Assembly: GCA_000230955.3 (NCBI GenBank)
Contig: CP007060.1
Span: 2,170,001-2,234,000, forward strand
Length of the DNA stretch: 64,000 nt
Reading direction: 5' to 3'
DNA from: Halobacterium sp. DL1
Lineage (GTDB): Archaea > Halobacteriota > Halobacteria > Halobacteriales > Halobacteriaceae
The position numbers were made by a program, and so were the translations under genes. Numbering within the stretch: position 1 is the stretch's first letter; each line of letters starts with the position of its first letter. This document shows positions 1 to 64,000 of the stretch, piece by piece. The notes under the pieces are model-generated. The model ran no database searches. It was not told the DNA's origin and worked only from the letters and a program-made list of their open reading frames with translations.

Positions 1-5
1 TAGGG

Positions 6-413
6 TCAGCCGAAGAGGAGTTTCGCGGCGATGACGCCGACGAGGACGACGGCGAAGAGCCAGGCGCTCAGTCCGACGGAGTGGGCCTGTGGGAGGCCGT
101 GTGCCCGCCCGATGTGGTAGGTTCCCCAGGCGAAGAAGGCCGCGAGCAGCGTCGGAGCGATAGCGACGAGGAGCAGCGAGGCGGCGTCGAGGAACACCGC
201 GAGCGCCGCGACCAGCAGTAACACCGCGGTCGCAGCGAACGCCACGGTCTCGCTCGAAACGCCGCCCCCGGGGACCGGCGACGCTGCGTCGCCGCGTGGA
301 CGGAACGTCGGCGTGTACACAGCGTGGTGCCAGCGTCGCGAGACAGCGACGCTCGCGCCGACTAGCAGTACCCCCATCACGACCATACTCAACAGGGCGC
401 CACTCACTGTCAT
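6..413 (-). CDS. small membrane protein, unknown function
   Basis: A 135-residue hydrophobic protein. I see an N-terminal membrane helix (about residues 5-24), a polar stretch with Trp-His and Pro/Gly (about 26-53), then two or three more helices (about 55-95 and 113-133). The start is the first ATG; the reading frame is clean and high-GC coded. No catalytic motif is visible and I do not recognise the family. It is transcribed leftwards, in the same direction as the next membrane protein, about 60 bases away. Confidence 0.6.
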   Translation of the reverse strand: MTVSGALLSMVVMGVLLVGASVAVSRRWHHAVYTPTFRPRGDAASPVPGGGVSSETVAFAATAVLLLVAALAVFLDAASLLLVAIAPTLLAAFFAWGTYHIGRAHGLPQAHSVGLSAWLFAVVLVGVIAAKLLFG

Positions 414-472
414 GCTACATCGTACCAGAGTTTCGTCCGGACCATCAATAAGTTTCCTGCCACCTCTCCCGG

Positions 473-976
473 TCAGACCTGGTGGTGTGGAATCCCCGTC
501 AACCGCATCATTACGTAGCCGAGCACGGTCCCGTACAGCAGGTGCGCGGCGAACGTCGTGACGACGAACACGGTGTCGACGTAGAGGCTCGCCCCGGGCC
601 AGAAGATGAAGACGAAACTCACCCAGAACAACATCGCGATAGTCGCACCGCGCAAGTACGCCGGTTCGCGTGGCGGGAGGAACGTCGCCGTCACGACGAA
701 GAACAGCGGTAGCATGAAGGCGCCACCGGCGACGAAGAACGCCAACCCGAGGGTCGTGTCCGCCCTCGCGATGAGGAGGTCCGAGAACTGCGCGAGCGGT
801 TCGATTTGGAAGACGCCGAGGAGCATCGGGATGCCGGCGATGACCGGTGCCATGACGACGAGTCCGGCGATACCGCCCAGCACGGCACTGCCGATGGCAC
901 GCAACGTGAGTGGCCCTTCGCTCTCACCGAACACCGGTTCGCCGAGGGCCGTCTCCGAACTCGTTCGCTTTGCCAT
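473..976 (-). CDS. four-helix membrane protein, unknown function
   Basis: A 167-residue protein from the ATG at 976. The open frame runs further upstream to 1123, but that part is arginine- and proline-rich and unlike the rest. After a polar N-terminus (residues 1-25) come four or five predicted membrane helices, with a proline-arginine-glutamate turn in the middle. A strong AT-rich box (TATATA, about 982-987) lies only a few bases before this ATG, so a leaderless transcript would start downstream of it; a GTG at 934 is an alternative start. No enzymatic motif is seen. The overall look is that of small haloarchaeal four-TM proteins, but the function is unknown. Confidence 0.6.
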   Translation of the reverse strand: MAKRTSSETALGEPVFGESEGPLTLRAIGSAVLGGIAGLVVMAPVIAGIPMLLGVFQIEPLAQFSDLLIARADTTLGLAFFVAGGAFMLPLFFVVTATFLPPREPAYLRGATIAMLFWVSFVFIFWPGASLYVDTVFVVTTFAAHLLYGTVLGYVMMRLTGIPHHQV

Positions 977-1091
977 GAATATATAATAGTCGTTCGTGAT
1001 GTTAATGGTTGGCATGGGTTCGGATTGAGTGACATGACTTCGACGGTTGCACTCCTCTCGAGCAGAAGCAGGGAGGGACAGCGGCGGAGTC

Positions 1092-1205
1092 TCAGGACGC
1101 CGATTCGGCCAGACTGGTACCACAGTCCGGGCACTCGTCGTAGACGACGGTGACCTGTGCGTCGCAGTCGGGACAGAAGTCGAGCCAGCACGCGCGGTCG
1201 CCCAT
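1092..1205 (-). CDS. 37-residue zinc-ribbon microprotein
   Basis: A very short frame from the ATG at 1205 to a TGA at 1092. The product has two CPDC knuckles at residues 11-14 and 25-28, spaced ten residues apart, plus one extra Cys at residue 6 and a conserved-looking Trp-Leu-Asp-Phe stretch. Two such knuckles are enough to build a rubredoxin-like zinc ribbon. Haloarchaea are known to use many tiny two-CPxCG zinc-finger proteins, several with regulatory roles. It sits 26 bases upstream of the lycopene-cyclase stop, on the same strand. The function of this one is unknown; the call rests on the Cys spacing and the clean frame. Confidence 0.6.
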   Translation of the reverse strand: MGDRACWLDFCPDCDAQVTVVYDECPDCGTSLAESAS

Positions 1206-1231
1206 GGTCTCGGGTTCGGTGGCCAGCGCCT

Positions 1232-1537
1232 TCAGTCCTCGCCGTGGAGCGTCTCGTGGAAGCCGACGACGAGCGCCGGCACGACGACCATGAAGATGTG
1301 TTCCTCGACGGGGATGCCGAGGAACTCGACCCCGGTCCGGAGTTCGATGGCGAAGACGCCGATCTCGAGGGTGTACCAGTCCCAGACGTACGCCAGGGGG
1401 TAGAGCGCGGCGACGGTGACCGCGGCACGTCGGAGCGCGTCCGCGCGGTAGAGGAGGGCGACCGCGAGCGCACCGAACGCCACCTCCGACGCCAGGTACG
1501 TGTAGTCGCCGAAGACGGCGCCGATGTCGGGGAGCAC
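1232..1537 (-). CDS. lycopene cyclase domain protein, single domain
   Basis: About 101 residues with three membrane helices. It carries the PVEEHIF signature (Pro-x-Glu-Glu) typical of the CrtYc/CrtYd (CarR-type) lycopene beta-cyclase domain. Archaeal cyclases normally have two such domains in about 230-240 residues; here only one is encoded. I chose the GTG at 1537 because a TTTTA box at about 1562-1566 lies 25-29 bases upstream, as expected for a leaderless haloarchaeal gene. The frame upstream runs antisense through the CBS gene and is not coding. The protein may work as a homodimer, with a second half elsewhere, or in another isoprenoid reaction. The other carotenoid genes are 19-23 kb away in this window. 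Confidence 0.75.
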   Translation of the reverse strand: MLPDIGAVFGDYTYLASEVAFGALAVALLYRADALRRAAVTVAALYPLAYVWDWYTLEIGVFAIELRTGVEFLGIPVEEHIFMVVVPALVVGFHETLHGED

Positions 1538-1645
1538 GCCCCGGCCTACGCCCCGCAGGCCTAAAACTCTACGAGGGCGCTCCGAGACCGCGAGGCACGC
1601 AACAAGGTTCAAGACGCTGGTCCGTGTCCTTCCAGACGAAGAACT

Positions 1646-2791
1646 ATGGATATCTCTACCATCGCGACTAACGACTTCATTGAGGTCGAGGCCGAGGAAC
1701 GGCTGAGCAAGGTTCGGTCTATCTTCGAGAAGGACAACCCCAAGGGAATCATCGTCACGGAGGCGGGGCAGTACGAGGGGGTCATCTCGGAACGACAGCT
1801 CATCTCCTCGCACATCGACGACGACACGAAGGTCGCCGCGCTGATGACCGACGCGCCCCAGGTCGACCGCACCGAGGACGTCCGGGACACCGCCCGGATG
1901 CTCGTCGAGGGCGGCACGAAGATCGCGCCCGTCTTCGAGGCGGGCGACCTCTGGGGGATCGTCAGCGAGGACGCCATCCTCGAGGCCGTCCTCGAGAACC
2001 TCGACGCGCTCACTGTCGGCGACATCTACACCGAGAACGTCGTCACCATCGAGGAGAGCGATACGATGGGGCGGGTCATCAACCTGCTGCGCGAGCACGG
2101 CGTCTCCCGCCTCCCCGTCGTGGACGACGACGACGGCTTCCTCACGGGCATCGTCACCCGCCACGACATCGTCGACTTCGTCGTGCGCGACAACACCCGA
2201 ACCACCCGGGGCGACCGCAGCGGCGAGATGGAACGCCTGCTCGACCTCCCGGTCTACGACGAGATGTCCAGTCCCGTTGCGACGACCTCCATCGCGGACA
2301 GCGTTCGCGACGCCGTCGCCGAGATGCTCGAGAACGACTACTCCGGCCTCGTCGTCACCCCCGAGAACGACGACCGTGTGGTGGGTGGCATCCTCACCAA
2401 GACGGACGTGCTGCGCGCGCTCTCCTACACCGAGGAGGAGCACCTCGACGTCCAGATCACGAACATCGAGCTGCTCGACGCGCTCACCCGCCAGGAGGTC
2501 CAGGAGCGCATCGAGCAGGTCGCGGGCAAGTACAGCGAGATGAACGTCCACCACGCCCACGTTCGCCTCCACAAGCACAAGGAGAAGCTCCGCGGCACCC
2601 CCCTCATCCAGGCCCAGATTCGGCTCCGCACGAACAAGGGCCAGGTCGCCGGCACCGGCGAGGGCTACGGCGCGGACAACGCCTTCTACGTCGCCCTCGA
2701 CAAACTCGAGCGGAACGTGCTCGAACTGAAGGGCATCGAACACGACGAGGAGTACAAGGGCCAGCTCCTCCGGAAGCTGAACGAACTGTAG
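1646..2791 (+). CDS. four-CBS protein with HPF/RaiA-like C-terminal domain
   Basis: A 381-residue protein. Four CBS repeats can be followed at about residues 1-55, 63-120, 122-180 and 200-262; such pairs bind AMP, ATP or related adenosyl ligands. The C-terminal 110 residues (about 270-381) have the beta-alpha-beta-beta-beta-alpha look of ribosome hibernation factors. They contain a His-rich 'NVHHAHVRLHKHKE' strand and a Gly-rich strand, followed by a long helix. Inference: an energy-sensing protein that binds ribosomes when the adenylate charge falls. CBS-domain ribosome-silencing factors have been reported in other archaea. The gene is divergent from the lycopene-cyclase gene and appears to be a single transcription unit. 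Confidence 0.85.
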   Translation: MDISTIATNDFIEVEAEERLSKVRSIFEKDNPKGIIVTEAGQYEGVISERQLISSHIDDDTKVAALMTDAPQVDRTEDVRDTARMLVEGGTKIAPVFEAGDLWGIVSEDAILEAVLENLDALTVGDIYTENVVTIEESDTMGRVINLLREHGVSRLPVVDDDDGFLTGIVTRHDIVDFVVRDNTRTTRGDRSGEMERLLDLPVYDEMSSPVATTSIADSVRDAVAEMLENDYSGLVVTPENDDRVVGGILTKTDVLRALSYTEEEHLDVQITNIELLDALTRQEVQERIEQVAGKYSEMNVHHAHVRLHKHKEKLRGTPLIQAQIRLRTNKGQVAGTGEGYGADNAFYVALDKLERNVLELKGIEHDEEYKGQLLRKLNEL

Positions 2792-3185
2792 CTCGGTTCC
2801 GTCGGCGCTTCTTCGTCCGCAGTGCTCGCGGTAACTGCCTACGTCACCAGGAGTGCGCGTCGCTCGTTCTCGCGGCCAGTCGCGGCTCGTCCGCCTGCTG
2901 TCGACCCACGCTTTGATTGCTCGCCAGTCGAGGCGCACGGCTACCGATGGTCCGGTTCTGGCCGGAACGCAGGGCCGCGCTCGACGGTTGTCAGATCCCA
3001 CTCGCGCAGGTATCTGTCCCCCATTCGTCCGAGGTACGACGTGGCTAGCCACCGTTAACAGGTGACTTCGTGACACGCGAGACGCCCGCAAATCCCGTCC
3101 CTGGGCACCAGTAGGGTCGATGAAGGACGGAGTATCCTGCCCCAGGTGACAGGTTCGGGCGTGTGCGGGAATCCGCTCCATAACT
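2792..3185. other. intergenic stretch, no gene seen
   Basis: 394 bases. The short frames here are arginine- and serine-rich and lack acidic haloarchaeal codon bias. No tRNA, repeat or clear terminator was seen. The last 10-15 bases before 3186 contain a weak AT-rich box (CATAACTATG) that could promote the next gene. Confidence 0.5.
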
Positions 3186-4841
3186 ATGGCTCGTGTCGGC
3201 GAACGCAAGACCGTGAGTCGGCACGATACGAACGGACTGCGGACACTCCTCGTCGGTCTCGACGGCGCCTGTCTCCCCGTCGTCGAGCCGTTGATCGCCG
3301 AGGGGCACCTCCCGGTGCTCGGGGAACTGCTGGGTGAGGGGGTGGCGGGACCGCTGGAGTCACAGGTTCCGCCGTGGACACCGAGCGCCTGGCCCTCGCT
3401 GTACACCGGCGCCAACCCCGGAAAGCACGGCGTCTTCGACTTCCTCACCTTCGATGGCTACGACTGGGACGTGGTCAACCGGAGCCACGTCCGCGAGCAC
3501 GCCATCTGGGAACTGCTCTCCGAGCGCGGCCTCGAGAGCGTCGTGGTCAACGTCCCGGTGACCGCTCCACCCCGGGAGTTCGACGGCGCCCTCGTGCCCG
3601 GCTACACCGCCCCGGAGTCGCCCAAGTGCCACCCGGAGGGACTGCTCGACGAACTCGAGGCGGAACTGGGGGAGTACAGGATGTACGCTCCGTCCGACGC
3701 GAGCGGCGACGAGGAGCTAGCGTGGTATCGGCGGCTGACCGAGATGCGCGGCGAGGCGTTCCGCTACCTCGTCGACCAGTTCGACCCCGCGTTCGGGTTC
3801 GTCCAGTTCCAGCAGACGGACAGCGTCTTCCACGAACGGGACGGCGACCCCGAAGCGGTCCGGGCGGTGTACGAGGCCGTCGACGAACAGGTCGGGGAGA
3901 TCCTCGACGCCCACGACCCCGAGACGGTCATCGTCGTGAGCGACCATGGCATCGGCGAGTACACCGGCTACGAGTTCCGGGCGAACGAGTTCCTCCGCGA
4001 GCGCGGCTACGTCGAGACGAAAGGTGGAGAGGGCGGGATGCCGACCTGGGGGAACGTCGACCCGGCGTCGATCGACGGCGACGAGAGCGCGGAGCAGTCG
4101 GGCTACGAACGGCTCCTCCAGGTGGCGGCGAAGTTCGGGTTGACGAGCCAGCGCATGGGCGCCGTCGTCGACCGACTGGGGCTCACCGACCTCGTCCTCG
4201 ACCACGTCCCGTCCCAGGCGGTGCGCGCCGCGACGGAGAGCGTCGACTTCGAGCGCTCGACGGCCTACATGCGCTCGCGGACCGAACTCGGCGTTCGCAT
4301 CAACCTCGAGGGCCGGGAGCCGTCGGGCGTGGTTCCGCCCGAGCGGTACGACAGCGTCCGCGAGGACCTCATCGACGAGCTGTCGGCCGCCCGGACCCCC
4401 GACGGCGAGCCGGTGTTCCAGGACGTCGTCCCGCGGGAGGTGTACTTCGACGGGCCGTACACCGAGGACGCCGCCGACGTCATCCTCGTGCCCGACGAGT
4501 TCAACCACCACATGTCGTCGCTGCTGAGCGGCGCCACGTTCGGACCGGTCCCCCAGCCCTGGAACCACAAGCGCGACGGCATAGTCGCCGCGCGCGGGGA
4601 CGGAATCGACGACTCCGCGACGCTCGACGGTGCACACCTCTTCGACGTGGCGCCCACGGTGCTCTCGTCGCTCGGCGTCCCGCCCAGCGAGACGATGGAC
4701 GGGGAGCCGCTCCGCATCGTCGACCCGCAGCAGTCCGAGGCGTACTCGGCATTCGACGGCGCAGCAACCACGGAAACCGCGGACGAGGGCGTCGAGCAAC
4801 GGCTCGCGGCCCTCGGTTATCTGGACGACAATGAGCATTGA
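3186..4841 (+). CDS. alkaline-phosphatase-superfamily phosphodiesterase/nucleotide pyrophosphatase
   Basis: 551 residues. The family's metal and nucleophile motifs are visible: 'LLVGLDGA' (Asp26) near the N-terminus, 'PPWTPSAWPSLYTG' with Thr65 as the likely nucleophile, then a 'VSDHG' Asp-His pair and a downstream His in 'FNHH' or 'WNHKRDG'. These enzymes hydrolyse or transfer phosphodiesters, sulfates or phosphoethanolamine-type groups. No signal peptide or membrane helix is visible, so it is probably cytoplasmic. The first ATG is used; a GTG at 3213 (codon 10) is an alternative. The stop overlaps the next gene by 11 bases, so the two proteins are almost certainly made together. The substrate is unknown; a cell-surface glycan or lipid role is inference from the partner. 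Confidence 0.8.
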   Translation: MARVGERKTVSRHDTNGLRTLLVGLDGACLPVVEPLIAEGHLPVLGELLGEGVAGPLESQVPPWTPSAWPSLYTGANPGKHGVFDFLTFDGYDWDVVNRSHVREHAIWELLSERGLESVVVNVPVTAPPREFDGALVPGYTAPESPKCHPEGLLDELEAELGEYRMYAPSDASGDEELAWYRRLTEMRGEAFRYLVDQFDPAFGFVQFQQTDSVFHERDGDPEAVRAVYEAVDEQVGEILDAHDPETVIVVSDHGIGEYTGYEFRANEFLRERGYVETKGGEGGMPTWGNVDPASIDGDESAEQSGYERLLQVAAKFGLTSQRMGAVVDRLGLTDLVLDHVPSQAVRAATESVDFERSTAYMRSRTELGVRINLEGREPSGVVPPERYDSVREDLIDELSAARTPDGEPVFQDVVPREVYFDGPYTEDAADVILVPDEFNHHMSSLLSGATFGPVPQPWNHKRDGIVAARGDGIDDSATLDGAHLFDVAPTVLSSLGVPPSETMDGEPLRIVDPQQSEAYSAFDGAATTETADEGVEQRLAALGYLDDNEH

Positions 4842-5898
4842 CATCCGCCCTCTCGACGACGACGAACAGTGGAACGACCTGGTGGAACGGGCCCCCGAGA
4901 GCACGCCGTTCCACCGGATAGAAGCCCTAGAGACCCTCGAAAACCACAGTGCCGCCACCCTCCACCCTCTCGCCGGGTTCAAGGGGCAGGAGCCGGTCGG
5001 GCTGTTCCCGGTGTTCACCGTCTCGAAGGGGCCGATGACGGCCGCCTACTCCCCGCCGCCGGGGTTGCGGGTGTACAACCTGGGACCGCTCCGGCTGAAC
5101 ATGGGGAAGCTGAAGCGGCGCAAGCGCGACCGGCGCCACCGCCGGTTCATCGAGGCGGCCATCGAGTGGGTCGAACAGCGTGAGGCGCCCCAGTACTGGA
5201 ACCTCAGGACGACGCTCGGCTACGAGGACTCCCGCCCGTTCCACTGGAACGACTACGAAGTCGAACCCAGGTACACGTACGTCGTCGACCTCGACGCGTC
5301 CCCCGACGAGCTGTTACAGCGGTTCAGCTCCGACCTCCGTGGGAAACTCCGGAAGGAGTACGACGACGTGGACTACGAGATCACCGAGGGCGGGCCGCGG
5401 GCCATCAGCGAGATCGTCGAGATGACCCGCGAACGCCACCGCGAACAGGGCGAATCCTACCCGGTCACGTCGGCGTTCGTCAGCGAACTCGCCGACCGCC
5501 TCCCCAAGGGGGCCATCCGGCCGTACGTCTGCCGAATCGACGGCGAACTCGCGGGGGGCCTCATCGACGTCGAGTCCGCGGACACCGCGGGCGCCTGGAT
5601 CGCCAACGGGAAGACCGACGCGCCGATTCCGGTCAACGACCTCCTCGAGTGGCGGGTCTGCCGGGACGCGATGGACCGCGGGCTGACGTCGTTCGACCTG
5701 ATGGGGGCGAACCACGAGCGCATCTACTCGTACAAGGCGAAGTTCGGGCCGAGCCTCGAGCAGTACTTCAGCGTGAAGAAGTGGCCGCCAGGTGGGAAGG
5801 CCGCCAGGGGGCTCTACCAGAGCGTGCAGTCGACGGAGTCGCCCCGGCTACGAGTGGGGAGCGCGCTGAGCAGTCTCCTGACGAGCCGCTCACCGTGA
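4831..5898 (+). CDS. FemAB/BioF2-like GNAT acyltransferase
   Basis: 355 residues from the ATG at 4831, inside the end of the phosphodiesterase gene. The N-terminal part reads like the first half of a FemAB-type double GNAT fold ('STPFHRIEALETLE', basic 'KLKRRKRDRRHRR'). The second half (about 150-310) is a GNAT-like domain ending in 'GLTSFDLMGANHERIYSYKAKF', the pattern of the acetyltransferase-6/FemAB superfamily. Members transfer acyl or aminoacyl groups to cell-wall, polysaccharide or lipid acceptors. No transmembrane helix is seen. Overlap with the preceding AP-superfamily enzyme suggests one pathway, perhaps surface polymer decoration; the substrate is unknown. Confidence 0.75.
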   Translation: MSIDIRPLDDDEQWNDLVERAPESTPFHRIEALETLENHSAATLHPLAGFKGQEPVGLFPVFTVSKGPMTAAYSPPPGLRVYNLGPLRLNMGKLKRRKRDRRHRRFIEAAIEWVEQREAPQYWNLRTTLGYEDSRPFHWNDYEVEPRYTYVVDLDASPDELLQRFSSDLRGKLRKEYDDVDYEITEGGPRAISEIVEMTRERHREQGESYPVTSAFVSELADRLPKGAIRPYVCRIDGELAGGLIDVESADTAGAWIANGKTDAPIPVNDLLEWRVCRDAMDRGLTSFDLMGANHERIYSYKAKFGPSLEQYFSVKKWPPGGKAARGLYQSVQSTESPRLRVGSALSSLLTSRSP

Positions 5899-6071
5899 GC
5901 AGCCAGTAACCCGCGATAGGGACGTCGCGGCGTTCACCACGCCCCCAGACGTCTCCCTCGGGCAGTGCCGACGCAGTACAGAGGCCGGGACAGCGTACGC
6001 CACGCTGGCTGGACAACCAATTAGGCAAAGCACCACCATGTTTTACTGCGTTCACCGGCAAGTTCCGGTGA

Positions 6072-8144
6072 ATGGGACAGGAGACCCCCACCGAGGGTAA
6101 CTCCAGTTCTCGGGTTCGAGATCAGGAGGCCCTCGCCACACTCGGCCAGCGGGCACTGGAATCCGACGACATCGACGCGCTGATGGTCGACGTGAACGAG
6201 GCGGTCGCGGATACGCTGGACACCGAGTGCGCCTCCGTCTTCGAGTTGCTGCCGGGAGGTTCTGAGTTCTTCCTCCGACAGGGGACAGGCTGGGAGGAAG
6301 GGGTCGTCGGCAATACGACGGTCCCGACCGGGCACTCGCAGTCTGGCTACACACTGGTGTCGAAGGAACCCGTCATCGTCGACGACCTGCGCACCGAGGA
6401 CCGCTTCCCAGGTGACGACCTGCTCGTCGACCACGGCGTCGTCAGCGGCATCACGGTCCCAATCGGCCCGGTCGAGAACCCCTGGGGCGTCCTCGGAACG
6501 TTCGCGACCGACCAGCGGACGTTCACTGAAGCCGACGCGAACTTCGTCCAGAGCGTCGCCAACGTCCTCGTCTCCGCCATCGAAACGGAACGCGCCGAGA
6601 GCGAACTGCAGGAGATCTACGGCCGGATATCGGACGCGTTCTTCGCGCTCGACGACGAGTGGCGGTTCACCTACCTCAACGAACGCGCCCACGAGGTCAT
6701 CAACCCGGAGGGACGGGAGCTAGTCGGCGAGAACATCTGGGAGGCGTTTCCGGAAGCGACCGAACGGCAGTTCAAACCGAAGTACGAGCAGGCGGTGCAG
6801 GACCAGGAGACGGTTACATTCGAGGAGTACTACCCCGAACCGCTGGACGCCTGGTTCGAGGTCCGCGCGTACCCCTCCGAGTCGGGTCTGTCCGTCTACT
6901 TCCGGGACACCACGGACAACGTGGAGCGCCAGCGGGAACTCCGTGTGCAGGGGAAGGCATTACAGGAAGCAACCGAGTTGATCGCGGACCCCGACCGTTC
7001 GTTTCGCGAGAAAGTCGACGATTTGCTGGACGTGGTTCGCTCGGCGCTGGGGACGGATTACGGGACGCTCTCCCGCGTCGACGATGCGGCCAACGAGTAC
7101 CTCTTCGAGGCCGTCGTGGGGCCCGACGACGCCGACGTCGAGGCTGGCGATTCGGTCCCCCTCGACTCGACGAACTGCGAACACGCCGTGCGAACGAACC
7201 GGACGCTCGTACTCGCAGACGTCGACGAGGACGCTCCGGAGTTGGCGGACCGCGCCGGCAATGCCGAGTGGGGAATCTCCTGTTACCTCGGGACGCCGAT
7301 CACTGTCGGCGACGAGGTGTACGGCACCTTCTGCTTCTACGACATGGAGTCGCGGTCGGAGGAGTTCTCGGACTGGCAGGTTGCGTTCGTCGAACTCCTC
7401 GGCCACTGGGTGAGCTACGAACTCGAACGCGAACAGTACCACCGAAAACTCGAAGCGTCGAACGAACGTCTCGAGCAGTTCGCGTACGCGGCGTCCCACG
7501 ACCTCCAGGAGCCCCTGCGGATGGTCTCCAGTTACCTGCAACTCATCGAGAGACGGTACGCCGACGAACTCGACGACGACGGCCGGGAGTTCATCGAGTT
7601 CGCCGTCGACGGTGCCAACCGAATGCGGGAGATGACAGAGGGGCTGTTAGAGTACTCCCGCGTCGAGACGCGAGGGGACCCGTTCGAACCAGTGGACCTC
7701 GACGCCGTACTCGCGGACGTCCTCGACGACCTACAGGTGCGCATCGAGGAGACCGACGCCGAAATTGCCCACGAACCCCTCCCCACCGTCGAGGGTGACG
7801 CCGGGCAGTTGCGCCAGGTGTTCCAGAACCTCGTAGACAACGCCATTGACTACAGCGGCGAGGAGCCACCGGAGATAGAGATTACCGCCGAACGGGCCGA
7901 CGACGAGTGGGTGGTGTCGGTCCGCGACGAGGGCCTCGGCATCGACCCCGAGGACCAGGAGCGCATCTTCGAGGTGTTCCAGAGCGCTCAGAGTCACGAC
8001 GTCTCGGGGACGGGAATCGGGCTGGCGCTTGTCGAGCGCATCGTCGAACGCCACGGCGGCGACATCCGCGTCGACTCGGCACCCGGCGAGGGAACTACAT
8101 TCTCACTCACTCTGCCAGTTGCGAAAGAAGGTGACGACGAGTAA
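6072..8144 (+). CDS. GAF-PAS-GAF sensor histidine kinase
   Basis: 690 residues, soluble. Domains in order: GAF (about 25-180), PAS (about 183-295, 'ISDAFFALDDEWRFTYLNERA'), second GAF (about 310-450), HisKA with the phospho-His in 'YAASHDLQEPLRM', then HATPase with N box 'NLVDNAIDYS', G1 'DEGLGIDPED' and G2 'GTGIGLALVERIVERHGG'. No receiver is attached and no regulator gene is adjacent. The HisKA/ATPase half is nearly the same as in the kinase at 61399-63864, so the two are paralogs. A TTTTAC box about 30 bases upstream of the ATG fits a short-leader or leaderless transcript. The signal is unknown. Confidence 0.9.
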   Translation: MGQETPTEGNSSSRVRDQEALATLGQRALESDDIDALMVDVNEAVADTLDTECASVFELLPGGSEFFLRQGTGWEEGVVGNTTVPTGHSQSGYTLVSKEPVIVDDLRTEDRFPGDDLLVDHGVVSGITVPIGPVENPWGVLGTFATDQRTFTEADANFVQSVANVLVSAIETERAESELQEIYGRISDAFFALDDEWRFTYLNERAHEVINPEGRELVGENIWEAFPEATERQFKPKYEQAVQDQETVTFEEYYPEPLDAWFEVRAYPSESGLSVYFRDTTDNVERQRELRVQGKALQEATELIADPDRSFREKVDDLLDVVRSALGTDYGTLSRVDDAANEYLFEAVVGPDDADVEAGDSVPLDSTNCEHAVRTNRTLVLADVDEDAPELADRAGNAEWGISCYLGTPITVGDEVYGTFCFYDMESRSEEFSDWQVAFVELLGHWVSYELEREQYHRKLEASNERLEQFAYAASHDLQEPLRMVSSYLQLIERRYADELDDDGREFIEFAVDGANRMREMTEGLLEYSRVETRGDPFEPVDLDAVLADVLDDLQVRIEETDAEIAHEPLPTVEGDAGQLRQVFQNLVDNAIDYSGEEPPEIEITAERADDEWVVSVRDEGLGIDPEDQERIFEVFQSAQSHDVSGTGIGLALVERIVERHGGDIRVDSAPGEGTTFSLTLPVAKEGDDE

Positions 8145-8262
8145 CTGCAGTCGAGAGAGGACGGGCCCGTTCGCCTGTACTGAACCCTACGGACGCCACA
8201 TTCGCTGATTGCTGCATCGGCCAGCGTCGGGAAACCTTCGCTCCCGGGTTGGCGCTACGCTC

Positions 8263-8958
8263 TCAGTGCTGTTCGACGCCCTCGATGCCGGTCTCGGTGA
8301 TCTGGAAGCGGGCCTGCCCGCCCTCCGGCTGGGCGCGGTGTTTCTCGACGGTGGCACGCCGGTTGCCGCCACGGAACCGGTCGATTCGCAGCACGACGCC
8401 CGTCCAGTGGGAGAGCGTGTGCCCGCCGAGCGGACGCACGCGGTCGCTGTCGCTCTCCACGTCGGTGAACACCTGGTTCGTGATGATGACCGCGAGGTCG
8501 TGTTTCCGCGCGAGCGACAGCAAGTGGGTGACCTGGCTGGCGACCTGCCGGAGGGCCTCGCCGTGGTCGTCGTCGTCGCGCTCGAGGCGATAGAAGCCGG
8601 TCGCGGAGTCGAGGACGATGAGGTCCGCGCGCTCGGCGAAGTCGGCGGCGTCCTTGACCGCCTCGGCCTGCTCCTCGAAGTCGTGGACCGCAGAGAGTAC
8701 GATGCGGGCCGAGGCGTCCTCGTCGTCCGTGCGCGCGGAGAGCACTTGGTCGAAGCGCTCGACGGAGAGCCCCTCGGTGTCGATGTAGACGGCCGTCCCA
8801 CCCTCGGCGGCGACGTCGACAGCGGTCGACAGCGCGACGTTCGTCTTCCCCGCGCCGGGTGCGCCGTACACCTGCGTGACGGTGCCGCGTTCGATGCCGC
8901 CGCCGAGCAGGTCGTCGAGCGGGTCGCAGCCGGTCGAGACGTGGGTGTCGTCGCTCAC
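8263..8958 (-). CDS. radB: DNA repair and recombination protein RadB
   Basis: 231 residues from a GTG at 8958. It is a RecA-fold protein with Walker A GAPGAGKT at residues 32-39 and Walker B 'LIVLDS' near residue 110. It lacks the N-terminal helix-hairpin-helix domain of RadA, which is what separates RadB from RadA. RadB is a euryarchaeal recombination mediator that helps load RadA. The gene is divergent from the RuvC-like gene at 9049, with only 90 bases between the two start codons, so they probably share a promoter region. Confidence 0.93.
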   Translation of the reverse strand: MSDDTHVSTGCDPLDDLLGGGIERGTVTQVYGAPGAGKTNVALSTAVDVAAEGGTAVYIDTEGLSVERFDQVLSARTDDEDASARIVLSAVHDFEEQAEAVKDAADFAERADLIVLDSATGFYRLERDDDDHGEALRQVASQVTHLLSLARKHDLAVIITNQVFTDVESDSDRVRPLGGHTLSHWTGVVLRIDRFRGGNRRATVEKHRAQPEGGQARFQITETGIEGVEQH

Positions 8959-9048
8959 TGCGCGGCTATTGGCGCGTCCCGTGCAAAGTATTCTCGGGTC
9001 GCTCGCGCCGAGTAAGCGTTTTGCGCCCGGGGCACCCAGTTCCGGACA

Positions 9049-9771
9049 GTGATCGTCGTCGCCACGGCGGACTTCGAGGTGTACCACGAGGTCGTCGGCG
9101 AGCTGCGCGACCGGGACGTCGAGTTCACAACCGTCGAACCCGGCGACGCGCTGCCGGCTGAGGCAGACGTGCTCGTGACCGCCGGTGAAGCCGTAGACGT
9201 AGACGTCCCGGTGGTGGTTGCGGAGGCAGACGACCCGCGGCTCGCGGTCGAGGAAGCGCTGGTGCACGTCCGCGGCGGCGACGGACGGACCGTCGTCGGC
9301 ATCGATCCGGGGACGCGCCCGGGCATCGCTGTCCTGCGGAGCGGCATCGTCGTTGGCGCGTTCCAGGTGCCGGCCGAGCAGGCGGCCGAGGTGGTCGCCG
9401 AGGAGGTCGCGGGCAGCGATGACGCAGTGGTCCGCATCGGCGACGGGGCGCGGCTGACAGGGGCGAAGATCGTCGACGAACTCGACGACGTGCGCGTCGA
9501 ACTCGTCGACGAGACGGGGACGACGCCGTCGCTCGGCCCGGGCGCCCGGGGCATGGGCGACGTGCTCGCGGCGGTGAACATCGCGCTGATGACCGGCGAG
9601 GAGATAGAGGGGCGCAGCATCGAACCGACTGCTGGCGAGATACAGGTCATCAAGAGCCGTTCGCGGCAGGCCAGCGAGGAGAACCGCACCATCACCGAGG
9701 AGCTCGCCCGGAAGGTGGCGACGGGAACACTCACGCTGGAGGAGGCGCTCGACGAGCACCGCGAGACGTAA
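9049..9771 (+). CDS. RuvC-like RNase H-fold protein
   Basis: 240 residues from a GTG. Residues 1-75 form a small alpha/beta domain. From residue 80 there is a clear RNase H/RuvC-type first strand, 'VVGIDPGTRPGIAV' (Asp86). Further acidic residues lie where the fold usually places them: Asp132 ('IGDG'), Glu155 ('VDETGT') and Asp171 in 'GMGDVLAAVNIAL', which resembles the last RuvC motif (D-x-x-D/A-A-x-A-x-A). Known members of this fold are resolvases and nucleases. Its position head to head with radB supports a DNA-repair role, but activity is inference. The C-terminus is a charged helical tail. Confidence 0.7.
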   Translation: MIVVATADFEVYHEVVGELRDRDVEFTTVEPGDALPAEADVLVTAGEAVDVDVPVVVAEADDPRLAVEEALVHVRGGDGRTVVGIDPGTRPGIAVLRSGIVVGAFQVPAEQAAEVVAEEVAGSDDAVVRIGDGARLTGAKIVDELDDVRVELVDETGTTPSLGPGARGMGDVLAAVNIALMTGEEIEGRSIEPTAGEIQVIKSRSRQASEENRTITEELARKVATGTLTLEEALDEHRET

Positions 9772-9953
9772 CACCTCCGTTTGCCGAATGTCGTTCCATC
9801 GGGTACAAGAGGCGGACTGCGGCAGGACGGACGGGATGCGCCACGTCTTTCAGGTAGGGCGTGTTACTAGGTAGCAACCGCGGGCGGAACCGGTCGGCGG
9901 AAAGTACTTCCGTGACGGCGCCGGATTCCGAGACAATCCCGCAGTCTTCAATC

Positions 9954-12179
9954 ATGAACGAAGTTCAACTCGAGGTGGCGAAAGCCTACCCCAACGACTC
10001 GGGGCGGGGTATCGCCCGCCTCGACCCCGACACGCTCCTGCACCTGAAGCTCAGCCCGGGTGACATCATCGAGATCGAGGGTGCCGAAACCACTGCCGCG
10101 AAGGTGTGGCGTGCCGACCGGCAGGACTGGAACACGGACACCATCCGCATCGACGGCTTCACGCGCCAGAACGCCGACGTCGGCATCGGCGAACGCGTCA
10201 AGATTCGGAAGGCCGAGGCCGAGAAGGCCGACCGTCTCGTGCTCGCGCCCCCGGAGGAGGCGAGTGTCCAGTTCGGCTCCGACGCGGCCGGAATGGTCAA
10301 GCGCCAGATTCTGAAGCGGCCGGTCGTCGCTCGCGACATCGTCCCGGTGATGTCGAGCACGAACCACCCCTTCATGCGGTCGCCGGGACAGGCCATCCCG
10401 CTCATCGCCGTCGAGACCGAACCCGATGGCGTCTGTCTCGTCACCGAGGACACCGAGGTGGAACTGCGCGAGGAGCCGATCAGCGGCTTCGAGCGCACCG
10501 GCGGCGGCATCACGTACGAGGACATCGGCGGCCTCGAGAGCGAGATCCAGCGCGTCCGGGAGATGGTCGAGCTCCCGATGAAACACCCCCAGATCTTCCA
10601 GAAGCTCGGCATCGAGCCGCCACAGGGGGTGTTGCTCCACGGGCCGCCGGGCACGGGGAAGACGCTGCTCGCGAAGGCCGTCGCCAACGAGACGTCCGCG
10701 AGCTTCTTCTCCATCGCGGGCCCGGAGATTATCTCCAAGTACTACGGCGAGTCCGAACAGCAACTCAGAGAGATATTCGAGGACGCTAAAGAGGAGTCGC
10801 CGGCCATCATCTTCATCGACGAACTCGACTCCATCGCCCCGAAGCGCGAGGACGTCACCGGCGAGGTCGAGCGGCGTGTCGTCGCACAGCTCCTGAGCCT
10901 GATGGACGGCCTCGAGGAGCGCGGCGACGTGACCGTCATCGCGGCGACGAACCGCGTCGACGCTATCGACCCCGCGCTGCGCCGCGGTGGCCGCTTCGAC
11001 CGCGAGATCGAGATCGGCGTGCCGGACGAGGTCGGCCGCGAGGAGATCCTGAAGATCCACACGCGGGGCATGCCGCTGTCCGACGACGTCAACCTCGGTT
11101 CGCTCGCCGACGACACCCACGGCTTCGTCGGCGCCGACATCGAGAGCCTCACGAAGGAGGCCGCGATGCGCGCGCTCCGGCGCTACCTCCCCGAGATAGA
11201 GCTCGACGAGGAGGACATCCCGCCGAGCCTCATCGACCGCATGATCGTCAAGCGTGAGGACTTCAAGGGGGCGCTCAACGAGGTCGAGCCCTCCGCGATG
11301 CGGGAGGTCCTCGTCGAACTCCCGAAGCTCTCGTGGGACGACGTCGGCGGTCTCGACGACGCCAAGGACAACATCAAGGAGTCCGTCGAGTGGCCGCTCA
11401 ACCAGCCCGAGAAGTTCACCCGGATGGGCGTGGACCCGCCCGCCGGCGTGCTGCTGTACGGGCCGCCGGGCACCGGCAAGACGCTGATGGCGAAGGCCGT
11501 TGCCAACGAGACGGACGCCAACTTCATCAGCGTGCGCGGCCCCCAGCTCCTCTCGAAGTGGGTCGGCGAGTCCGAGAAGGCCATCCGGCAGACGTTCCGG
11601 AAGGCCCGCCAGGTCTCACCGACGGTCATCTTCTTCGACGAGCTGGACAGCCTCGCGCCCGGCCGCGGGCAGGACGTCGGGAACAACGTCTCCGAGCGCG
11701 TCGTCAACCAGCTCCTGACGGAGCTCGACGGCCTCGAGGAGATGGAGGAGGTGATGGTCATCGCCGCGACCAACCGCCCCGACATCATCGACCCGGCGCT
11801 CATCCGGAGCGGGCGCTTCGACCGCCTCGTGCAGGTCGGCCAACCCGACGTGGAGGGCCGCGAGCAGATCCTGAAGATCCACTCCGCGGACATCCCGCTC
11901 GCGCCGGACGTCAGCCTCCGCGAACTCGCCGAGATCACGGACGGCTACGTCGGCAGCGACCTGGCGAACATCACCCGCGAGGCCGCCATCGAGGCGCTCC
12001 GCGAGGACGAGAACGCCGAAGAGGTCGAGATGCGGCACTTCCGCCGCGCCATGGAGGACGTCCGCCCCACCATCACGGACGACCTCATGGACTACTACGA
12101 CCGCGTCGAGGAGCAGTTCAAGGGCAGCCAGAACCCCGAGACGGACCGCCGCCGCGGCGGCCACATCGGCTTCCAGTAA
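9954..12179 (+). CDS. cdc48: Cdc48/VAT-type AAA+ ATPase
   Basis: 741 residues from the ATG at 9954; the frame is open further upstream, but the conserved protein starts '[19 protein letters not shown]'. It has an N-domain (double-psi barrel plus four-strand part, about 1-180) followed by two AAA modules. Each has Walker A GPPGTGKT, Walker B 'FIDELDS'/'FFDELDS' and an SRH with arginine fingers ('[13 protein letters not shown]', '[13 protein letters not shown]'). It unfolds proteins, probably feeding the proteasome. It appears to be a single gene. A 14-base palindrome and a T5 tract follow its stop. Confidence 0.95.
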
Positions 12180-12734
12180 CACCACTGGACGCCGCCCTCC
12201 ACGACGCGCGTCGTAGACAGTCGGCGCGCGCGCGCAGTTTTTACCGGCCGACGACACACCCACAATTCGTCGACCGTACTACCCGTTCCAGACCGCCTGG
12301 ACCCAGAATTTCGCGTTTCGCGCCAGGTAGCGTTCGCGCGCCGAAGTCGAGGAAAGCTGGCGGCGCCACAATCCTCCAGTCGAAACAGAGCCGACGTGCG
12401 TCAGACGTTCTCGGGAGGGCGTGCAGCTCCGGAGAATAGACCCACCCCGACGCCTGCGTGTGGTACTCGAACGAAGGCTGGATTCTCGGACCACGATATC
12501 AGCGGTGAAAACAGCTAGGCCGTAGCTCCTTCGGTCGGTTTCCAGTCGAAACAGAAGCCAGCGCCGACTTCGAAGCTCTCGTATCATGTAATCCCGTTCC
12601 ATCTGTTGGTTCTCCAGTCGAAATCGTCCATCACCCGGCCAGTTGCTTGTTTCGTGTCGTCGCCGTTGCAATTCATAGTAATCTTTACCTAACGTGAGCC
12701 CAGTGCCAATAATCCGAAGCTAACCGGGATCCAC
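12180..12734. other. 555-base intergenic stretch with a short repeated word
   Basis: No convincing gene is seen. The only long frame (antisense, 12279-12671) is arginine-rich and not haloarchaeal in composition. The stretch is visibly less GC-rich than its neighbours. The word TCCAGTCGAAACAGA occurs exactly at 12375-12389 and 12541-12555, and its first 11 bases again at 12613-12623. The spacings (166 and 72) do not fit a CRISPR array. Confidence 0.5.
12201..12242 (+). terminator. possible cdc48 terminator
   Basis: A perfect 14-base palindrome (ACGACGC/GCGTCGT, 12201-12214), then GC-rich sequence and a T5 run at 12238-12242, just after the cdc48 stop. T-runs alone can end transcription in archaea, so the hairpin may be incidental. 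Confidence 0.35.
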
Positions 12735-13109
12735 ATGGACTGTGTAGTTTGCCAGAAGCGGAGCGGGTACAACCGGGTCGTCGTCGACCTCGATAGTGGT
12801 CACGAACTCGGTGGGCTCTGCGTCCGCTGCGAGACCGAGGAATTCGGGGAGTTCTGCGACGACCTCGCCGACTCGCACGCGGAGAGCTGCGTGTTCTGCG
12901 ACAGAGACGGCATCTGGGCCGCCCCGAAGTACCTCCCGTCGACCTACGAGGAGGACGGAAAGACGGTGTCGTACGTCGACTACGACGTGTCGACAACGGA
13001 CCTCCGGTTCTGCGACGAACATCTCGCGGGACTCGGCGTCGACGACATCAGCGTCCCCGTCCAGGCCACCGCCAGCGAGGAGTTCATCACGCGCGGCGCG
13101 GAGGACTGA
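12735..13109 (+). CDS. Cys-rich probable zinc protein, unknown function
   Basis: 124 residues, acidic. CxxC pairs are at residues 3-6 ('CVVC'), about 29-32 ('CVRC') and about 52-55 ('CVFC'), with further single Cys and a Cys-Asp-Glu-His near residue 93. This suggests two treble-clef or zinc-ribbon-like sites. No known catalytic motif is visible and I do not recognise the family. It stands alone after the long gap and before the convergent S8e gene. Confidence 0.7.
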   Translation: MDCVVCQKRSGYNRVVVDLDSGHELGGLCVRCETEEFGEFCDDLADSHAESCVFCDRDGIWAAPKYLPSTYEEDGKTVSYVDYDVSTTDLRFCDEHLAGLGVDDISVPVQATASEEFITRGAED

Positions 13110-13254
13110 GGAGAGACCGCCCGCGTCGGGAACAGTTCTGGGCAGTACGACGAGAACAGGCGTAGCGTCGCCTCCGTGGCGGTAGAGCGAGAGGCGTGCC
13201 TCGGTCGGCAACGGCAAAACGGGGAGAGAGGAGAAGTGTGGAGAGCGGAGTCCG

Positions 13255-13626
13255 TTACTCGACGAGGACGGCGTTGACCTGGCCGTTCTGGCCGGGCCGG
13301 GAGGTGACGCGGGCGGTGCCGGCGTCCGTCTCGATGATGGCGCCCTTCGTGATGATGTTCCGTCGGGCGTAGTTCGGGTTCGCGCCGTTCTCGGTGACGT
13401 CCTCGATGGTGGCACGCTCGGTGCCGTCGTCGGTGGCGACGTTCGCCACGTCCGTCGAGAGCGCGCGGACCTTGTCGACGTTGCCGCGGGCGTCGACAGT
13501 GCGGTAGCGCGACTCGCCGACCGTTGTCTCCGTGGGGGAGCGGCCGGTCTTCGACTTCTTCTTCTTGTTCTGCGGTCGGAGTCGGGCACCAGTCTTCGAG
13601 CGCTTGGAGCGTCCCTGGTATTGCAT
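13255..13626 (-). CDS. rps8e: 30S ribosomal protein S8e
   Basis: 123 residues. Typical S8e: a basic N-terminus ('MQYQGRSKRSKTGARLRPQNKKKKSK'-like, residues 1-26), then 'ETTVGESRYRTVDARGN', and the C-terminal 'NPNYARRNIITKGAIIETDAGTARVTSRPGQ' region with the Gly-rich end. Archaeal S8e is the short form of the eukaryotic protein and belongs to the small subunit. It is transcribed alone, divergent from the DUF2240 gene. Confidence 0.96.
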   Translation of the reverse strand: MQYQGRSKRSKTGARLRPQNKKKKSKTGRSPTETTVGESRYRTVDARGNVDKVRALSTDVANVATDDGTERATIEDVTENGANPNYARRNIITKGAIIETDAGTARVTSRPGQNGQVNAVLVE

Positions 13627-13669
13627 ACCCGAGGAGTGGCGCAGGATACACTTGAAAGACTCGGTTGGG

Positions 13670-13900
13670 CCCTTGAGAACCGGGTTCAGAATAGCATCCG
13701 CGACCCGAGCGGGTCGAAGACCCCGGAAGGGTCGTGGTTCACTCCGCGACCGAGCGCAGCGAGCGAGCGGAGGCCGACGACCGAACGGAACGGAGTGAAG
13801 TGAAGGAGGAGTGCTTTTGGCCGAGCTTTTGCCGAGGGCGCGGCGGAGCCGACCCCGCAGCGCAAAAGGTCGTTCCGCAGGCTTTACCGTCGACGGTTCC
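13670..13900. repeat. haloarchaeal GC-rich intergenic repeat element
   Basis: The S8e-DUF2240 gap holds a run of GAGCG/CAGCGAGC-type words, then GAAGGAGGAGTGCTTTTGG followed by GAGCTTTTGCC. The same core, inverted, lies at about 56250-56305. Sequences of this kind are scattered between genes in haloarchaeal genomes. The function is unknown. The end of the stretch also contains the TTTA box of the next gene. Confidence 0.5.
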
Positions 13901-13912
13901 GTCGGCCCGTCC

Positions 13913-14359
13913 ATGAGTCTCCGGGTAGCGGTGGCCGCGCCGTTCAAGCAGAAGGGGCGGACGCGCATCGCCGAGCAGGCGTTCGTGGTGTCGCTGTCGC
14001 TGGACCGCGACTGGATGAGCCCGGACCAGGCGAAACGGCTGCTGGACGTGGCGACGGGGGAGGGACTGATCGAGCGCGCGGACGGCGAACTAACGGCCAC
14101 CTTCGACCCGGACGAGGTGGCGATTCCCGACGAGTTCTCGCCGGACGCGTCGCTGTTCCAGGAGCGCTCGGCGTTCGAGCGCGCACTCGACGCGCTCGTC
14201 GACGCGGACCACGACCGCCAGGAGACCGTTGCGGCGGTGAACCAGCTCCAGCAGGACCTCGGGGTGACGGCGGACGCGGCGGCCGTGGTGTACGCGCGTC
14301 GGAACGGCGTCGACGTCGACGGCGCAGCCGAGAAGGCCCGGGCGAACCTACGGGGCTAG
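13913..14359 (+). CDS. DUF2240 family protein
   Basis: 148 residues from the ATG at 13913. A TTTA box at about 13882-13886 places a leaderless start here, and the upstream part of the frame is repeat sequence. The N-terminus 'SLRVAVAAPFKQKGRTRIAEQAFVVSLSLDRDWMSPDQAKRLLDVA' matches my memory of the archaeal DUF2240 family, which looks like a winged-helix fold with 'GLIERADGELTATFDP' as the wing. The C-terminal half is helical. The function is unknown. It is followed one base later by the next gene, so the two form an operon. Confidence 0.75.
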   Translation: MSLRVAVAAPFKQKGRTRIAEQAFVVSLSLDRDWMSPDQAKRLLDVATGEGLIERADGELTATFDPDEVAIPDEFSPDASLFQERSAFERALDALVDADHDRQETVAAVNQLQQDLGVTADAAAVVYARRNGVDVDGAAEKARANLRG

Positions 14360-14360
14360 C

Positions 14361-14738
14361 ATGGTCGAGAAGAGAGAAACCGACGGGAAGCGGCTCGCGG
14401 AACTGCTGTCGAGTGAGGTGACCGGCCACGAGAACGCCCCCTACGACCGGCTCGCGGTCACGAACGCGGACCCGGACGTCGAGCCGACGGCGGACGGCGC
14501 TCACGCCTACGACGTGGAACTGGACGGCGAGCGACTCGCCGCGGTGTTCGTCCAGCCGGACCGAGTGCGGGTGGAACTGCGCGACGGCCTGGAAGCGGCC
14601 CGCGAGACTGCTGTGGAGGGCGGGCTGCGCGCCCGGCCGGTCGGCGGGGAGCCGCCTCGACTCGTCGTGTTCATCGAGAGCGGCGCGGCCGTCAAGCGCG
14701 GGCTGGACGTGCTGGGGGCGGCCGCCGAGGCCGCGTAG
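14361..14738 (+). CDS. conserved-looking haloarchaeal protein, unknown function
   Basis: 125 residues, soluble, mixed alpha/beta, rich in Ala, Glu and Arg. It starts one base after the DUF2240 stop, so it is co-transcribed. No Cys or His cluster, membrane helix or nucleotide-binding motif is present. I do not recognise it; a shared function with DUF2240 is only suggested by the operon. Confidence 0.6.
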   Translation: MVEKRETDGKRLAELLSSEVTGHENAPYDRLAVTNADPDVEPTADGAHAYDVELDGERLAAVFVQPDRVRVELRDGLEAARETAVEGGLRARPVGGEPPRLVVFIESGAAVKRGLDVLGAAAEAA

Positions 14739-15176
14739 TCACGACGTGGCGCTGGCGTACGCGAGTTCGCCGGCGCGCCAGAGCGCGACGACGACACCGA
14801 CCGCGAACGCTGCCGTCGAGAGGGAGAACCACGCGACGAGAGCGCCGACGAACGGTGGGGCATCGAACCAGTCGAAGAGGAGTTCTGGCACTGCGAACAC
14901 GGCGACGACCGGGATGACGAACGCGGCGACGGCGAGAGCACCGGCGAGTTTGAGGCCGGCGCGCTGCGCGGGACGGAGGGCGTTCCCGGAGAGCAGCGCG
15001 GCGCCACCGAGCACGGCACCACCCGCGGCGAACAGGAGGAGTGCGAACCCGAGGGCGAGGCCGGCGGGGAACGCGTCGCTCCCCCAGACGGACGCGCCGA
15101 TGAGCACGGCGAACCCCATCAGTGCGATGCCGACAATGGCGAGGAGGCCGCGAGCGACTGACCGAGCTGAGGGCAC
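14739..15176 (-). CDS. four-helix membrane protein, unknown function
   Basis: 145 residues from a GTG at 15176. Four membrane helices are visible (about 8-30, 36-60, 72-95 and 108-135) with short loops. It is convergent with the gene at 14361-14738 with no bases between stops, and divergent from pyrF. The frame upstream of 15176 is the antisense of pyrF and is not coding. No functional motif is seen. Confidence 0.65.
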   Translation of the reverse strand: MPSARSVARGLLAIVGIALMGFAVLIGASVWGSDAFPAGLALGFALLLFAAGGAVLGGAALLSGNALRPAQRAGLKLAGALAVAAFVIPVVAVFAVPELLFDWFDAPPFVGALVAWFSLSTAAFAVGVVVALWRAGELAYASATS

Positions 15177-15264
15177 GGTTGGACAGCCTCGCGGACAGAC
15201 CAAGTGTTTTCCGTCGATTCCCAGAAAACGAATCGCTTTTGCTGGCCCGCAGGGACCCACGACC

Positions 15265-16068
15265 ATGGACTTCTTCGACGACCTCGCCGCCCGCATCGAG
15301 ACCGCGGACACCGTCGTGAGCGTGGGTCTCGACCCGGATCTCGACCGCCTCCCCGAAGAACTGCTCGACCACGACCTGCCCAGGTGGGCGTTCAACCGAC
15401 GCATCATCGACGCGACCCACGAGCATGCGGCGGTCTTCAAGCCGAACGCGGCGTTCTACGAGGACACCGACGGCTGGCGCGCGCTCCGTGAGACGGTGGC
15501 CTACGCCCACGGGAAGGACGTCCCCGTCCTGCTGGACGCCAAGCGCGCGGACATCGGGAACACGGCCCGGCAGTACGCGCAGGTGCTCGACGACGTGGAC
15601 GCCATCACCGTCAACCCCTATCTCGGCGAGGACGCCCTCCAGCCGTTCCTCTCGCGCTCCGAGGCGGGCGTCTTCGTGCTCTGCCGGACGTCGAACCCGG
15701 GCGGGATGGACTTCCAGCACCTCGAACTCGCGGCCTACGACCGCCGGCTGTACGAGCACGTCGCGGAGCGCGCAGCGGGGTGGAACGAGGAGTACGGCAA
15801 CGTCGGCCTCGTCGTCGGCGCGACGGCGCCCGACGAACTGGAAGCCATCCGGGAGCGCGTCCCCGAGCTGCCGTTCCTCGTGCCGGGCGTCGGCGCACAG
15901 GGCGGCGACGCGGAGGCCGCCATCGAGTACGGCCTGAACGACGAGGGCGTCGGCGTCGTGAACTCGACGCGCGGCATCATCTTCGCGGGCGAGGACTCTC
16001 CGGAGTGGGAGCGCGCCGCCGGCGAGGCGGCCCGTCGGCTAAAACAGCGGCTGAACGAGTACCGATAG
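15265..16068 (+). CDS. pyrF: orotidine 5'-phosphate decarboxylase
   Basis: 267 residues from the ATG at 15265, the long (type 2) form of OMP decarboxylase. The start '[16 protein letters not shown]', the catalytic '[16 protein letters not shown]' with its Lys and Asp, 'VNPYLG', and '[12 protein letters not shown]' near the C-terminus are all present. It performs the last step of UMP synthesis. A TTTT box about 30 bases upstream fits a short or absent leader. No other pyrimidine gene is adjacent. Confidence 0.95.
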
Positions 16069-16072
16069 GGCG

Positions 16073-16246
16073 TCAGCGCGGGTCGACGCCACCCTCGCCC
16101 CGTCCGCCGCGCACCTCGCCCGCGCACTCGGTGCAGAAGCCGGTCGCCGCGTCGTAATGCTCCTGGCAGACGACCGCGCCACAGCGGTCGCAACTGAACT
16201 GTGCCTGGGCGTTCCCGCAGGTCTGACAGAGGCCGGTGACGCTCAT
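16073..16246 (-). CDS. 57-residue zinc-finger protein (HIT/B-box-like)
   Basis: From the ATG at 16246 to TGA at 16073. Metal ligands are regularly spaced: Cys7-x2-Cys10, Cys19-x2-Cys22, Cys27-x2-His30 and Cys38-x2-Cys41, enough for two interleaved zinc sites. This is the pattern of the small HIT-type/B-box-like zinc fingers ('[17 protein letters not shown]'). The C-terminus is a Gly/Arg tail. It lies convergent with pyrF and divergent from the J-domain gene. The function is unknown; a protein- or RNA-binding adaptor is the usual guess. Confidence 0.7.
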
Positions 16247-16318
16247 GGGTGGTGGTTCGTTGCGCAGGTGCTTGAACGTGGGGCCAGACCCTTTACTGCT
16301 CGACTCCCTACCCTCGGT

Positions 16319-16822
16319 GTGGTCCGCGATACGAGCATCGTCTGGGGGCTAGTCGGCGTGTTCGGCGTCCTCGGCGTCGTGTTCGGCGTCCTCGGCGTCG
16401 TGTACAGCCCCGTGGCCTTCGGCGTCGCGGTGCCGTTCGCCGTCACCGCCGCCGTCTTCTACTACCACGCCGCCGGCCACCTCCGCAGACACGCCTTCCG
16501 GAACCGGAGCGTCGACCGCGAGGAGTACGAGCGCGAGCAGCGCCGTCAGTGGGAGGAACGCAAGCGGGAGTCCCGGCGGGGGCGAGCAGGTGGGAGCGGT
16601 CGGGCGGGGTCGAGCGGTCGGACACGGTCGAGCGGCGCCACTTCCAGCCGACCGCTGCGCGAGGACTACCGCGTGCTCGGCGTCGACCCCGGTGCGAGCG
16701 CCGACGAGGTGCGGGCGGCGTACCGCGAGAAGGCCCGCGAACTCCACCCGGACCGCGGCGGCGACGAGTTGGAGTTCTCCCGGGTGAACGAGGCCTACCA
16801 GCGGCTGAAACGGGAGGCGTGA
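16319..16822 (+). CDS. membrane-anchored J-domain (DnaJ-like) protein
   Basis: 167 residues from a GTG at 16319, 25-28 bases after a TTTA box at about 16291-16294. Two membrane helices (about 5-25 and 30-48) are followed by a charged helix ('[19 protein letters not shown]'), a Gly/Ser/Arg linker and a C-terminal J domain (about 110-167) with HPD in '[15 protein letters not shown]'. It has no G/F-rich or zinc domain, so it is a minimal type III J protein that would recruit DnaK at the membrane. The client is unknown. Confidence 0.85.
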
Positions 16823-16870
16823 GGAGCGCGTCGCGGAACTGTTTACTCGGTCGACCGACCAGACGGTCAC

Positions 16871-17485
16871 ATGGACGCAGTGTACTTCGACCTCGACGGG
16901 ACGCTCGTCGAGTTCGACCGGTCGTTCGTCGCCATCGTCGAGGACGCGGCGTCGCGACTCGACGTGGATCTCTCCGACGGCGACGTCGAGTTGTTCGGGG
17001 CAGCGCTCGGGGACCACTTGGAGTCGGCCGACGACCCGTACGCGGCGGCCGCGGCGGCGGCCGACCTTTCGGCCGACCCCGAGTCGTTCGCCACGGCGAT
17101 GCAGGACGCCGAACTCGCTGCGACGGTGCCAGTCGCGAATGCGACGGAGGCGGTGGCGGCTCTCGCCGACGACTATCAGCTGGGGGTGCTGACGAACGGT
17201 CACGGACCGATGCAACGCGCGAAAGTCGACGCGGGCGGCTTCGGTGACGCGTTCGACGCCGTCGTGGTCTCCAGGGACGTGGGCGTTGGCAAGCCCGACC
17301 CCGGAATCTTCGCGGCCGCCGAGGAGCGACTCCCGGCCGATAGCTACGTGTTCGTGGCGGACGCCCTCGACAGAGATGTCCGGGCCGCGGAGGCCGCGGG
17401 CTGGCGTGGGGTCTACGTCGGCGACGAGACCCCCGAGGACGTGTCGCACGTCGGGTCGCTGTCGGCGCTTCCGGACGTGGTCTGA
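16871..17485 (+). CDS. HAD-family hydrolase
   Basis: 204 residues. HAD motifs: I 'YFDLDGTLVEF' (Asp7, Asp9), II 'VLTNGHG', III Lys in 'GVGKPDPGIF', IV 'VFVADALDRDVRAAEAAGW'. The cap between motifs I and II is the alpha-helical C1 type, as in phosphoglycolate phosphatase and haloacid dehalogenase. A small-molecule phosphatase is most likely; the substrate is not evident. It follows the J-domain gene after 48 bases. Confidence 0.88.
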   Translation: MDAVYFDLDGTLVEFDRSFVAIVEDAASRLDVDLSDGDVELFGAALGDHLESADDPYAAAAAAADLSADPESFATAMQDAELAATVPVANATEAVAALADDYQLGVLTNGHGPMQRAKVDAGGFGDAFDAVVVSRDVGVGKPDPGIFAAAEERLPADSYVFVADALDRDVRAAEAAGWRGVYVGDETPEDVSHVGSLSALPDVV

Positions 17486-17569
17486 GAGCCGGCGGGTATC
17501 CCCGTCTCCGGAGCGTTACGGACCGCTACGCGGGGAAGGCTTTTGTCTGCCACTCACTAACGCGCCCCC

Positions 17570-19168
17570 ATGGGCCGTGACCGTGCCCGACTGGTGACCG
17601 CGCTCGAACGCGGCGAACAGGAGGGCGGGAGTGTCGAGTTCAAGGAACGGTTCAGCCGCGACGTCCACCTCGCCGACGGCCGACTGGAGAGCCTCGCGGC
17701 GCAACTGCGCCACCGCGTGCTCTCCGGCGACGGGGAGGCCGAGTACGTGCTCGGCGTCACAGACGACGGCGGCATCGCGGGGGTCTCGCGGGAGGTGTTC
17801 TCCGAGACGATGGACGTGCTGAGCCTGCTCGCCGAGGAGGCGGGCGCACACATCGAGGAGGTCCAGACGTGGGGGACCGACGAGGGCGGACTCGTCGGCG
17901 TCGCCACCGTCAGAGACGGCTCCTCGTTGGCGCCCGGCGACGACCACATCATCGTCGGGACGGCGGGCCACGTCGACCACGGGAAGTCCACGCTCGTCGG
18001 CAGCCTCGTCACGGGCAACCCGGACGACGGCGACGGCGGGACGCGGGGCTTCCTCGACGTCCAGCCACACGAGGTCGAGCGCGGCCTCTCGGCGGACCTC
18101 TCCTACGGCGTCTACGGCTTCGACGGCGAGGGCCCGATGCGGGTTCGCAACCCCCACCGGAAGGACGAGCGCGCGGCCGTCGTGGAGAACGCCGACCGCG
18201 TCGTCTCCTTCGTCGACACCGTCGGCCACGAGCCGTGGCTGTCGACGACCATCCGCGGCCTAGTCGGACAGAAACTCGACTACGGGCTGCTGACCGTCGC
18301 GGCCGACGACGGCCCGACGAAGACCACCCGCGAGCACACCGGCGTCCTGCTGGCGACGGACCTGCCGACTATCGTCGCCATCACGAAGACCGACCTCGTG
18401 GACGACGAGCAGGTCGCCGAGGTCGAACGCGAGGTCGAGCGGATGCTCCGTGAGACCGGGCGCACGCCGCTTCCCGTCTCCCGACACGGCGTGGAAGCAG
18501 CAATCGAAGAGGTCGGGGACAACGTCGTCCCCATCGTCCGCACGAGCGCCGTCTCGCTGGAGGGTCTGGACGTCCTCGACCAGTTCTTCCAGCGCCTCCC
18601 GAAGACGACGGCCGCCAGCGGCCCGTTCCGGATGTACATCGACCGCACGTACAACGTCACCGGGGTGGGCGCGGTGGCGTCTGGCACCGTGAAGTCCGGC
18701 ACCGTGGAGTCCGGCGACACCCTCCTGCTCGGCCCGTTCCCAGACGGAGAGTTCCGCGAGGTAGAGGTTCGCTCCATCGAGATGCACTACCACCGCGTCG
18801 ACCGGGCGGAGGCGGGCCGCATCGTCGGCATCGCGCTGAAGGGCGTCCGGGAGGCCGACGTGGAGCGCGGGATGGTGCTGCTTCCCCCGGACACCAACCC
18901 GACGCCCGTCAGGGAGTTCGAGGCCGAGGTGATGGTGCTGAACCACCCGACGCGCATCGACTCGGGTTACGAACCGGTCGTCCACCTCGAGACCATCGGC
19001 GAGGCGGCGCGCTTCGAACCGTCTGACGGCCAGTTGCTCCCCGGGGACACCGGCGAGACGCGCGTCCGGTTCAAGTTCCGGCCGTACCTCGTCGAGGAGG
19101 GGCAGCGCTTCGTCTTCCGCGAGGGCGCGAGCAAGGGCGTCGGCACAGTGACGAGCGTCCCCGAGTAG
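17570..19168 (+). CDS. GTPBP1-like translational GTPase
   Basis: 532 residues. An N-terminal archaeal domain (about 1-120) is followed by an EF-Tu-type GTPase: P-loop 'GTAGHVDHGKST', G3 'DTVGHE', G4 'TKTD', then two beta-barrel domains ('GVGAVASGTVKSGTVESGD' and the C-terminal 'RVRFKFRPYLVEEGQRFVFREG'). This is the architecture of the GTPBP1/GTPBP2 relatives of elongation factors. In eukaryotes these take part in mRNA turnover and ribosome rescue; the archaeal role is unknown. A CTTTTG box about 30 bases upstream fits a leaderless ATG. Confidence 0.9.
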   Translation: MGRDRARLVTALERGEQEGGSVEFKERFSRDVHLADGRLESLAAQLRHRVLSGDGEAEYVLGVTDDGGIAGVSREVFSETMDVLSLLAEEAGAHIEEVQTWGTDEGGLVGVATVRDGSSLAPGDDHIIVGTAGHVDHGKSTLVGSLVTGNPDDGDGGTRGFLDVQPHEVERGLSADLSYGVYGFDGEGPMRVRNPHRKDERAAVVENADRVVSFVDTVGHEPWLSTTIRGLVGQKLDYGLLTVAADDGPTKTTREHTGVLLATDLPTIVAITKTDLVDDEQVAEVEREVERMLRETGRTPLPVSRHGVEAAIEEVGDNVVPIVRTSAVSLEGLDVLDQFFQRLPKTTAASGPFRMYIDRTYNVTGVGAVASGTVKSGTVESGDTLLLGPFPDGEFREVEVRSIEMHYHRVDRAEAGRIVGIALKGVREADVERGMVLLPPDTNPTPVREFEAEVMVLNHPTRIDSGYEPVVHLETIGEAARFEPSDGQLLPGDTGETRVRFKFRPYLVEEGQRFVFREGASKGVGTVTSVPE

Positions 19169-19205
19169 TCGAACTGTTTTCCGGCCCCCCCTTCGAAGCG
19201 GTCGC

Positions 19206-19574
19206 ATGGTCAGTCGTCAGACGCTCGAGTTCGTCGTCGGCATCGTCACGGCCGGCGTGGTCGCGGGCGGGTTGTCGCTGTACGTGTCGGTGCCGTACGC
19301 GCTCGCGGTCGGGCTCGCGGCGGGGACCCCCTCGCTGGTCCGCACGAGTCTCGGCCTCGACAGGGCGGCCTACGACGCGGCGAAGACGAGCACGGCGCAG
19401 GTCGTCGACGGCGCTATCGCCGCGGGCGCTGCGCTCGTAGTGGGCCTCGTCGGCGGCTACCTCGCGGTGTCGAACGGCTACGCCGGGTCGATAGCGGCCG
19501 CGGTCGCGGCGGCCCTGGCTGTCTTCGGCGGGCAGGTAGCGTTCTACGTCCGGAACCGCGCCTACATCGAGTGA
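19206..19574 (+). CDS. membrane protein, unknown function
   Basis: 122 residues with four helices (about 7-27, 29-45, 63-85 and 90-113) and a short polar loop after helix two ('LGLDRAAYDAAKTSTAQ'). It starts 37 bases after the GTPase stop and may be in the same transcript. It is convergent with the gene at 19576. No motif of known function. Confidence 0.65.
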   Translation: MVSRQTLEFVVGIVTAGVVAGGLSLYVSVPYALAVGLAAGTPSLVRTSLGLDRAAYDAAKTSTAQVVDGAIAAGAALVVGLVGGYLAVSNGYAGSIAAAVAAALAVFGGQVAFYVRNRAYIE

Positions 19575-19575
19575 G

Positions 19576-20058
19576 TCAGGCCCGCAGGTAGCCGTCGTCC
19601 GTCTCCGTGGCGAGGCCGAGCAGGACCGCCCAGTCGAGGCGGCGTTCGACGCGGTCGGTCCAGAACGCCGGCCAGTTCTCCCGTTTCGTGCGCTCCCAGC
19701 GCGGCACCCGGTCGCGGACCGCCTCGAACACGTCGGCGGGCGTCCGCGGGTCGTCGGCGTTCAGGGCCTCGAGGCACTCCGCCGCGAGGAAGACGTTGTC
19801 GACGAACGCGCTCGCCAGGGCCTCGCGGTCGAGTTCGGTCCGCGTGCGGGCGTAGCCGGTGTCCTCCTCCGCGACGGCGCCGAGCGCGGCCAGGAAGACG
19901 AGCCACGAGGACGCGGTACCGCGGTCGGTCACGTCGGTACGGTCGAGGACGCGCCGACAGCAGTCATCCTCCGGTTTCGGGACGAGCGGCACCGCGTCGC
20001 GGACGGCCCGCAGCGTGGCCAGCGAGTCGGGGGCCGGCGGGACGGGCTTTCGTTGCAC
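19576..20058 (-). CDS. alpha-helical protein next to crtB, unknown function
   Basis: About 160 residues from a GTG at 20058; another GTG at 20079 adds seven residues, and I cannot decide between them. The longer open frame upstream is the antisense of crtB. The protein is helical, acidic, Trp-rich at the end ('WERTKRENWPAFWTDRVERRLDWAVLLGLATE') and looks like a winged-helix or HEAT-like regulator fragment, though without a clear motif. It is divergent from crtB, so a connection with carotenoid synthesis is possible but unproven. Confidence 0.65.
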   Translation of the reverse strand: MQRKPVPPAPDSLATLRAVRDAVPLVPKPEDDCCRRVLDRTDVTDRGTASSWLVFLAALGAVAEEDTGYARTRTELDREALASAFVDNVFLAAECLEALNADDPRTPADVFEAVRDRVPRWERTKRENWPAFWTDRVERRLDWAVLLGLATETDDGYLRA

Positions 20059-20214
20059 GTCTGTCGGTGGCCGCTCCACGGTATTCAGTGGTTTGGAGAA
20101 GGGGTGGTCGTCGCTGGTGCCACCGTGTTTTTTCTTTGTCCGCTCCCTATACGAGATTAGCACCCGGGGCACGTGTGTCGGGACTGTCGCGTGCCACGGA
20201 CGAGCCCCCGGAAC

Positions 20215-21159
20215 ATGGTCGACAGTACACACATCTCCACGAGCAAGGACATCCAGCGGCGAACCGGGCGAACGTTCCACCTGGCGACGCGGCTGCTCCC
20301 GGAGCGTGTTCGCCACTCGACGTACGTCCTCTACGCGTTCTTCCGGGTCGCCGACGACGTCGTCGACACCGTGGAGGACCGGGACCCCGCCGAACAGCGG
20401 GCGGAACTCGAGCGCATCCGGGCCGAAGCGCTGGGCGAGCGGGAGGGCGAGGGTGTGCTCGCGGCGTTCCAAGAGCTCTCGGAGCGCCACGACTTCGACG
20501 ACGCGGACGTCGACACGTTCGTCGACGCGATGCTCGCGGACCTGGAGACCACCCGCTACGACACCCACGAGGAACTGGAGGCGTACATGCGGGGGTCCGC
20601 GGTCGCCGTCGGGAGCATGATGGTCGACGTGATGGAGGTCGAGGACCCCGAGGCGGCGAAGCCCCATGCCGCCGCGCTCGCGGAGGCGTTCCAGTTGACG
20701 AACTTCCTGCGGGACGTCGCCGAGGACATCGACGACTACGACCGCGTCTACCTGCCCGCGGAGACACGCGAGGAACACGGCGTCACCGTCGAGCAGTTGC
20801 ACCGCGGGGAGGTGACGCCGGGGTTCCGCGAGGCGATGCGCCAGGAACTCGCCTACACCGAGCGGAAGTACCGCGAGGGCGTCGCGGGCATCGAGTACCT
20901 GCCCGAGGACTGCCAGTTCGCGGTGCTGCTCGCGGCGGTGCTGTACGCCGACCACCACCGGGAGATCCGGAAGCGGAACTACGACGTGCTGTCGTCGACG
21001 CCGGGACTGAGCACGACGCGGAAGCTGTGGCTGCTGGCGAAGACGCGGCTGCTGTGGGCGGTGTACGGCGACCCGGAGTCGGTGTTCTACCGGGTGACCG
21101 GACTGGCGTCGACGGCCGAGCACGCACACCACCACGGCGATCCGCAGCCGGCGCCCTAG
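20215..21159 (+). CDS. crtB: phytoene synthase
   Basis: 314 residues from the ATG at 20215. Squalene/phytoene-synthase fold: first Asp-rich motif 'RVADDVVDTVED', second 'LTNFLRDVAEDIDDYDRVYLP', plus 'AFFRVADD'. It joins two geranylgeranyl diphosphates to make phytoene, the entry to the C50 bacterioruberin pathway. It is convergent with cruF and their stops overlap by four bases. The gene at 19576-20058 is divergent from it. Confidence 0.94.
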   Translation: MVDSTHISTSKDIQRRTGRTFHLATRLLPERVRHSTYVLYAFFRVADDVVDTVEDRDPAEQRAELERIRAEALGEREGEGVLAAFQELSERHDFDDADVDTFVDAMLADLETTRYDTHEELEAYMRGSAVAVGSMMVDVMEVEDPEAAKPHAAALAEAFQLTNFLRDVAEDIDDYDRVYLPAETREEHGVTVEQLHRGEVTPGFREAMRQELAYTERKYREGVAGIEYLPEDCQFAVLLAAVLYADHHREIRKRNYDVLSSTPGLSTTRKLWLLAKTRLLWAVYGDPESVFYRVTGLASTAEHAHHHGDPQPAP

Positions 21160-21983
21160 CGGCGGACCGGCGACAGAGCGAGCACGTCGAAGTCGAAGCG
21201 GTCAGTCCTGAGGAGCGCGACGCCGAGGACGGCCGCCGCGAGCGCAGGAACGACCTGGCCGAACGCGACGTTCACGGCCCCCCAGAGCACGACGAAGCTC
21301 ACCAGGTCGTCGAGCAGGAACGAACAGGTAGCGAGGCGCTCGCGGAGCGCACCGCGGTCGAATCCCCAGTCGAGTATCGCCACGGAGACGGCCGCCGAGA
21401 GCACCCAGCCGAGGTAGTTCGACAGCGGGACGCCGTAGTAGGCGCCCGCGGCGTCGTACACCCAGAACCCCAGGGCGACGGCGCCCGGGTCGAGCACGAC
21501 GTCCATCCAGAGGACGAGCGCGGCGACGGCCGGCAGACGGACGGCGGCGCGGGCGGCCCGCGGCCCGAGCAACAACAGGACGAGCAGGTAGCTGTTCACG
21601 ACGAGCGGGAGGAAGAAGACGGGGAGGCCGAGCGGGACGTCCCCGAGCAGCATCGGTCCGAGGTCGACCAGGTACTCGAAGTTCCCGTAGGGCCACCCGG
21701 TCGCCACGCCGACGAGTTCGATGCCGTAGGCGTAGGCGGTGAGCGCGACCAGCGCGGCGGCCGCCCGCCTACCGACCAGCGGGAGCAGGCCGGCGACCAG
21801 CGGCAGGCGCATCACGAGCACGCCGAACAGCACGAGGTACGGGTTGAAGGCCAGCGGCGCGGGCAGCAGGCCCCACGCCGAGGCGAGCAAGAGGACGGCG
21901 CCGACGGCCGGGAAGACGACCGCTATCTCGAAGCGGTTGGCCGCGACCAGTTCCTCCAGGCGGCGTTCGACGGCCTCACGCAT
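21156..21983 (-). CDS. cruF: bisanhydrobacterioruberin hydratase
   Basis: 275 residues with seven or eight membrane helices. It contains the CruF/DUF422-type segments 'YAYGIELVGVATGWPYGNFEY', 'FLPLVVNSYLL' and 'DPGAVALGFWVYDAAGAYYGVPLSNYLGW'. CruF adds water to the end groups of bisanhydrobacterioruberin to give bacterioruberin. It is the last gene of the crtD-lyeJ-cruF operon and overlaps lyeJ by eight bases. Confidence 0.92.
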   Translation of the reverse strand: MREAVERRLEELVAANRFEIAVVFPAVGAVLLLASAWGLLPAPLAFNPYLVLFGVLVMRLPLVAGLLPLVGRRAAAALVALTAYAYGIELVGVATGWPYGNFEYLVDLGPMLLGDVPLGLPVFFLPLVVNSYLLVLLLLGPRAARAAVRLPAVAALVLWMDVVLDPGAVALGFWVYDAAGAYYGVPLSNYLGWVLSAAVSVAILDWGFDRGALRERLATCSFLLDDLVSFVVLWGAVNVAFGQVVPALAAAVLGVALLRTDRFDFDVLALSPVRR

Positions 21984-22803
21984 CGGCGAACCTCCAGAGG
22001 CCGCCGAGCGTGAGCGCCATCCCGACGAGCGTGTTCACGTACGGGTACCACCAGTAGGCGCGCTCGACGTCAACCCGCGAGCGGACGATGGCGAAGACGA
22101 GCACGGGGTACGCGAGCAGCACGGCGCCGAGTCGCCAGTCGACGAGTGCGAAGGCGGCGGCCGCGGCGAGCCAGCAGGCCGCGCAGTAGGCGTACGTCCG
22201 GCGTTCGCCGAGGAACGTTGCCGTCGTGCGGAGGCCCGCCTCGCGGTCGGGTTCGATGTCGGGGACGGCGGAGAACGTGTGCATCCCCATCGCCCACAGC
22301 CACCCGCCGAGGACGGCGAACAGCGGGGGTTGCTGGCCCGCGACGGCGGCGTAGGCGGCGGCGCCGGGGAGAATGTAGAGGCCGTTCGACACCGAGTCGA
22401 GGAACGGCGTCGTCTTGAACCGGAGCGGCGGCGCGCTGTACTCGGTGGCGAGGAACGCCCACGCGGCGAGCCACGGGACCGCGAGCGCCGGGACGAACGG
22501 CACGACGGCGAGCAGTAGCAGGCCCGAGAGGGCGACGACGGCAGTGACGGTGCGTCCGCCGCGGAACCGGGCTTCTCGGTCGTCCTTCTTCGGGTTGCGC
22601 TCGTCGGCGTCCCGGTCGAAGAAGTCGTTGACGCCGTAGAGGTAGACGTTCGCGGGCACGAGGAAGTAGGCGAGCAGCGCGACGGCGGCCGGGGAGAACA
22701 GCTCGGGAAGCGCGTCGGCGCCGTAGGCCACGCCGACGAGGACGGGGCCGGCGAGGTAGAGCCAGAACCGGGGGCGGGAAAGCGTGAGCAGGTAGCGGAG
22801 CAT
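21976..22803 (-). CDS. lyeJ: lycopene elongase/hydratase (UbiA prenyltransferase)
   Basis: 275 residues, UbiA family. The two Asp-rich motifs are 'GVNDFFDRDADERNPKK' and 'FSAVPDIEPDREAGLRTTA'. About eight membrane helices. In haloarchaea this enzyme adds C5 units and water to lycopene, on the way from C40 to C50. Its place between crtD and cruF is the standard order and makes this role much more likely than another UbiA function. Confidence 0.92.
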   Translation of the reverse strand: MLRYLLTLSRPRFWLYLAGPVLVGVAYGADALPELFSPAAVALLAYFLVPANVYLYGVNDFFDRDADERNPKKDDREARFRGGRTVTAVVALSGLLLLAVVPFVPALAVPWLAAWAFLATEYSAPPLRFKTTPFLDSVSNGLYILPGAAAYAAVAGQQPPLFAVLGGWLWAMGMHTFSAVPDIEPDREAGLRTTATFLGERRTYAYCAACWLAAAAAFALVDWRLGAVLLAYPVLVFAIVRSRVDVERAYWWYPYVNTLVGMALTLGGLWRFADA

Positions 22804-22806
22804 GCC

Positions 22807-24348
22807 TCAGCGCTCGTCGGCGAGGACGTTCTCGGCGGTTATCTCGCCGCTGATGATGCACATGGGGACGCCGATACCGGGCGTCGTGAACGCACCCGTG
22901 AAGTAGAGGCCGTCGAGGGCCTTCGAGCGGTGGGGCGGGCGGAACAGCGCGGTCTGGCGGAGCGTGTGCGCGAGGCCGAGCGCCGTCCCCCGGTAGCTGT
23001 TGTAGCGGTCGGCGAACTCGGAGACGCTGAACGTCTCCTCGACGACGATCCGGTCCCGGAGGTCGACGCCCGTGTTCTCTGCGATGTCGTCGAGCACGAG
23101 GTCGCGGTAGGATTCCCGGACCTCTGGAGTGTCGTCGAGGCCCGGGGCGACGGGGACGAGCGCGAACAGGTTGCTGTGGCCCTCGGGAGCCACGTCGTCG
23201 TCGGTCTTCGAGGGGACACAGAGGTAGTAGGCAGGGTCGTCGGGCCACTCGGGGTCCTCGAAGATCTGGTCGAAGTGGTCCTGCCAGTCCGAGGGGAGGA
23301 CCAGGCTGTGGTGGGCGAGCGGTTCGACGTCGCCCTCCACGCCGAGGTAGAGCAGGAACGCCGACGGCGCGTACGTCCGTGACTCCCAGTAGTCGGCGTC
23401 GTACTGGCGCTTCTCCGGCGGGAGCAGTGCCTGCTCGGTGTGAGCGTAGTCGGCGTCCGAGACGACGACATCGGCGAGTTCGTGGCCGGTCGCGCCGTCC
23501 GTCTCGACCTTGAACCCGCCGCGCTGGCCCTTGATGGCGGTGACGGGGTGGTCCGTGCGGAACGTCACGCCCAGTTCCTCGGCGAGTTCGGCCATTCCGA
23601 CCGCAACCCCGTTGAGGCCGCCGTCCGGGTAGTAGACGCCGAGATTGAAGTCGACGTGGCTCATCAGGTTGTACAGCGCTGGCGTGGTGTCCGGGGACCC
23701 CCCGAGGAAGACGAGCGTGTACTGCATCACCTGCTGGAGTTTCGGGTGGTCGAAGTAGTTCTCGACGTGATCCTGCATCGACCCGAGCAAGGTGAGCCCG
23801 CGGGCGTACTTCGCGAGGTCCGGGTCGAGCCAGTCCCGAACCCGGGGGCGGTCCTCGTAGACGAAGTGCTCCATCCCCACCTCGTAGTTCTCGCGGGACT
23901 GCGCGAGGTAGTCGTCGAGTCGCTCGCCGGCGCCGGGTTCGTACGCGTCGAACACCGCTTTGACCTGCTCGCGGTCCGGCGTCACGTCGATGGTGTCGCC
24001 GTCGGCGTCCACGTCGAGGCCGGGCGCGTCACCGCCCGGGCGGCGCCCCTCGTTGTCCTTGAAGAAGATGCGGTAGTGGGGGTCGAGGCGCTCCAGTTCG
24101 TAGTAGTCCGTCGGCTGGTGGTCGAACTCGGCGAAGAACTGCTCGAAGACGTCCGGCATCAGGTACCACGACGGGCCCATGTCGAAGGCGAACCCGTCGC
24201 GCTCGAGTCGGCTCGCGCGCCCGCCGACCTGCCCGTTCTTCTCCAGCACGGTCACGTCCGCGCCGGCGTTCGCGAGATAGCAGGCCGTCGAGAGGCCACC
24301 GAACCCCGCGCCGACGACGGCGACCGACCGACCCGAGAGGGGTTGCAT
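22807..24348 (-). CDS. crtD: carotenoid 3,4-desaturase (CrtI/CrtD family)
   Basis: 513 residues. N-terminal FAD-binding motif 'VVGAGFGGLSTACYLANAG' (Gly13, Gly15, Gly18), then 'VGGRASRLERDGFAFDMGPSWYLMP', and the C-terminal CrtI signature 'GLYFTGAFTTPGIGVPMCIISGE'. It could be a phytoene desaturase by sequence alone. The crtD-lyeJ-cruF operon is where haloarchaea encode the 3,4-desaturase of the bacterioruberin pathway, so I prefer CrtD. It ends three bases before lyeJ begins. Confidence 0.88.
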   Translation of the reverse strand: MQPLSGRSVAVVGAGFGGLSTACYLANAGADVTVLEKNGQVGGRASRLERDGFAFDMGPSWYLMPDVFEQFFAEFDHQPTDYYELERLDPHYRIFFKDNEGRRPGGDAPGLDVDADGDTIDVTPDREQVKAVFDAYEPGAGERLDDYLAQSRENYEVGMEHFVYEDRPRVRDWLDPDLAKYARGLTLLGSMQDHVENYFDHPKLQQVMQYTLVFLGGSPDTTPALYNLMSHVDFNLGVYYPDGGLNGVAVGMAELAEELGVTFRTDHPVTAIKGQRGGFKVETDGATGHELADVVVSDADYAHTEQALLPPEKRQYDADYWESRTYAPSAFLLYLGVEGDVEPLAHHSLVLPSDWQDHFDQIFEDPEWPDDPAYYLCVPSKTDDDVAPEGHSNLFALVPVAPGLDDTPEVRESYRDLVLDDIAENTGVDLRDRIVVEETFSVSEFADRYNSYRGTALGLAHTLRQTALFRPPHRSKALDGLYFTGAFTTPGIGVPMCIISGEITAENVLADER

Positions 24349-24414
24349 ACCGGGGTCGTCGGTCGGACACCTGATAAAACGCCGGCCTCCGGCGGCTTCC
24401 GCGGGGTCGACGGG

Positions 24415-25350
24415 TCAGGCGATGCCGAAGCCGTCGGCGAGCAGGTCTTCGTGGACGTCGCCGAGCGTGTACGTCGGGCCGCCGATCACGTCGACGGTGA
24501 CCTGCGCCGGACCGAAGACGCCCTCGTCGACGTCGTCGGCGTTCCAGTCGGCGTCCGCGAAGATGTCCGCGAACGGCACGCCGTAGCGCTCTGCCGCCGA
24601 GGACGGGACGGCCCCGAACTCGTCGAAGTCCTCGGCGACGGTGAGGTGGACGCGCCCGCCGTACGCGAGCGCGTCGTTCGTCCGGCCGATGGCGGCCTCC
24701 TCGTCGGCCGCGACGGGCGCGACGGGCGCGCTCCCGCTGACCGTGAGCACGTCCATCGGGTCGTAGCCGAGTTCGTAGAGCCTGAAGACGGCGAGTTCCG
24801 CGGCGCGCGCGGCGGCCGTCACGCTGCCCGCGACGCTCGCCGTCCGGTAGGCCGCGAGGTAGACGCTCTCGGTGTTCACGTCCGCGAGGTCCGCGACCTG
24901 CTCGGCGGCGGCCGCGGTGGGCAGCGCGTCGCTCTCGAGGGCGAGCACGGCGAACTCGAAGGCGTCGACGTAGTCGAGCGCGCGGTACTCGCCCTCCTGG
25001 GCGACCAGCGCGCGCGCCGGGCCGCTGCCCAGCCCCTCGTAGTCGTCCGTGCTGACCTCCCAGCCGGCCTTCTGCGCGCCGAGTAGCGCGACGCCGGGCT
25101 GGTCGCAGGCGAGTTCGACGTGCGGGAACGTCGCGCCGGCCACCTCGTCGACGCGGGTCTGTACGGTCGCAAGGCCAGCGGTCTGTAGCTCCGTGAGCAG
25201 CAGGCCGGCCTCGAGGCCGCCGACGTGCTCGACGCCGAAGTCGATGACCGTGGTGCCGTTGTCGAGTTCGAACGCGCCGACGTCGAGTTCCTCCGTGAAC
25301 TCCAGGGCCTCGTCGGCGAGCTCCAGCGACATCCGGTTGAGACTGTCCAT
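24415..25350 (-). CDS. mch: methenyltetrahydromethanopterin cyclohydrolase
   Basis: 311 residues from the ATG at 25350; the frame continues nine codons upstream without support. Mch-like segments include 'MSLELADEALEF', 'DFGVEHVGGLEAGL', 'VELACDQPGVALLGAQKAGW', 'GSGPARAL' and 'DVLTVSGSAPVAPVA'. The enzyme interconverts methenyl- and formyl-tetrahydropterin. Haloarchaea are not methanogens but keep Mch for C1 metabolism, with a tetrahydrofolate or methanopterin cofactor. The gene lies 64 bases upstream of crtD on the same strand. Confidence 0.92.
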   Translation of the reverse strand: MDSLNRMSLELADEALEFTEELDVGAFELDNGTTVIDFGVEHVGGLEAGLLLTELQTAGLATVQTRVDEVAGATFPHVELACDQPGVALLGAQKAGWEVSTDDYEGLGSGPARALVAQEGEYRALDYVDAFEFAVLALESDALPTAAAAEQVADLADVNTESVYLAAYRTASVAGSVTAAARAAELAVFRLYELGYDPMDVLTVSGSAPVAPVAADEEAAIGRTNDALAYGGRVHLTVAEDFDEFGAVPSSAAERYGVPFADIFADADWNADDVDEGVFGPAQVTVDVIGGPTYTLGDVHEDLLADGFGIA

Positions 25351-25412
25351 GTCGGCGGGTTCGGCGCCCCCACACAAGAGGTTTCTCAGTCCGCCCGAGC
25401 CGTCGAGTCCGG

Positions 25413-25727
25413 TCAGTCGCCGTCCGAGCGCGCCTCGCGGCCGAGTTCGCGCTCGACCGCCGCGACCTTCTCGCTGGCGGGTTCGTCGCTCGCGCGCTTG
25501 TCGTCTATCTTCAGGAACGTGCTCACGCGGTCGGCGTCGACGGCCTCGTGGGCTGCCCCGACCGCAGCGAGCAGCGTGTCCACGTCGGGGGCCTCGATCA
25601 CTGTCCCCATCGGGTTGGTCTCGTACTCGACGTCGAAGTCATCGAGGGCGGCGACGGCGTCGGCCACGTCCGCGGCCATGCTGTTCTCCGTGACGGGCGC
25701 GACGCTGAGAAGTGCAACGACGGTCAT
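25413..25727 (-). CDS. MTH1187 family thiamine-binding protein
   Basis: 104 residues from the ATG at 25727 (an ATG eight codons upstream is less likely). The ferredoxin-like sequence 'MTVVALLSVAPVTENSMAADVADAVAALDD' with 'VEYETNPMGTVIEAPDVDTLLAAV' matches the MTH1187/YkoF-type thiamine-binding family. These small proteins bind thiamine and may regulate or buffer it. It lies just upstream of mch on the same strand, with no thiamine gene beside it. Confidence 0.85.
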   Translation of the reverse strand: MTVVALLSVAPVTENSMAADVADAVAALDDFDVEYETNPMGTVIEAPDVDTLLAAVGAAHEAVDADRVSTFLKIDDKRASDEPASEKVAAVERELGREARSDGD

Positions 25728-25797
25728 ACCGAGAGTCGGGGGCGGCGACACTTGGGCCCTCTGGCCCAGTCGGTCGGGGCGTCCACGGTGGGCGGCG

Positions 25798-27060
25798 TCA
25801 GTCCGCGGCGACGGCGCCCGAGGACGGCTCGTAGTCCTCGCTGACCGGTGGCCGGAACACCCACAGCAGGAGCGCGCCGACGAGGAACAGCGCGCCGAGG
25901 ATGGCGACGGCCTTCAGCGGCGTGTACATCCCCGCCAGGATGCCGCTCCCGACGCGGAACGGGATGCCGGCGACCTGCCGCAGCATCGCCACCGAGGAGA
26001 GGATAGTGGCGCGCCCGACGGACTGGACGTTGTCGTTGATGTAGCGGTTCCGGATAGGACCGACCAGCGAGCCCCCGCCCTTCATCATGAAGAACATCGG
26101 GAACGCGAGCAGCGGGACGAGGCCCGCGAACACGTACGTCACCGCGATCGCCACCGGGATGAACAGCATCGCGTTGCGGACGCCGAGCAGTTCCTCGACG
26201 TCGCTGGCGTAGTCGCTAGCGATGGCCGATATCACCGTGAACGCGGCGTACAGCAGCCCGATGATGCCCGACTCCGGCAGCCCCCACCCTTCCAGGGTCG
26301 GGCCGAAACTCGCCTCCAGGGTGTTCTGCGCGATGGGCTGGATCCACATGTCCATCGTCCAGATGGCGCCGCTGAACAGCGCGAGGTAGACGACGAACCA
26401 CCGGAGCCTGGGCGCCGATAGCTGGTCGCGGACGACCGGGAGCGCGTCCACGATGGTGAGCCGTTCCTCGCCGTCGTCCTCGACGTCGTCGTCGTACGCC
26501 TCGTTCTGCGGCAGGCGGAGCACCATCACGAGGCTGATGCAGGCCACGACGACGCCCGCGTAGAACGGGTAGAAGCGGTTGACGGCGTAGAGGAAGCCGC
26601 CGATGATGAGGCTGACGGCGCTCACCCACTGCGCGATGGCCCGCGAGCGGCCCTGGATGTACGTGAAGTCGTCCTCGATGTCGTGTTCCTGCAGGGTGTC
26701 GTAGAGCCACGCGCTCCCGCTGCCGGAGACGAACGTGCCGCCGAACGACAGCGTAACGAACGTGAACGTGAACCCGACGAAGTCGGTCGCGACGAGGTAG
26801 CTCGCGTTCGAGATGAGCATGATGAACGCGCCGACAGCGAGGCTGTTCCGTCGACCGATGCGGTCGCCCACGTAGCCGGTCGGCACCTCGGAGGTGACGA
26901 CGACGAGCGACTGGATGCTGGCGATGAGACCGATCTGTGCGAGGCTCAACCCGTTGAACAGGAGGAACAGCGTGTACACGGGGTAGTGGAAGCCCGGTCG
27001 TGCGGTCGCTCGGTAGAGGTAGTAGCGGAGGATGACCTGCGATTCGGAGAGGCGGGACAT
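25798..27060 (-). CDS. MFS transporter
   Basis: 420 residues, about twelve membrane helices in two halves joined by an acidic loop ('NEAYDDDVEDDGEERLTIVDALP'). The loop between helices 2 and 3 has the MFS motif A-like 'GYVGDRIGRRNSL'. It resembles drug- or metabolite-efflux MFS proteins of haloarchaea; the substrate is unknown. The gene starts 234 bases before the small membrane protein on the other strand. Confidence 0.85.
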   Translation of the reverse strand: MSRLSESQVILRYYLYRATARPGFHYPVYTLFLLFNGLSLAQIGLIASIQSLVVVTSEVPTGYVGDRIGRRNSLAVGAFIMLISNASYLVATDFVGFTFTFVTLSFGGTFVSGSGSAWLYDTLQEHDIEDDFTYIQGRSRAIAQWVSAVSLIIGGFLYAVNRFYPFYAGVVVACISLVMVLRLPQNEAYDDDVEDDGEERLTIVDALPVVRDQLSAPRLRWFVVYLALFSGAIWTMDMWIQPIAQNTLEASFGPTLEGWGLPESGIIGLLYAAFTVISAIASDYASDVEELLGVRNAMLFIPVAIAVTYVFAGLVPLLAFPMFFMMKGGGSLVGPIRNRYINDNVQSVGRATILSSVAMLRQVAGIPFRVGSGILAGMYTPLKAVAILGALFLVGALLLWVFRPPVSEDYEPSSGAVAAD

Positions 27061-27213
27061 CGGAGGGTCGTTCGGGAATTATCACGAACCGACAAGAAAC
27101 CATCGTGAGACTGTGTCACAATCCCAGGGCTTAACCGGTAAGGTCGTCGCTAGGTAGCTCTACCCCACGGTCCCGGCCGGAGAACGCGCCACCGCCAGTG
27201 AAGAGAATTACAG

Positions 27214-27220
27214 TATATAA
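27214..27220 (+). promoter_or_regulatory. TATA box
   Basis: TATATAA inside an AT-rich patch about 24 bases before a GTG at 27241. It is the strongest TATA-like box in this gap and would drive the small membrane protein gene to its right. Confidence 0.45.
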
Positions 27221-27294
27221 AGTGATACGTACCCGTTCGCGTGGTGTGCAGCCGACGACAGGCGTTTAACAGGCTGGTCGGCGAAGGCCGGAGC

Positions 27295-27474
27295 GTGTTC
27301 GACGACTCGAACCCTCTTCCCATCGTCGGCCTGCTGTTCGCCACCGTCGGCCTCGTCGGCTACGTCGTGTTCGGCTGGCGGTTCGGCGGCGACAGCACCA
27401 CCGCCGCGAACGTGCTGGCGCTCGCCGCCGTCGCGGTCGCCATCGGCGCGACACTCTGGCGGCGGCGACAGTAG
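27295..27474 (+). CDS. small two-helix membrane protein
   Basis: 59 residues if read from the GTG at 27295, which lies about 27 bases after a TTTAA box (27264-27268). A GTG at 27241, with a better TATA box upstream, would add 18 mostly basic residues. I prefer the shorter form, which begins with an acidic haloarchaeal-style N-terminus. Two membrane helices (about 9-27 and 35-54) end in a basic tail. The function is unknown. Confidence 0.55.
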   Translation: MFDDSNPLPIVGLLFATVGLVGYVVFGWRFGGDSTTAANVLALAAVAVAIGATLWRRRQ

Positions 27475-27616
27475 CGTCGCAGACGGCTCTCCGCACCAGC
27501 GTATCCAGGGGCTACCAGAACCCGGTTCGGACGCGATAGCCGGAGCGTAGCGCTAATCTGCCCCCACGTTCGGGTACGTTCTGAATAACAATCCTCGCGC
27601 TGGCCGACCAGCCTGT

Positions 27617-27859
27617 ATGTTAGCGACAAGACCGTCGGCGCTCGACTGGTTGACCTTCGCGTTGCTGATCGTCGGGGCGCTCAACTGGGGGCTCATCGGC
27701 ATCGCGGACATCAACGTCGTCGAGCTGGCACTCGACCCCGTCTTCCGCCCCGAGGCGGCCGAACTCGTCGCCCGGGTCATCTACGCGCTCATCGGGCTCG
27801 CGGGGCTGTACTTCTTCTACCCGCTGTTCCGGCTGTTCAACCGTAGCCGGTCGACCTGA
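27617..27859 (+). CDS. DUF378 family membrane protein
   Basis: 80 residues with two membrane helices. 'LDWLTFALLIVGALNWGLIGI' and 'ARVIYALIGLAGLYFFYPLFRLF' are the typical DUF378 pattern. The family is widespread in bacteria and archaea and its function is not known. It is a single gene between short intergenic gaps. Confidence 0.85.
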   Translation: MLATRPSALDWLTFALLIVGALNWGLIGIADINVVELALDPVFRPEAAELVARVIYALIGLAGLYFFYPLFRLFNRSRST

Positions 27860-28005
27860 ACGGGCGTCACGGAGAGTAGCATCAGTCCGACCTCTCGATT
27901 TTCAGGAGGAGGACGGAGAAGACGACGGCACCGCTACCAGCCAACCGCGGTAACATAGATGGGTTTCCCTGCATTTAGGGGAGTTCCCGGAGACGGGGCC
28001 TCTGC

Positions 28006-29595
28006 ATGGAACAGATTCCTGGCGACGACGAGGGAGCCGCACCCGACACGGATGGGGGTAGGGACGCCGAGGCAGACACGCTCGGCGGGCGCACGTCGAG
28101 TGACGAGGACATCGACATCTCGGCGGACGCCCTCCTCGACACGCTCCCTCAGCCCGCGTTCATCGTCGATACCAGCCACCGCGTCCTCGGCTGGAACCGG
28201 GAGATGGAGGTGCTCACCGGGATCGACAGGGAGGCCGTCCTGGGCGACGACGACACCGCGAAGTTCTTCCAGGACGGCCGCACGCGCACGCTGGCGAACG
28301 CCGTCGTCGACAATCCTGACCGCGCCGACGAGACGTTCGGAGCAGAGCGCAGCGGCCGGGACCAGCGCGCCTACGAGGTAGAACAGGAACTCGAGAACGC
28401 CGACGGCGAGACGCTGTTCGTCCACTCCGTCGCCACCCCCATCTACCAGGGCGGCGTGCTCCAGGGCGTCATCCAGCTCGTCCAGGACAACACCGAGGTC
28501 ATCCGACGGCGGGAGGCGATGAGCGACCTCGTCGTGGGAGTGAGCGACACCGCACGGGCGCTCGAAGACGGGATCCTCGACGCTCGCGTCGACTACGACG
28601 AGAACGGCCTGCTCGACGACGACGTGCTCGAGATCGTCGACGCGGTGAACACCATCGCGGACAGCACCCAGGAGATGGTGTCTGGGCTCGCCGACGAGAT
28701 AGAAGAGCTCTCGGTGTCGGCAACGGACATCGCCGACTCGGCCATCGAGGCCGACGAGCAGATCACCGAGCAGAACGAGTCCCTCCGCGCCATCACCGAC
28801 GAGATGCAGGACCTCAGCGCCACCATGGAGGAGGTAGCGGCCTCCTCCGACCAGGTGGCGACCGCCGCGACCGAGGCCCAGGAGGCCGCCTCCGCCGGCG
28901 CGCGAGCCAGCGAGAGCGCGAAGACCGAGATGGACGCGGTGCTCGCCGCGACGGACGACCTCGTCGACACGGTCGGGGAGCTCGCCGACCACATGGACGA
29001 GATAGACGAGGTGGTCGAGGTCATCGCGGACATCGCCGACCAGACGAATCTCCTCGCACTCAACGCCAACATCGAGGCCGCACGCGCGGGCGAGGAGGGC
29101 GATGGGTTCGCTGTCGTCGCCGACGAGGTGAAGGAACTCGCCGAGCAGACGAAGACGAACGCCGACGACATCTCCGAGCGCATCACAACCATCCGCGAGC
29201 AGACCGACGAGACGGTCGAAAGCACACGCGCGACGAACGACAGGGTCGGAGACGCCAGCACCGAACTCGAGTCCACCATCGCCGCGCTCGACGACGTCGT
29301 GAACGCCGTCGAGGAGGCCGCCAGCGGCATCACTGAGGTCGCAGAAGCCAACGACGACCAGGCAGTCTCCATCGAGGAGATCACGGCGACCGCGAACACC
29401 GTCAACGAGAACGCCGGCGACATCGAGGCCAATATCGGCGCGATAACCGAAGAGACCGTCGAACAGCGCGACGCCGTCGAGGAAATGGTCGACTACCTCG
29501 GCGAACTCGACGCCAGCGACTCCGTCGACGAAGCCACGGGCGGGAGTCGCGTCGACGCCGCCGCGGACCGCGTCGACGAGGCGAACGTGGACTGA
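28006..29595 (+). CDS. soluble PAS-containing methyl-accepting chemotaxis transducer
   Basis: 529 residues without a membrane helix. After an acidic N-terminus comes a PAS domain (about 40-165, '[26 protein letters not shown]'), then a HAMP-like linker and a long coiled coil. The signalling tip '[41 protein letters not shown]' is near the middle of the second half. Glu/Gln-rich heptads on both sides are possible methylation sites. It should form a cytoplasmic dimer signalling to CheA/CheW; the ligand sensed by the PAS domain is unknown. No che gene is adjacent. Confidence 0.9.
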
Positions 29596-29621
29596 GGACT
29601 GCGGGACCGACTGTCCGGAAA

Positions 29622-29645
29622 AAGTGCGCTGGCGGGGATTTGAAC
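29622..29645 (-). repeat. duplicated tRNA-Gly 3' end (attachment-site-like)
   Basis: These 24 bases are identical to 29760-29783, the 3' end (part of the T-arm plus acceptor strand) of tRNA-Gly. Read on the minus strand, the fragment follows the tRNA and is directly followed by a T5 run, whereas the real tRNA has no T-run after it. The sequence just inside the copy does not form a tRNA: one T-stem pair is broken and there is no D- or anticodon arm. This is the footprint expected from an element integrated at the tRNA 3' end and since lost. Confidence 0.6.
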
Positions 29646-29726
29646 GCCGGAACGTCGCTCCCGGAGGTCGCCCGTTCCGAGCTCGAATCCCCTGCACTTC
29701 ACGCCGCCAATCTCAGGCTGAGCGCC

Positions 29727-29751
29727 ACACGCAGCGCTCAGCGGTGAGAGT
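29727..29751. repeat. inverted repeat between tRNA-Gly and its duplicated end
   Basis: The spacer contains TGAGCGC and GCGCTCA as a perfect 7-base stem with an 8-base loop. It could be a terminator of the tRNA transcript or a relic of a lost element. Confidence 0.4.
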
Positions 29752-29762
29752 TAGTAGATAAG

Positions 29763-29833
29763 TGCGCTGGCGGGGATTTGAACCCCGGTTGTGACCATGG
29801 CAAGGTCACGTGATACCACTACACTACCAGCGC
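29763..29833 (-). tRNA. tRNA-Gly (GCC)
   Basis: A 71-base cloverleaf on the minus strand. Acceptor GCGCTGG pairs with CCAGCGC and A is the discriminator. The anticodon stem TGACC/GGTCA encloses the loop TTGCCAT with anticodon GCC. The T-arm is CGGGG-TTCAAAT-CCCCG. No intron, and CCA is not encoded. A TATA box lies about 35 bases upstream. Confidence 0.95.
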
Positions 29834-29862
29834 GCTCTTCGCATTCATACAATCGGCAGGGT

Positions 29863-29872
29863 TGTATATAAA
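29863..29872 (-). promoter_or_regulatory. TATA box of tRNA-Gly
   Basis: TTTATATAC on the minus strand, 31-39 bases before the 5' end of tRNA-Gly, in an otherwise GC-rich surrounding. Confidence 0.6.
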
Positions 29873-30066
29873 TCCATTCTTTGCAGACGAGTATGAGAGT
29901 CGGGAACAGGCGCAGACGTGGCCGCCGTGGAGTCGTTTCGGACGGCCCCCCGGCGACGTCGAGTGGAGACCGGCGCTGCACCACCAGGACTGACAACCAC
30001 TCGCACACGAATCGGCCGATAACCGGGGTGTGAGACCGCCACAGGGCGGCATCGGAAACGCCACCC

Positions 30067-30072
30067 TTTTAA
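30067..30072 (+). promoter_or_regulatory. TATA-like box of the ribosomal-protein operon
   Basis: TTTTAA 57 bases before the first ATG (30129) of the operon. A start about 25-28 bases downstream would leave a leader of roughly 30 bases. Confidence 0.45.
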
Positions 30073-30128
30073 CGGAGAGGTCAATATCTAACCTACAGTC
30101 TCGTGACGAGACACGGACGCGACACGGC

Positions 30129-30980
30129 ATGACACTCAGCGTACTCGTGCCGTCGTCCCTCGTCCGGGAAGCCGAGGACAAACGCGAGGCAACTCGCAAA
30201 CTCGGTTACGTCGCCCGCGCGGCGGCGGTGTTCCGGGCTGACCGCCTCGTCGTCTTCCCCGACGAAGACGGCGAGCGGAAGTGGGGCGGCGGGTTCGTCG
30301 AAACGGTGTTGCGGTACGCCGCGACGCCACCATACCTCCGAAAGGAGGCCTTCGACACGCGCGACGAACTGGAGTACGTCGGTGTCCTGCCGCCGCTCCG
30401 TCTCTCGTCATGGACCGGCTCAGACTCGAGCGGGTCTGGGTCGTTACGACAGGGAATCGTGACCCAGGTCGGATCTGAAGGGCGCGTTCGGGTCAATTGC
30501 GGCATGCAACACCCGATCTCCCTCCACCAGCCTCCCGGTATGGAGGTTGTGGAGGGGGAGCGCGTGACCATCAGGGTCTCTTCGCGACGACCGGTCCGTG
30601 CGAAACTGGTCGACGAACCCCTCCCGGGGTTCTCGGTCGAACGCACGACCATCGGGGACGCCCTCGACCGCCCCGACGCGGGCGTTCGCATCGCTACCTC
30701 CCGCCACGGGACGCCGCTTTCGGCGGCGTCCCTCGGGGGGTACGTCGAACGCATCGCCCGGGACGGACTGACAGTCGCCTTCGGTGCACCCGAACGTGGG
30801 CTTCCGCCCATGCTCGGACTCACCGAGGACGAGGTCAGCGAGGCCGTCGCCGACCCCAACTCCGACGCACCCGCGCGATTCGACGCCTGGCTCAACACCA
30901 TCCCGTCGCAGGGGAGCGAGGTAGTGCGAACGGAAGAAGCTCTGTTCGCCTCCCTCGGCTGCCTGACGCTCACGGAGTGA
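30129..30980 (+). CDS. SPOUT-fold RNA methyltransferase (putative uridine-N3 type)
   Basis: 283 residues from the ATG at 30129. It has the archaeal/eukaryotic SPOUT1-C9orf114-like layout: an N-terminal half of the SPOUT fold ('LSVLVPSSLVREAEDKREATRKLGYVARAAAVF', 'DRLVVFPDE'), an inserted OB-like domain (about 95-160) and the C-terminal SAM-binding knot ('LTVAFGAPERGLPPMLGL', 'IPSQGSEVVRTEEALFASL'). Archaea commonly keep this gene just upstream of rpl3, as here (four bases apart), which implies an rRNA target. The exact site is not evident. Confidence 0.88.
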   Translation: MTLSVLVPSSLVREAEDKREATRKLGYVARAAAVFRADRLVVFPDEDGERKWGGGFVETVLRYAATPPYLRKEAFDTRDELEYVGVLPPLRLSSWTGSDSSGSGSLRQGIVTQVGSEGRVRVNCGMQHPISLHQPPGMEVVEGERVTIRVSSRRPVRAKLVDEPLPGFSVERTTIGDALDRPDAGVRIATSRHGTPLSAASLGGYVERIARDGLTVAFGAPERGLPPMLGLTEDEVSEAVADPNSDAPARFDAWLNTIPSQGSEVVRTEEALFASLGCLTLTE

Positions 30981-30984
30981 TACG

Positions 30985-31992
30985 ATGCCACAGCCAAACA
31001 GACCACGCAAAGGTTCGATGGGGTTCAGTCCCCGCAAGCGCGCGGAGAGTGAGGTACCGCGCTTCAACTCGTGGCCCGCAGACGACGGGCAGGTAGGCCT
31101 CCAGGGATTCGCCGGTTACAAGGCCGGCATGACCCACGTCGTCCTCGTCGACGACAAGGCCAACTCGCCCAGTGAGGGTATGGAAACGTCCGTGCCCGTC
31201 ACCGTCGTCGAAACGCCCCCGATGCGAGCGGCCGCCGTTCGCGTCTACGAAGACACGCCGTACGGCAAGAAGCCGCTCACGGAAGTCTGGGCAGACGACG
31301 TCCACGAGGACCTCGACCGCGCGCTCTCCGTCCCGCAGTCGGGCGGAGACACAGACGAACTGACCGAGATGCTGGAGAACGAAGACGTCGCGGACATCCG
31401 TGTCATCACGCACACGGTCCCCGGCGACCTCTCGAGCATCCCGAAGAAAGAACCAGACATCATGGAGACGCGCGTCGGCGGTGGCTCCCTCCAGGAGCGC
31501 GCCGACTTCGCGGCCGAACTGCTCGAGGACGGCGGCGTCCACGAGTTCGGCGACGTCTTCCGCGCCGGCGAGTTCACGGACATCGCCGGCGTCACGAAGG
31601 GCAAGGGGACGCAGGGCCCCGTCAAGCGCTGGGGCGTGCAGAAGCGGAAAGGCAAGCACGCTCGCCAGGGCTGGCGGCGCCGCATCGGTAACCTCGGCCC
31701 GTGGAACCCGAGCCGCGTTCGCTCGACGGTTCCGCAGCTCGGACAGACCGGCTACCACCAGCGCACCGAACTCAACAAGCGCCTCATCGACTTCGGTGAG
31801 GGCGACGACGTGAACGCCGCCGGCGGCTTCCCGAACTACGGCGAAGTCGACGGCTCGTACACGCTCGTGAAGGGGTCGGTGCCCGGCCCGGACAAGCGCC
31901 TGGTGCGCTTCCGCCCGGCCGTCCGGCCGAGCGAATCGCCGCGCCTCGACCCCGAGGTGCGCTACGTCAGCACCGCATCTAACCAAGGATAA
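30985..31992 (+). CDS. rpl3: 50S ribosomal protein L3
   Basis: 335 residues, archaeal long-form L3 with N-terminal 'MPQPNRPRKGSMGFSPRKRA' and the characteristic 'ITKGKGTQGPVKRWGVQKRKGKHARQGWRRRIGNLGPWNPSRV'-type core (about 190-235, only partly quoted by key residues: Gly-Lys-Gly, Trp, Arg-Arg-Ile-Gly). It binds near the peptidyl-transferase centre. First ribosomal protein of the operon, two bases before rpl4. Confidence 0.96.
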   Translation: MPQPNRPRKGSMGFSPRKRAESEVPRFNSWPADDGQVGLQGFAGYKAGMTHVVLVDDKANSPSEGMETSVPVTVVETPPMRAAAVRVYEDTPYGKKPLTEVWADDVHEDLDRALSVPQSGGDTDELTEMLENEDVADIRVITHTVPGDLSSIPKKEPDIMETRVGGGSLQERADFAAELLEDGGVHEFGDVFRAGEFTDIAGVTKGKGTQGPVKRWGVQKRKGKHARQGWRRRIGNLGPWNPSRVRSTVPQLGQTGYHQRTELNKRLIDFGEGDDVNAAGGFPNYGEVDGSYTLVKGSVPGPDKRLVRFRPAVRPSESPRLDPEVRYVSTASNQG

Positions 31993-31994
31993 CC

Positions 31995-32747
31995 ATGCAG
32001 GCAACTGTACGCGACCTGAACGGCGACGACGCAGGCACGCTCGACCTGCCGGACGTGTTCACGGAACCCGTCCGCGCAGACCTGATCAAGCGTGCTGTGC
32101 TCGCCGCGCAGGCCAACCGAACACAGGAGACAGGCGCCGACGAGTACGCGGGCCTGCGCACTTCCGCCGAGTCCCAGGGTAGCGGACGCGGTATGGCCCA
32201 CGTCCCCCGGACGAACGGCCGTGGCGCACGCGTTCCCCAGGCCGTCGGTGGTCGACCAGCGCACCCGCCGAAAGCCGAGAAAGACCACTCCCTCGACCTC
32301 AACGACAAGGAGCGGAAGTCCGCCACCCGGAGCGCCATCGCGGCGACGACGGACGGCGACCTGGTCGCCGAGCGCGGCCACCGCTTCGACGAGGACACCG
32401 AGCTCCCGCTCGTCGTGAGCGACGAGTTCGAGGACCTCGTGAAGACGAAGGAGGTCGTGGAGTTCCTCGAGGCCGTCGGCGTCCACACGGACGTCGAACG
32501 CGCGGACGAGGGCAGGACGGTTCGCGCCGGGCAGGGGAAGCTCCGCGGTCGCAAGTACCGCGAGCCCAGCTCCCTGCTCGTCGTCACCTCCAGCGAGTCC
32601 GGTCCGTCGAAGGCCGCCCGCAACCTCGCGGGCGTCGACGTGGCGACCGGCCGAGAGGTGAACACCGAGGACCTGGCGCCCGGGACGGACCCGGGCCGCC
32701 TGACCCTCTGGACCGAGAGCGCACTCGAGGAGGTGGCCGACCGATGA
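31995..32747 (+). CDS. rpl4: 50S ribosomal protein L4
   Basis: 250 residues of the archaeal/eukaryotic L4e type. The tunnel loop 'GRGMAHVPRTNGRGARVPQAVGG' is visible around residues 60-85, and the C-terminal part has 'GKLRGRKYREPSSLLVV'. It lines the exit tunnel. It overlaps rpl23 by four bases (ATGA). Confidence 0.96.
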   Translation: MQATVRDLNGDDAGTLDLPDVFTEPVRADLIKRAVLAAQANRTQETGADEYAGLRTSAESQGSGRGMAHVPRTNGRGARVPQAVGGRPAHPPKAEKDHSLDLNDKERKSATRSAIAATTDGDLVAERGHRFDEDTELPLVVSDEFEDLVKTKEVVEFLEAVGVHTDVERADEGRTVRAGQGKLRGRKYREPSSLLVVTSSESGPSKAARNLAGVDVATGREVNTEDLAPGTDPGRLTLWTESALEEVADR

Positions 32748-32998
32748 GCGGCATCATCGACTACCCCCTCGTCACCGAGAAGGCGATGGACGAGATGGAC
32801 TTCGACAACAAGCTCCTGTTCATCGTCGACCTCGACGCGCACAAGCCCGAGATTCGTGACGCTATCCAGGACCAGTACGACGTGACCGTCACCAACGTGA
32901 ACACGCAGATAACGCCGCAGGGCGAGAAGAAAGCGACAGTCACGCTCTCGGAGGACGACGACGCACAGGACGTCGCCTCCCGCATCGGGGTGTTCTGA
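32744..32998 (+). CDS. rpl23: 50S ribosomal protein L23
   Basis: 84 residues: 'IIDYPLVTEKAMDEMDFDNKLLFIVDLDAHKPEIRDAIQDQYDVTVTNVNTQI' is a typical short archaeal L23 without the eukaryotic N-terminal extension (quoted by its key motif LVTEKAM). It sits at the tunnel exit and docks SRP and the translocon. The start overlaps the rpl4 stop. Confidence 0.95.
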   Translation: MSGIIDYPLVTEKAMDEMDFDNKLLFIVDLDAHKPEIRDAIQDQYDVTVTNVNTQITPQGEKKATVTLSEDDDAQDVASRIGVF

Positions 32999-33000
32999 AG

Positions 33001-33723
33001 ATGGGGCGAAGAATTCAGGGCCAGCGACGTGGTCGCGGGACGTCGACGTTCCGCGCACCGTCGCACCGATACAAGGCAGAACTGTCGCACCGCAAGGCCG
33101 AGGACACGGACGTGCTCGTCGGCGAGGTCGTCGACATCGAGCACGACCCCGCGCGCAGCGCGCCCGTCGCGAACGTCCAGTTCGAGGACGACGACCAGCG
33201 ACTCGTCCTCGCCAGCGAGGGCACCGCAGTCGGCGACACGATCGAGATCGGCATCTCGGCGAGCATCGAGGAGGGCAACACCCTCCCGCTCGCGGAGATT
33301 CCCGAGGGCGTGCCCGTCTGCAACGTCGAGAGCCACCCCGGCGACGGTGGCAAGTTCGCTCGCGCGAGCGGGGTCAACGCCGACCTCATCACGCACGAGC
33401 GTGACGCCGCCGTCGTCCAGCTGCCGAGCGGCGAGATGAAGCGGCTCTCCCCCGACTGCCGCGCGACCATCGGCGTCGTCGCCGGTGGCGGGCGGACGGA
33501 GAAGCCGTTCGTGAAGGCCGGCAACAAGCACCACAAGATGCGAGCCCGCGGCGGGAAGTGGCCCATCGTGCGTGGTGTGGCGATGAACGCCGTCGACCAC
33601 CCGTTCGGTGGCGGCGGCCGCCAGCACCCCGGTCGACCGAAGAGCGTCTCGCGTAACGCGTCGCCCGGCCGCAAGGTCGGCGACATCGCCTCCAAGCGGA
33701 CCGGCCGCGGAGGCAACGAGTAA
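33001..33723 (+). CDS. rpl2: 50S ribosomal protein L2
   Basis: 240 residues. L2 features: N-terminal '[24 protein letters not shown]', the SH3/OB core, and the conserved C-terminal '[17 protein letters not shown]' with the essential His. Needed for subunit joining and peptidyl transfer. Two bases follow rpl23. Confidence 0.96.
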
Positions 33724-33725
33724 TC

Positions 33726-34148
33726 ATGAGCACGGAATACCGAACCGGCCGCGAGGGTGAGTTCACCTACCGCGGTCACGACCTCGACGAGCTGCAGGAT
33801 ATGAGCCTGGAGGAAGTCGCGGAACTGCTCCCCGCACGGCAGCGGCGAACCATCACCCGTGGGCTGTCCGACCAGCACCAGAAGGTGCTCGAGGAAGCCC
33901 GCGAATCGACGGCCGAGGAGACGGCGAACAACCCGATCCGGACCCACCTGCGCGACATGCCGGTGCTGCCGGACTTCGTCGGCCTGACGTTCGCGGTCTA
34001 CAGCGGACAGGAGTTCGAGCGCGTCGAGGTCCAACCCGAGATGATCGGGCATTACCTCGGCGAGTTCCAGCTGACCCGGAACTCGGTCGAACACGGGCAG
34101 GCGGGCATCGGCGCGACCCGCTCCTCGAAGTTCGTGCCTCTCAAATAA
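33726..34148 (+). CDS. rps19: 30S ribosomal protein S19
   Basis: 140 residues; the archaeal form has an N-terminal extension of about 45 residues ('[32 protein letters not shown]') before the S19 core ('[24 protein letters not shown]', '[14 protein letters not shown]'). It lies in the head of the small subunit. Two bases after rpl2. Confidence 0.95.
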
Positions 34149-34151
34149 ACC

Positions 34152-34628
34152 ATGGGAATCAGCTACAGCGTGGACACCGACCCGGACGTATCCGCGAGAG
34201 CGATGCTCCGGGAGCGGCCCATCAGCCTGAAGCACAGCAAAGCCATCGCCCGAGAGATCAAGGGCCGGACGGTCGCCGACGCACGAGAGTACCTCGACGC
34301 CGTCATCAACGAGGAGCAGTCGGTGCCGTTCAAGCAGCACAACAGCGGCGTCGGCCACCGGAACGACATCGAGGGCTGGGACGCCGGGCGCTACCCGGAG
34401 AAGGCCTCGAAGGACTTCCTGAAGCTCCTCTCGAACGTGGCGAACAACGCCGACCAGCAGGGCTTCGACGCCGACCAGATGGTCGTCACGCACGTCGCCC
34501 CGCACAAGGTCGACGAGAGCCAGGGCCGCAAGCCCCGCGCGATGGGGAAGGCGGACCCGTGGAACACGACCCTCTGTGACGTCGAACTCGTCGTCACCGA
34601 ACCCGACGCCGAGGAGGTGAGCGCGTAA
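34152..34628 (+). CDS. rpl22: 50S ribosomal protein L22
   Basis: 158 residues, archaeal/eukaryotic L17e-like L22: 'SARAMLRERPISLKHSKAIAREIKGRTV' at the N-terminus and the hairpin 'HKVDESQGRKPRAMGKADPWN' that reaches into the exit tunnel. The stop shares a base with the rps3 start. Confidence 0.95.
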   Translation: MGISYSVDTDPDVSARAMLRERPISLKHSKAIAREIKGRTVADAREYLDAVINEEQSVPFKQHNSGVGHRNDIEGWDAGRYPEKASKDFLKLLSNVANNADQQGFDADQMVVTHVAPHKVDESQGRKPRAMGKADPWNTTLCDVELVVTEPDAEEVSA

Positions 34629-35599
34629 TGGCCGACGAGATGCAGTTCATCGAGCAGGGCCTCCAGCGCTCCCAGATCGACGAGTTCTTCGCTACCGAGC
34701 TGGCTCGCGCCGGCTACGGCGGCATGGAGCTCGCCCCGACGCCGATGGGTATGCAGATCGTCCTGAAGGCCGAGAAGCCCGGGATGGTCATCGGCAAGGG
34801 CGGGAAGAACATCCGGAAGATCACCACCCAGCTCGAGGAGCGATTCGACCTCGAGGACCCGCAGATCGACGTGCAGGAGGTCGACGAACCGGACCTCAAC
34901 GCACAGATCGTCGCGGACCGCCTCGCGAACGCGCTCGAGCGCGGCTGGTACTTCCGGAAGGCCGGACACACGACCATCGACCGCATCATGGAGGCCGGCG
35001 CGCTGGGCGCCGAGATCGTCCTGAGCGGGAAGGTCACCGGCAACCGCGGCCGCGTCGAGAAGTTCAACCGCGGCTACATCAAGCACAACGGCGAACCCGC
35101 AGAGGAGATCGTCGACCACGGCAAGGGCGTCGCGGTGATGAAGCTCGGCACCATCGGTGTCAGCGTGAAGATCATCCCGCCGAACGCGAAGCTCCCCGAC
35201 GACTTCGAGATCCAGGAGGAGGCCGACATCGAGGACCTCGTCGTCGACGAAGCGGAAGCCGACGAGGAACTCGAGGACCTCCTCGAGGGCGAAGGCGAGG
35301 CAGACGTCGAGGACGGCGAGGGCGAGGAGTCCGAGGACGCCGCCACGACGGACGCCGACGCCGAGGCCGCCGTCGAGGAGATCGTCGAAGAGGACGTCGA
35401 CGCCGACGCCGACGGGGACGTCGAGGAAGAACTCGACGAACTCGCCGCCGACGTCGAGGCCGACGAGGAGTTCGACGACGTCGACGAGTCCGCCGAGGAG
35501 ACCGCCGAGGCGCTCATCGACGAGATGGAAGAAGCGGACGAGGCCGAGGCCGACGAAGCCGAGGCCGACGCCGAAGACGACGAGGAGGGTGAGGAGTAA
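34628..35599 (+). CDS. rps3: 30S ribosomal protein S3 with long acidic tail
   Basis: 323 residues. The N-terminal KH domain has '[14 protein letters not shown]' (GKGG at 56-59) and the S3 C-domain runs to about residue 195. The last 120 residues or so are almost wholly Asp, Glu, Ala and Val in imperfect repeats ('[20 protein letters not shown]' at the end). The S3 body is about 200-210 residues in other archaea, so this is an acidic extension, as in some other haloarchaeal S3 proteins but long here. It would stay soluble in high salt and is probably disordered. The start overlaps rpl22. Confidence 0.94.
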
Positions 35600-35817
35600 T
35601 GGCGATTCTCCACACCCAGGAGATCCGCGACATGACGCCCGCAGAGCGCGAGGCGGAACTCGAGGAGATCGAGACGGAGCTGCTGAACGCGAAGGCCGTG
35701 AAGGCGGCCGGCGGCGCCCCGGACAACCCGGGCCGCATCAGCGAGCTTCGCCGCACCGTCGCGCGGATCAAGACGATCCAGCGCGAGGAAGGCGACCTAG
35801 ACGAGACCGAGAGCTAA
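35599..35817 (+). CDS. rpl29: 50S ribosomal protein L29
   Basis: 72 residues, two-helix L29: '[29 protein letters not shown]' and '[22 protein letters not shown]'. It sits at the tunnel exit next to L23. Its ATG overlaps the rps3 stop (TAATG) and it is followed by one base before rnp1. Confidence 0.94.
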
Positions 35818-35818
35818 G

Positions 35819-36295
35819 ATGAACGTGACACCCGAGACGCTGCCGCGACACGAACTCGTCGGCCTGCACGTGCGGGTCGAGGAGTCGACCGACCCCTCGC
35901 GGGTCGGCATCGAGGGGCGCGTCGTCCGCGAGACGATGCGCACGCTCCTGGTCGAGCCACGCTCGACCGAACTGGCGAGTAGCGAGGGACGATGTCCCTC
36001 GGACCGTTCGAGCGGGCGAGGCCCGCGAGAAGACGGCGAGAGCCGCGAGCAAGTGGAGTCCGGTGGTGACGACTCGGGTGTCAAACAGGTTCCCAAGCGG
36101 GGAGCCAGATTCACGTTCCGACTCACAGATGAAGCTGCGGTCGCCGCCAAGGCGACCGGGACCGCGTCCAAACCTGCAGGTGGCGAGAGCCAAACCACTG
36201 GCGAGGGCGTGGCCTACGTTACGGTGGATGGGGTCGCGTTGCTCTCACGACCAGCGTTACGCTCCGAACGAGGAGTTGATTCGAAATGGCGATAG
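35819..36295 (+). CDS. rnp1: ribonuclease P protein component 1 (Rpp29/Pop4) with inserted segment
   Basis: 158 residues. The Rpp29 beta-barrel is clear on both sides: 'TPETLPRHELVGLHVRV', 'VGIEGRVVRETMRTLLVE' at the start and 'GVKQVPKRGARFTFRLTDEAA', '[28 protein letters not shown]' at the end. Between them residues about 46-86 are an Arg/Ser/Glu/Gly-rich insert that family members normally replace by a short turn. At the DNA level the insert is a row of four hairpins (35951-36045). The frame stays open, so the protein is probably functional with a disordered loop. It helps RNase P trim tRNA 5' ends. It overlaps rps17 by ten bases. Confidence 0.9.
   Translation: MNVTPETLPRHELVGLHVRVEESTDPSRVGIEGRVVRETMRTLLVEPRSTELASSEGRCPSDRSSGRGPREDGESREQVESGGDDSGVKQVPKRGARFTFRLTDEAAVAAKATGTASKPAGGESQTTGEGVAYVTVDGVALLSRPALRSERGVDSKWR
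35951..36045 (+). repeat. array of four perfect hairpins inside rnp1
   Basis: GTCGAGC-CAC-GCTCGAC (35951-35967), CGAGGGAC-GAT-GTCCCTCG (35983-36001), GCGGGC-GAG-GCCCGC (36012-36026) and CGGC-GAGA-GCCG (36034-36045). Stems are 7, 8, 6 and 4 pairs with loops of 3-4 bases. The segment coincides with the extra residues of Rnp1 and resembles intergenic GC-rich haloarchaeal repeats rather than coding sequence. Confidence 0.75.
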
Positions 36296-36615
36296 GACTG
36301 AACGTAACAGAACCGGAGGGCACGTGCACCGACGAGAACTGCCCCTTCCACGGGAGTCTTTCCGTGCGAGGGCAGGTTCTCGAAGGCGAAGTGGCCTCCA
36401 CAGACATGGATAAGACCATCGTCGTCGAGCGCGAATACGACGTATTCGTGCCGAAGTACGACCGCTACATGAAACGGCGGTCCCGAGTGCCGGCACACGC
36501 GCCGGAGTGCTTCGACATCGCAGACGGCGACACGGTCAGCATCGCAGAGACCCGACCGCTCTCGAAAACGAAGTCCCACGTAGTCGTGGAAGTCACCGAC
36601 GGAGGTGACGCCTGA
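36286..36615 (+). CDS. rps17: 30S ribosomal protein S17
   Basis: 109 residues of the archaeal type with a short N-terminal zinc-like '[10 protein letters not shown]' before the OB fold ('[44 protein letters not shown]' by key residues Lys-Thr-Ile-Val-Val and Arg-Tyr-Met). The start lies ten bases inside rnp1 and its stop shares a base with rpl14, so the three are coupled. Confidence 0.95.
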
Positions 36616-37013
36616 TGGAAGCCATCAAGGCCGACGTCACGCAGGGACTGGAGAAGGGTTCGCTCATCAAGTGCGCCGACAACACCGGCGCCCGCGAACT
36701 CAAGATCACGAGCGTGTCAGGGTACCAGGGAACGAAGAACCGCCACCCGAAGGCCGGGCTGGGCGACACCATCACCGTCTCGGTGACCAAAGGGACGCCG
36801 GAGATGCGCCGTCAGGTGCTCGAAGCCGTCGTCGTTCGCCAGCGCAAGGCCATCCGTCGACCGGACGGGACGCGCGTGAAGTTCGAGGACAACGCCGCGG
36901 TCATCATCGACGACCTCGGCGAGCCTCGCGGGACCGAGATCAAAGGTCCCATCTCGCGCGAAGTGGCGGAACGGTACGGTACCATCGCGAGTACCGCGAC
37001 GATGATCGTATAG
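36615..37013 (+). CDS. rpl14: 50S ribosomal protein L14
   Basis: 132 residues: '[26 protein letters not shown]' followed by '[39 protein letters not shown]' (key: [10 protein letters not shown] and the [12 protein letters not shown] loop). L14 sits at the subunit interface. The start overlaps rps17; three bases precede rpl24. Confidence 0.96.
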
Positions 37014-37016
37014 ACA

Positions 37017-37373
37017 ATGACCAAACAACCACACAAACAGCGAAACCGCACGGAGCGCGCGTCGCTGCACGAGCGTCACAAGCAGGTGCGGGCGCACCTC
37101 TCCGAGGACCTCCGCGAGGAGTACGGACAGCGTCGCGTCCGCGTCAACGTCGGCGACACCGTCGAAGTGATGCGTGGCGACTACGCCGGCGAGGAGGGCG
37201 AGGTCATCGACGTCGACCTCCGCGACGCGTCGGTGTCCGTCGAGGACGTCACCGTCGAGAAGGCGGACGGCGAGGAAGTGCCTCGCGCGATGGACGCGAG
37301 CAACCTCCGCGTCACCGACCTCGACCTCGAAGACGACGTGCGCGCCGAGCGACTGGAAGGTGACAACGAATGA
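37017..37373 (+). CDS. rpl24: 50S ribosomal protein L24
   Basis: 118 residues, archaeal L24 (L26e-like): N-terminal '[46 protein letters not shown]', recognised by '[13 protein letters not shown]' and the KOW segment '[18 protein letters not shown]'. An early assembly protein at the tunnel rim. It overlaps rps4e by four bases. Confidence 0.95.
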
Positions 37374-38071
37374 CGAACCACCAGAAGCGACTCTCGGTAC
37401 CGAAGTCCTGGCCCGTCGAGCGGAAGACGGAGACGTTCACCGCGAAGGCCGGGGCCGGTCCGCACGGCGAGTCGGGCGTTCCGCTCGTCGTCGTGCTCCG
37501 GGACGTCCTGGGCTACGTCGACGACACCAGCGAGGCGCAGTACGCCATCAACACTGACGGCGTGCTCGTCAACGGTGCGTCTGTCGGCGACGTCAAGCGC
37601 CCCATCGGGATGTTCGACATCCTGGCGTTCCCCGCGCGCGACGAGTACTACCGGGTCTTCCCGGACGAGGGCGGCCGCCTCGGACTCACGCCGATCGAAG
37701 CGGACGCGGCGGACAGCAAACTGAACAAGGTCGAAGACAAGACGACCGTCTCCGGCGGTCAGACTCAGCTCAACTTCCACGACGGCACGAACCTGCTGGT
37801 CGAGGACGACTCCTACAGCGGGAGCGACTCCGTCGTCGTTGAGAACGAGACCAACGAGATTGTCGCCCACTTCGAATACGAGGAGGGCGCGCTCGTCACC
37901 GCCGTCGCCGGCCAGCACGCGGGCGAGATCGGTACGGTCGAGGATATCACCGTCCAGCCCGGCAGCGCGGAGAACACGGTCCGCGTGGAGACCGAGGAGG
38001 ACGCCTTCGAGACCGTCGAGGAGTACGTCGTCGTCATCGACGAGAACTTCGTCGGAGGTGACGAGGAATGA
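37370..38071 (+). CDS. rps4e: 30S ribosomal protein S4e
   Basis: 233 residues. S4e domain order: S4-like RNA-binding part ('[18 protein letters not shown]', '[23 protein letters not shown]'), the central S4e domain and a C-terminal KOW ('[23 protein letters not shown]'). An archaeal/eukaryotic-only small-subunit protein. ATGA overlaps on both sides. Confidence 0.95.
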
Positions 38072-38598
38072 GCGAGAGCGAGACAGAGGCCGAGTTCCAC
38101 GAGATGCGCGAACCGCGCATCGAGAAGGTCGTCGCCCACATGGGCGTCGGCCGCGGTGGGGTCGACCTCCAGAACGCCGAGGACATCCTCTACGAGATCA
38201 CGAACCAGGAGACGGTCCGCACGACGGCGAAGCGGACGGAACCCGAGTTCGGCATCCGCGAGGGTGACCCGATCGGTACGAAGGTCACGCTCCGCGGCGA
38301 GGACGCCAACGACTTCCTCGACCGCGCGCTCCCGGCCGCCGACCTGGCCAAGCGCCAGTTCGACGACACCGGCAACGTGAGCTTCGGCATCGACGAGCAC
38401 ACGGAGTTCCCGAGCCAGGAGTACGACCCGAACATCGGAATCTACGGGCTTGACGTCACCGTCAACCTCGTGCGCCCGGGCTACCGGGTCGCCAAGCGCG
38501 ACCAGGTCTCCCGGCAGATTCCCTCGAACCACCGACTCGACCCCGAGGACGCGGTCGCGTACCTCGAATCCAACTTCGACGTGGAGGTCAACGAATGA
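38068..38598 (+). CDS. rpl5: 50S ribosomal protein L5
   Basis: 176 residues. Typical archaeal L5: '[22 protein letters not shown]', '[21 protein letters not shown]', '[25 protein letters not shown]' (only key words quoted). Binds 5S rRNA. Start and stop overlap rps4e and rps14. Confidence 0.95.
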
Positions 38599-38750
38599 GC
38601 GAGACGGACGAAGCAACAGAGACGGGCCAGACACACGAGTGCCGACGCTGTGGCCGCAATCAGGGCCTCGTCGGCAAGTACGACATCTGGCTGTGTCGAC
38701 AGTGCTTCCGCGAGATTGCCCGCTCGATGGGCTTCAAGAAGTACAGCTAA
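38595..38750 (+). CDS. rps14: 30S ribosomal protein S14 (zinc-binding type)
   Basis: 51 residues, overlapping the rpl5 stop by four bases and ending two bases before rps8. The zinc motif is CRRCG...(W)LCRQCFRE, that is Cys16-x2-Cys19 and Cys34-x2-Cys37, followed by '[11 protein letters not shown]'. An acidic N-terminal extension of about 13 residues is the haloarchaeal feature. Confidence 0.95.
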
Positions 38751-38752
38751 CA

Positions 38753-39145
38753 ATGACGGCAAACGACCCCCTGTCCGACGCACTCTCCGGCCTCGACAAC
38801 GCCGAGAGCGTCGGGCATCTCAAACACACGGTAGAGCCCGCCTCGAACATGGTCGGCTCCGTCCTCGAGGTCTTCTACGACCGCGGGTACATCGACGGCT
38901 TCGAGTTCGTCGACGACGGGAAGGCTGGTCGATTCGAGGTCGAACTAAAAGGTGCCATCAACGAGTGTGGCCCCGTGAACCCGCGGTACTCCGTGGGTGC
39001 CGAAGAGTTCGAGCAGTGGGAGAAGCGATACCTCCCCGCTCGAGACTACGGTTCGCTCGTCGTGACGACGAGCCACGGTATCATGAGCCACTACGACGCC
39101 CGCGAAGAGGGCGTCGGTGGCCAGGTTATCGCGTACGTATACTAA
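38753..39145 (+). CDS. rps8: 30S ribosomal protein S8
   Basis: 130 residues: 'DPLSDALSGLDNAESVGH' N-terminal half, 'VLEVFYDRGYIDGFEFVDDG', and the C-terminal 'LPARDYGSLVVTTSHGIMSHYDA' RNA-binding segment. Binds central-domain 16S rRNA. Starts two bases after rps14. Confidence 0.95.
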   Translation: MTANDPLSDALSGLDNAESVGHLKHTVEPASNMVGSVLEVFYDRGYIDGFEFVDDGKAGRFEVELKGAINECGPVNPRYSVGAEEFEQWEKRYLPARDYGSLVVTTSHGIMSHYDAREEGVGGQVIAYVY

Positions 39146-39147
39146 CA

Positions 39148-39684
39148 ATGGCACGAGTCGAAATCGAAATTCCGGACGACGTGACGGCGGAGGTCGACCA
39201 CCTCGACCTCTCCGTCGAGGGCCCCGAGGGGTCCGTGTCGCGGCGCCTCTGGTATCCTGACGTCAGCGTCTCCGTCGAGGACGGCGCTGTCGTCATCGCC
39301 AGCGACGCTGAGGACGCCAAGACGATGTCCACCGTCGGGACCTTCGAGAGCCACGTGGAGAACATGCTCCACGGCGTCACCGAAGGCTGGGAGTACCGAC
39401 TGCAGGTCCACTACTCTCACTTCCCGATGCAGGTCGAAGCGGAGGACGACGAGATCGTCATCCAGAACTTCCTCGGCGAGAAGGCGCCCCGACGCGCCCC
39501 CATCCGCGGCGACACGCAGGTCTCCGTGGACGGCGAGGAAGTGACCCTCAACGGTCCGAGTATCGAGGACGTCGGCCAGACGGCGGCCGACATCGAACAG
39601 CTCACGCGCGTCACCGACAAGGACAGCCGCGTGTTCCAGGACGGCGTGTACATCGTCGAGAAACCCACCAAGGGAGGTGCCTGA
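39148..39684 (+). CDS. rpl6: 50S ribosomal protein L6
   Basis: 178 residues with the two L6 repeats: 'VDHLDLSVEGPEGSVSRRLWYPDVSV' and the second half with 'NFLGEKAPRRAPIRGDTQVSVDG'. Located near the factor-binding site. Two bases follow rps8. Confidence 0.95.
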   Translation: MARVEIEIPDDVTAEVDHLDLSVEGPEGSVSRRLWYPDVSVSVEDGAVVIASDAEDAKTMSTVGTFESHVENMLHGVTEGWEYRLQVHYSHFPMQVEAEDDEIVIQNFLGEKAPRRAPIRGDTQVSVDGEEVTLNGPSIEDVGQTAADIEQLTRVTDKDSRVFQDGVYIVEKPTKGGA

Positions 39685-39687
39685 TAG

Positions 39688-40419
39688 ATGGCAGACGAAG
39701 ACACCACCAACGACGACGCGCCGGAGTCACTCGAGGACATCTCGGGTGTCGGCCCGTCGAAGGCCGAGGCGCTCCAGGAGGCCGGCTACGACTCCGTCGA
39801 GGACGTGAAGGCGGCGAGCCAGAGCGAACTCGCAGAGGTCGAGGGCATCGGCAACGCGCTCGCAGCGCGCGTGAAGGCCGACGTCGGCGGTCTCGAGGTC
39901 GAAGAGGAGACCGAGGCGGAGGTCGAGGAGGCCGAACCCGAGGAGACCGAGGAGACCGACGACGAGGACGTGGAGACGGAGCTCCGTCCCCGCGGCCTCG
40001 CGACCAAGACGCCGAACCTGAGCGACGACGAGCAGCGACTCCTCGACAAGCGACGCCGCGAGGGAAAGCCGCAGTTCAACCGCCAGGACTACCACAAGAA
40101 GAAGCGGACGCCGTCGTCGTGGCGCCGCCCGCGCGGCCAGCTGTCGAAGCAGCGCCGCGGCATCAAGGGCAAGGGCGACACGGTCGAGTCCGGCTTCCGC
40201 ACGCCGAAGGCGGTTCGGGGCAAGCACCCGAGCGGCTTCGAGGAGGTTCGCGTGCACAACGCGGACGACCTCGACGGCATCGACCCGGACACGGAAGCGG
40301 CCCGCATCGCCTCGAAGGTTGGCGCACGCAAGCGCGAACGCATCGAGGAGCAGGCGGAGGAGGCGGGCATCCGCGTCCTGAATCCGACCTACGTCGAAGT
40401 GGAGGTAGACAATGAGTGA
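39688..40419 (+). CDS. rpl32e: 50S ribosomal protein L32e with helix-hairpin-helix extension
   Basis: 243 residues, nearly twice the size of other L32e proteins. Residues about 13-66 form a helix-hairpin-helix pair ('[20 protein letters not shown]', '[19 protein letters not shown]'), then a Glu-rich linker (about 67-95) and the normal L32e core from about 105 ('[32 protein letters not shown]' by key [12 protein letters not shown]). The N-terminal fusion is a haloarchaeal peculiarity. It overlaps rpl19e by eight bases. Confidence 0.93.
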
Positions 40420-40861
40420 TCTGAGCGCACAGAAGCGGCTCGCAGCGGACGTCCTCGACGTCGGCAAGGGCCGCGTCTGGTTCGACCCCGAGGCCCAGGG
40501 CGACATCGCGGAGGCCATCACCCGAGCGGACATCCGCGAGCTCGTCGAAGAGGGCACGATACAGGCAGAGACCAAGCGCGGGAACTCCCGCGGTCGCGCA
40601 CGCGAACGCGACAAGAAGCGGTCCTACGGCCACCGCAAGGGCCCCGGCACCCGGAAGGGCAAGCAGGGCGCCCGGCAGAACGACAAGGAGGCCTACCAGG
40701 ACCGCATCCGCGCGCAGCGACGGACGCTACGGGAACTCCGCGACGACGGTACCCTCACCGCGAGCGAGTACCGCGAGCTGTACAACATGGCCAACGGTGG
40801 CGAGTTCGACAGCGTCCGACGCCTCAAGAACTACATCGAAGACAACTACGGTGAGATCTAA
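40412..40861 (+). CDS. rpl19e: 50S ribosomal protein L19e
   Basis: 149 residues: '[42 protein letters not shown]' start, then the basic '[28 protein letters not shown]' and the C-terminal helix. Long two-helix archaeal/eukaryotic protein. It shares one base with the rpl18 start (TAATG). Confidence 0.95.
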
Positions 40862-41412
40862 TGGCAACAGGACCACGCTACAAAGTGCCGATGCGGCGAC
40901 GCCGCGAGGTCCGGACCGACTACCACCAGAGGTTGCGCCTCCTGAAGTCAGGGAAACCTCGGCTCGTTGCTCGGAAGAGCAACAAGCACGTCACGGCGCA
41001 GCTGGTCGCGACCGGACCCGACGGCGACGAGACGATCGCGAGCGCACACTCCAGTGACCTCGAGGAGTACGGCTGGGACGCCCCGACGGGCAACCTCCCG
41101 GCCGCGTACCTCACGGGGCTGCTCGCTGGGACGCGCGCTCGTGAAGCCGGCGCGGATGAGGGCGTACTCGACATCGGCCTCAACACCGCGACCCCCGGCT
41201 CGAAAGTGTTCGCGATCCAGGAGGGCGCGATAGACGCCGGCCTGGAGATCCCGCACAACGACTCGGTCCTCGCGGACTGGTCGCGCACGCGCGGCGAACA
41301 CATCGCCGACTACGCAGAGTCACTCGACGAGCCGCTGTACGGCGGCGACTTCGACGCAACAGAGCTTCCCGAGCACTTCGACGAAGTGCGGGAAGCCATT
41401 CAGGAGGACTAA
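40861..41412 (+). CDS. rpl18: 50S ribosomal protein L18
   Basis: 183 residues, archaeal L18 (L5e-like): 'PRYKVPMRRRREVRTDYHQRLRLLKSGKPRLVARKSNKHV' recognised by 'TDYHQRLRLLKSGKPRLV', plus 'LPAAYLTGLLAGTRA' and 'LEIPHNDSVLADWSRTRGEHIADYA'. Binds 5S rRNA with L5. Start overlaps rpl19e. Confidence 0.95.
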   Translation: MATGPRYKVPMRRRREVRTDYHQRLRLLKSGKPRLVARKSNKHVTAQLVATGPDGDETIASAHSSDLEEYGWDAPTGNLPAAYLTGLLAGTRAREAGADEGVLDIGLNTATPGSKVFAIQEGAIDAGLEIPHNDSVLADWSRTRGEHIADYAESLDEPLYGGDFDATELPEHFDEVREAIQED

Positions 41413-41415
41413 CAC

Positions 41416-42054
41416 ATGGGCTACAACGACACCTGGGAACCGAAGACGCGCCTGGGTCGCCTCGTCCAGGACGGCGAGATAGAGGACATGTCCGCCGCCC
41501 TCAACAGCGGGCTCCCGCTCAAGGAGCCGGAGATCGTCGACAACCTCATTCCGGGGCTCGACGACGAAGTGCTGGACATCAACATGGTCCAGCGCATGAC
41601 GGACTCCGGCCGCCGAGTGAAGTTCCGCTGCGTGGTCGTCATCGGTAACCGTGACGGCTTCGTCGGCTACGCCGAAGGTCGCGACGACCAGGTCGGCGGC
41701 GCCATCCAGAAGGCGATCGAGGTCGCGAAACTCAACATCATCGACGTCTCGCGCGGCTGCGGGTCGTGGGAGTGTGGCTGTGGGCGACCCCACACCGTCG
41801 CGCTCCGCACGACCGGCAAGGCGGGCAGCGTCGAGGTAGAACTGATTCCCGCCCCGCGCGGCCTCGGCCTCGCGGGCGGCGAGACGGTCCGACACGTGCT
41901 CGAACTCGCGGGCATCGACGACATCTGGACGCGCTCCTCGGGGAAGACCCGGACCACGGTGAACTTCGCGAAGGCGACGTTCAACGCGCTCCGCAACACC
42001 GCCGAGGCCCGCGTGCCCGAACACGCCCGCGAGCAGCGAGAGGTGATCGAGTGA
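41416..42054 (+). CDS. rps5: 30S ribosomal protein S5
   Basis: 212 residues. '[19 protein letters not shown]', the double-stranded-RNA-type motif '[23 protein letters not shown]', and '[20 protein letters not shown]' are conserved. The central 'CGSWECGCG' is the archaeal variant. Important for decoding accuracy. The stop overlaps rpl30. Confidence 0.95.
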
Positions 42055-42518
42055 TGCGGGCGGTCGTCCAGGTCCGCGGTGACGTCAACATGAGCGGCGA
42101 CGTCGTCGACACGCTGGAGATGCTGAACATCCACAGCGTCAACCACTGCGCGCTCGTCCCCGAGACGGAGACGTACGACGGGATGGTCGCGAAGGTCAAC
42201 GACTTCGTGGCGTTCGGCGAACCGAGCCACGACGTGCTCGCCTCGCTCCTCAGTCGGCGCGGCGAACCCCTCGAGGGGAGCGCCGACACCGACGACGAGT
42301 GGGTCGCAGAGAACACCGACTACGACGACGTCGACGACCTCGCACGCGCGCTCCTCGACGAGGAGACGACGCTGCGAGAGGCCGGGTTCGCGCCCGCCCT
42401 CCGACTGCACCCGCCGCGTGGCGGGCACGACGGCATCAAGCAGCCGGTCAGCGACGGCGGCCAGCTCGGAAAGCACACGACCGAGGAGATCGACGACCTC
42501 CTCACCGACATGCGCTAA
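42054..42518 (+). CDS. rpl30: 50S ribosomal protein L30
   Basis: 154 residues, the long archaeal/eukaryotic (L7e) form. N-terminal 'VQVRGDVNMSGDVVDTLEMLNIHSVNHCALVPET' (key RGDVNMSGDVVDTL), C-terminal 'FAPALRLHPPRGGHDGIKQP'. Two bases separate it from rpl15. Confidence 0.95.
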   Translation: MRAVVQVRGDVNMSGDVVDTLEMLNIHSVNHCALVPETETYDGMVAKVNDFVAFGEPSHDVLASLLSRRGEPLEGSADTDDEWVAENTDYDDVDDLARALLDEETTLREAGFAPALRLHPPRGGHDGIKQPVSDGGQLGKHTTEEIDDLLTDMR

Positions 42519-42520
42519 CC

Positions 42521-42982
42521 ATGACTAGCAAGAAACGACGACAACGCGGCTCTCGGACGCACGGCGGCGGCACCCACAAGAACCGCCGGGGCGCCGGCAA
42601 TCGCGGCGGCCGTGGGCGTGCGGGTCGCAAGAAACACGAGCAACACAACTACGAGGACGTCGGCAAGAGCGGCTTCAAGCGCCCGGAGAAGACCGACCGG
42701 GACGTCGCCGAGGTGTCCGTCCAGAAGCTCGACGAGGACATCGCACTGCTCGCGGCCGACGGGGTCGCCGAGGAGACGGAGTTCGGCTACCGCGTCGACG
42801 CCCGGGACGTCGCCGAAGACGGCTGGGAGGCCGACGTTGTGAAGGTGCTCGGCGGTGGACAGATGTACGAACAGCTCGAGGTGACGGCGGACGCGTTCTC
42901 CGCGGGCGCCGTCGAACTCATCGAGAGTGAGGGCGGCGACGCCGTCGTCTCCGAGCGCGGAGCGGAAGACAACGAGGAGTAA
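42521..42982 (+). CDS. rpl15: 50S ribosomal protein L15
   Basis: 153 residues: the basic Gly-rich N-terminus 'RRQRGSRTHGGGTHKNRRGA' and 'GNRGGRGRAGRKKHEQ', then 'VKVLGGGQ' and 'VTADAFSAGAVELIESEGG'. A central scaffold protein of the 50S subunit, three bases before secY as usual. Confidence 0.95.
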   Translation: MTSKKRRQRGSRTHGGGTHKNRRGAGNRGGRGRAGRKKHEQHNYEDVGKSGFKRPEKTDRDVAEVSVQKLDEDIALLAADGVAEETEFGYRVDARDVAEDGWEADVVKVLGGGQMYEQLEVTADAFSAGAVELIESEGGDAVVSERGAEDNEE

Positions 42983-42985
42983 CCC

Positions 42986-44452
42986 ATGGGATGGAAGGAG
43001 TCTGCTGCGCCGGTCCTCACGCGGATGCCCGCAGTGCAGCGTCCGGAGGGGCACGTTCCGTTCCGTCGGAAGATGTACTGGACGGCCGGCGTCCTCGTCC
43101 TGTACTTCTTCCTGACGAACGTCTCGCTGTGGGGCCTCCAGGCCGGCGGCGAGGACTTCTTCGGACAGTTCCGGAGTCTACTCGCCGGCGGTCAGGGGAC
43201 GGTGCTCCAGCTGGGCATCGGGCCCATCGTCACGGCGAGCATCGTCCTGCAGCTGCTGGGCGGTGCGAACCTGCTCGGACTGGACACGGACGACCCGCGT
43301 GACCAGGCCATCTACCAGGGGCTCCAGAAGTTCCTGGTGGTCGTGATGGTGTTCCTGACGGGACTGCCGATGGTGTTCCTCGGGAACTTCCTCCAGCCGA
43401 GCGCGCAGCTCGCCCAGAGCCTCGGCGTCGGTCTGTTCGGCGTCCGGGCGCTCATCTTCGCCCAGATCGCGGCGGGTGGCGTCCTGCTGCTGTTCATGGA
43501 CGAGGTCATCTCGAAGTGGGGCGTCGGCTCAGGTATCGGCCTCTTCATCGTGGCCAACGTGAGCCAGAGCCTCGTCGGCGGCCTCTTCTTCTGGGAGGGT
43601 GGCGTCGGCAACCAGGGGCTCATCCCCACGTGGTTCGACATCGCGGTGGGCAACGTCTCGAACATCCCGCCGCTGCTGACGACTGACGGCCTCTCGTTCG
43701 TGTTGATGCAGGCGGGCATCCTCGGCGTCATCACGACGGTTCTCATCTACGTGGTCGTCGTGTACGCCGAGAGCGTGCGCGTCGAGATTCCGCTCAGCCA
43801 CGCCCGCGTGAAGGGCGCCCGGGGCCGCTTCCCGGTGAAGCTCATCTACGCGAGCGTCCTGCCCATGATCCTCGTTCGCGCGCTGCAGGCGAACATCCAG
43901 TTCCTCGGGCAGATCCTCAACTCCACGGTGAACCTCCCCACCTGGGCGGGCGTCTACGTGGAGGGACAGCCAGTCAGTGGCCTGTTTTACTACTTCGCGC
44001 CCATCTACAACCCCGACGCCTGGATGTGGTGGACCGCAGCCTCCACGGCCGAGCCGTGGCAGGTGATGATCCGCATCGCCGTCGACCTCACGTTCATGGT
44101 CATCGGCGGCGGCATCTTCGCCATCTTCTGGGTGGAGACCGCCGACATGGGCCCCAAGGCGACCGCCAAGCAGATCCAGAACTCCGGGATGCAGATTCCG
44201 GGCTTCCGGAAGAACCTCGGCGTCATCGAGAAGGTCCTCGAGCGGTACATCCCGCAGGTCACCGTCATCGGCGGTGCCCTCGTCGGCCTGCTCGCCGTCA
44301 TGGCGAACATGCTCGGCACCATCGGGAACGTCACCGGGACGGGCCTGCTGCTGACGATCTCTATCACGTACAAGCTGTACGAGGAGATCGCTGAAGAGCA
44401 GATGATGGAGATGCACCCGATGATGCGCGAGATGTTCGGCGGCGGCGACTAA
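42986..44452 (+). CDS. secY: preprotein translocase subunit SecY
   Basis: 488 residues, ten membrane helices. The plug and pore segments ('LGIGPIVTASIVLQLLGG', 'DEVISKWGVGSGIGLFI'), the cytosolic loops 4-5 and 6-7 ('SVRVEIPLSHARVKGARGRFPVKLIYASVLP') and 'GFRKNLGVIEKVLERYIPQVTVIGG' are present. It forms the SecYEG channel. Last gene of the ribosomal operon; a T5 run at 44476-44480 follows. Confidence 0.96.
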   Translation: MGWKESAAPVLTRMPAVQRPEGHVPFRRKMYWTAGVLVLYFFLTNVSLWGLQAGGEDFFGQFRSLLAGGQGTVLQLGIGPIVTASIVLQLLGGANLLGLDTDDPRDQAIYQGLQKFLVVVMVFLTGLPMVFLGNFLQPSAQLAQSLGVGLFGVRALIFAQIAAGGVLLLFMDEVISKWGVGSGIGLFIVANVSQSLVGGLFFWEGGVGNQGLIPTWFDIAVGNVSNIPPLLTTDGLSFVLMQAGILGVITTVLIYVVVVYAESVRVEIPLSHARVKGARGRFPVKLIYASVLPMILVRALQANIQFLGQILNSTVNLPTWAGVYVEGQPVSGLFYYFAPIYNPDAWMWWTAASTAEPWQVMIRIAVDLTFMVIGGGIFAIFWVETADMGPKATAKQIQNSGMQIPGFRKNLGVIEKVLERYIPQVTVIGGALVGLLAVMANMLGTIGNVTGTGLLLTISITYKLYEEIAEEQMMEMHPMMREMFGGGD

Positions 44453-44475
44453 CAGGCGGTACCGCGCGTTCCACA

Positions 44476-44480
44476 TTTTT
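44476..44480 (+). terminator. T-run after secY
   Basis: Five T in a GC-rich region 24 bases after the secY stop, without a strong hairpin. Archaeal RNA polymerase can end at such tracts; the next gene is on the other strand. Confidence 0.4.
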
Positions 44481-44622
44481 GGTCGACGACACGACCGGAC
44501 AGTGGAATCGTAACCCACGTACACCGTTTACGATAGCCTAAACTATCCGGGTAGGGACGGTCGCCGGTATCGTCACGGACGGGGCCTGACCACGGCCCGG
44601 CCGTCGGTGGGCCGCCGGTGCG

Positions 44623-47220
44623 TCAGCCCCCGCCGGTCTCGAACTCGAAGCGCGCGCCGCCGTTCCCGCTCTCCGCGAGCGTCACCGACCAGCCGTGGTT
44701 CTCCGCGATGTTCTCGACAATGGCGAGCCCGAAGCCCGTGCCGTCCGCGGCGGTAGTGTAGCCCATCTCGAAGACGTCCTCGTGGTCGTCCGCGGGGATG
44801 CCCGGCCCGTCGTCCTCCACGAAGAAGCCCGCGCGGTCCTCTAGGGGGCAGACCCGGATCTGGACTGCAGTCTCCTCCTCGGCGATGGAGCCGTCGAGTT
44901 GCGCCTGGGCGACCGGCGGGGAGCCGTGGTCGACCGCGTTGCGGAACAGGTTCTCGAACAGCTCCTGGAGGCGGCCGCGGACGGCCTGTACGGTCACGTC
45001 CTCCAGGTCGAGGCCGAGGTGGGCCTCGCCCGTGTCGACAGAGTCCCATGCGGCGACGGCCGCGACCTGCAGCGGCACCGTCTCCGTCTCGCGGCCGTCC
45101 GTGCCGTCGCGGGCGAGCGCGAGCAGTTCCTCGAGAATCTCGTCCATGCGGTCGAGCGAGCCCTCGACGCGGTCGAGCGCCGATTCCTCCTCGTGCTGTC
45201 GGTACTGGTCGAGCCACCCGGTGGCGACGTTGAGCGGGCTCCGGAGGTCGTGGCTGACGACGCTCGCGAACTCGTTGAGCCGTTCGTTGCGGGCCTCCAG
45301 TTTCCGCTCGCGGCGGTTGCGCTCGGTGACGTCACGGAGCACGCCGATGGTGCCCCGGAACTCCTCGTCGAACGGCCGGAGCGCGAGGTGGCACTCCACG
45401 ATGCGGGACTCGTCGGTGTCCTTCGGGTACGCGTGGAACTCGAACTTGTCCTTGGCGTCGCCCGTCGTGGAGAGCAGTCCGCTGACCGTCTCCTCGTAGC
45501 GCGGGATGACCTCCGGGTCGAAGACGCCGTCCGCGACCATGTCGGGGACGCTCATCGACTCCAGTTCCGACTGCGAGTAGCCGGTGAGGCTGGCGACCTG
45601 CGCGTTGCCGCTCACGTAGTTCGCAGCCTCGTCGACGATGAAGACGCCGTCGGGCGCCGTCTCGACGATGGTCTCGTACTGGCGCCGCTCCCGGTCGTGC
45701 TGTCGGCGGTCACTGACGTCGCGGCAGACGGCGAGCACCGCCGGTTCGCCCTCGTACGTGATGGTCGATGGGGTGAACTCGATGGGGACGCGTTCGCCGG
45801 TCACGCTCAGCGCGTCGAACTCGTAGCGCTTCTCGACGCCTTCGCCCTCGATGCGACGTTCGAATCGCTCGACCACCGTTTCGCGGTGATTAGGTGCCAC
45901 GACGTCCGCGATGGGCGTCCCCTCGACGGACTCCGGGTCGGCGTCGAGAATCTCGGCGGCCCGAGAGTTGGCGAACTGCAGTCGCTCGTCCTGGGCGATG
46001 ATGACGCCGTCGTTGGCTTCCTCGACGACCGTCGCGTACTTCTCCTCGCTCTCCCGGAGTTTGCGCTCGCGGCGCTTGCGCTCGGTGACGTCGCGAACGA
46101 CGCCCACGGTCCCCTGGAACTCGACGTCGAAGGGGAGCAACGCGATGTGGACCTCGACGCTCTCGACGTGGTCGGCCCAGTTCTCGCCGCTCATCTCGGT
46201 GATTCCCGCCTCGTCGTCGCCCTCCAGGAGGTCCCGGATGATCGCCTCGCCGGCCTCGATGTCCTCGTCGGACATCACGACCGAACAGTGCTCGCCGACG
46301 AGGTCGTCGCGGTCGTGGCCCGTCAACTCCTCGAAGGCGTCGTTGACGAACGTGAACACGCCCTCCTCGTCGAGCGTGTAGACGGCGTCACCGACCGCCT
46401 GCACGATGGTCTGGACGCGCTCGATCTCCTGTTCGTGTTTCACGCGGTCGGTGATGTCCGTGAACGAGGCGACGACCCGGTCGACCTGGCCGTCGTCGCC
46501 GAACAGCGGCGCACAGTGCATCACGAGGTACTTCCGCCAGCCGTCCGGCCACTCGATGGCGAGGCGTTCGCCGTGGAGCGACTGGCCCGAGCGCGCCACC
46601 CGCCTGGCGGGGTGGTCGCGCTCGGGAATCGGCTCGCCGTCGAGGGTCTCGAAGGTCCACTCGGGGGTGGTCGGGAGGTCCGCGTCCGCGAGGCCGAGGG
46701 TCGCCTTCGCGCGGTCCGTCGCCGACGCGACGCTGCCGTCCGGCTGGAAGACGACAGAGCCGGGCGTGGTCGTCAGCACCTGCTCGAGGAGGTGTTTCTC
46801 CTCGCGGAGCGCCTGCTTCGAGCGCCGCTTCTCGACGGCGTTGCGCAACCGGTTGGCGAGGACGGCGTACTGGTCGGTGCCGCTGGCCTTCTGGAGGTAG
46901 TCGGTGACCCCAGCGGAGATGGCGTCGCTGGCGATCTCCTCGCTTCCCTTCCCCGTGAACAGCACGAACGGGAGTTCCGGGTCCCGTTCCCGGACGGCGG
47001 CCAGGAACTCCAGGCCGTCCATCCCCGGCATGTCGTGGTCGGAGACGACGCAGTCGACCGTCGCCGTCTCGAGGAACTCGAGGGCGGGTTCCGCTGCCGG
47101 CCGCGTCGTCACGTCGAACTCCTCGGCCTCCCGCTCGAGGTACGTGGCCGTCAGGTCGGCCATCGACTCGTCGTCCTCGACGAGGAGGAGGTGGACTGGA
47201 GCGCCCGAACCTCGTGTCAT
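44623..47220 (-). CDS. receiver-PAS4-histidine kinase
   Basis: 865 residues from the ATG at 47220, about 28 bases after a TTTATT box on this strand. N-terminal receiver (about 9-125) with Asp61 in 'VVSDHDMPGMDG' and the conserved Lys in 'LFTGKGSEE'. Then four PAS domains (about 150-265, 275-390, 400-515 and 520-640), each ending in a coiled 'DVTERxRRERKL'-type signalling helix, HisKA with His in 'VVSHDLRSPLNV' and HATPase ('NLFRNAVDHG', 'EDDGPGIPADD', 'GTGFGLAIVENIAENHG'). Soluble. The hybrid order, receiver first, suggests it is itself a target of another kinase. The signal is unknown. Confidence 0.9.
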   Translation of the reverse strand: MTRGSGAPVHLLLVEDDESMADLTATYLEREAEEFDVTTRPAAEPALEFLETATVDCVVSDHDMPGMDGLEFLAAVRERDPELPFVLFTGKGSEEIASDAISAGVTDYLQKASGTDQYAVLANRLRNAVEKRRSKQALREEKHLLEQVLTTTPGSVVFQPDGSVASATDRAKATLGLADADLPTTPEWTFETLDGEPIPERDHPARRVARSGQSLHGERLAIEWPDGWRKYLVMHCAPLFGDDGQVDRVVASFTDITDRVKHEQEIERVQTIVQAVGDAVYTLDEEGVFTFVNDAFEELTGHDRDDLVGEHCSVVMSDEDIEAGEAIIRDLLEGDDEAGITEMSGENWADHVESVEVHIALLPFDVEFQGTVGVVRDVTERKRRERKLRESEEKYATVVEEANDGVIIAQDERLQFANSRAAEILDADPESVEGTPIADVVAPNHRETVVERFERRIEGEGVEKRYEFDALSVTGERVPIEFTPSTITYEGEPAVLAVCRDVSDRRQHDRERRQYETIVETAPDGVFIVDEAANYVSGNAQVASLTGYSQSELESMSVPDMVADGVFDPEVIPRYEETVSGLLSTTGDAKDKFEFHAYPKDTDESRIVECHLALRPFDEEFRGTIGVLRDVTERNRRERKLEARNERLNEFASVVSHDLRSPLNVATGWLDQYRQHEEESALDRVEGSLDRMDEILEELLALARDGTDGRETETVPLQVAAVAAWDSVDTGEAHLGLDLEDVTVQAVRGRLQELFENLFRNAVDHGSPPVAQAQLDGSIAEEETAVQIRVCPLEDRAGFFVEDDGPGIPADDHEDVFEMGYTTAADGTGFGLAIVENIAENHGWSVTLAESGNGGARFEFETGGG

Positions 47221-47327
47221 TCTCTCACACTGTATGGCGCGGGACAATAAACGTTGTAGTCGGTTCCGAAGCCCTATTGGGACGGAGGTTCCACCAACTG
47301 AACATGCTAACCGGGGGCGCAGCCTGA

Positions 47328-48671
47328 ATGCGCATCCTCATCGTGGGTGCCGGCGAAGTCGGGTCGAGTATCGCGAACAGCCTGGCCGACGGACACGAGG
47401 TCGTCGTCGTCGACGTCGACCCCGAGCGCGTCGAGGCGATGACCTATTCCCACGACGTGCTCGCGGTCACCGGGGACGGCACCGACCTCGAGGTGCTCCT
47501 GGAGGCCGAAGTCGAGCGCGCCGACATCGTCATCGCGAGCACCGACGACGACGAGACGAACCTCGCGACGTGTGGTACCGTCAACACCGTCAGCGACGCG
47601 TTCACCATCGCGCGCGTCAAGAACACCACCTACCTCGACACGTGGCGGAACCACCGTGGCGCGTTCGGCGTCGACTTCATGGTGTGTACGGACCTGCTGG
47701 CGGCGGAGGCCATCGTCCGCATCGTCGGTCTCCCGACCGCCCGCGACGTCGACCCGTTCGCCGGCGGCCACGTGGAGATGGCGGAGTTCGAGGTGCCCCT
47801 CGACAGTCCGCTCGCGGGCCAGACCATCGCCGAGGCCGACGAGTTCGACGAACTGACGTTCGTCGCGGTCATCCCGGAGTCCGCCAACGCCGCCGTGATA
47901 CCCCGCGGAGACACCGTCATCGACGGTGACGCCCGCGTCGTCGTCATCGGGCGTCCGGAGGCGGTCCGGGAGTTCTCGGGGGCGATCAACCCCGTTGAGG
48001 CTGCCGACGACATCAAGGACGTGGTCATCGTCGGCGGGAGCACGACCGGCGAACTGACCGCCGAACTCCTCGTCGAGCGGGGCATCAAGCCGCGCATCAT
48101 CGAGGTCGACCAGGACCGAGCGCGGGAACTCGCCGAACGCATTCCGGCGGCGACCATCCTCTCCCACGACGGCACCGACCCCGAGTTCCTCACGCGCGAA
48201 CACGTGCAGAACGCGGACGTGGTGGTCGCCACCCTCGGCAGCGACGAGCGGTCGCTGCTGGCGGCGCTCATCGCGAAGCGCGTCGGCGCGACGCGGGCCA
48301 TCGCGGTCGTCGAACAGGCCCGCTACGTCGACCTCTTCGAGACGGTCGGCGTCGACGTGGCCGTCAACCCGCGGCAGGTCACGGCCGAAGAGATCACGCG
48401 GTTCACGCGCGAGCGCCGTGCCGAGAACGTCGCCATCATCGAACCCGGCGGCGCGGAAGTGCTGGAGATCCAGGTCGACGAGCAGAGCGTGCTCGCCGAC
48501 CGCGCCATCCGAGACGTGGCCGCCGACCTCCCCGACGGCGTCGTCATCGGCGCCATCACGCGCGGTGACGACTACGTCACCCCGCGCGGTGACACGGTCG
48601 TCCACGTGGGCGACCACGTGGTCGCGTTCGTGCGCGCCGACGCCATCGAGGAAGTTACGGCGAAGCTATGA
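47328..48671 (+). CDS. trkA: Trk potassium uptake regulator TrkA
   Basis: 447 residues: two TrkA-N (RCK) Rossmann domains each followed by TrkA-C. The first NAD-binding motif is 'VGAGEVGSSIANSL' (Gly7, Gly9, Gly12) and the second is 'VGGSTTGELTAELL' near residue 228. It gates the TrkH channel in response to NAD(H) or adenine nucleotides. The ATGA overlap with trkH shows an operon. Potassium uptake is central to the salt-in strategy of haloarchaea. Confidence 0.93.
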   Translation: MRILIVGAGEVGSSIANSLADGHEVVVVDVDPERVEAMTYSHDVLAVTGDGTDLEVLLEAEVERADIVIASTDDDETNLATCGTVNTVSDAFTIARVKNTTYLDTWRNHRGAFGVDFMVCTDLLAAEAIVRIVGLPTARDVDPFAGGHVEMAEFEVPLDSPLAGQTIAEADEFDELTFVAVIPESANAAVIPRGDTVIDGDARVVVIGRPEAVREFSGAINPVEAADDIKDVVIVGGSTTGELTAELLVERGIKPRIIEVDQDRARELAERIPAATILSHDGTDPEFLTREHVQNADVVVATLGSDERSLLAALIAKRVGATRAIAVVEQARYVDLFETVGVDVAVNPRQVTAEEITRFTRERRAENVAIIEPGGAEVLEIQVDEQSVLADRAIRDVAADLPDGVVIGAITRGDDYVTPRGDTVVHVGDHVVAFVRADAIEEVTAKL

Positions 48672-50236
48672 AGGTACGGGTGGACTGGCGGGCGAGCCTC
48701 GCGCTCGTGGGGACAGTCGTGAAGTGGCTCTCGGTGCCGCTCGTGGCCCCGCTAGTCGTCGCCCTCTACTACGGGGACGGCGGCATCGCGGCCTTCGGCG
48801 CGACCATCGTCGTCGCGTTCACCGCGGGGGTGGCCCTCGAATCCCTCGGCGACCCAGAGGAGATGCGCGCCCGAGAGGGGTTCCTGATGGTGGCGGTGAC
48901 GTGGCTCGCGGTGAGCATCGTCGGCGCCGTCCCCTACCTGCTCGCTGCACACGGCGTCCCCGGCGTCCTGCCGGCGACCGCCCCTGGGTCGACGCTCGCG
49001 AACCCGGTCAACGCCGTCTTCGAGTCGATGAGCGGATTCACGACCACGGGAGCGACCGTGCTGGGCTCCATCTCCTTCGAGACGCACTCCCACTCGGTGC
49101 TGCTGTGGCGACAGCTCACCCAGTGGCTCGGTGGGATGGGTATCGTCGTGCTCGCCGTCGCCATCCTCCCGGAGCTCTCGGTCGGCGGCGCACAGCTGAT
49201 GGACGCAGAGGTCCCCGGCCCCGGCATCCAGAAGCTCACGCCCCACATCGCGGAGACGGCGCGGGTGCTCTGGCTCGCGTACGCCGGCATCACCGCACTG
49301 GAAATCGTCCTGCTGTACGGCCTCCACGTCGGCGGCTTCGCGCCGAACATGGGGGTGTACAACGCAATCGCCCACGGGCTGACGACGATGGCCACCGGCG
49401 GGTTCAGCCCGGAGGCGCGCTCCATCGAGGCGTTCTCGGCGGCCGTCCAGTGGCTCATCGTGCCGTTCATGGTCGCGGCGGGGACGAACTTCGCGCTGTT
49501 CTGGCACGTCATCCAGGGGGACACCCAGGAACTGTTCGAGGACGCGGAGTTCCGGTTCTACGTCGGCGTCGTCGGGACACTGACCGCACTGCTCGCGGCA
49601 ATCCTGTTCACGGGGCCGGCGCTCGGTCTCGGGGACGCCGTCGCGCCGGTCGCGGGGAACGCGGAGGATGCGCTCCGTCACGCCGCGTTCCAGGCAGCCT
49701 CCATCGTCACCACGACTGGGTACGCGAGCATGGACTTCAACCAGTGGAGCCAGCCGGGGAAGATGGTGCTGTTCGTGGCCCTCTTCCTCGGCGGGAGCGC
49801 GGGGAGCACGGGCGGTGCGGTGAAGATGGTGCGCTGGCTGGTCATCCTGAAGTCGCTCAAGCGGGAGCTGTTCGTCACCGTCCACCCGGACGCCGTCCAG
49901 CCCCTCCGGCTGGCCGGCCAGGCGCTCGACGAACGCGGCGTCCGCGGCATCTACGCGTTCACGGCGGTCTACTTCTCGCTGTTCGTCTTCGGCACGGTGT
50001 TCGTGGCTATCGACGCCGGACGCATCCAGGAGACGGTGACGGGCTTCGAGGCGATGAGCGCAGTCGCCGCGACCCTCGGCAACGTCGGTCCGGGGTTCGG
50101 CATCGTCGGCCCGATGAACAGCTACCTCCCGTTCCCCAACTCGTCGAAGCTGCTGATGGTCGGGCTGATGTGGGTCGGCCGCCTCGAGATACTGCCGGTG
50201 CTCGTGCTGTTCACTGGGTCGTACTGGCAGTCGTAG
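48668..50236 (+). CDS. trkH: Trk potassium transporter TrkH
   Basis: 522 residues, four M1-P-M2 units. Selectivity filter sequences 'SMSGFTTTGATV', 'TTMATGGFSPEA', 'IVTTTGYASMDF' and 'AVAATLGNVGPGFG' are in order. It is the membrane subunit partner of the overlapping trkA. Confidence 0.94.
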   Translation: MKVRVDWRASLALVGTVVKWLSVPLVAPLVVALYYGDGGIAAFGATIVVAFTAGVALESLGDPEEMRAREGFLMVAVTWLAVSIVGAVPYLLAAHGVPGVLPATAPGSTLANPVNAVFESMSGFTTTGATVLGSISFETHSHSVLLWRQLTQWLGGMGIVVLAVAILPELSVGGAQLMDAEVPGPGIQKLTPHIAETARVLWLAYAGITALEIVLLYGLHVGGFAPNMGVYNAIAHGLTTMATGGFSPEARSIEAFSAAVQWLIVPFMVAAGTNFALFWHVIQGDTQELFEDAEFRFYVGVVGTLTALLAAILFTGPALGLGDAVAPVAGNAEDALRHAAFQAASIVTTTGYASMDFNQWSQPGKMVLFVALFLGGSAGSTGGAVKMVRWLVILKSLKRELFVTVHPDAVQPLRLAGQALDERGVRGIYAFTAVYFSLFVFGTVFVAIDAGRIQETVTGFEAMSAVAATLGNVGPGFGIVGPMNSYLPFPNSSKLLMVGLMWVGRLEILPVLVLFTGSYWQS

Positions 50237-50266
50237 CGGTCGGCCGGGGCGACGGGCCGCGGCGAC

Positions 50267-52495
50267 TCAGCCGAACAGCCGTTCGGTGAGTGACCGGGTG
50301 CGCTGTTTCTCCGCGAGCACGACCGAGCAGTCCACGTCGTCGACCACGTCGAGGACCAGCGAGCCGCTGACGAGACGCCCGAGCAGACCGCGTTCCGTCG
50401 CACCGACGACGAGCATCGTGGCGTCCTCGGCGGCGGTCTCGATGGCGGTCTCGACGTCACCCGTCTCCACGCGCTGCTGGGCGTCCAGCAGGCCCTGATC
50501 GGCGGCCCAGTCGTCGAGGAAGGCACTGCCCTCGTCGAGGTCGTCCGCGACGTGGAGCAGCGTCACCTCGCTGCCGTACTGGTCGCGGAGGTACCGCGCG
50601 ATGGCGGCGCCCAGTTCGGAGTCGGGGCCGCCGGCCGTCGGGAGGACGATCCGGGACGGGTCGAACCCGCGGTCCTTCATCACGAGCACGTCACACGGCA
50701 GGTCGCCGGCGAGTTCGGCCATTCCGGACTCCGCGCGGCCCGGCGACCCGTGGCTGTCCTCTCCCCACCCCATCATGAGCATGTCGGCGTCGTGACTCCG
50801 GGCGGCGTCGAACAGTTCTTCGAACGAGCGGTGCGAGAGGATGGTGTGGGTCTCGACGGGGACGCCGAAGTCCTCCGCGTCGGCCCTCGCCTTCGCGAGC
50901 AGTTCCTCGCTGTTCGCGTCCAGTTGCTCGACGTGGTCGGCCCCGTACTGCAGGCTCGTCTGGTCGGGCACCTGGACGACGTGGACGGCGATGACGCGGC
51001 CGTCGTTGGCCTTCGCGGCGGTCGCAGCCAGCGAGATGAGTTCCTTCTCGGTCTCCGGGTTCGCGAGCGGGACGACGACGCGGTACTGACCGCCGTCCGG
51101 CTGGACGCTGCTGGCGGCCGCGACGGCCGTTTCGGGCATCTCCTCGGCCCGTGAGAGGACGTACTGTCCGAGAATGCCCTGCTTCTCGGTCCGCGAGCGC
51201 GCGTAGACGAAGTACCAGAGCACGGCGCCGGCGACCAGCGCGAAGCTCAGCGCGACGATGAGTTGGCTGATGAACGCGATGAGCGCGAACGACGTGAGCA
51301 TCCCGAGAATCGGCGTGAACGGGTAGAATGGGACCTCGTAATCCGGGTCGTAGTCGGCGGGGTCGGCCTCGCGCATGACGATCAGCGCGACGTTCAGCAG
51401 GCCGTAGATGATGAGGTGGAGGACGCTCCCCATCGTCGCGAGTGCTTCGACGGTGCCGGCGACGATGAACACGAGGATGAGCACGCCCGTGACGGCGATG
51501 GAGCGGTACGGCGTGGCGAACCGGGGGTGGATCTCGTTGAGGTCGGGCGTGACGATGTTGTCCCGCCCCATCGCGAAGTTGATCCGCGAGGACGCGAGGA
51601 TGGAGGCGTTCGCCGACGAGGCCGTGGCGAGCAGTCCGCCGAACAGGAGCGCGGCGGCGCCGACCGGACCCATGAGCAGACGGGACACCTCCACGACTGC
51701 AATCTTGTCGTCGCTCAGTCCCCCGATGAAGCCGGGGTCGACCGCGGCGCTCATTGCGACGAGGACGAGCGCGTAGATGACCGTGACGAGGAGGACGCTC
51801 CCGATGACGGCGCGCGGGAGGTTCCGGCCTGGGTCCTTGATCTCCTCGGCGACGCTCGTGATCTGGACGAAGCCGAGGTAGGAGACGAAGATGATGCCCG
51901 TCGTCGTGAGCATCGGACTGAACCCCTTGCTGTCTGGGAGGTTCGCGGTCTCGGCGTTCAGCGCCCCGAAGACGGTGAACACGGCGAGAATGGCGACCAG
52001 TATGACGACGATGACGTTCTGGAGACGGCCGGTCTCCTTCGCGCCGACGTAGTTCACCGCGATGAACAGCCCCGCGCCGATCAGCGCGACGAGTTTGATA
52101 GATGGGACGACGAGCGGTCCGACGACGAACGCGTCGGGCATCCCGATGATGTTCTGGATGTACTTCCCGAAGCCGACCATGTAGAACGCCGAGGCGAACG
52201 CGAGGCCGAGCCAGTTAGACCACCCCGCAATCGACCCGAACAGCGGGCCGAGGGCGTGGTTGACGTAGTAGTACGCGCCGCCGGATTTCGGCATCGCGGT
52301 GCCGAGTTCGCTGGCAGAGAGCGCCGTCAGCAGCGCGATGCCACCGCCGAGGAGGAACGAGACGACCGCCAGCGAACCGGCGTCGCTGATTGCCTGCCGC
52401 GGGAGCACGAAGATGCCGGCACCGATCATCGTCCCGACGCCGATGGTCAGCGCGGCGAGCGGCCCGAGGTCCTTCGCGAGTTCCTCGTCACTCAT
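50267..52495 (-). CDS. APC amino-acid transporter with two C-terminal Usp domains
   Basis: 742 residues. Residues about 1-430 are a twelve-helix APC (LeuT-fold) permease with the helix-1 motif 'IGVGTMIGAGIFVLP' and 'GAYYYVNHALGPLFGSIAGW'. Residues about 455-600 and 605-735 are two UspA-like domains ('YRVVVPLANPETEKEL', 'SRIVLPTAGGPDSELGAA', ending 'LVVGATERGLLGRLVSGS' with the G-x2-G-x9-G-S/T ATP-binding pattern). Such fusions are common in haloarchaea and may couple transport to energy state. Substrate unknown. It overlaps the next Usp gene by eight bases. Confidence 0.88.
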   Translation of the reverse strand: MSDEELAKDLGPLAALTIGVGTMIGAGIFVLPRQAISDAGSLAVVSFLLGGGIALLTALSASELGTAMPKSGGAYYYVNHALGPLFGSIAGWSNWLGLAFASAFYMVGFGKYIQNIIGMPDAFVVGPLVVPSIKLVALIGAGLFIAVNYVGAKETGRLQNVIVVILVAILAVFTVFGALNAETANLPDSKGFSPMLTTTGIIFVSYLGFVQITSVAEEIKDPGRNLPRAVIGSVLLVTVIYALVLVAMSAAVDPGFIGGLSDDKIAVVEVSRLLMGPVGAAALLFGGLLATASSANASILASSRINFAMGRDNIVTPDLNEIHPRFATPYRSIAVTGVLILVFIVAGTVEALATMGSVLHLIIYGLLNVALIVMREADPADYDPDYEVPFYPFTPILGMLTSFALIAFISQLIVALSFALVAGAVLWYFVYARSRTEKQGILGQYVLSRAEEMPETAVAAASSVQPDGGQYRVVVPLANPETEKELISLAATAAKANDGRVIAVHVVQVPDQTSLQYGADHVEQLDANSEELLAKARADAEDFGVPVETHTILSHRSFEELFDAARSHDADMLMMGWGEDSHGSPGRAESGMAELAGDLPCDVLVMKDRGFDPSRIVLPTAGGPDSELGAAIARYLRDQYGSEVTLLHVADDLDEGSAFLDDWAADQGLLDAQQRVETGDVETAIETAAEDATMLVVGATERGLLGRLVSGSLVLDVVDDVDCSVVLAEKQRTRSLTERLFG

Positions 52496-52925
52496 CCTCG
52501 TCCTCCGCCGGGAGCACGACGACCGGGCGGTCGGCCTGTTTCACGAGGTCGTGGGCGTGGTCGCCGGTGAGGAGGTCGAACCACCGACTGCCGTCGCGCG
52601 GCGTGAAGGCAATGGCGGAGGCGTCGTGGTCGCGGCCGGCCGCGAAGATGGCGTCCGCGACGTCCGTGTCGAACCGGAGGTCGGTCTCGACGGGAACGCC
52701 CGCGTCCGCCGCGGCGTCCTCGACGACCGCGAAGATCTCGGCCGCGTACTCCTCACGCTGCTCGACGCCCGCCTTGTCGACGGCGCCGCCGGCCTTCTCG
52801 ATGACGTGGACGAAGACCACCTCTCCGCCCGCGGACGCGACCCGGGGGAGGACCGCCGCGGCGGTCGTTCGGGCATCGTCCTCGCTGGCGACCGGGACGA
52901 CGACGCGGTCGAGCAGGTCACCCAT
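52488..52925 (-). CDS. universal stress protein (UspA family)
   Basis: 145 residues from the ATG at 52925; a GTG at 52964 would add 13 residues. Usp fold 'DRVVVPVASEDDARTTAAAVL', 'GGEVVFVHVIEKAGGAVDKAG', and a C-terminal 'ASAIAFTPRDGSRWFDLLTGDHAHDLVKQADRPVVVLP'-like end (key GSRWFDLLTGD). The usual G-x2-G-x9-G-S/T ATP loop is not obvious, so it may be a non-ATP-binding type. It precedes and overlaps the APC-Usp transporter, so probably acts with it. Confidence 0.82.
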   Translation of the reverse strand: MGDLLDRVVVPVASEDDARTTAAAVLPRVASAGGEVVFVHVIEKAGGAVDKAGVEQREEYAAEIFAVVEDAAADAGVPVETDLRFDTDVADAIFAAGRDHDASAIAFTPRDGSRWFDLLTGDHAHDLVKQADRPVVVLPAEDEDE

Positions 52926-53084
52926 TCGGACCACCCCGGTCGCCCCGCGCCGTGGGTCGAACACCGGTTGCTGACTGAGCCGCGGTTGTAGAAATCATAC
53001 TCCCGCGTGGGAACCGGAGAACCTTATAAGTACGACTCTGCGGCCAGGTCGTGGTGGTGGATGCTGGCCGGCCGACCACTCGCC

Positions 53085-53480
53085 TCAGATCTCGACGGCC
53101 CACAGACGGAAGTCTTCAGGGAGGTCGTAGACCGCCCGGAAGACGGCATCGACGAACTGGCCGACCCGTTCGTCGTCGGCGCGCGCCTCGATGCGGACGT
53201 TCGTCCCGGGGGCGTCCTCCTCGGTGTCGCGGGCGGTGACGGTGAACGCGCCGAAGCGGGCGAGCACGTCGCTCAGGGCGTCGAGTTCCTCGTCGGTGCA
53301 GTCGAGGTTGAGCGTCCCGTCGGCGTACTGCACCCACGGCGGGAGGAACTCCGGGTCGTCGCTCGGGTCGCCGTCGGCCTCCAGCGTGCAGAACGCACTC
53401 TCCCGCTCTCGGTGGGCGGCGACGGCGTCCGCGACGAGCGCGACGCGCTCGGCCTCCGTCTCGGCGTCGAATCGGGTCAT
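53085..53480 (-). CDS. acidic protein, unknown function
   Basis: 131 residues from the ATG at 53480 (an ATG eight codons upstream is less likely). Mixed alpha/beta; 'LPPWVQYADGTLNLDCTDEELDALSDVLARFGAF' and 'VRIEARADDERVGQFVDAVFRAVYDLPEDFRLWAVEI' give it a compact two-layer look. No Cys pair or catalytic motif. I do not recognise the family. Confidence 0.6.
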   Translation of the reverse strand: MTRFDAETEAERVALVADAVAAHRERESAFCTLEADGDPSDDPEFLPPWVQYADGTLNLDCTDEELDALSDVLARFGAFTVTARDTEEDAPGTNVRIEARADDERVGQFVDAVFRAVYDLPEDFRLWAVEI

Positions 53481-53632
53481 ACCCGCAGTTCGACGCCCGC
53501 CCACTAATGGGAACCGGGTTCGGTCCAGGGCGCGAAGGACGCGGCCGGCCTATCGGCCATCAGTTGTTGGCACGATACCACTCAGATGGTTTGCAAACGT
53601 TTACCCGTAGCGTCGGTGTGCGTCGGAGTAGT

Positions 53633-54169
53633 ATGCCAGACCAACCCGAACAGGGGGCAGGGAGCGAACGGAGTCGGCCAGCGGAGGGCGAACCGTCGCT
53701 CGTCGACGAGTTACAGCAGCCGACGCCGATGCGGTACATCAAGTTCGCCGTCGCGATGTTCGCCGTCGTCGGCGTCGGGTACGGCCTGACGTTCTGGCTG
53801 TTCTCCGAACTCGGCAACATGGGGAGTACCGGTGGCGCGTTCCTCGTCGGCATCGGGTCGTTCTTCGGCCTCCTGCTCGGGCCGGTGGTCGCCGTGGGCA
53901 CGGGCGCGTACACGGCCCTGAACTGGGAGGGCGAGGAGACGAAACTCGTCGCCGCGGCCGCCGGCGTCGGTGCTGCTGCCGGCTACGTCGTGCTCGTCAT
54001 AGTGCTGTTGCTGTTCGCCAGTCTGTCCTCCTCGGGCGGGGCCGGCGGTGGCGGCGGTGGGACCAGCCTCCCCGGCGGGACCGGCGGGACGCTCGGGTTG
54101 CTCCTGGGAATCGCCGCGACGGCCACGCTCACCGTCTACCTGACGGCCCGCGTCCGCATCGAGTCCTGA
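53633..54169 (+). CDS. membrane protein with Gly-rich linker, unknown function
   Basis: 178 residues from the ATG at 53633, 28-33 bases after a GTTTAC box. Polar N-terminus, then four helices (about 34-56, 66-90, 104-128 and 150-172) with a Gly-rich run at about 132-148. This looks like the small haloarchaeal multi-spanning proteins of unknown role. Transcribed alone, convergent with the broken methyltransferase gene. Confidence 0.65.
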   Translation: MPDQPEQGAGSERSRPAEGEPSLVDELQQPTPMRYIKFAVAMFAVVGVGYGLTFWLFSELGNMGSTGGAFLVGIGSFFGLLLGPVVAVGTGAYTALNWEGEETKLVAAAAGVGAAAGYVVLVIVLLLFASLSSSGGAGGGGGGTSLPGGTGGTLGLLLGIAATATLTVYLTARVRIES

Positions 54170-54235
54170 GGGAGGCGGACCCATGTCCGGCGTCGTTCTG
54201 AACTGCACTCCGAACGCACCGCAGCGACTGCCACG

Positions 54236-54574
54236 CTACCGCGGGGTGGCCAGCGCGCTCACCCAGCGGCCGTCCGCGCGGACCTCGCCCGCGAGGCCGG
54301 CGTCCCCGAGCAGGCCGGAGAACTCCTCGCCGCCGTAGTACGCGAAGAAGCGGTCGTCGCCACCGCCGTGGTCGTCGTCGGGTTCGAACCCCGCGCTCTC
54401 GCCGCGTTTCACCGAGCAGAACAGCACGCCGTCGTCGGCGAGCACACGGTCACCGGTCAGCGCGTCGAAGAACGGGTCGCCGTGGCCGTCTGCGACGCTG
54501 CCCGCGCGGTACTTCTCGCAGTAGACGTCGGCGTGGGCCTCGTAGGTCGCGGCGGTGCGGAGGGACTCGTCCAT
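54236..54574 (-). pseudogene. SAM-dependent methyltransferase lacking its SAM-binding core
   Basis: 112 residues. The N-terminal 40 ('[40 protein letters not shown]') and the C-terminal 70 ('[15 protein letters not shown]', '[20 protein letters not shown]') are those of a class I methyltransferase of about 200 residues. The middle, which should hold 'DVGCGPG' and the following beta-strands, is missing. The join is 'DRVL|ADDG', where the two copies of an RVL/GTGCTCG word have fused, so a deletion between short direct repeats is likely. The frame remains open, but the SAM site is gone, so I call it a pseudogene. Confidence 0.7.
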
Positions 54575-54655
54575 GCGCTCACTCGCTGCCGTGGGCGCTT
54601 CGAAGTTTCGGCCGGAAACAACACCTCCTTAATCGGGGCCGCAGAACACAACTGT

Positions 54656-55306
54656 ATGAGTAGTCCACACGTGCTGATTCTCGGCGCGCCGGGCGCCGGG
54701 AAGGGCACGCAGAGCCGTCGTCTCACCGAGGAGTTCGGCATCGAACACGTCACGACCGGTGACGCGCTCCGGGGGAACAAGGGGATGGACATCAGTCACC
54801 TCGACCTGGAGTACGACACGCCCGGCGAGTACATGGACGCGGGCGAACTCGTCCCCGACCCGGTCGTCAACGAGATCGTGAAGAAGGCCCTCCAGGAGGC
54901 CGACGGCTACGTGCTCGACGGCTACCCGCGCAACGAGAGCCAGACCGAGTACCTCGACTCCATCACCGACCTCGACGTCGTGCTCTACCTCGACGTCGCC
55001 GAGGAGGAGCTCGTCCGCCGGCTGACGGGCCGGCGCGTCTGCGAGGACTGCGGCGCGACCTACCACGTCGACTTCGACCCGCCCGAGGAGGCAGGCGTCT
55101 GCGACGAGTGCGGCGGCACCCTCTACCAGCGCGAGGACGACACCGAGGAGACCGCCCGCGAGCGCATCCGCGTCTACGAGGAGAACACCGCGCCCGTCGT
55201 GGAGTACTTCCGCGAGGAGGGCGTGCTCGCCGAGATTGACGGCGAACAGACCCCCGACGAGGTCTGGGACGGCGTCCGGGACGCGGTCGCCGAGCGAACA
55301 GCGTAA
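54656..55306 (+). CDS. adk: adenylate kinase
   Basis: 216 residues. P-loop GAPGAGKGT (10-18), 'TGDALRGN', and a LID domain with a zinc site Cys129-x2-Cys132...Cys149-x2-Cys152. Long-form bacterial-type Adk. It balances AMP, ADP and ATP. First of the adk-DUF106-cmk-truB gene group that in many archaea lies close to secY. Confidence 0.95.
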
Positions 55307-55339
55307 GAGGTTCAAGCGGTCGCCGCAAAGGGGCGCATA

Positions 55340-56212
55340 ATGGTACGAACCGCGGAGAAAGTCCGCTCGCTGGTCCGGGAGGACCCCGAGATGGCGACTA
55401 TACTGGACGACCTCCTCGACCAGGAGGGCGAACTCCACTGGCAGGACGTCAACGGCGACGTCTCCAGCGGCCAGTGGGGCCGCCTCCTCGAGAAGGACCT
55501 CCTCGTCGCGGCCGACGATGGGTTCCGGTTCGCCGACCCGGAAGGGGTCCGCGAGGGCCTCGGTCCAGAGGAGGAGACCGACGAGGAAGCCCCGGAGACG
55601 ACGTCGTGGTCGAAGTGGGACAAACTGGCTGGCGTCGGCGCCGTCGGCGCGATGGTCGGTTACAGCGTCACCCCAATCCGGAACGCGGTCGGCGGGAGCG
55701 TCGAACTGCTCATCGGTCCCATCGACGCCGTTCTCCCGTTCTACGTCGTCGTGATGGTGCTGGCGGTGCTCACCGGCCTCTACTCCACGCTCCTGCAGGC
55801 GAACCTCACCGACATGTCGAAGATGTCTGAGTACCAGGAGCGCGCGAAGGACCTCCAGGACCGGATGTCCGATGCCAAGGAGCGGGGCGACGAAGCAGAG
55901 ATCGAGCGCCTGCGGGAGGAGCAGATGGAGGCGTTCGGTGACCAGGCGAACATGCTCAAAGAGCAGTTCCGCCCGATGGTGTGGATCATGCTGCTCACCA
56001 TTCCGGTGTTCCTCTGGATGTACTGGAAGCTCGGCAGCGGACGGGTGCCGACGGAGGAACTCCAGATGACCCTGCCGCTGATGGGCGAGGCGAACCTCAA
56101 GAGCGGGCGCGCCCTCGTCTTCCCGGTGTGGATCATCTGGTACATGCTCTGCTCGTTCAGCTTCTCGAACGTCATCCGGAAGGCGCTGAACATCCAGACG
56201 ACGCCCACCTAG
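55340..56212 (+). CDS. DUF106/EMC3-TMCO1-type membrane insertase homolog
   Basis: 290 residues. An N-terminal cytosolic part of about 95 residues (winged-helix-like, 'WGRLLEKDLLVAADDGFRF') is followed by three membrane helices with a long coiled coil in between ('YQERAKDLQDRMSDAKERGDEAEIERLREEQMEAF'). This is the archaeal DUF106 (Ylp1/EMC3/TMCO1) branch of the Oxa1/YidC superfamily, which inserts membrane proteins. It follows adk by about 30 bases, and the link to secY fits. Confidence 0.9.
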   Translation: MVRTAEKVRSLVREDPEMATILDDLLDQEGELHWQDVNGDVSSGQWGRLLEKDLLVAADDGFRFADPEGVREGLGPEEETDEEAPETTSWSKWDKLAGVGAVGAMVGYSVTPIRNAVGGSVELLIGPIDAVLPFYVVVMVLAVLTGLYSTLLQANLTDMSKMSEYQERAKDLQDRMSDAKERGDEAEIERLREEQMEAFGDQANMLKEQFRPMVWIMLLTIPVFLWMYWKLGSGRVPTEELQMTLPLMGEANLKSGRALVFPVWIIWYMLCSFSFSNVIRKALNIQTTPT

Positions 56213-56488
56213 GAACACCCACTCTTTACAGCCCACTTTTTCCAGCGCTCGCGCGCCGCTGGCTCGCTCGCTTGCAAAAACTTGGGGAAAAGCACTCCTC
56301 CTTCGGTCCCTCCGTCAGAGCAAGCTCTGACGTGCTCTCGTTCGCCTTGGGCTCACGAGAACTCCGGTCCCTCAGTCGTCGGCCCGAGCGCTCACGTTGT
56401 TCGCGCTCGGTGAATCGTGCTCGTTCCGACGCGCAGCGGCTCCGCGCCGCTTCAAAACCTCTTTGTCGCCGCCGCTCCCAGCACGGAT
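56213..56488. repeat. haloarchaeal intergenic repeat region
   Basis: No gene. The first 90 bases are the inverted copy of the element at 13.7-13.9 kb (GCAAAAACTTGGGGAAAAGCACTCCTCC and neighbours, key words AAAAGCACTCCTCCTTC). Next is a perfect hairpin with a 9-base stem, CGTCAGAGC-AA-GCTCTGACG, at 56313-56332, then GAGC/CGCTC-rich sequence. The stretch separates the DUF106 gene from cmk. Confidence 0.55.
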
Positions 56489-57067
56489 ATGTTAGTCACC
56501 ATCTCCGGGCCGCCGGGGAGCGGGAAGAGCACCGTCGCTTCCGCGCTCGCCGACCACCTCGACTACGACCACACGTCGGGGGGCGACATCTTCCGCGGGC
56601 TCGCAGACGAGCGAGGGCTCACCCTCGAGGAGTTCAACGAACTCGCCGAGGAGGACCCCCAGATCGACAAGGACCTCGACCACCAGCTCCGTGAGACCGC
56701 ACGGAACCGCGACGACGTCGTCCTCGAATCGCGGCTCGCCGGCTGGATGGCGGGGGAGTACGCCGACATCAAGATCTGGCTCGACGCCCCCCTGGGCGTG
56801 CGCGCCCGCCGCATCGCCGAACGCGAGGACAAGACACCGGCCACGGCGCGCGCGGAGACGGAGAAGCGCGAACAGTCGGAGGCCGCGCGGTACGCCGAGT
56901 ACTACGGCATCGACTTCGACGACCTCACTATCTACGACCTCTCGGTGAACACGGCGCGCTGGGGGCCGGACGCGGTCACCGACATCGTGCTCTACGCCGT
57001 CGACTCCTACGTGGCGTCCAGCGACGAGGGGCCGACGCCCATCGAGGAAGTCCGCTACCAGTTCTGA
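56489..57067 (+). CDS. cmk: cytidylate kinase
   Basis: 192 residues from the ATG at 56489. 'GPPGSGKST' (7-15) is the P-loop; '[31 protein letters not shown]' and '[37 protein letters not shown]' mark the archaeal Cmk subfamily. It phosphorylates CMP/dCMP. Two bases precede truB, so the two are co-transcribed. Confidence 0.94.
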
Positions 57068-57069
57068 CG

Positions 57070-57960
57070 ATGCTCCGCTCCGCCCCCGAGGACCGCGACC
57101 CCGAAGCCATCCTGGAGTTCGGCGTCCTGAACCTCGACAAGCCGCCCGGCCCCTCCGCCCACCAGGTGTCGGCGTGGGTCCGGGACATGACCGGCGTGGA
57201 GAAGGCCGCCCACGCGGGCACGCTCGACCCGAAGGTGACGGGCTGTCTCCCGATACTCACGGGTGCGGCGACCCGCCTCGCGCCCGCGCTCCTCGAAGGC
57301 CCCAAGGAGTACGTCACCGTCCTCGAACTCCACGCCGACCCGCCCGCCAACCTCGAATCCGTTGTGGCGGAGTTCGAGGGACCGACCTACCAGAAGCCCC
57401 CGCGGAAGTCAGCGGTGGCGCGCCGCCTCCGCGTCCGCGAGATCTACGACCTCGACGTGCTGGAGGTCGAGAACCGACAGGCGCTCCTGCGGATCCGTTG
57501 TGAATCCGGGACGTACGTCCGGAAGCTCTGTCACGACCTGGGGCGCGCCCTGGGCACCGGCGCCCACATGGGCCACCTTCGGCGGACCGCAACCACGCCC
57601 TTCGACGACACCGACCTCGTCACGCTCCAGGACCTCTCGGACGCCCTCGCGTGGTACCGCGACGAGGACGACACTGACCCGCCCGGGAGTCCGGAGGAAG
57701 CGCTCCGGGCAGTGGTCGCGCCCGCCGAACGCGCACTCGGCCACCTCCCGAGTGTCACCATCGCGCCCTCGGCCGCCGCCGAAGTCGCAGAGGGCGCGCC
57801 AGTGTACGCACCGGGGGTCCTCGACGCGGACCCCGCCGACCGCGACGCGCTCGTCGCGTGTTACACGCCCGACAGAGCGGCGGTCTGTCTCGGCCGCCTC
57901 GTCGGCGACCCCGACGCCGACAGCGGAACGGTCGTCTCCCTCGAACGCGTGCTCGTCTGA
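57070..57960 (+). CDS. truB: RNA pseudouridine synthase Cbf5/TruB
   Basis: 296 residues. Catalytic Asp53 in 'HAGTLDPKVTG', 'YQKPPRKSAVARRLRVREIYDL', 'RCESGTYVRKLCHDLGRALGTGAHMGHLRR', and a C-terminal PUA domain (about 215-296). It is the archaeal Cbf5/TruB that isomerises U55 of tRNA alone and works in H/ACA RNPs. The following gene is a tRNA. Confidence 0.94.
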   Translation: MLRSAPEDRDPEAILEFGVLNLDKPPGPSAHQVSAWVRDMTGVEKAAHAGTLDPKVTGCLPILTGAATRLAPALLEGPKEYVTVLELHADPPANLESVVAEFEGPTYQKPPRKSAVARRLRVREIYDLDVLEVENRQALLRIRCESGTYVRKLCHDLGRALGTGAHMGHLRRTATTPFDDTDLVTLQDLSDALAWYRDEDDTDPPGSPEEALRAVVAPAERALGHLPSVTIAPSAAAEVAEGAPVYAPGVLDADPADRDALVACYTPDRAAVCLGRLVGDPDADSGTVVSLERVLV

Positions 57961-57983
57961 CCATCGCGCCGCCCGTGGAAAAC

Positions 57984-57994
57984 GAAGGTCTTAA
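57984..57994 (+). promoter_or_regulatory. TATA-like box of tRNA-Pro
   Basis: GGTCTTAATGG about 30-36 bases before the 5' end of tRNA-Pro, in GC-rich surroundings. Confidence 0.4.
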
Positions 57995-58021
57995 TGGTAG
58001 AACTCGCATTCTTCCAGACGC

Positions 58022-58092
58022 GGGACCGTGGGGTAGCGGTATCCTCGGCGGATGGGGTCCGTCGGACCTGAGTTCGAATCTCGGCGGTCCCA
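58022..58092 (+). tRNA. tRNA-Pro (GGG)
   Basis: A 71-base cloverleaf. Acceptor GGGACCG/CGGTCCC with discriminator A; anticodon stem GGCGG/CCGTC around loop ATGGGGT, anticodon GGG; T-arm CTGAG-TTCGAAT-CTCGG. No intron or encoded CCA. Its 3' end and trailer are repeated once downstream. Confidence 0.94.
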
Positions 58093-58190
58093 CTTTTGCG
58101 GAGCGAAATGGGAACTCGAGAGACGGCTGTCTCTCGGCGGTCCCACTTTTCACGAAGCAGGATATGAGAACGAGAGCCGTTCGTCTCTCG
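58080..58190. repeat. tandem copies of the tRNA-Pro 3' end and trailer
   Basis: CTCGGCGGTCCCACTTTT at 58080-58097 (3' part of the tRNA plus its T4 tract) recurs identically at 58133-58150, with a period of 53 bases. Each unit ends in a related 20-base inverted repeat: CGAGAGAC-GGCT-GTCTCTCG (58117-58136) and CGAGAG...CTCTCG (58171-58190). Only the first copy belongs to the tRNA. Confidence 0.65.
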
Positions 58191-58195
58191 ATAAC

Positions 58196-59218
58196 CTACT
58201 GATTGGTGTCGCGTTTCTCCTTGCAGGCGCCGATGAACTGGCTGACGACGGCGGACGCGACGAGCGTCGTCGTGCGGTCGTAGCTCTCGAGCGGCGGGGC
58301 GACTTCCATGAGGTCCATCGCCGTCGTCTTCTCGGGGCGGCCGAGCTGGTAGACCAGCTCCTGGAGCTCGTGCGTCCGGAGTCCGCCGGGGCTCGGCACC
58401 GACGTCCCGGGTGCGTCCCCGGGTTCGAGTACGTCGATGTCCACCGAGACGTACACCGCGTCGGTGCCGTCGGTCGCGGCCGCCAGTGCGCGTTCGGCCG
58501 CCTCCCGCGGCCCGTCGAAGTGGACGTCCCGGGCAGTGATTATCTCCGCACCGTTCTCACGGACCCAGTCCACGTAGTACTTCGAGTTGTGCCAGCCGGA
58601 GAGGCCGAGTTCCACGAAGTTGTCGTGTGAGAGCTTCCCGGAGTCGTCCTCGAGGAGCCGACGAAACGGCGTCCCCGAGGAGAGTTCGCCGCCGTGGGAG
58701 TGGCGGACGTCGTGGTGGGCGTCGATGTTGACGACGCCGACGTCGCCGTCGGTGCTGTTCATCAGCCCCTTCGCAGCGGGGTAGGTCAGCGAGTGGTCGC
58801 CACCGATGGTGATGGGGACGATGTCGTTCTCGAAGAGCTCCGTGGCGACGGACTCCAGCTGGTCGTGGGCTTCGAGCACGTCCGTCTGCGTGAGGTCGAC
58901 GTTGCCGAAGTCCACGATGTCGAGGCCCTCCGAGTAGTCGACGTCTATCTCGGGGTTGTAGCAGGTCCAGTACGGCATCTTGTCGCGAACTCCGTTCGGG
59001 CCCTCGCGGGAGCCCCGGGCACCGGCGACCGCCGCCGTGTCGAACGGTGCCCCGACGATGCCGACGTCGGCGGTCTCCGCACCGGGGTACTGTTCGACGA
59101 CGTCGCCGAAGTTCGTCTCGTAGGGGTCCTCGATGGGGACGTTGTACCCGTCGAACGGGGTGAGCAGGTCGGTCACGTCTGCCGACAGCGCTATGCGCGA
59201 TGTGGTATCGTCACTCAT
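58196..59218 (-). CDS. speB: ureohydrolase (agmatinase-like)
   Basis: 340 residues, arginase/agmatinase fold. All six manganese ligands are there: His142 ('GGDHS'), Asp166, His168 and Asp170 ('NIDAHHD'), Asp260 and Asp262 ('SVDIDVLEPGDAPG'), as well as 'GTSVPSPGG'. Members cleave guanidino compounds (agmatine, guanidinobutyrate, formiminoglutamate and others) to urea and an amine or acid. The substrate of this one is not decided by the motifs. It is divergent from an amidohydrolase that also handles C-N bonds of ureido compounds. Confidence 0.82.
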   Translation of the reverse strand: MSDDTTSRIALSADVTDLLTPFDGYNVPIEDPYETNFGDVVEQYPGAETADVGIVGAPFDTAAVAGARGSREGPNGVRDKMPYWTCYNPEIDVDYSEGLDIVDFGNVDLTQTDVLEAHDQLESVATELFENDIVPITIGGDHSLTYPAAKGLMNSTDGDVGVVNIDAHHDVRHSHGGELSSGTPFRRLLEDDSGKLSHDNFVELGLSGWHNSKYYVDWVRENGAEIITARDVHFDGPREAAERALAAATDGTDAVYVSVDIDVLEPGDAPGTSVPSPGGLRTHELQELVYQLGRPEKTTAMDLMEVAPPLESYDRTTTLVASAVVSQFIGACKEKRDTNQ

Positions 59219-59416
59219 ACCGAATACGTCTCCGTCAGATGATAAAATTATTTTGGGCAGAAGTGGGGCCAGTCCGAAAGAGGACTGTCGAATCGAGCGA
59301 CGAGGACGCAGATTCTATCTCGGGGAGCCTTCGACTGACCACCGATTCGGAGATAATTTATCGTACATTTTCCCTGCGGGCGATAGTATTTGTGCCAGGG
59401 GAACCACACCGGAAGT
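59219..59416. promoter_or_regulatory. AT-rich divergent promoter region with two palindromes
   Basis: Between the ureohydrolase and amidohydrolase starts. AAAAT-T-ATTTT lies about 25-35 bases from the ureohydrolase ATG and provides its TATA box (read as AATTTTATC on the minus strand). A second palindrome, GATAA-T-TTATC, lies about 65 bases before the amidohydrolase ATG, followed by an AT-rich box (GATAGTATTTG) at about 59381-59391. Spacing suits a shared regulator of both genes. Confidence 0.5.
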
Positions 59417-60646
59417 ATGACCGTGACTATCGACCCGGAGCGGTTCCGGGAGTCCTTCGAGCGGTACTCGCGTGTCGGTGCGACCGACCACGGTGGCCTC
59501 CACCGACTCGCGCTCTCCGACGCCGACAGGGAGGCACGGGACCTGTTCGTCGCCGACCTGGAGGAGCTCGGCCTCGAGGTGCGGGTCGACGAGGTCGGGA
59601 ACATCTTCGGGCGACGGCCCGGTCGAGAGGACGACCTGGCGCCGGTCCTCATCGGTTCGCACCTCGACTCCCAGCCCTACGGGGGCCGGTACGACGGACA
59701 GCTCGGCGTTCTCACCGCCCTGGAGACGTTGCGGGCCCTCGAGGACGAGCAGGTCGAGACGCGTCGCCCGGTCGAGATCGTGAACTGGACGAACGAGGAG
59801 GGCGCCAGGTTCCAGCCGTCGATGCTCGGAAGTGGAGTGTTCGTGGGCAAGCACTCCCTCGAGGACGCCCTCGCCGTCGAGGACCGCGACGGCACGGTTC
59901 TCGGCGACGAGCTGGAGCGCATCGGGTACGACGGTGACGCCGAGTGTGGGGGGTACGACGTTCACAGTTTCCTCGAGCTCCACGTCGAGCAGGGGCCGAC
60001 CCTCGAGAGCGAAGGGACGCCCGTCGGGATAGTCGATGGGGTGTTCGGGCTGTACTGGGCCCGGATGCGCGTCGAGGGGGAGGCCGACCACGCAGGGCCC
60101 ACACCGATGCACACCCGGACCGACGCGCTGCAGGCCGCGACCGGTGCCATCGACCGAATCGGGACGATTCCACAACACCTCTCGCCCGACGCGGTCGTCA
60201 CGGTCGGCGAGGTGAGCGTCCACCCGAACTCGATCAACGTCATCCCGAGTGAGGTCACGTTCACCGTCGACCTCCGGAGCTTCGACGACGGGGTCATCGA
60301 GGAGGGAATCCAGCGAGTGACCGAGGAGCTGGACGCGGCCTGTAATCGCCACGGCACGACTTACGAGGTCGAGGAGCTGCAACGCCACCAGTCGATGAAC
60401 TTCTCCCCGACTGTCCGGTCGGCTATCGACGACGCCAGCGGAAGTACGGGCGTCGAGGCGATGCACTTGCTCAGTGGGGCTGGACACGACGCCCAGCACA
60501 TGGACGCAGTGACCGACGCGGGGATGATCTTCGTCCCGAGCGTCGGCGGCGAGACGCACAACGAAGCGGAGTACACCGAGTGGGAGGACGCCGTGGACGG
60601 GGCGAAGGTGTACGCCGCCACGACACTGAATCTCGCCACGGAGTGA
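59417..60646 (+). CDS. M20 amidohydrolase (N-carbamoyl-amino-acid hydrolase/allantoate amidohydrolase family)
   Basis: 409 residues. M20 metal ligands: His82 and Asp84 ('GSHLDSQPYGG'), Asp93 ('RYDGQLGV'), Glu127/Glu128 ('NWTNEEGARF'), His189 ('LELHVEQGP') and a late His in 'GGETHNEAEYT'. The HyuC-type dimerisation domain is in the middle (about 210-325). The family hydrolyses N-carbamoyl amino acids, ureidoglycolate, allantoate or beta-ureidopropionate. Its neighbour is an agmatinase-like enzyme, so a shared nitrogen-scavenging pathway is likely. Substrate not settled. Confidence 0.85.
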   Translation: MTVTIDPERFRESFERYSRVGATDHGGLHRLALSDADREARDLFVADLEELGLEVRVDEVGNIFGRRPGREDDLAPVLIGSHLDSQPYGGRYDGQLGVLTALETLRALEDEQVETRRPVEIVNWTNEEGARFQPSMLGSGVFVGKHSLEDALAVEDRDGTVLGDELERIGYDGDAECGGYDVHSFLELHVEQGPTLESEGTPVGIVDGVFGLYWARMRVEGEADHAGPTPMHTRTDALQAATGAIDRIGTIPQHLSPDAVVTVGEVSVHPNSINVIPSEVTFTVDLRSFDDGVIEEGIQRVTEELDAACNRHGTTYEVEELQRHQSMNFSPTVRSAIDDASGSTGVEAMHLLSGAGHDAQHMDAVTDAGMIFVPSVGGETHNEAEYTEWEDAVDGAKVYAATTLNLATE

Positions 60647-60706
60647 CGGGGTTGGTCGGGCAGGCCACTCGCCGAACTTATCCCCTGGTGACCGCACCAC
60701 AGAGGT

Positions 60707-61021
60707 ATGGCGACGCTCGGCACGAAGCTGGTCGGGATGGACGCGGTGCCCGCGGTGCTGCACTACGAGGACGGCGGGATGGACGGCCCCCTGGAGATAC
60801 AGCACGTTCAGGTGGACGACGGGACGGTGAACGCGGTGGTCCACGTGCAGGCCGGCGGGACGCAGTCGCTCGCCCGAATCACCGGCGGGCTAGACGACTC
60901 GGAACTCGTCCTCCAGATTCCGACCGAGCCCGCGGACTTCGACTCGGTCGAGGCGTTCCTGGCGGCCGACGACATCTTCGAGACGGCGAAGACCGTCGTC
61001 GATATCGAGACGCGGCTGTAG
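60707..61021 (+). CDS. small acidic protein, unknown function
   Basis: 104 residues from the ATG at 60707, about 30 bases after a CTTATC box, so probably leaderless; an ATG at codon 11 is also possible. Beta-rich first part ('DGPLEIQHVQVDDGTVNAVVHVQAGGTQSLARITGG') and a helical end ('DFDSVEAFLAADDIFETAKTVVDIETRL'). No motif known to me. Confidence 0.6.
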   Translation: MATLGTKLVGMDAVPAVLHYEDGGMDGPLEIQHVQVDDGTVNAVVHVQAGGTQSLARITGGLDDSELVLQIPTEPADFDSVEAFLAADDIFETAKTVVDIETRL

Positions 61022-61079
61022 CGGAGGGCTCACTCTCCGGGGGACACATCCTTAACCCAGCACTGAGGAGCCATTGACA

Positions 61080-61316
61080 ATGGCTACCAAACCGGGGGAG
61101 TTGCGGCCGGGGTCCCACTTCACGCTGAGCATCTGGCACCCCGACTGCTGGACGCTGGAGGTGACCGAGGACACCGACGCCGGCCTGTTGGGCCACGGCG
61201 TCTACCACGTCGAGGAGAAGGTGAAGGGGCGGTTCACCGTCTACGGGGAGTCCGAGGATGCCGCCCCCCGTGTGATTGTCAACCACGAGGAATCATTGCA
61301 CAGCCGCCGGGTATAA
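61080..61316 (+). pseudogene. N-terminal fragment of a Bat-type regulator (likely truncated)
   Basis: 78 residues from the ATG at 61080, about 28 bases after a CTTAAC box. 'RPGSHFTLSIWHPDCWTLEVTEDTDAGLLGHGVYHVEEKVKGRFTVYGES' reads like the first domain of the haloarchaeal bacterio-opsin-activator-like HTH proteins of about 200-230 residues, as I remember them. The similarity stops at 'SEDA', near a run of six C (about 61263-61268), and the frame ends 19 codons later without any HTH. I therefore think it is a remnant, but an intact small protein cannot be excluded. Confidence 0.5.
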
Positions 61317-61398
61317 CACCCGCCCCTTCCATGAGAGGCCGCGGCGCGCACCCACCCCGAGAACCGACCGCAGGCGGACTGACCACGGCCGGGACGCT

Positions 61399-63864
61399 TC
61401 ACTGGGGGCTGGACGCTGTCGCCGGCAGCGTGAACGAGAACGTGGTCCCCTCGCCGGGCTCCGAGTCGACCCGGATGTCGCCGCCGTGGCGCTCGACGAT
61501 GCGCCGGGCGAGCGCCAGCCCGATGCCGGTTCCAGGGTGCTCCTCGTGACTGTGGAGGCGCTGGAACACCTCGAAGACGCGGTCGGCGTTCTCCGCGTCG
61601 ATGCCGATGCCCTCGTCGCGCACCGACACCACCCACTCCCCCGCCTGGCGCTCCGCAGTGACGTCCACCCGTGGCGGTTCATCGCCGCTGTACTCGATGG
61701 CGTTTTTCAGGAGGTTCTGGACCAACTGCCGGAGCTGATTCGGGTCCCCGTCGACGGTCGGCAGCGACCCGTGGGTGATCGCTGCGTCCGTCTCCTCGAC
61801 ACGCACCGCCAGGTCGTCGAGCACGTCCGCGAGCACCTTCTCGAGGTCGACTGGCTCGAACGGGTCGCCCTGCGTCTCCACGCGGGAGTACCGCAGGAGG
61901 CCCTCGATCATCGCGCGCATCCGCTCGGCGCCGTCGACCGCGAACTCGATGAACTCCCGGCCGTCCTCGTCGAGGTCCTCGCCGTACCGCTGGTCGACCA
62001 GCTGGAGGTAACTCGACACCATCCGCAGGGGCTCCTGGAGGTCGTGGGACGCCGCGTACGCGAACTGCTCGAGGCGCTCGTTCGACGCCTCCAGTTTCTG
62101 CTCGTACACCTTGCGCTCGGTGACGTCCCGGAAGTATATCGAGAGCCCGGACTCGGAGGGGTAGACGTTGAACTCCAGCCAGGCGTCGACGGTGTCCGCG
62201 TACACCTCGAAGCTGCGCGGCTCCTGGGTCTCCGTGGCCTCGTGGAACTCCTCCCAGTAGACGCCCCCCTCCCCCGCGTCGGGGAACATCTCCCAGAGCC
62301 TCCGGTCGAGGAGCTCCTCGACGGAGTACTGCATGATGTCGGCGGCCCGCTCGTTGAGGTGCGTGAACCGCCAGTCGTCGTCGAGGGCGTAGAACGCGTC
62401 CGATATCCGCCCCAGGATCTCGCTCAGCTCTGTCTCCAGTTCGGCCTTCCGCTGTTCGAGCTGGCGCTCGCGGCGCTTCAGCTCGGTGATGTCCTCACCC
62501 GTGGTGATGACGCGCTCGATGGCGCCGTCCGGCCCGAACAGCGGTACTGCGTTCACGCTGATCAGTACGGGGTCGCCGTCCGGTGGAACGATGGTAATCT
62601 GCTCGTCGAGGACGGGTTCGTCGGTCGCGAGCACCCGGGCCGAGGGCGTCTCCTCCGGTGGTATCGTGTCGCCGTTCGCGTCGCTGATCACCCACTCGTC
62701 GGCGTCCGCGGGTTCCTCGATGAGCTCCCGTTCGGAGACGCCGAGCACCGCCTGGGCGTGCTGGTTCGCCATCACCGTCTCGCCGTCGGCGTCCTGGACC
62801 GCGATGGGAATCGGCGCCGTCCGCAGGAGCTTCTCCGTCTGGTCGCGCTCGCGGCGGAGCTGTCGTTCGTGTTCCTTCCGTTCGGTGACGTCGTCGATGG
62901 TGATGACGACCCGCTGGTCGTCGTTGTCACCACCGTCGAGTGGGGCGGCGTTGAGCGAGAGCCACCGACGGCCGGTTTCCGGGAGGTCGACCTGGCACTG
63001 GAAGTCGTACACCGACGACCCGGTGTCGACGGCGCGGCGCCAGGGGTGTTGGTCCGCCCGAATCGGCTCGCCGTCGGCGTCGTAGAGCGACCAGGAGTCG
63101 ACGGCGTACGTGCCGAGTTCGGACTCCGTCACGTCGATGCGCTCGAGCATCCGGCGGTTCGCCCGAACGAGCACCCCGTCGGCGTCGACCACGCAGATGC
63201 TCACGGGAACGGTGTCGAGGATGCGCTCCGTGATGTCCCGCTCCTCGCGGAGTCGTTGTTCGTGCTCGCGGCGCTCGGTCATGTCGCGAGTCACCTTCGT
63301 GAATCCCTGTAGCAGGCCGTCGTCGTCCCGGACCTCCGTGATGGTCACGTCCGCCCAGAACCGTGAGCCGTCCTCGCGGACCCGCCACCCTTCGTCCTCG
63401 ACGTGGCCCTCGGTCGCCGCCCGTTCGAGATTCGTCTCCGGCACGCCCGCCTCCCGGTCCTCGGCGGTGTAGAACGTCGAGATGTGCTCGCCGACGATTT
63501 CCTCGGCGTCGTAGCCCTTGATTCGCCTGGCGCCCTCGTTCCAGCTGGTGACCACGCCGTCCGGGTCGAGCATGAAGATGGCGTAGTCCTCGACGGCGCT
63601 CACGAACGCGCCGAACTCCGTCAGGTCCGAGCGCCCGTCCGCGTCCGGACGCCACCAGACCTGTCGCTCGTCGTCTAGCTGGCGCGTCCGTAGCACACCC
63701 CGGTCCGCGAGCGTCGCCAGGTCCCGCTCGACGGCTGCCTCGTCGCAGTCCGTGCGCCGCACGACCTCGGCGGTGGTCAGCGGCGTCGCGGGCTCCGCGA
63801 GTTGCGAGAACAGTTGGCGGACAGCCTCCGGAGTGACGTCCGGGGATGAGCCCGGTGAATCCAT
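61399..63864 (-). CDS. winged-helix, multi-PAS histidine kinase
   Basis: 821 residues from the ATG at 63864, 25 bases after a GTATAC box (63887-63892). N-terminal winged-helix-like domain (about 10-75, 'TTAEVVRRTDCDEAAVERDLATLADRGVL'), four PAS domains (about 85-205, 215-325, 330-455 and 475-590), HisKA with His in 'YAASHDLQEPLRM', HATPase with 'NLLKNAIEYS', 'DEGIGIDAENAD' and 'GTGIGLALARRIVERHGG'. The last PAS, HisKA and ATPase domains match the kinase at 6072-8144 almost word for word. No partner regulator is next to it; the truncated regulator at 61080 is convergent with it. Confidence 0.9.
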   Translation of the reverse strand: MDSPGSSPDVTPEAVRQLFSQLAEPATPLTTAEVVRRTDCDEAAVERDLATLADRGVLRTRQLDDERQVWWRPDADGRSDLTEFGAFVSAVEDYAIFMLDPDGVVTSWNEGARRIKGYDAEEIVGEHISTFYTAEDREAGVPETNLERAATEGHVEDEGWRVREDGSRFWADVTITEVRDDDGLLQGFTKVTRDMTERREHEQRLREERDITERILDTVPVSICVVDADGVLVRANRRMLERIDVTESELGTYAVDSWSLYDADGEPIRADQHPWRRAVDTGSSVYDFQCQVDLPETGRRWLSLNAAPLDGGDNDDQRVVITIDDVTERKEHERQLRRERDQTEKLLRTAPIPIAVQDADGETVMANQHAQAVLGVSERELIEEPADADEWVISDANGDTIPPEETPSARVLATDEPVLDEQITIVPPDGDPVLISVNAVPLFGPDGAIERVITTGEDITELKRRERQLEQRKAELETELSEILGRISDAFYALDDDWRFTHLNERAADIMQYSVEELLDRRLWEMFPDAGEGGVYWEEFHEATETQEPRSFEVYADTVDAWLEFNVYPSESGLSIYFRDVTERKVYEQKLEASNERLEQFAYAASHDLQEPLRMVSSYLQLVDQRYGEDLDEDGREFIEFAVDGAERMRAMIEGLLRYSRVETQGDPFEPVDLEKVLADVLDDLAVRVEETDAAITHGSLPTVDGDPNQLRQLVQNLLKNAIEYSGDEPPRVDVTAERQAGEWVVSVRDEGIGIDAENADRVFEVFQRLHSHEEHPGTGIGLALARRIVERHGGDIRVDSEPGEGTTFSFTLPATASSPQ

Positions 63865-64000
63865 GGGTGGACTGAGGACGCGGACGGGTATACGCTTGGT
63901 GACGCGACGGTCGAGCGTGCAGAGATCGTCGACGGAGGCGGCGTCGACCGGTCGCCTTCGCGGCGGGAGCGCGCCGACCGCGGAGGCTATTCGGGGCTTC
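63865..64000. other. window edge, no gene seen
   Basis: 136 bases upstream of the kinase at the window end. Only the kinase's TATA-like box is recognisable. Confidence 0.4.

Follow-up and report, generated by a model that had tools for sequence, protein, structure and literature searches.

A predicted RNase H-fold protein with a YqgF-type acidic triad, linked to radB in haloarchaea, is a candidate repair nuclease

RadB is an archaeal recombination mediator, and to our knowledge no nuclease has been tied to it. Hjc has a PD-(D/E)XK fold and FEN1 is a structure-specific repair nuclease; the Tex YqgF domain is regarded as non-catalytic, with a binding or scaffolding role. In Haloferax volcanii, Hjc and Hef are alternative resolvases (PMC7776575). 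RuvC carries a Glu at the end of β4 and two acids on its last helix, and the YqgF arrangement consists of a Glu ending β5 and a single acid on α3 (PMC9601230). Mutation of D22, E106 or D122 in YqgF from D. radiodurans impairs or blocks its RNase activity (PMC9601230). DUF460 proteins have been grouped with resolvases and Tex (PMC3985635).

The radB locus and its divergent neighbour

The window, a stretch of 64,000 nucleotides from Halobacterium sp. DL1, contains an open reading frame, here called X, that lies between radB and cdc48:

8263..8958, minus strand: radB, recombination mediator RadB (TIGR02237, 270 bits; NF006861, 389 bits)
8959..9048, no strand: radB–X intergenic region, 90 bases, from the coordinates
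8983..8992, minus strand: TATA-like box of radB, GCAAAG on the plus strand, about 25–34 nt 5' of radB, matching an A-rich element in relatives
9014..9024, plus strand: TATA-like box of X, GCGTTTTGC, about 25–35 nt 5' of X, matching a T-rich element in relatives
9049..9771, plus strand: gene X, predicted 240-aa YqgF/Tex-type RNase H-fold protein (open reading frame with GTG start; conservation; AlphaFold2 and Foldseek)
9954..12179, plus strand: cdc48 AAA ATPase, first gene 3' of X and often linked to it (open reading frame)

The radB match lies far above the cut-off of both NCBIfam models, which bears out the head-to-head placement of radB and X, 90 bases apart, in an earlier note on this DNA. 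The same note had drawn X from 8958 to 9771; the end stands, the start moves to 9049, and 8958 is the first base of the radB start codon. Among named organisms, Halobacterium species are the closest relatives of the locus. Most relatives carry an A-rich GCAAAA-type element at a similar distance from radB, and a T-rich TTTT/TTTA element is found at a similar distance from X. Since each strand has a conserved TATA-like box roughly 25–35 nt from its own start codon, the gap, whose length had been given correctly but which had been read as a shared divergent promoter region, resembles a pair of adjoining core promoters, back to back and one per strand. In Haloarcula and Halorientalis (L104, L105, L107, L115, L116, L117, L124 and L125) an extra ∼1–1.4 kb separates radB from X. 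Six homologues outside the class (L080, L081, L082, L085, L087 and L094) have no ATG, GTG or TTG near the aligned X start and may begin at a rare codon or at another position.

X is present in 119/145 genomes of the haloarchaeal class. It also occurs, at about 40% identity, in 23 genomes sampled from the phylum's other classes (three DUF460 cross-hits excluded). The adjacency to radB is conserved well beyond the species. radB diverges from X at less than 5 kb in 103 of 118 class genomes, 72 of them with less than 400 bp between the two genes; it falls inside the fetched flank in 76 of 80 named haloarchaeal loci and is immediately divergent in 10 of 16 loci outside the class, where X shows 38–43% identity. 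By chance, far fewer than 1% of genomes of similar size would be expected to have a given gene less than 5 kb away. Linkage by itself is not proof of joint action. Of the 80 named haloarchaeal loci, 48 have a cdc48 gene 3' of X at no more than 3 kb, and 7 of the 16 loci from other classes also have one close to X. In four loci that belong to a single archaeal family of another class (L090–L093), X is not beside radB; it sits directly 3' of FEN1 on the same strand (XPG domains; L090, 6136–7152).

X has been lost in several lineages. Co-loss with radB was rejected, because radB is retained in 145/145 class genomes, including the 26/145 without X; its absence from genomes that keep radB means that X is dispensable. 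In a small-genome relative without X (L226, 2347–5368), radB and cdc48 stand directly head to head, which suggests a clean deletion. An X-less genome of the window's own genus (L225) has an unrelated uncharacterised open reading frame (5808–6572) between radB and cdc48, in the place of X. Both arrangements are consistent with clean loss of the gene.

L225 also has a CBS-like gene on the far side of radB. Since HVO_2383 encodes RadB in H. volcanii and HVO_2384 encodes a CBS protein, the X orthologue there is by position likely to be HVO_2382. A Cdc48a neighbourhood analysis lists HVO_2382 as uncharacterised but of interest (PMC10470531), and its main text gave no function for the protein. The family has already come into view elsewhere as a conserved hypothetical protein. 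The literature searched, which included that main text, held no description of the nature of the family or of its deep linkage to radB.

Predicted fold and acidic residues

An AlphaFold2 model of X was calculated from 62 haloarchaeal sequences, leaving out the distant homologues (mean pLDDT 87, pTM 0.60). Residue conservation was counted over 86 distinct homologues. The following features were assigned within the gene, all on the plus strand:

9049..9282: N-terminal α/β (Rossmann-like) domain, residues 1–78 (AlphaFold2 of the isolated domain)
9289..9588: predicted RNase H-fold core, residues 81–180 (AlphaFold2 topology, Tex match, PHROG 1770)
9304..9306: codon of Asp86, the β1 acid (GIDPG), Asp in 86/86
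9442..9444: codon of Asp132, an earlier candidate, 76 Asp, 7 His and 3 Asn of 86
9511..9513: codon of Glu155, the acid ending β5 (VDE[TS]xTTP) at the YqgF position, Glu in 86/86
9559..9561: codon of Asp171, the αC acid (DxxAAxNIA), Asp in 86/86
9631..9765: C-terminal helices, residues 195–239, with the invariant Arg206 in an SR motif (AlphaFold2; conservation)

In the model, residues 81–180 are arranged as β1-β2-β3-αA-β4-αB-β5-αC, the RNase H order, with GIDPGT at residues 84–89; this topology and the conserved β1 acid, Asp86, place X in the RNase H-like superfamily. The top PDB matches of the full model in Foldseek were both Tex (3bzc, E 2.6e-6; 2oce, E 1.6e-5; probability 1.00), followed by a third at E 3.6e-3, and the viral matches include many phage RuvC-like resolvases (probability 1.00). 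As the TM-scores (TMq about 0.35) are only moderate and the rmsd is large across the full alignment, only the core is secure, and our claim leans on that core together with independent sequence evidence. The N-terminal domain was predicted well in isolation (pLDDT 94.5) and had no specific relative among PDB structures (best E 0.06). The RNase H fold and a separate α/β domain in front of it, both proposed in the earlier note, are therefore retained.

No curated Pfam or NCBIfam model scored above its own cut-off against X. PF03652 (RuvX/YqgF) gave no match up to E 5, PF01870 (Hjc) did not match, and PF16921 (Tex) matched neither X nor anything else in the genome; searches of PDB sequences with phmmer and with a profile returned chance matches only. 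NCBIfam matches to chemotaxis transducers were rejected as chance, and PADLOC gave no match, hence no sign of a defence role. The PHROG 1770 Holliday junction resolvase profile matches residues 81–203 (E 4.4e-4). A single E. coli Tex sequence was not significant in hhalign and a Tex alignment was needed. When a profile of 19 diverse X members was compared with the YqgF domains of seven bacterial Tex proteins, 119 columns aligned collinearly, with E 3e-4 and, in the other direction, 6e-5 (scores 32.3 and 36.4); 40 column shuffles scored no higher than 24.7 and the reversed control 11.0. The alignment to RuvX/YqgF covers 84 columns (score 26.7 against a shuffle maximum of 18.4). Glu155 pairs with the Glu of Tex SEAG and of YqgF DER. 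At the level of sequence, the E-values for Tex (3e-4) and YqgF (1.5e-3) are marginal.

Three of the four acids singled out in the earlier note (Asp86, Glu155 and Asp171) are invariant. The fourth, Asp132, is replaced by His or Asn in some of the homologues counted above and is for that reason unlikely to be catalytic. Arg129, Arg135 and Arg206 are also invariant (86/86), and Ser205 is kept in 85/86. An Asp on β1, a Glu ending β5 and one Asp on αC correspond to the YqgF/RuvX scheme. 'RuvC-like', as X had been called, does not hold in the strict sense: the β4-end Glu is missing, the nearest acid being the variable Asp132, and of the two acids expected on the last helix X conserves a single one, Asp171. 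The acids that fit the YqgF pattern are kept, the radB link is conserved and the RNase H fold is recovered; none of the three grounds on which the original proposal might have fallen was encountered. The assignment rests on structure prediction and remote homology, and X very probably has an RNase H fold with a YqgF-type site.

The closest comparison is the Tex YqgF domain, which shares with X the RNase H core, the collinear motifs GxDPGxRxG and IGxGxxxR, the β5-end Glu, and A-V-[NS]-I-A followed by [IE]-[DE]-P. Unlike Tex, X has only 240 residues, lacks S1 and HhH domains, has an N-domain of its own and keeps the third acid; the Tex proteins compared have no acid at the place equivalent to Asp171 (position judged by eye, starting from the AVSIA/AVNIA motif). 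RuvX/YqgF proteins have acids after β1, ending β5 and singly on αC, and a VDExxTT motif, but are bacterial and about 140 residues long, whereas X has N- and C-terminal additions. DUF460/COG2433 proteins (PF04312) are, like X, archaeal and carry an IVGIDPGT motif. The match is weak: 17 bits on X, under the 28-bit cut-off, and below cut-off in 19/19 members tested (best E 2e-4), with an alignment that covers the first strands. These proteins, unlike X, have about 650 residues. A full-length DUF460/COG2433 protein is encoded separately in a genome that also has X (L100, genome C1:147967), where two RNase H families of the RuvC/Tex clade thus coexist; X is therefore a separate, paralogous family. 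RuvC shares the fold and the GIDPG strand, but X differs in its acids, as set out above, and has no junction-binding helix pair: no counterpart of α3a/α3b was seen between β5 and αC in the AlphaFold2 model. Hjc is unrelated and is encoded by a gene of its own, elsewhere in the same genomes; the only likeness would be a possible overlap of pathway.

Proposed role and alternatives

What follows on catalysis, on the substrate and on a place in the RadB pathway is inferred from the predicted fold, the triad and the gene neighbourhood. X probably acts in DNA (or RNA:DNA) repair, as a nuclease that has so far escaped recognition, and on balance we lean towards an active metal-dependent enzyme of recombination or fork repair. 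In such an enzyme, Asp86, Glu155 and Asp171 of the core would bind the catalytic metal, the invariant arginines (Arg129, Arg135 and Arg206) would probably hold the nucleic-acid backbone, and the Rossmann-like N-domain would probably serve specificity, partner binding or dimerisation. Its likeliest target would be a branched or hybrid intermediate that arises during fork repair or RadA/RadB recombination, which X would cut in an accessory role beside Hjc and Hef. Hjc was found in 59/59 class genomes sampled, with or without X, and X as a replacement for Hjc was therefore rejected. With Hjc universal in this sample, and Hjc and Hef serving as alternative resolvases, any part that X plays in recombination would be an accessory one. 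That X has only three carboxylates counts against a nuclease. For YqgF proteins themselves, the activities are disputed or directed at RNA (PMC9601230).

A different account would make X an RNA-processing enzyme like bacterial YqgF, acting on pre-rRNA or mRNA and tied to the RNA-decay/Cdc48 side and not to recombination. YqgF of D. radiodurans is indeed a Mn2+-dependent RNase (PMC9601230), cdc48 is often linked to X, and H. volcanii Cdc48a associates with the RecJ3/4–aRNase J nuclease complex (PMC10470531). However, outside the class radB is a steadier neighbour of X than cdc48 (10/16 versus 7/16), FEN1 is the neighbour in one lineage where radB is not adjacent, and X is lost repeatedly, whereas bacterial YqgF is widespread and often essential. 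We regard RNA processing as unlikely. It is more doubtful still that X has no catalytic activity and serves to bind nucleic acid or as a scaffold. Tex, its closest structural match, would favour such a role, but the Tex proteins compared retain the β1 Asp and β5 Glu and lack the third acid, whereas X keeps all three in every homologue; a binding role alone would not need three acids. The least probable role is that of a genuine Holliday junction resolvase, second or backup, dedicated to RadA/RadB joint molecules: the fold class, the radB linkage, the PHROG 1770 match and the junction cleavage reported for M. tuberculosis RuvX and H. pylori DprB (cited in PMC9601230) speak for it, but Hjc is there whether X is present or not, H. 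volcanii already has Hjc and Hef as alternatives (PMC7776575), and X has neither a counterpart of α3a/α3b in its model nor evidence of a dimer.

We thus retain the accessory repair nuclease as the preferred reading. In its most far-reaching form, which we put forward tentatively and consider rather unlikely as a whole, X would represent an archaeal nuclease family that combines a Rossmann-like N-domain with an intact YqgF-type site and acts on RadA/RadB joint molecules or on stalled forks, which would add a third route to those of Hjc and Hef. The family offers a specific gene, probably HVO_2382, that can be knocked out in H. volcanii for probing how archaea process recombination intermediates. 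As a relative of the Tex YqgF domain with the triad intact, it is also useful for asking what the former role of that domain was.
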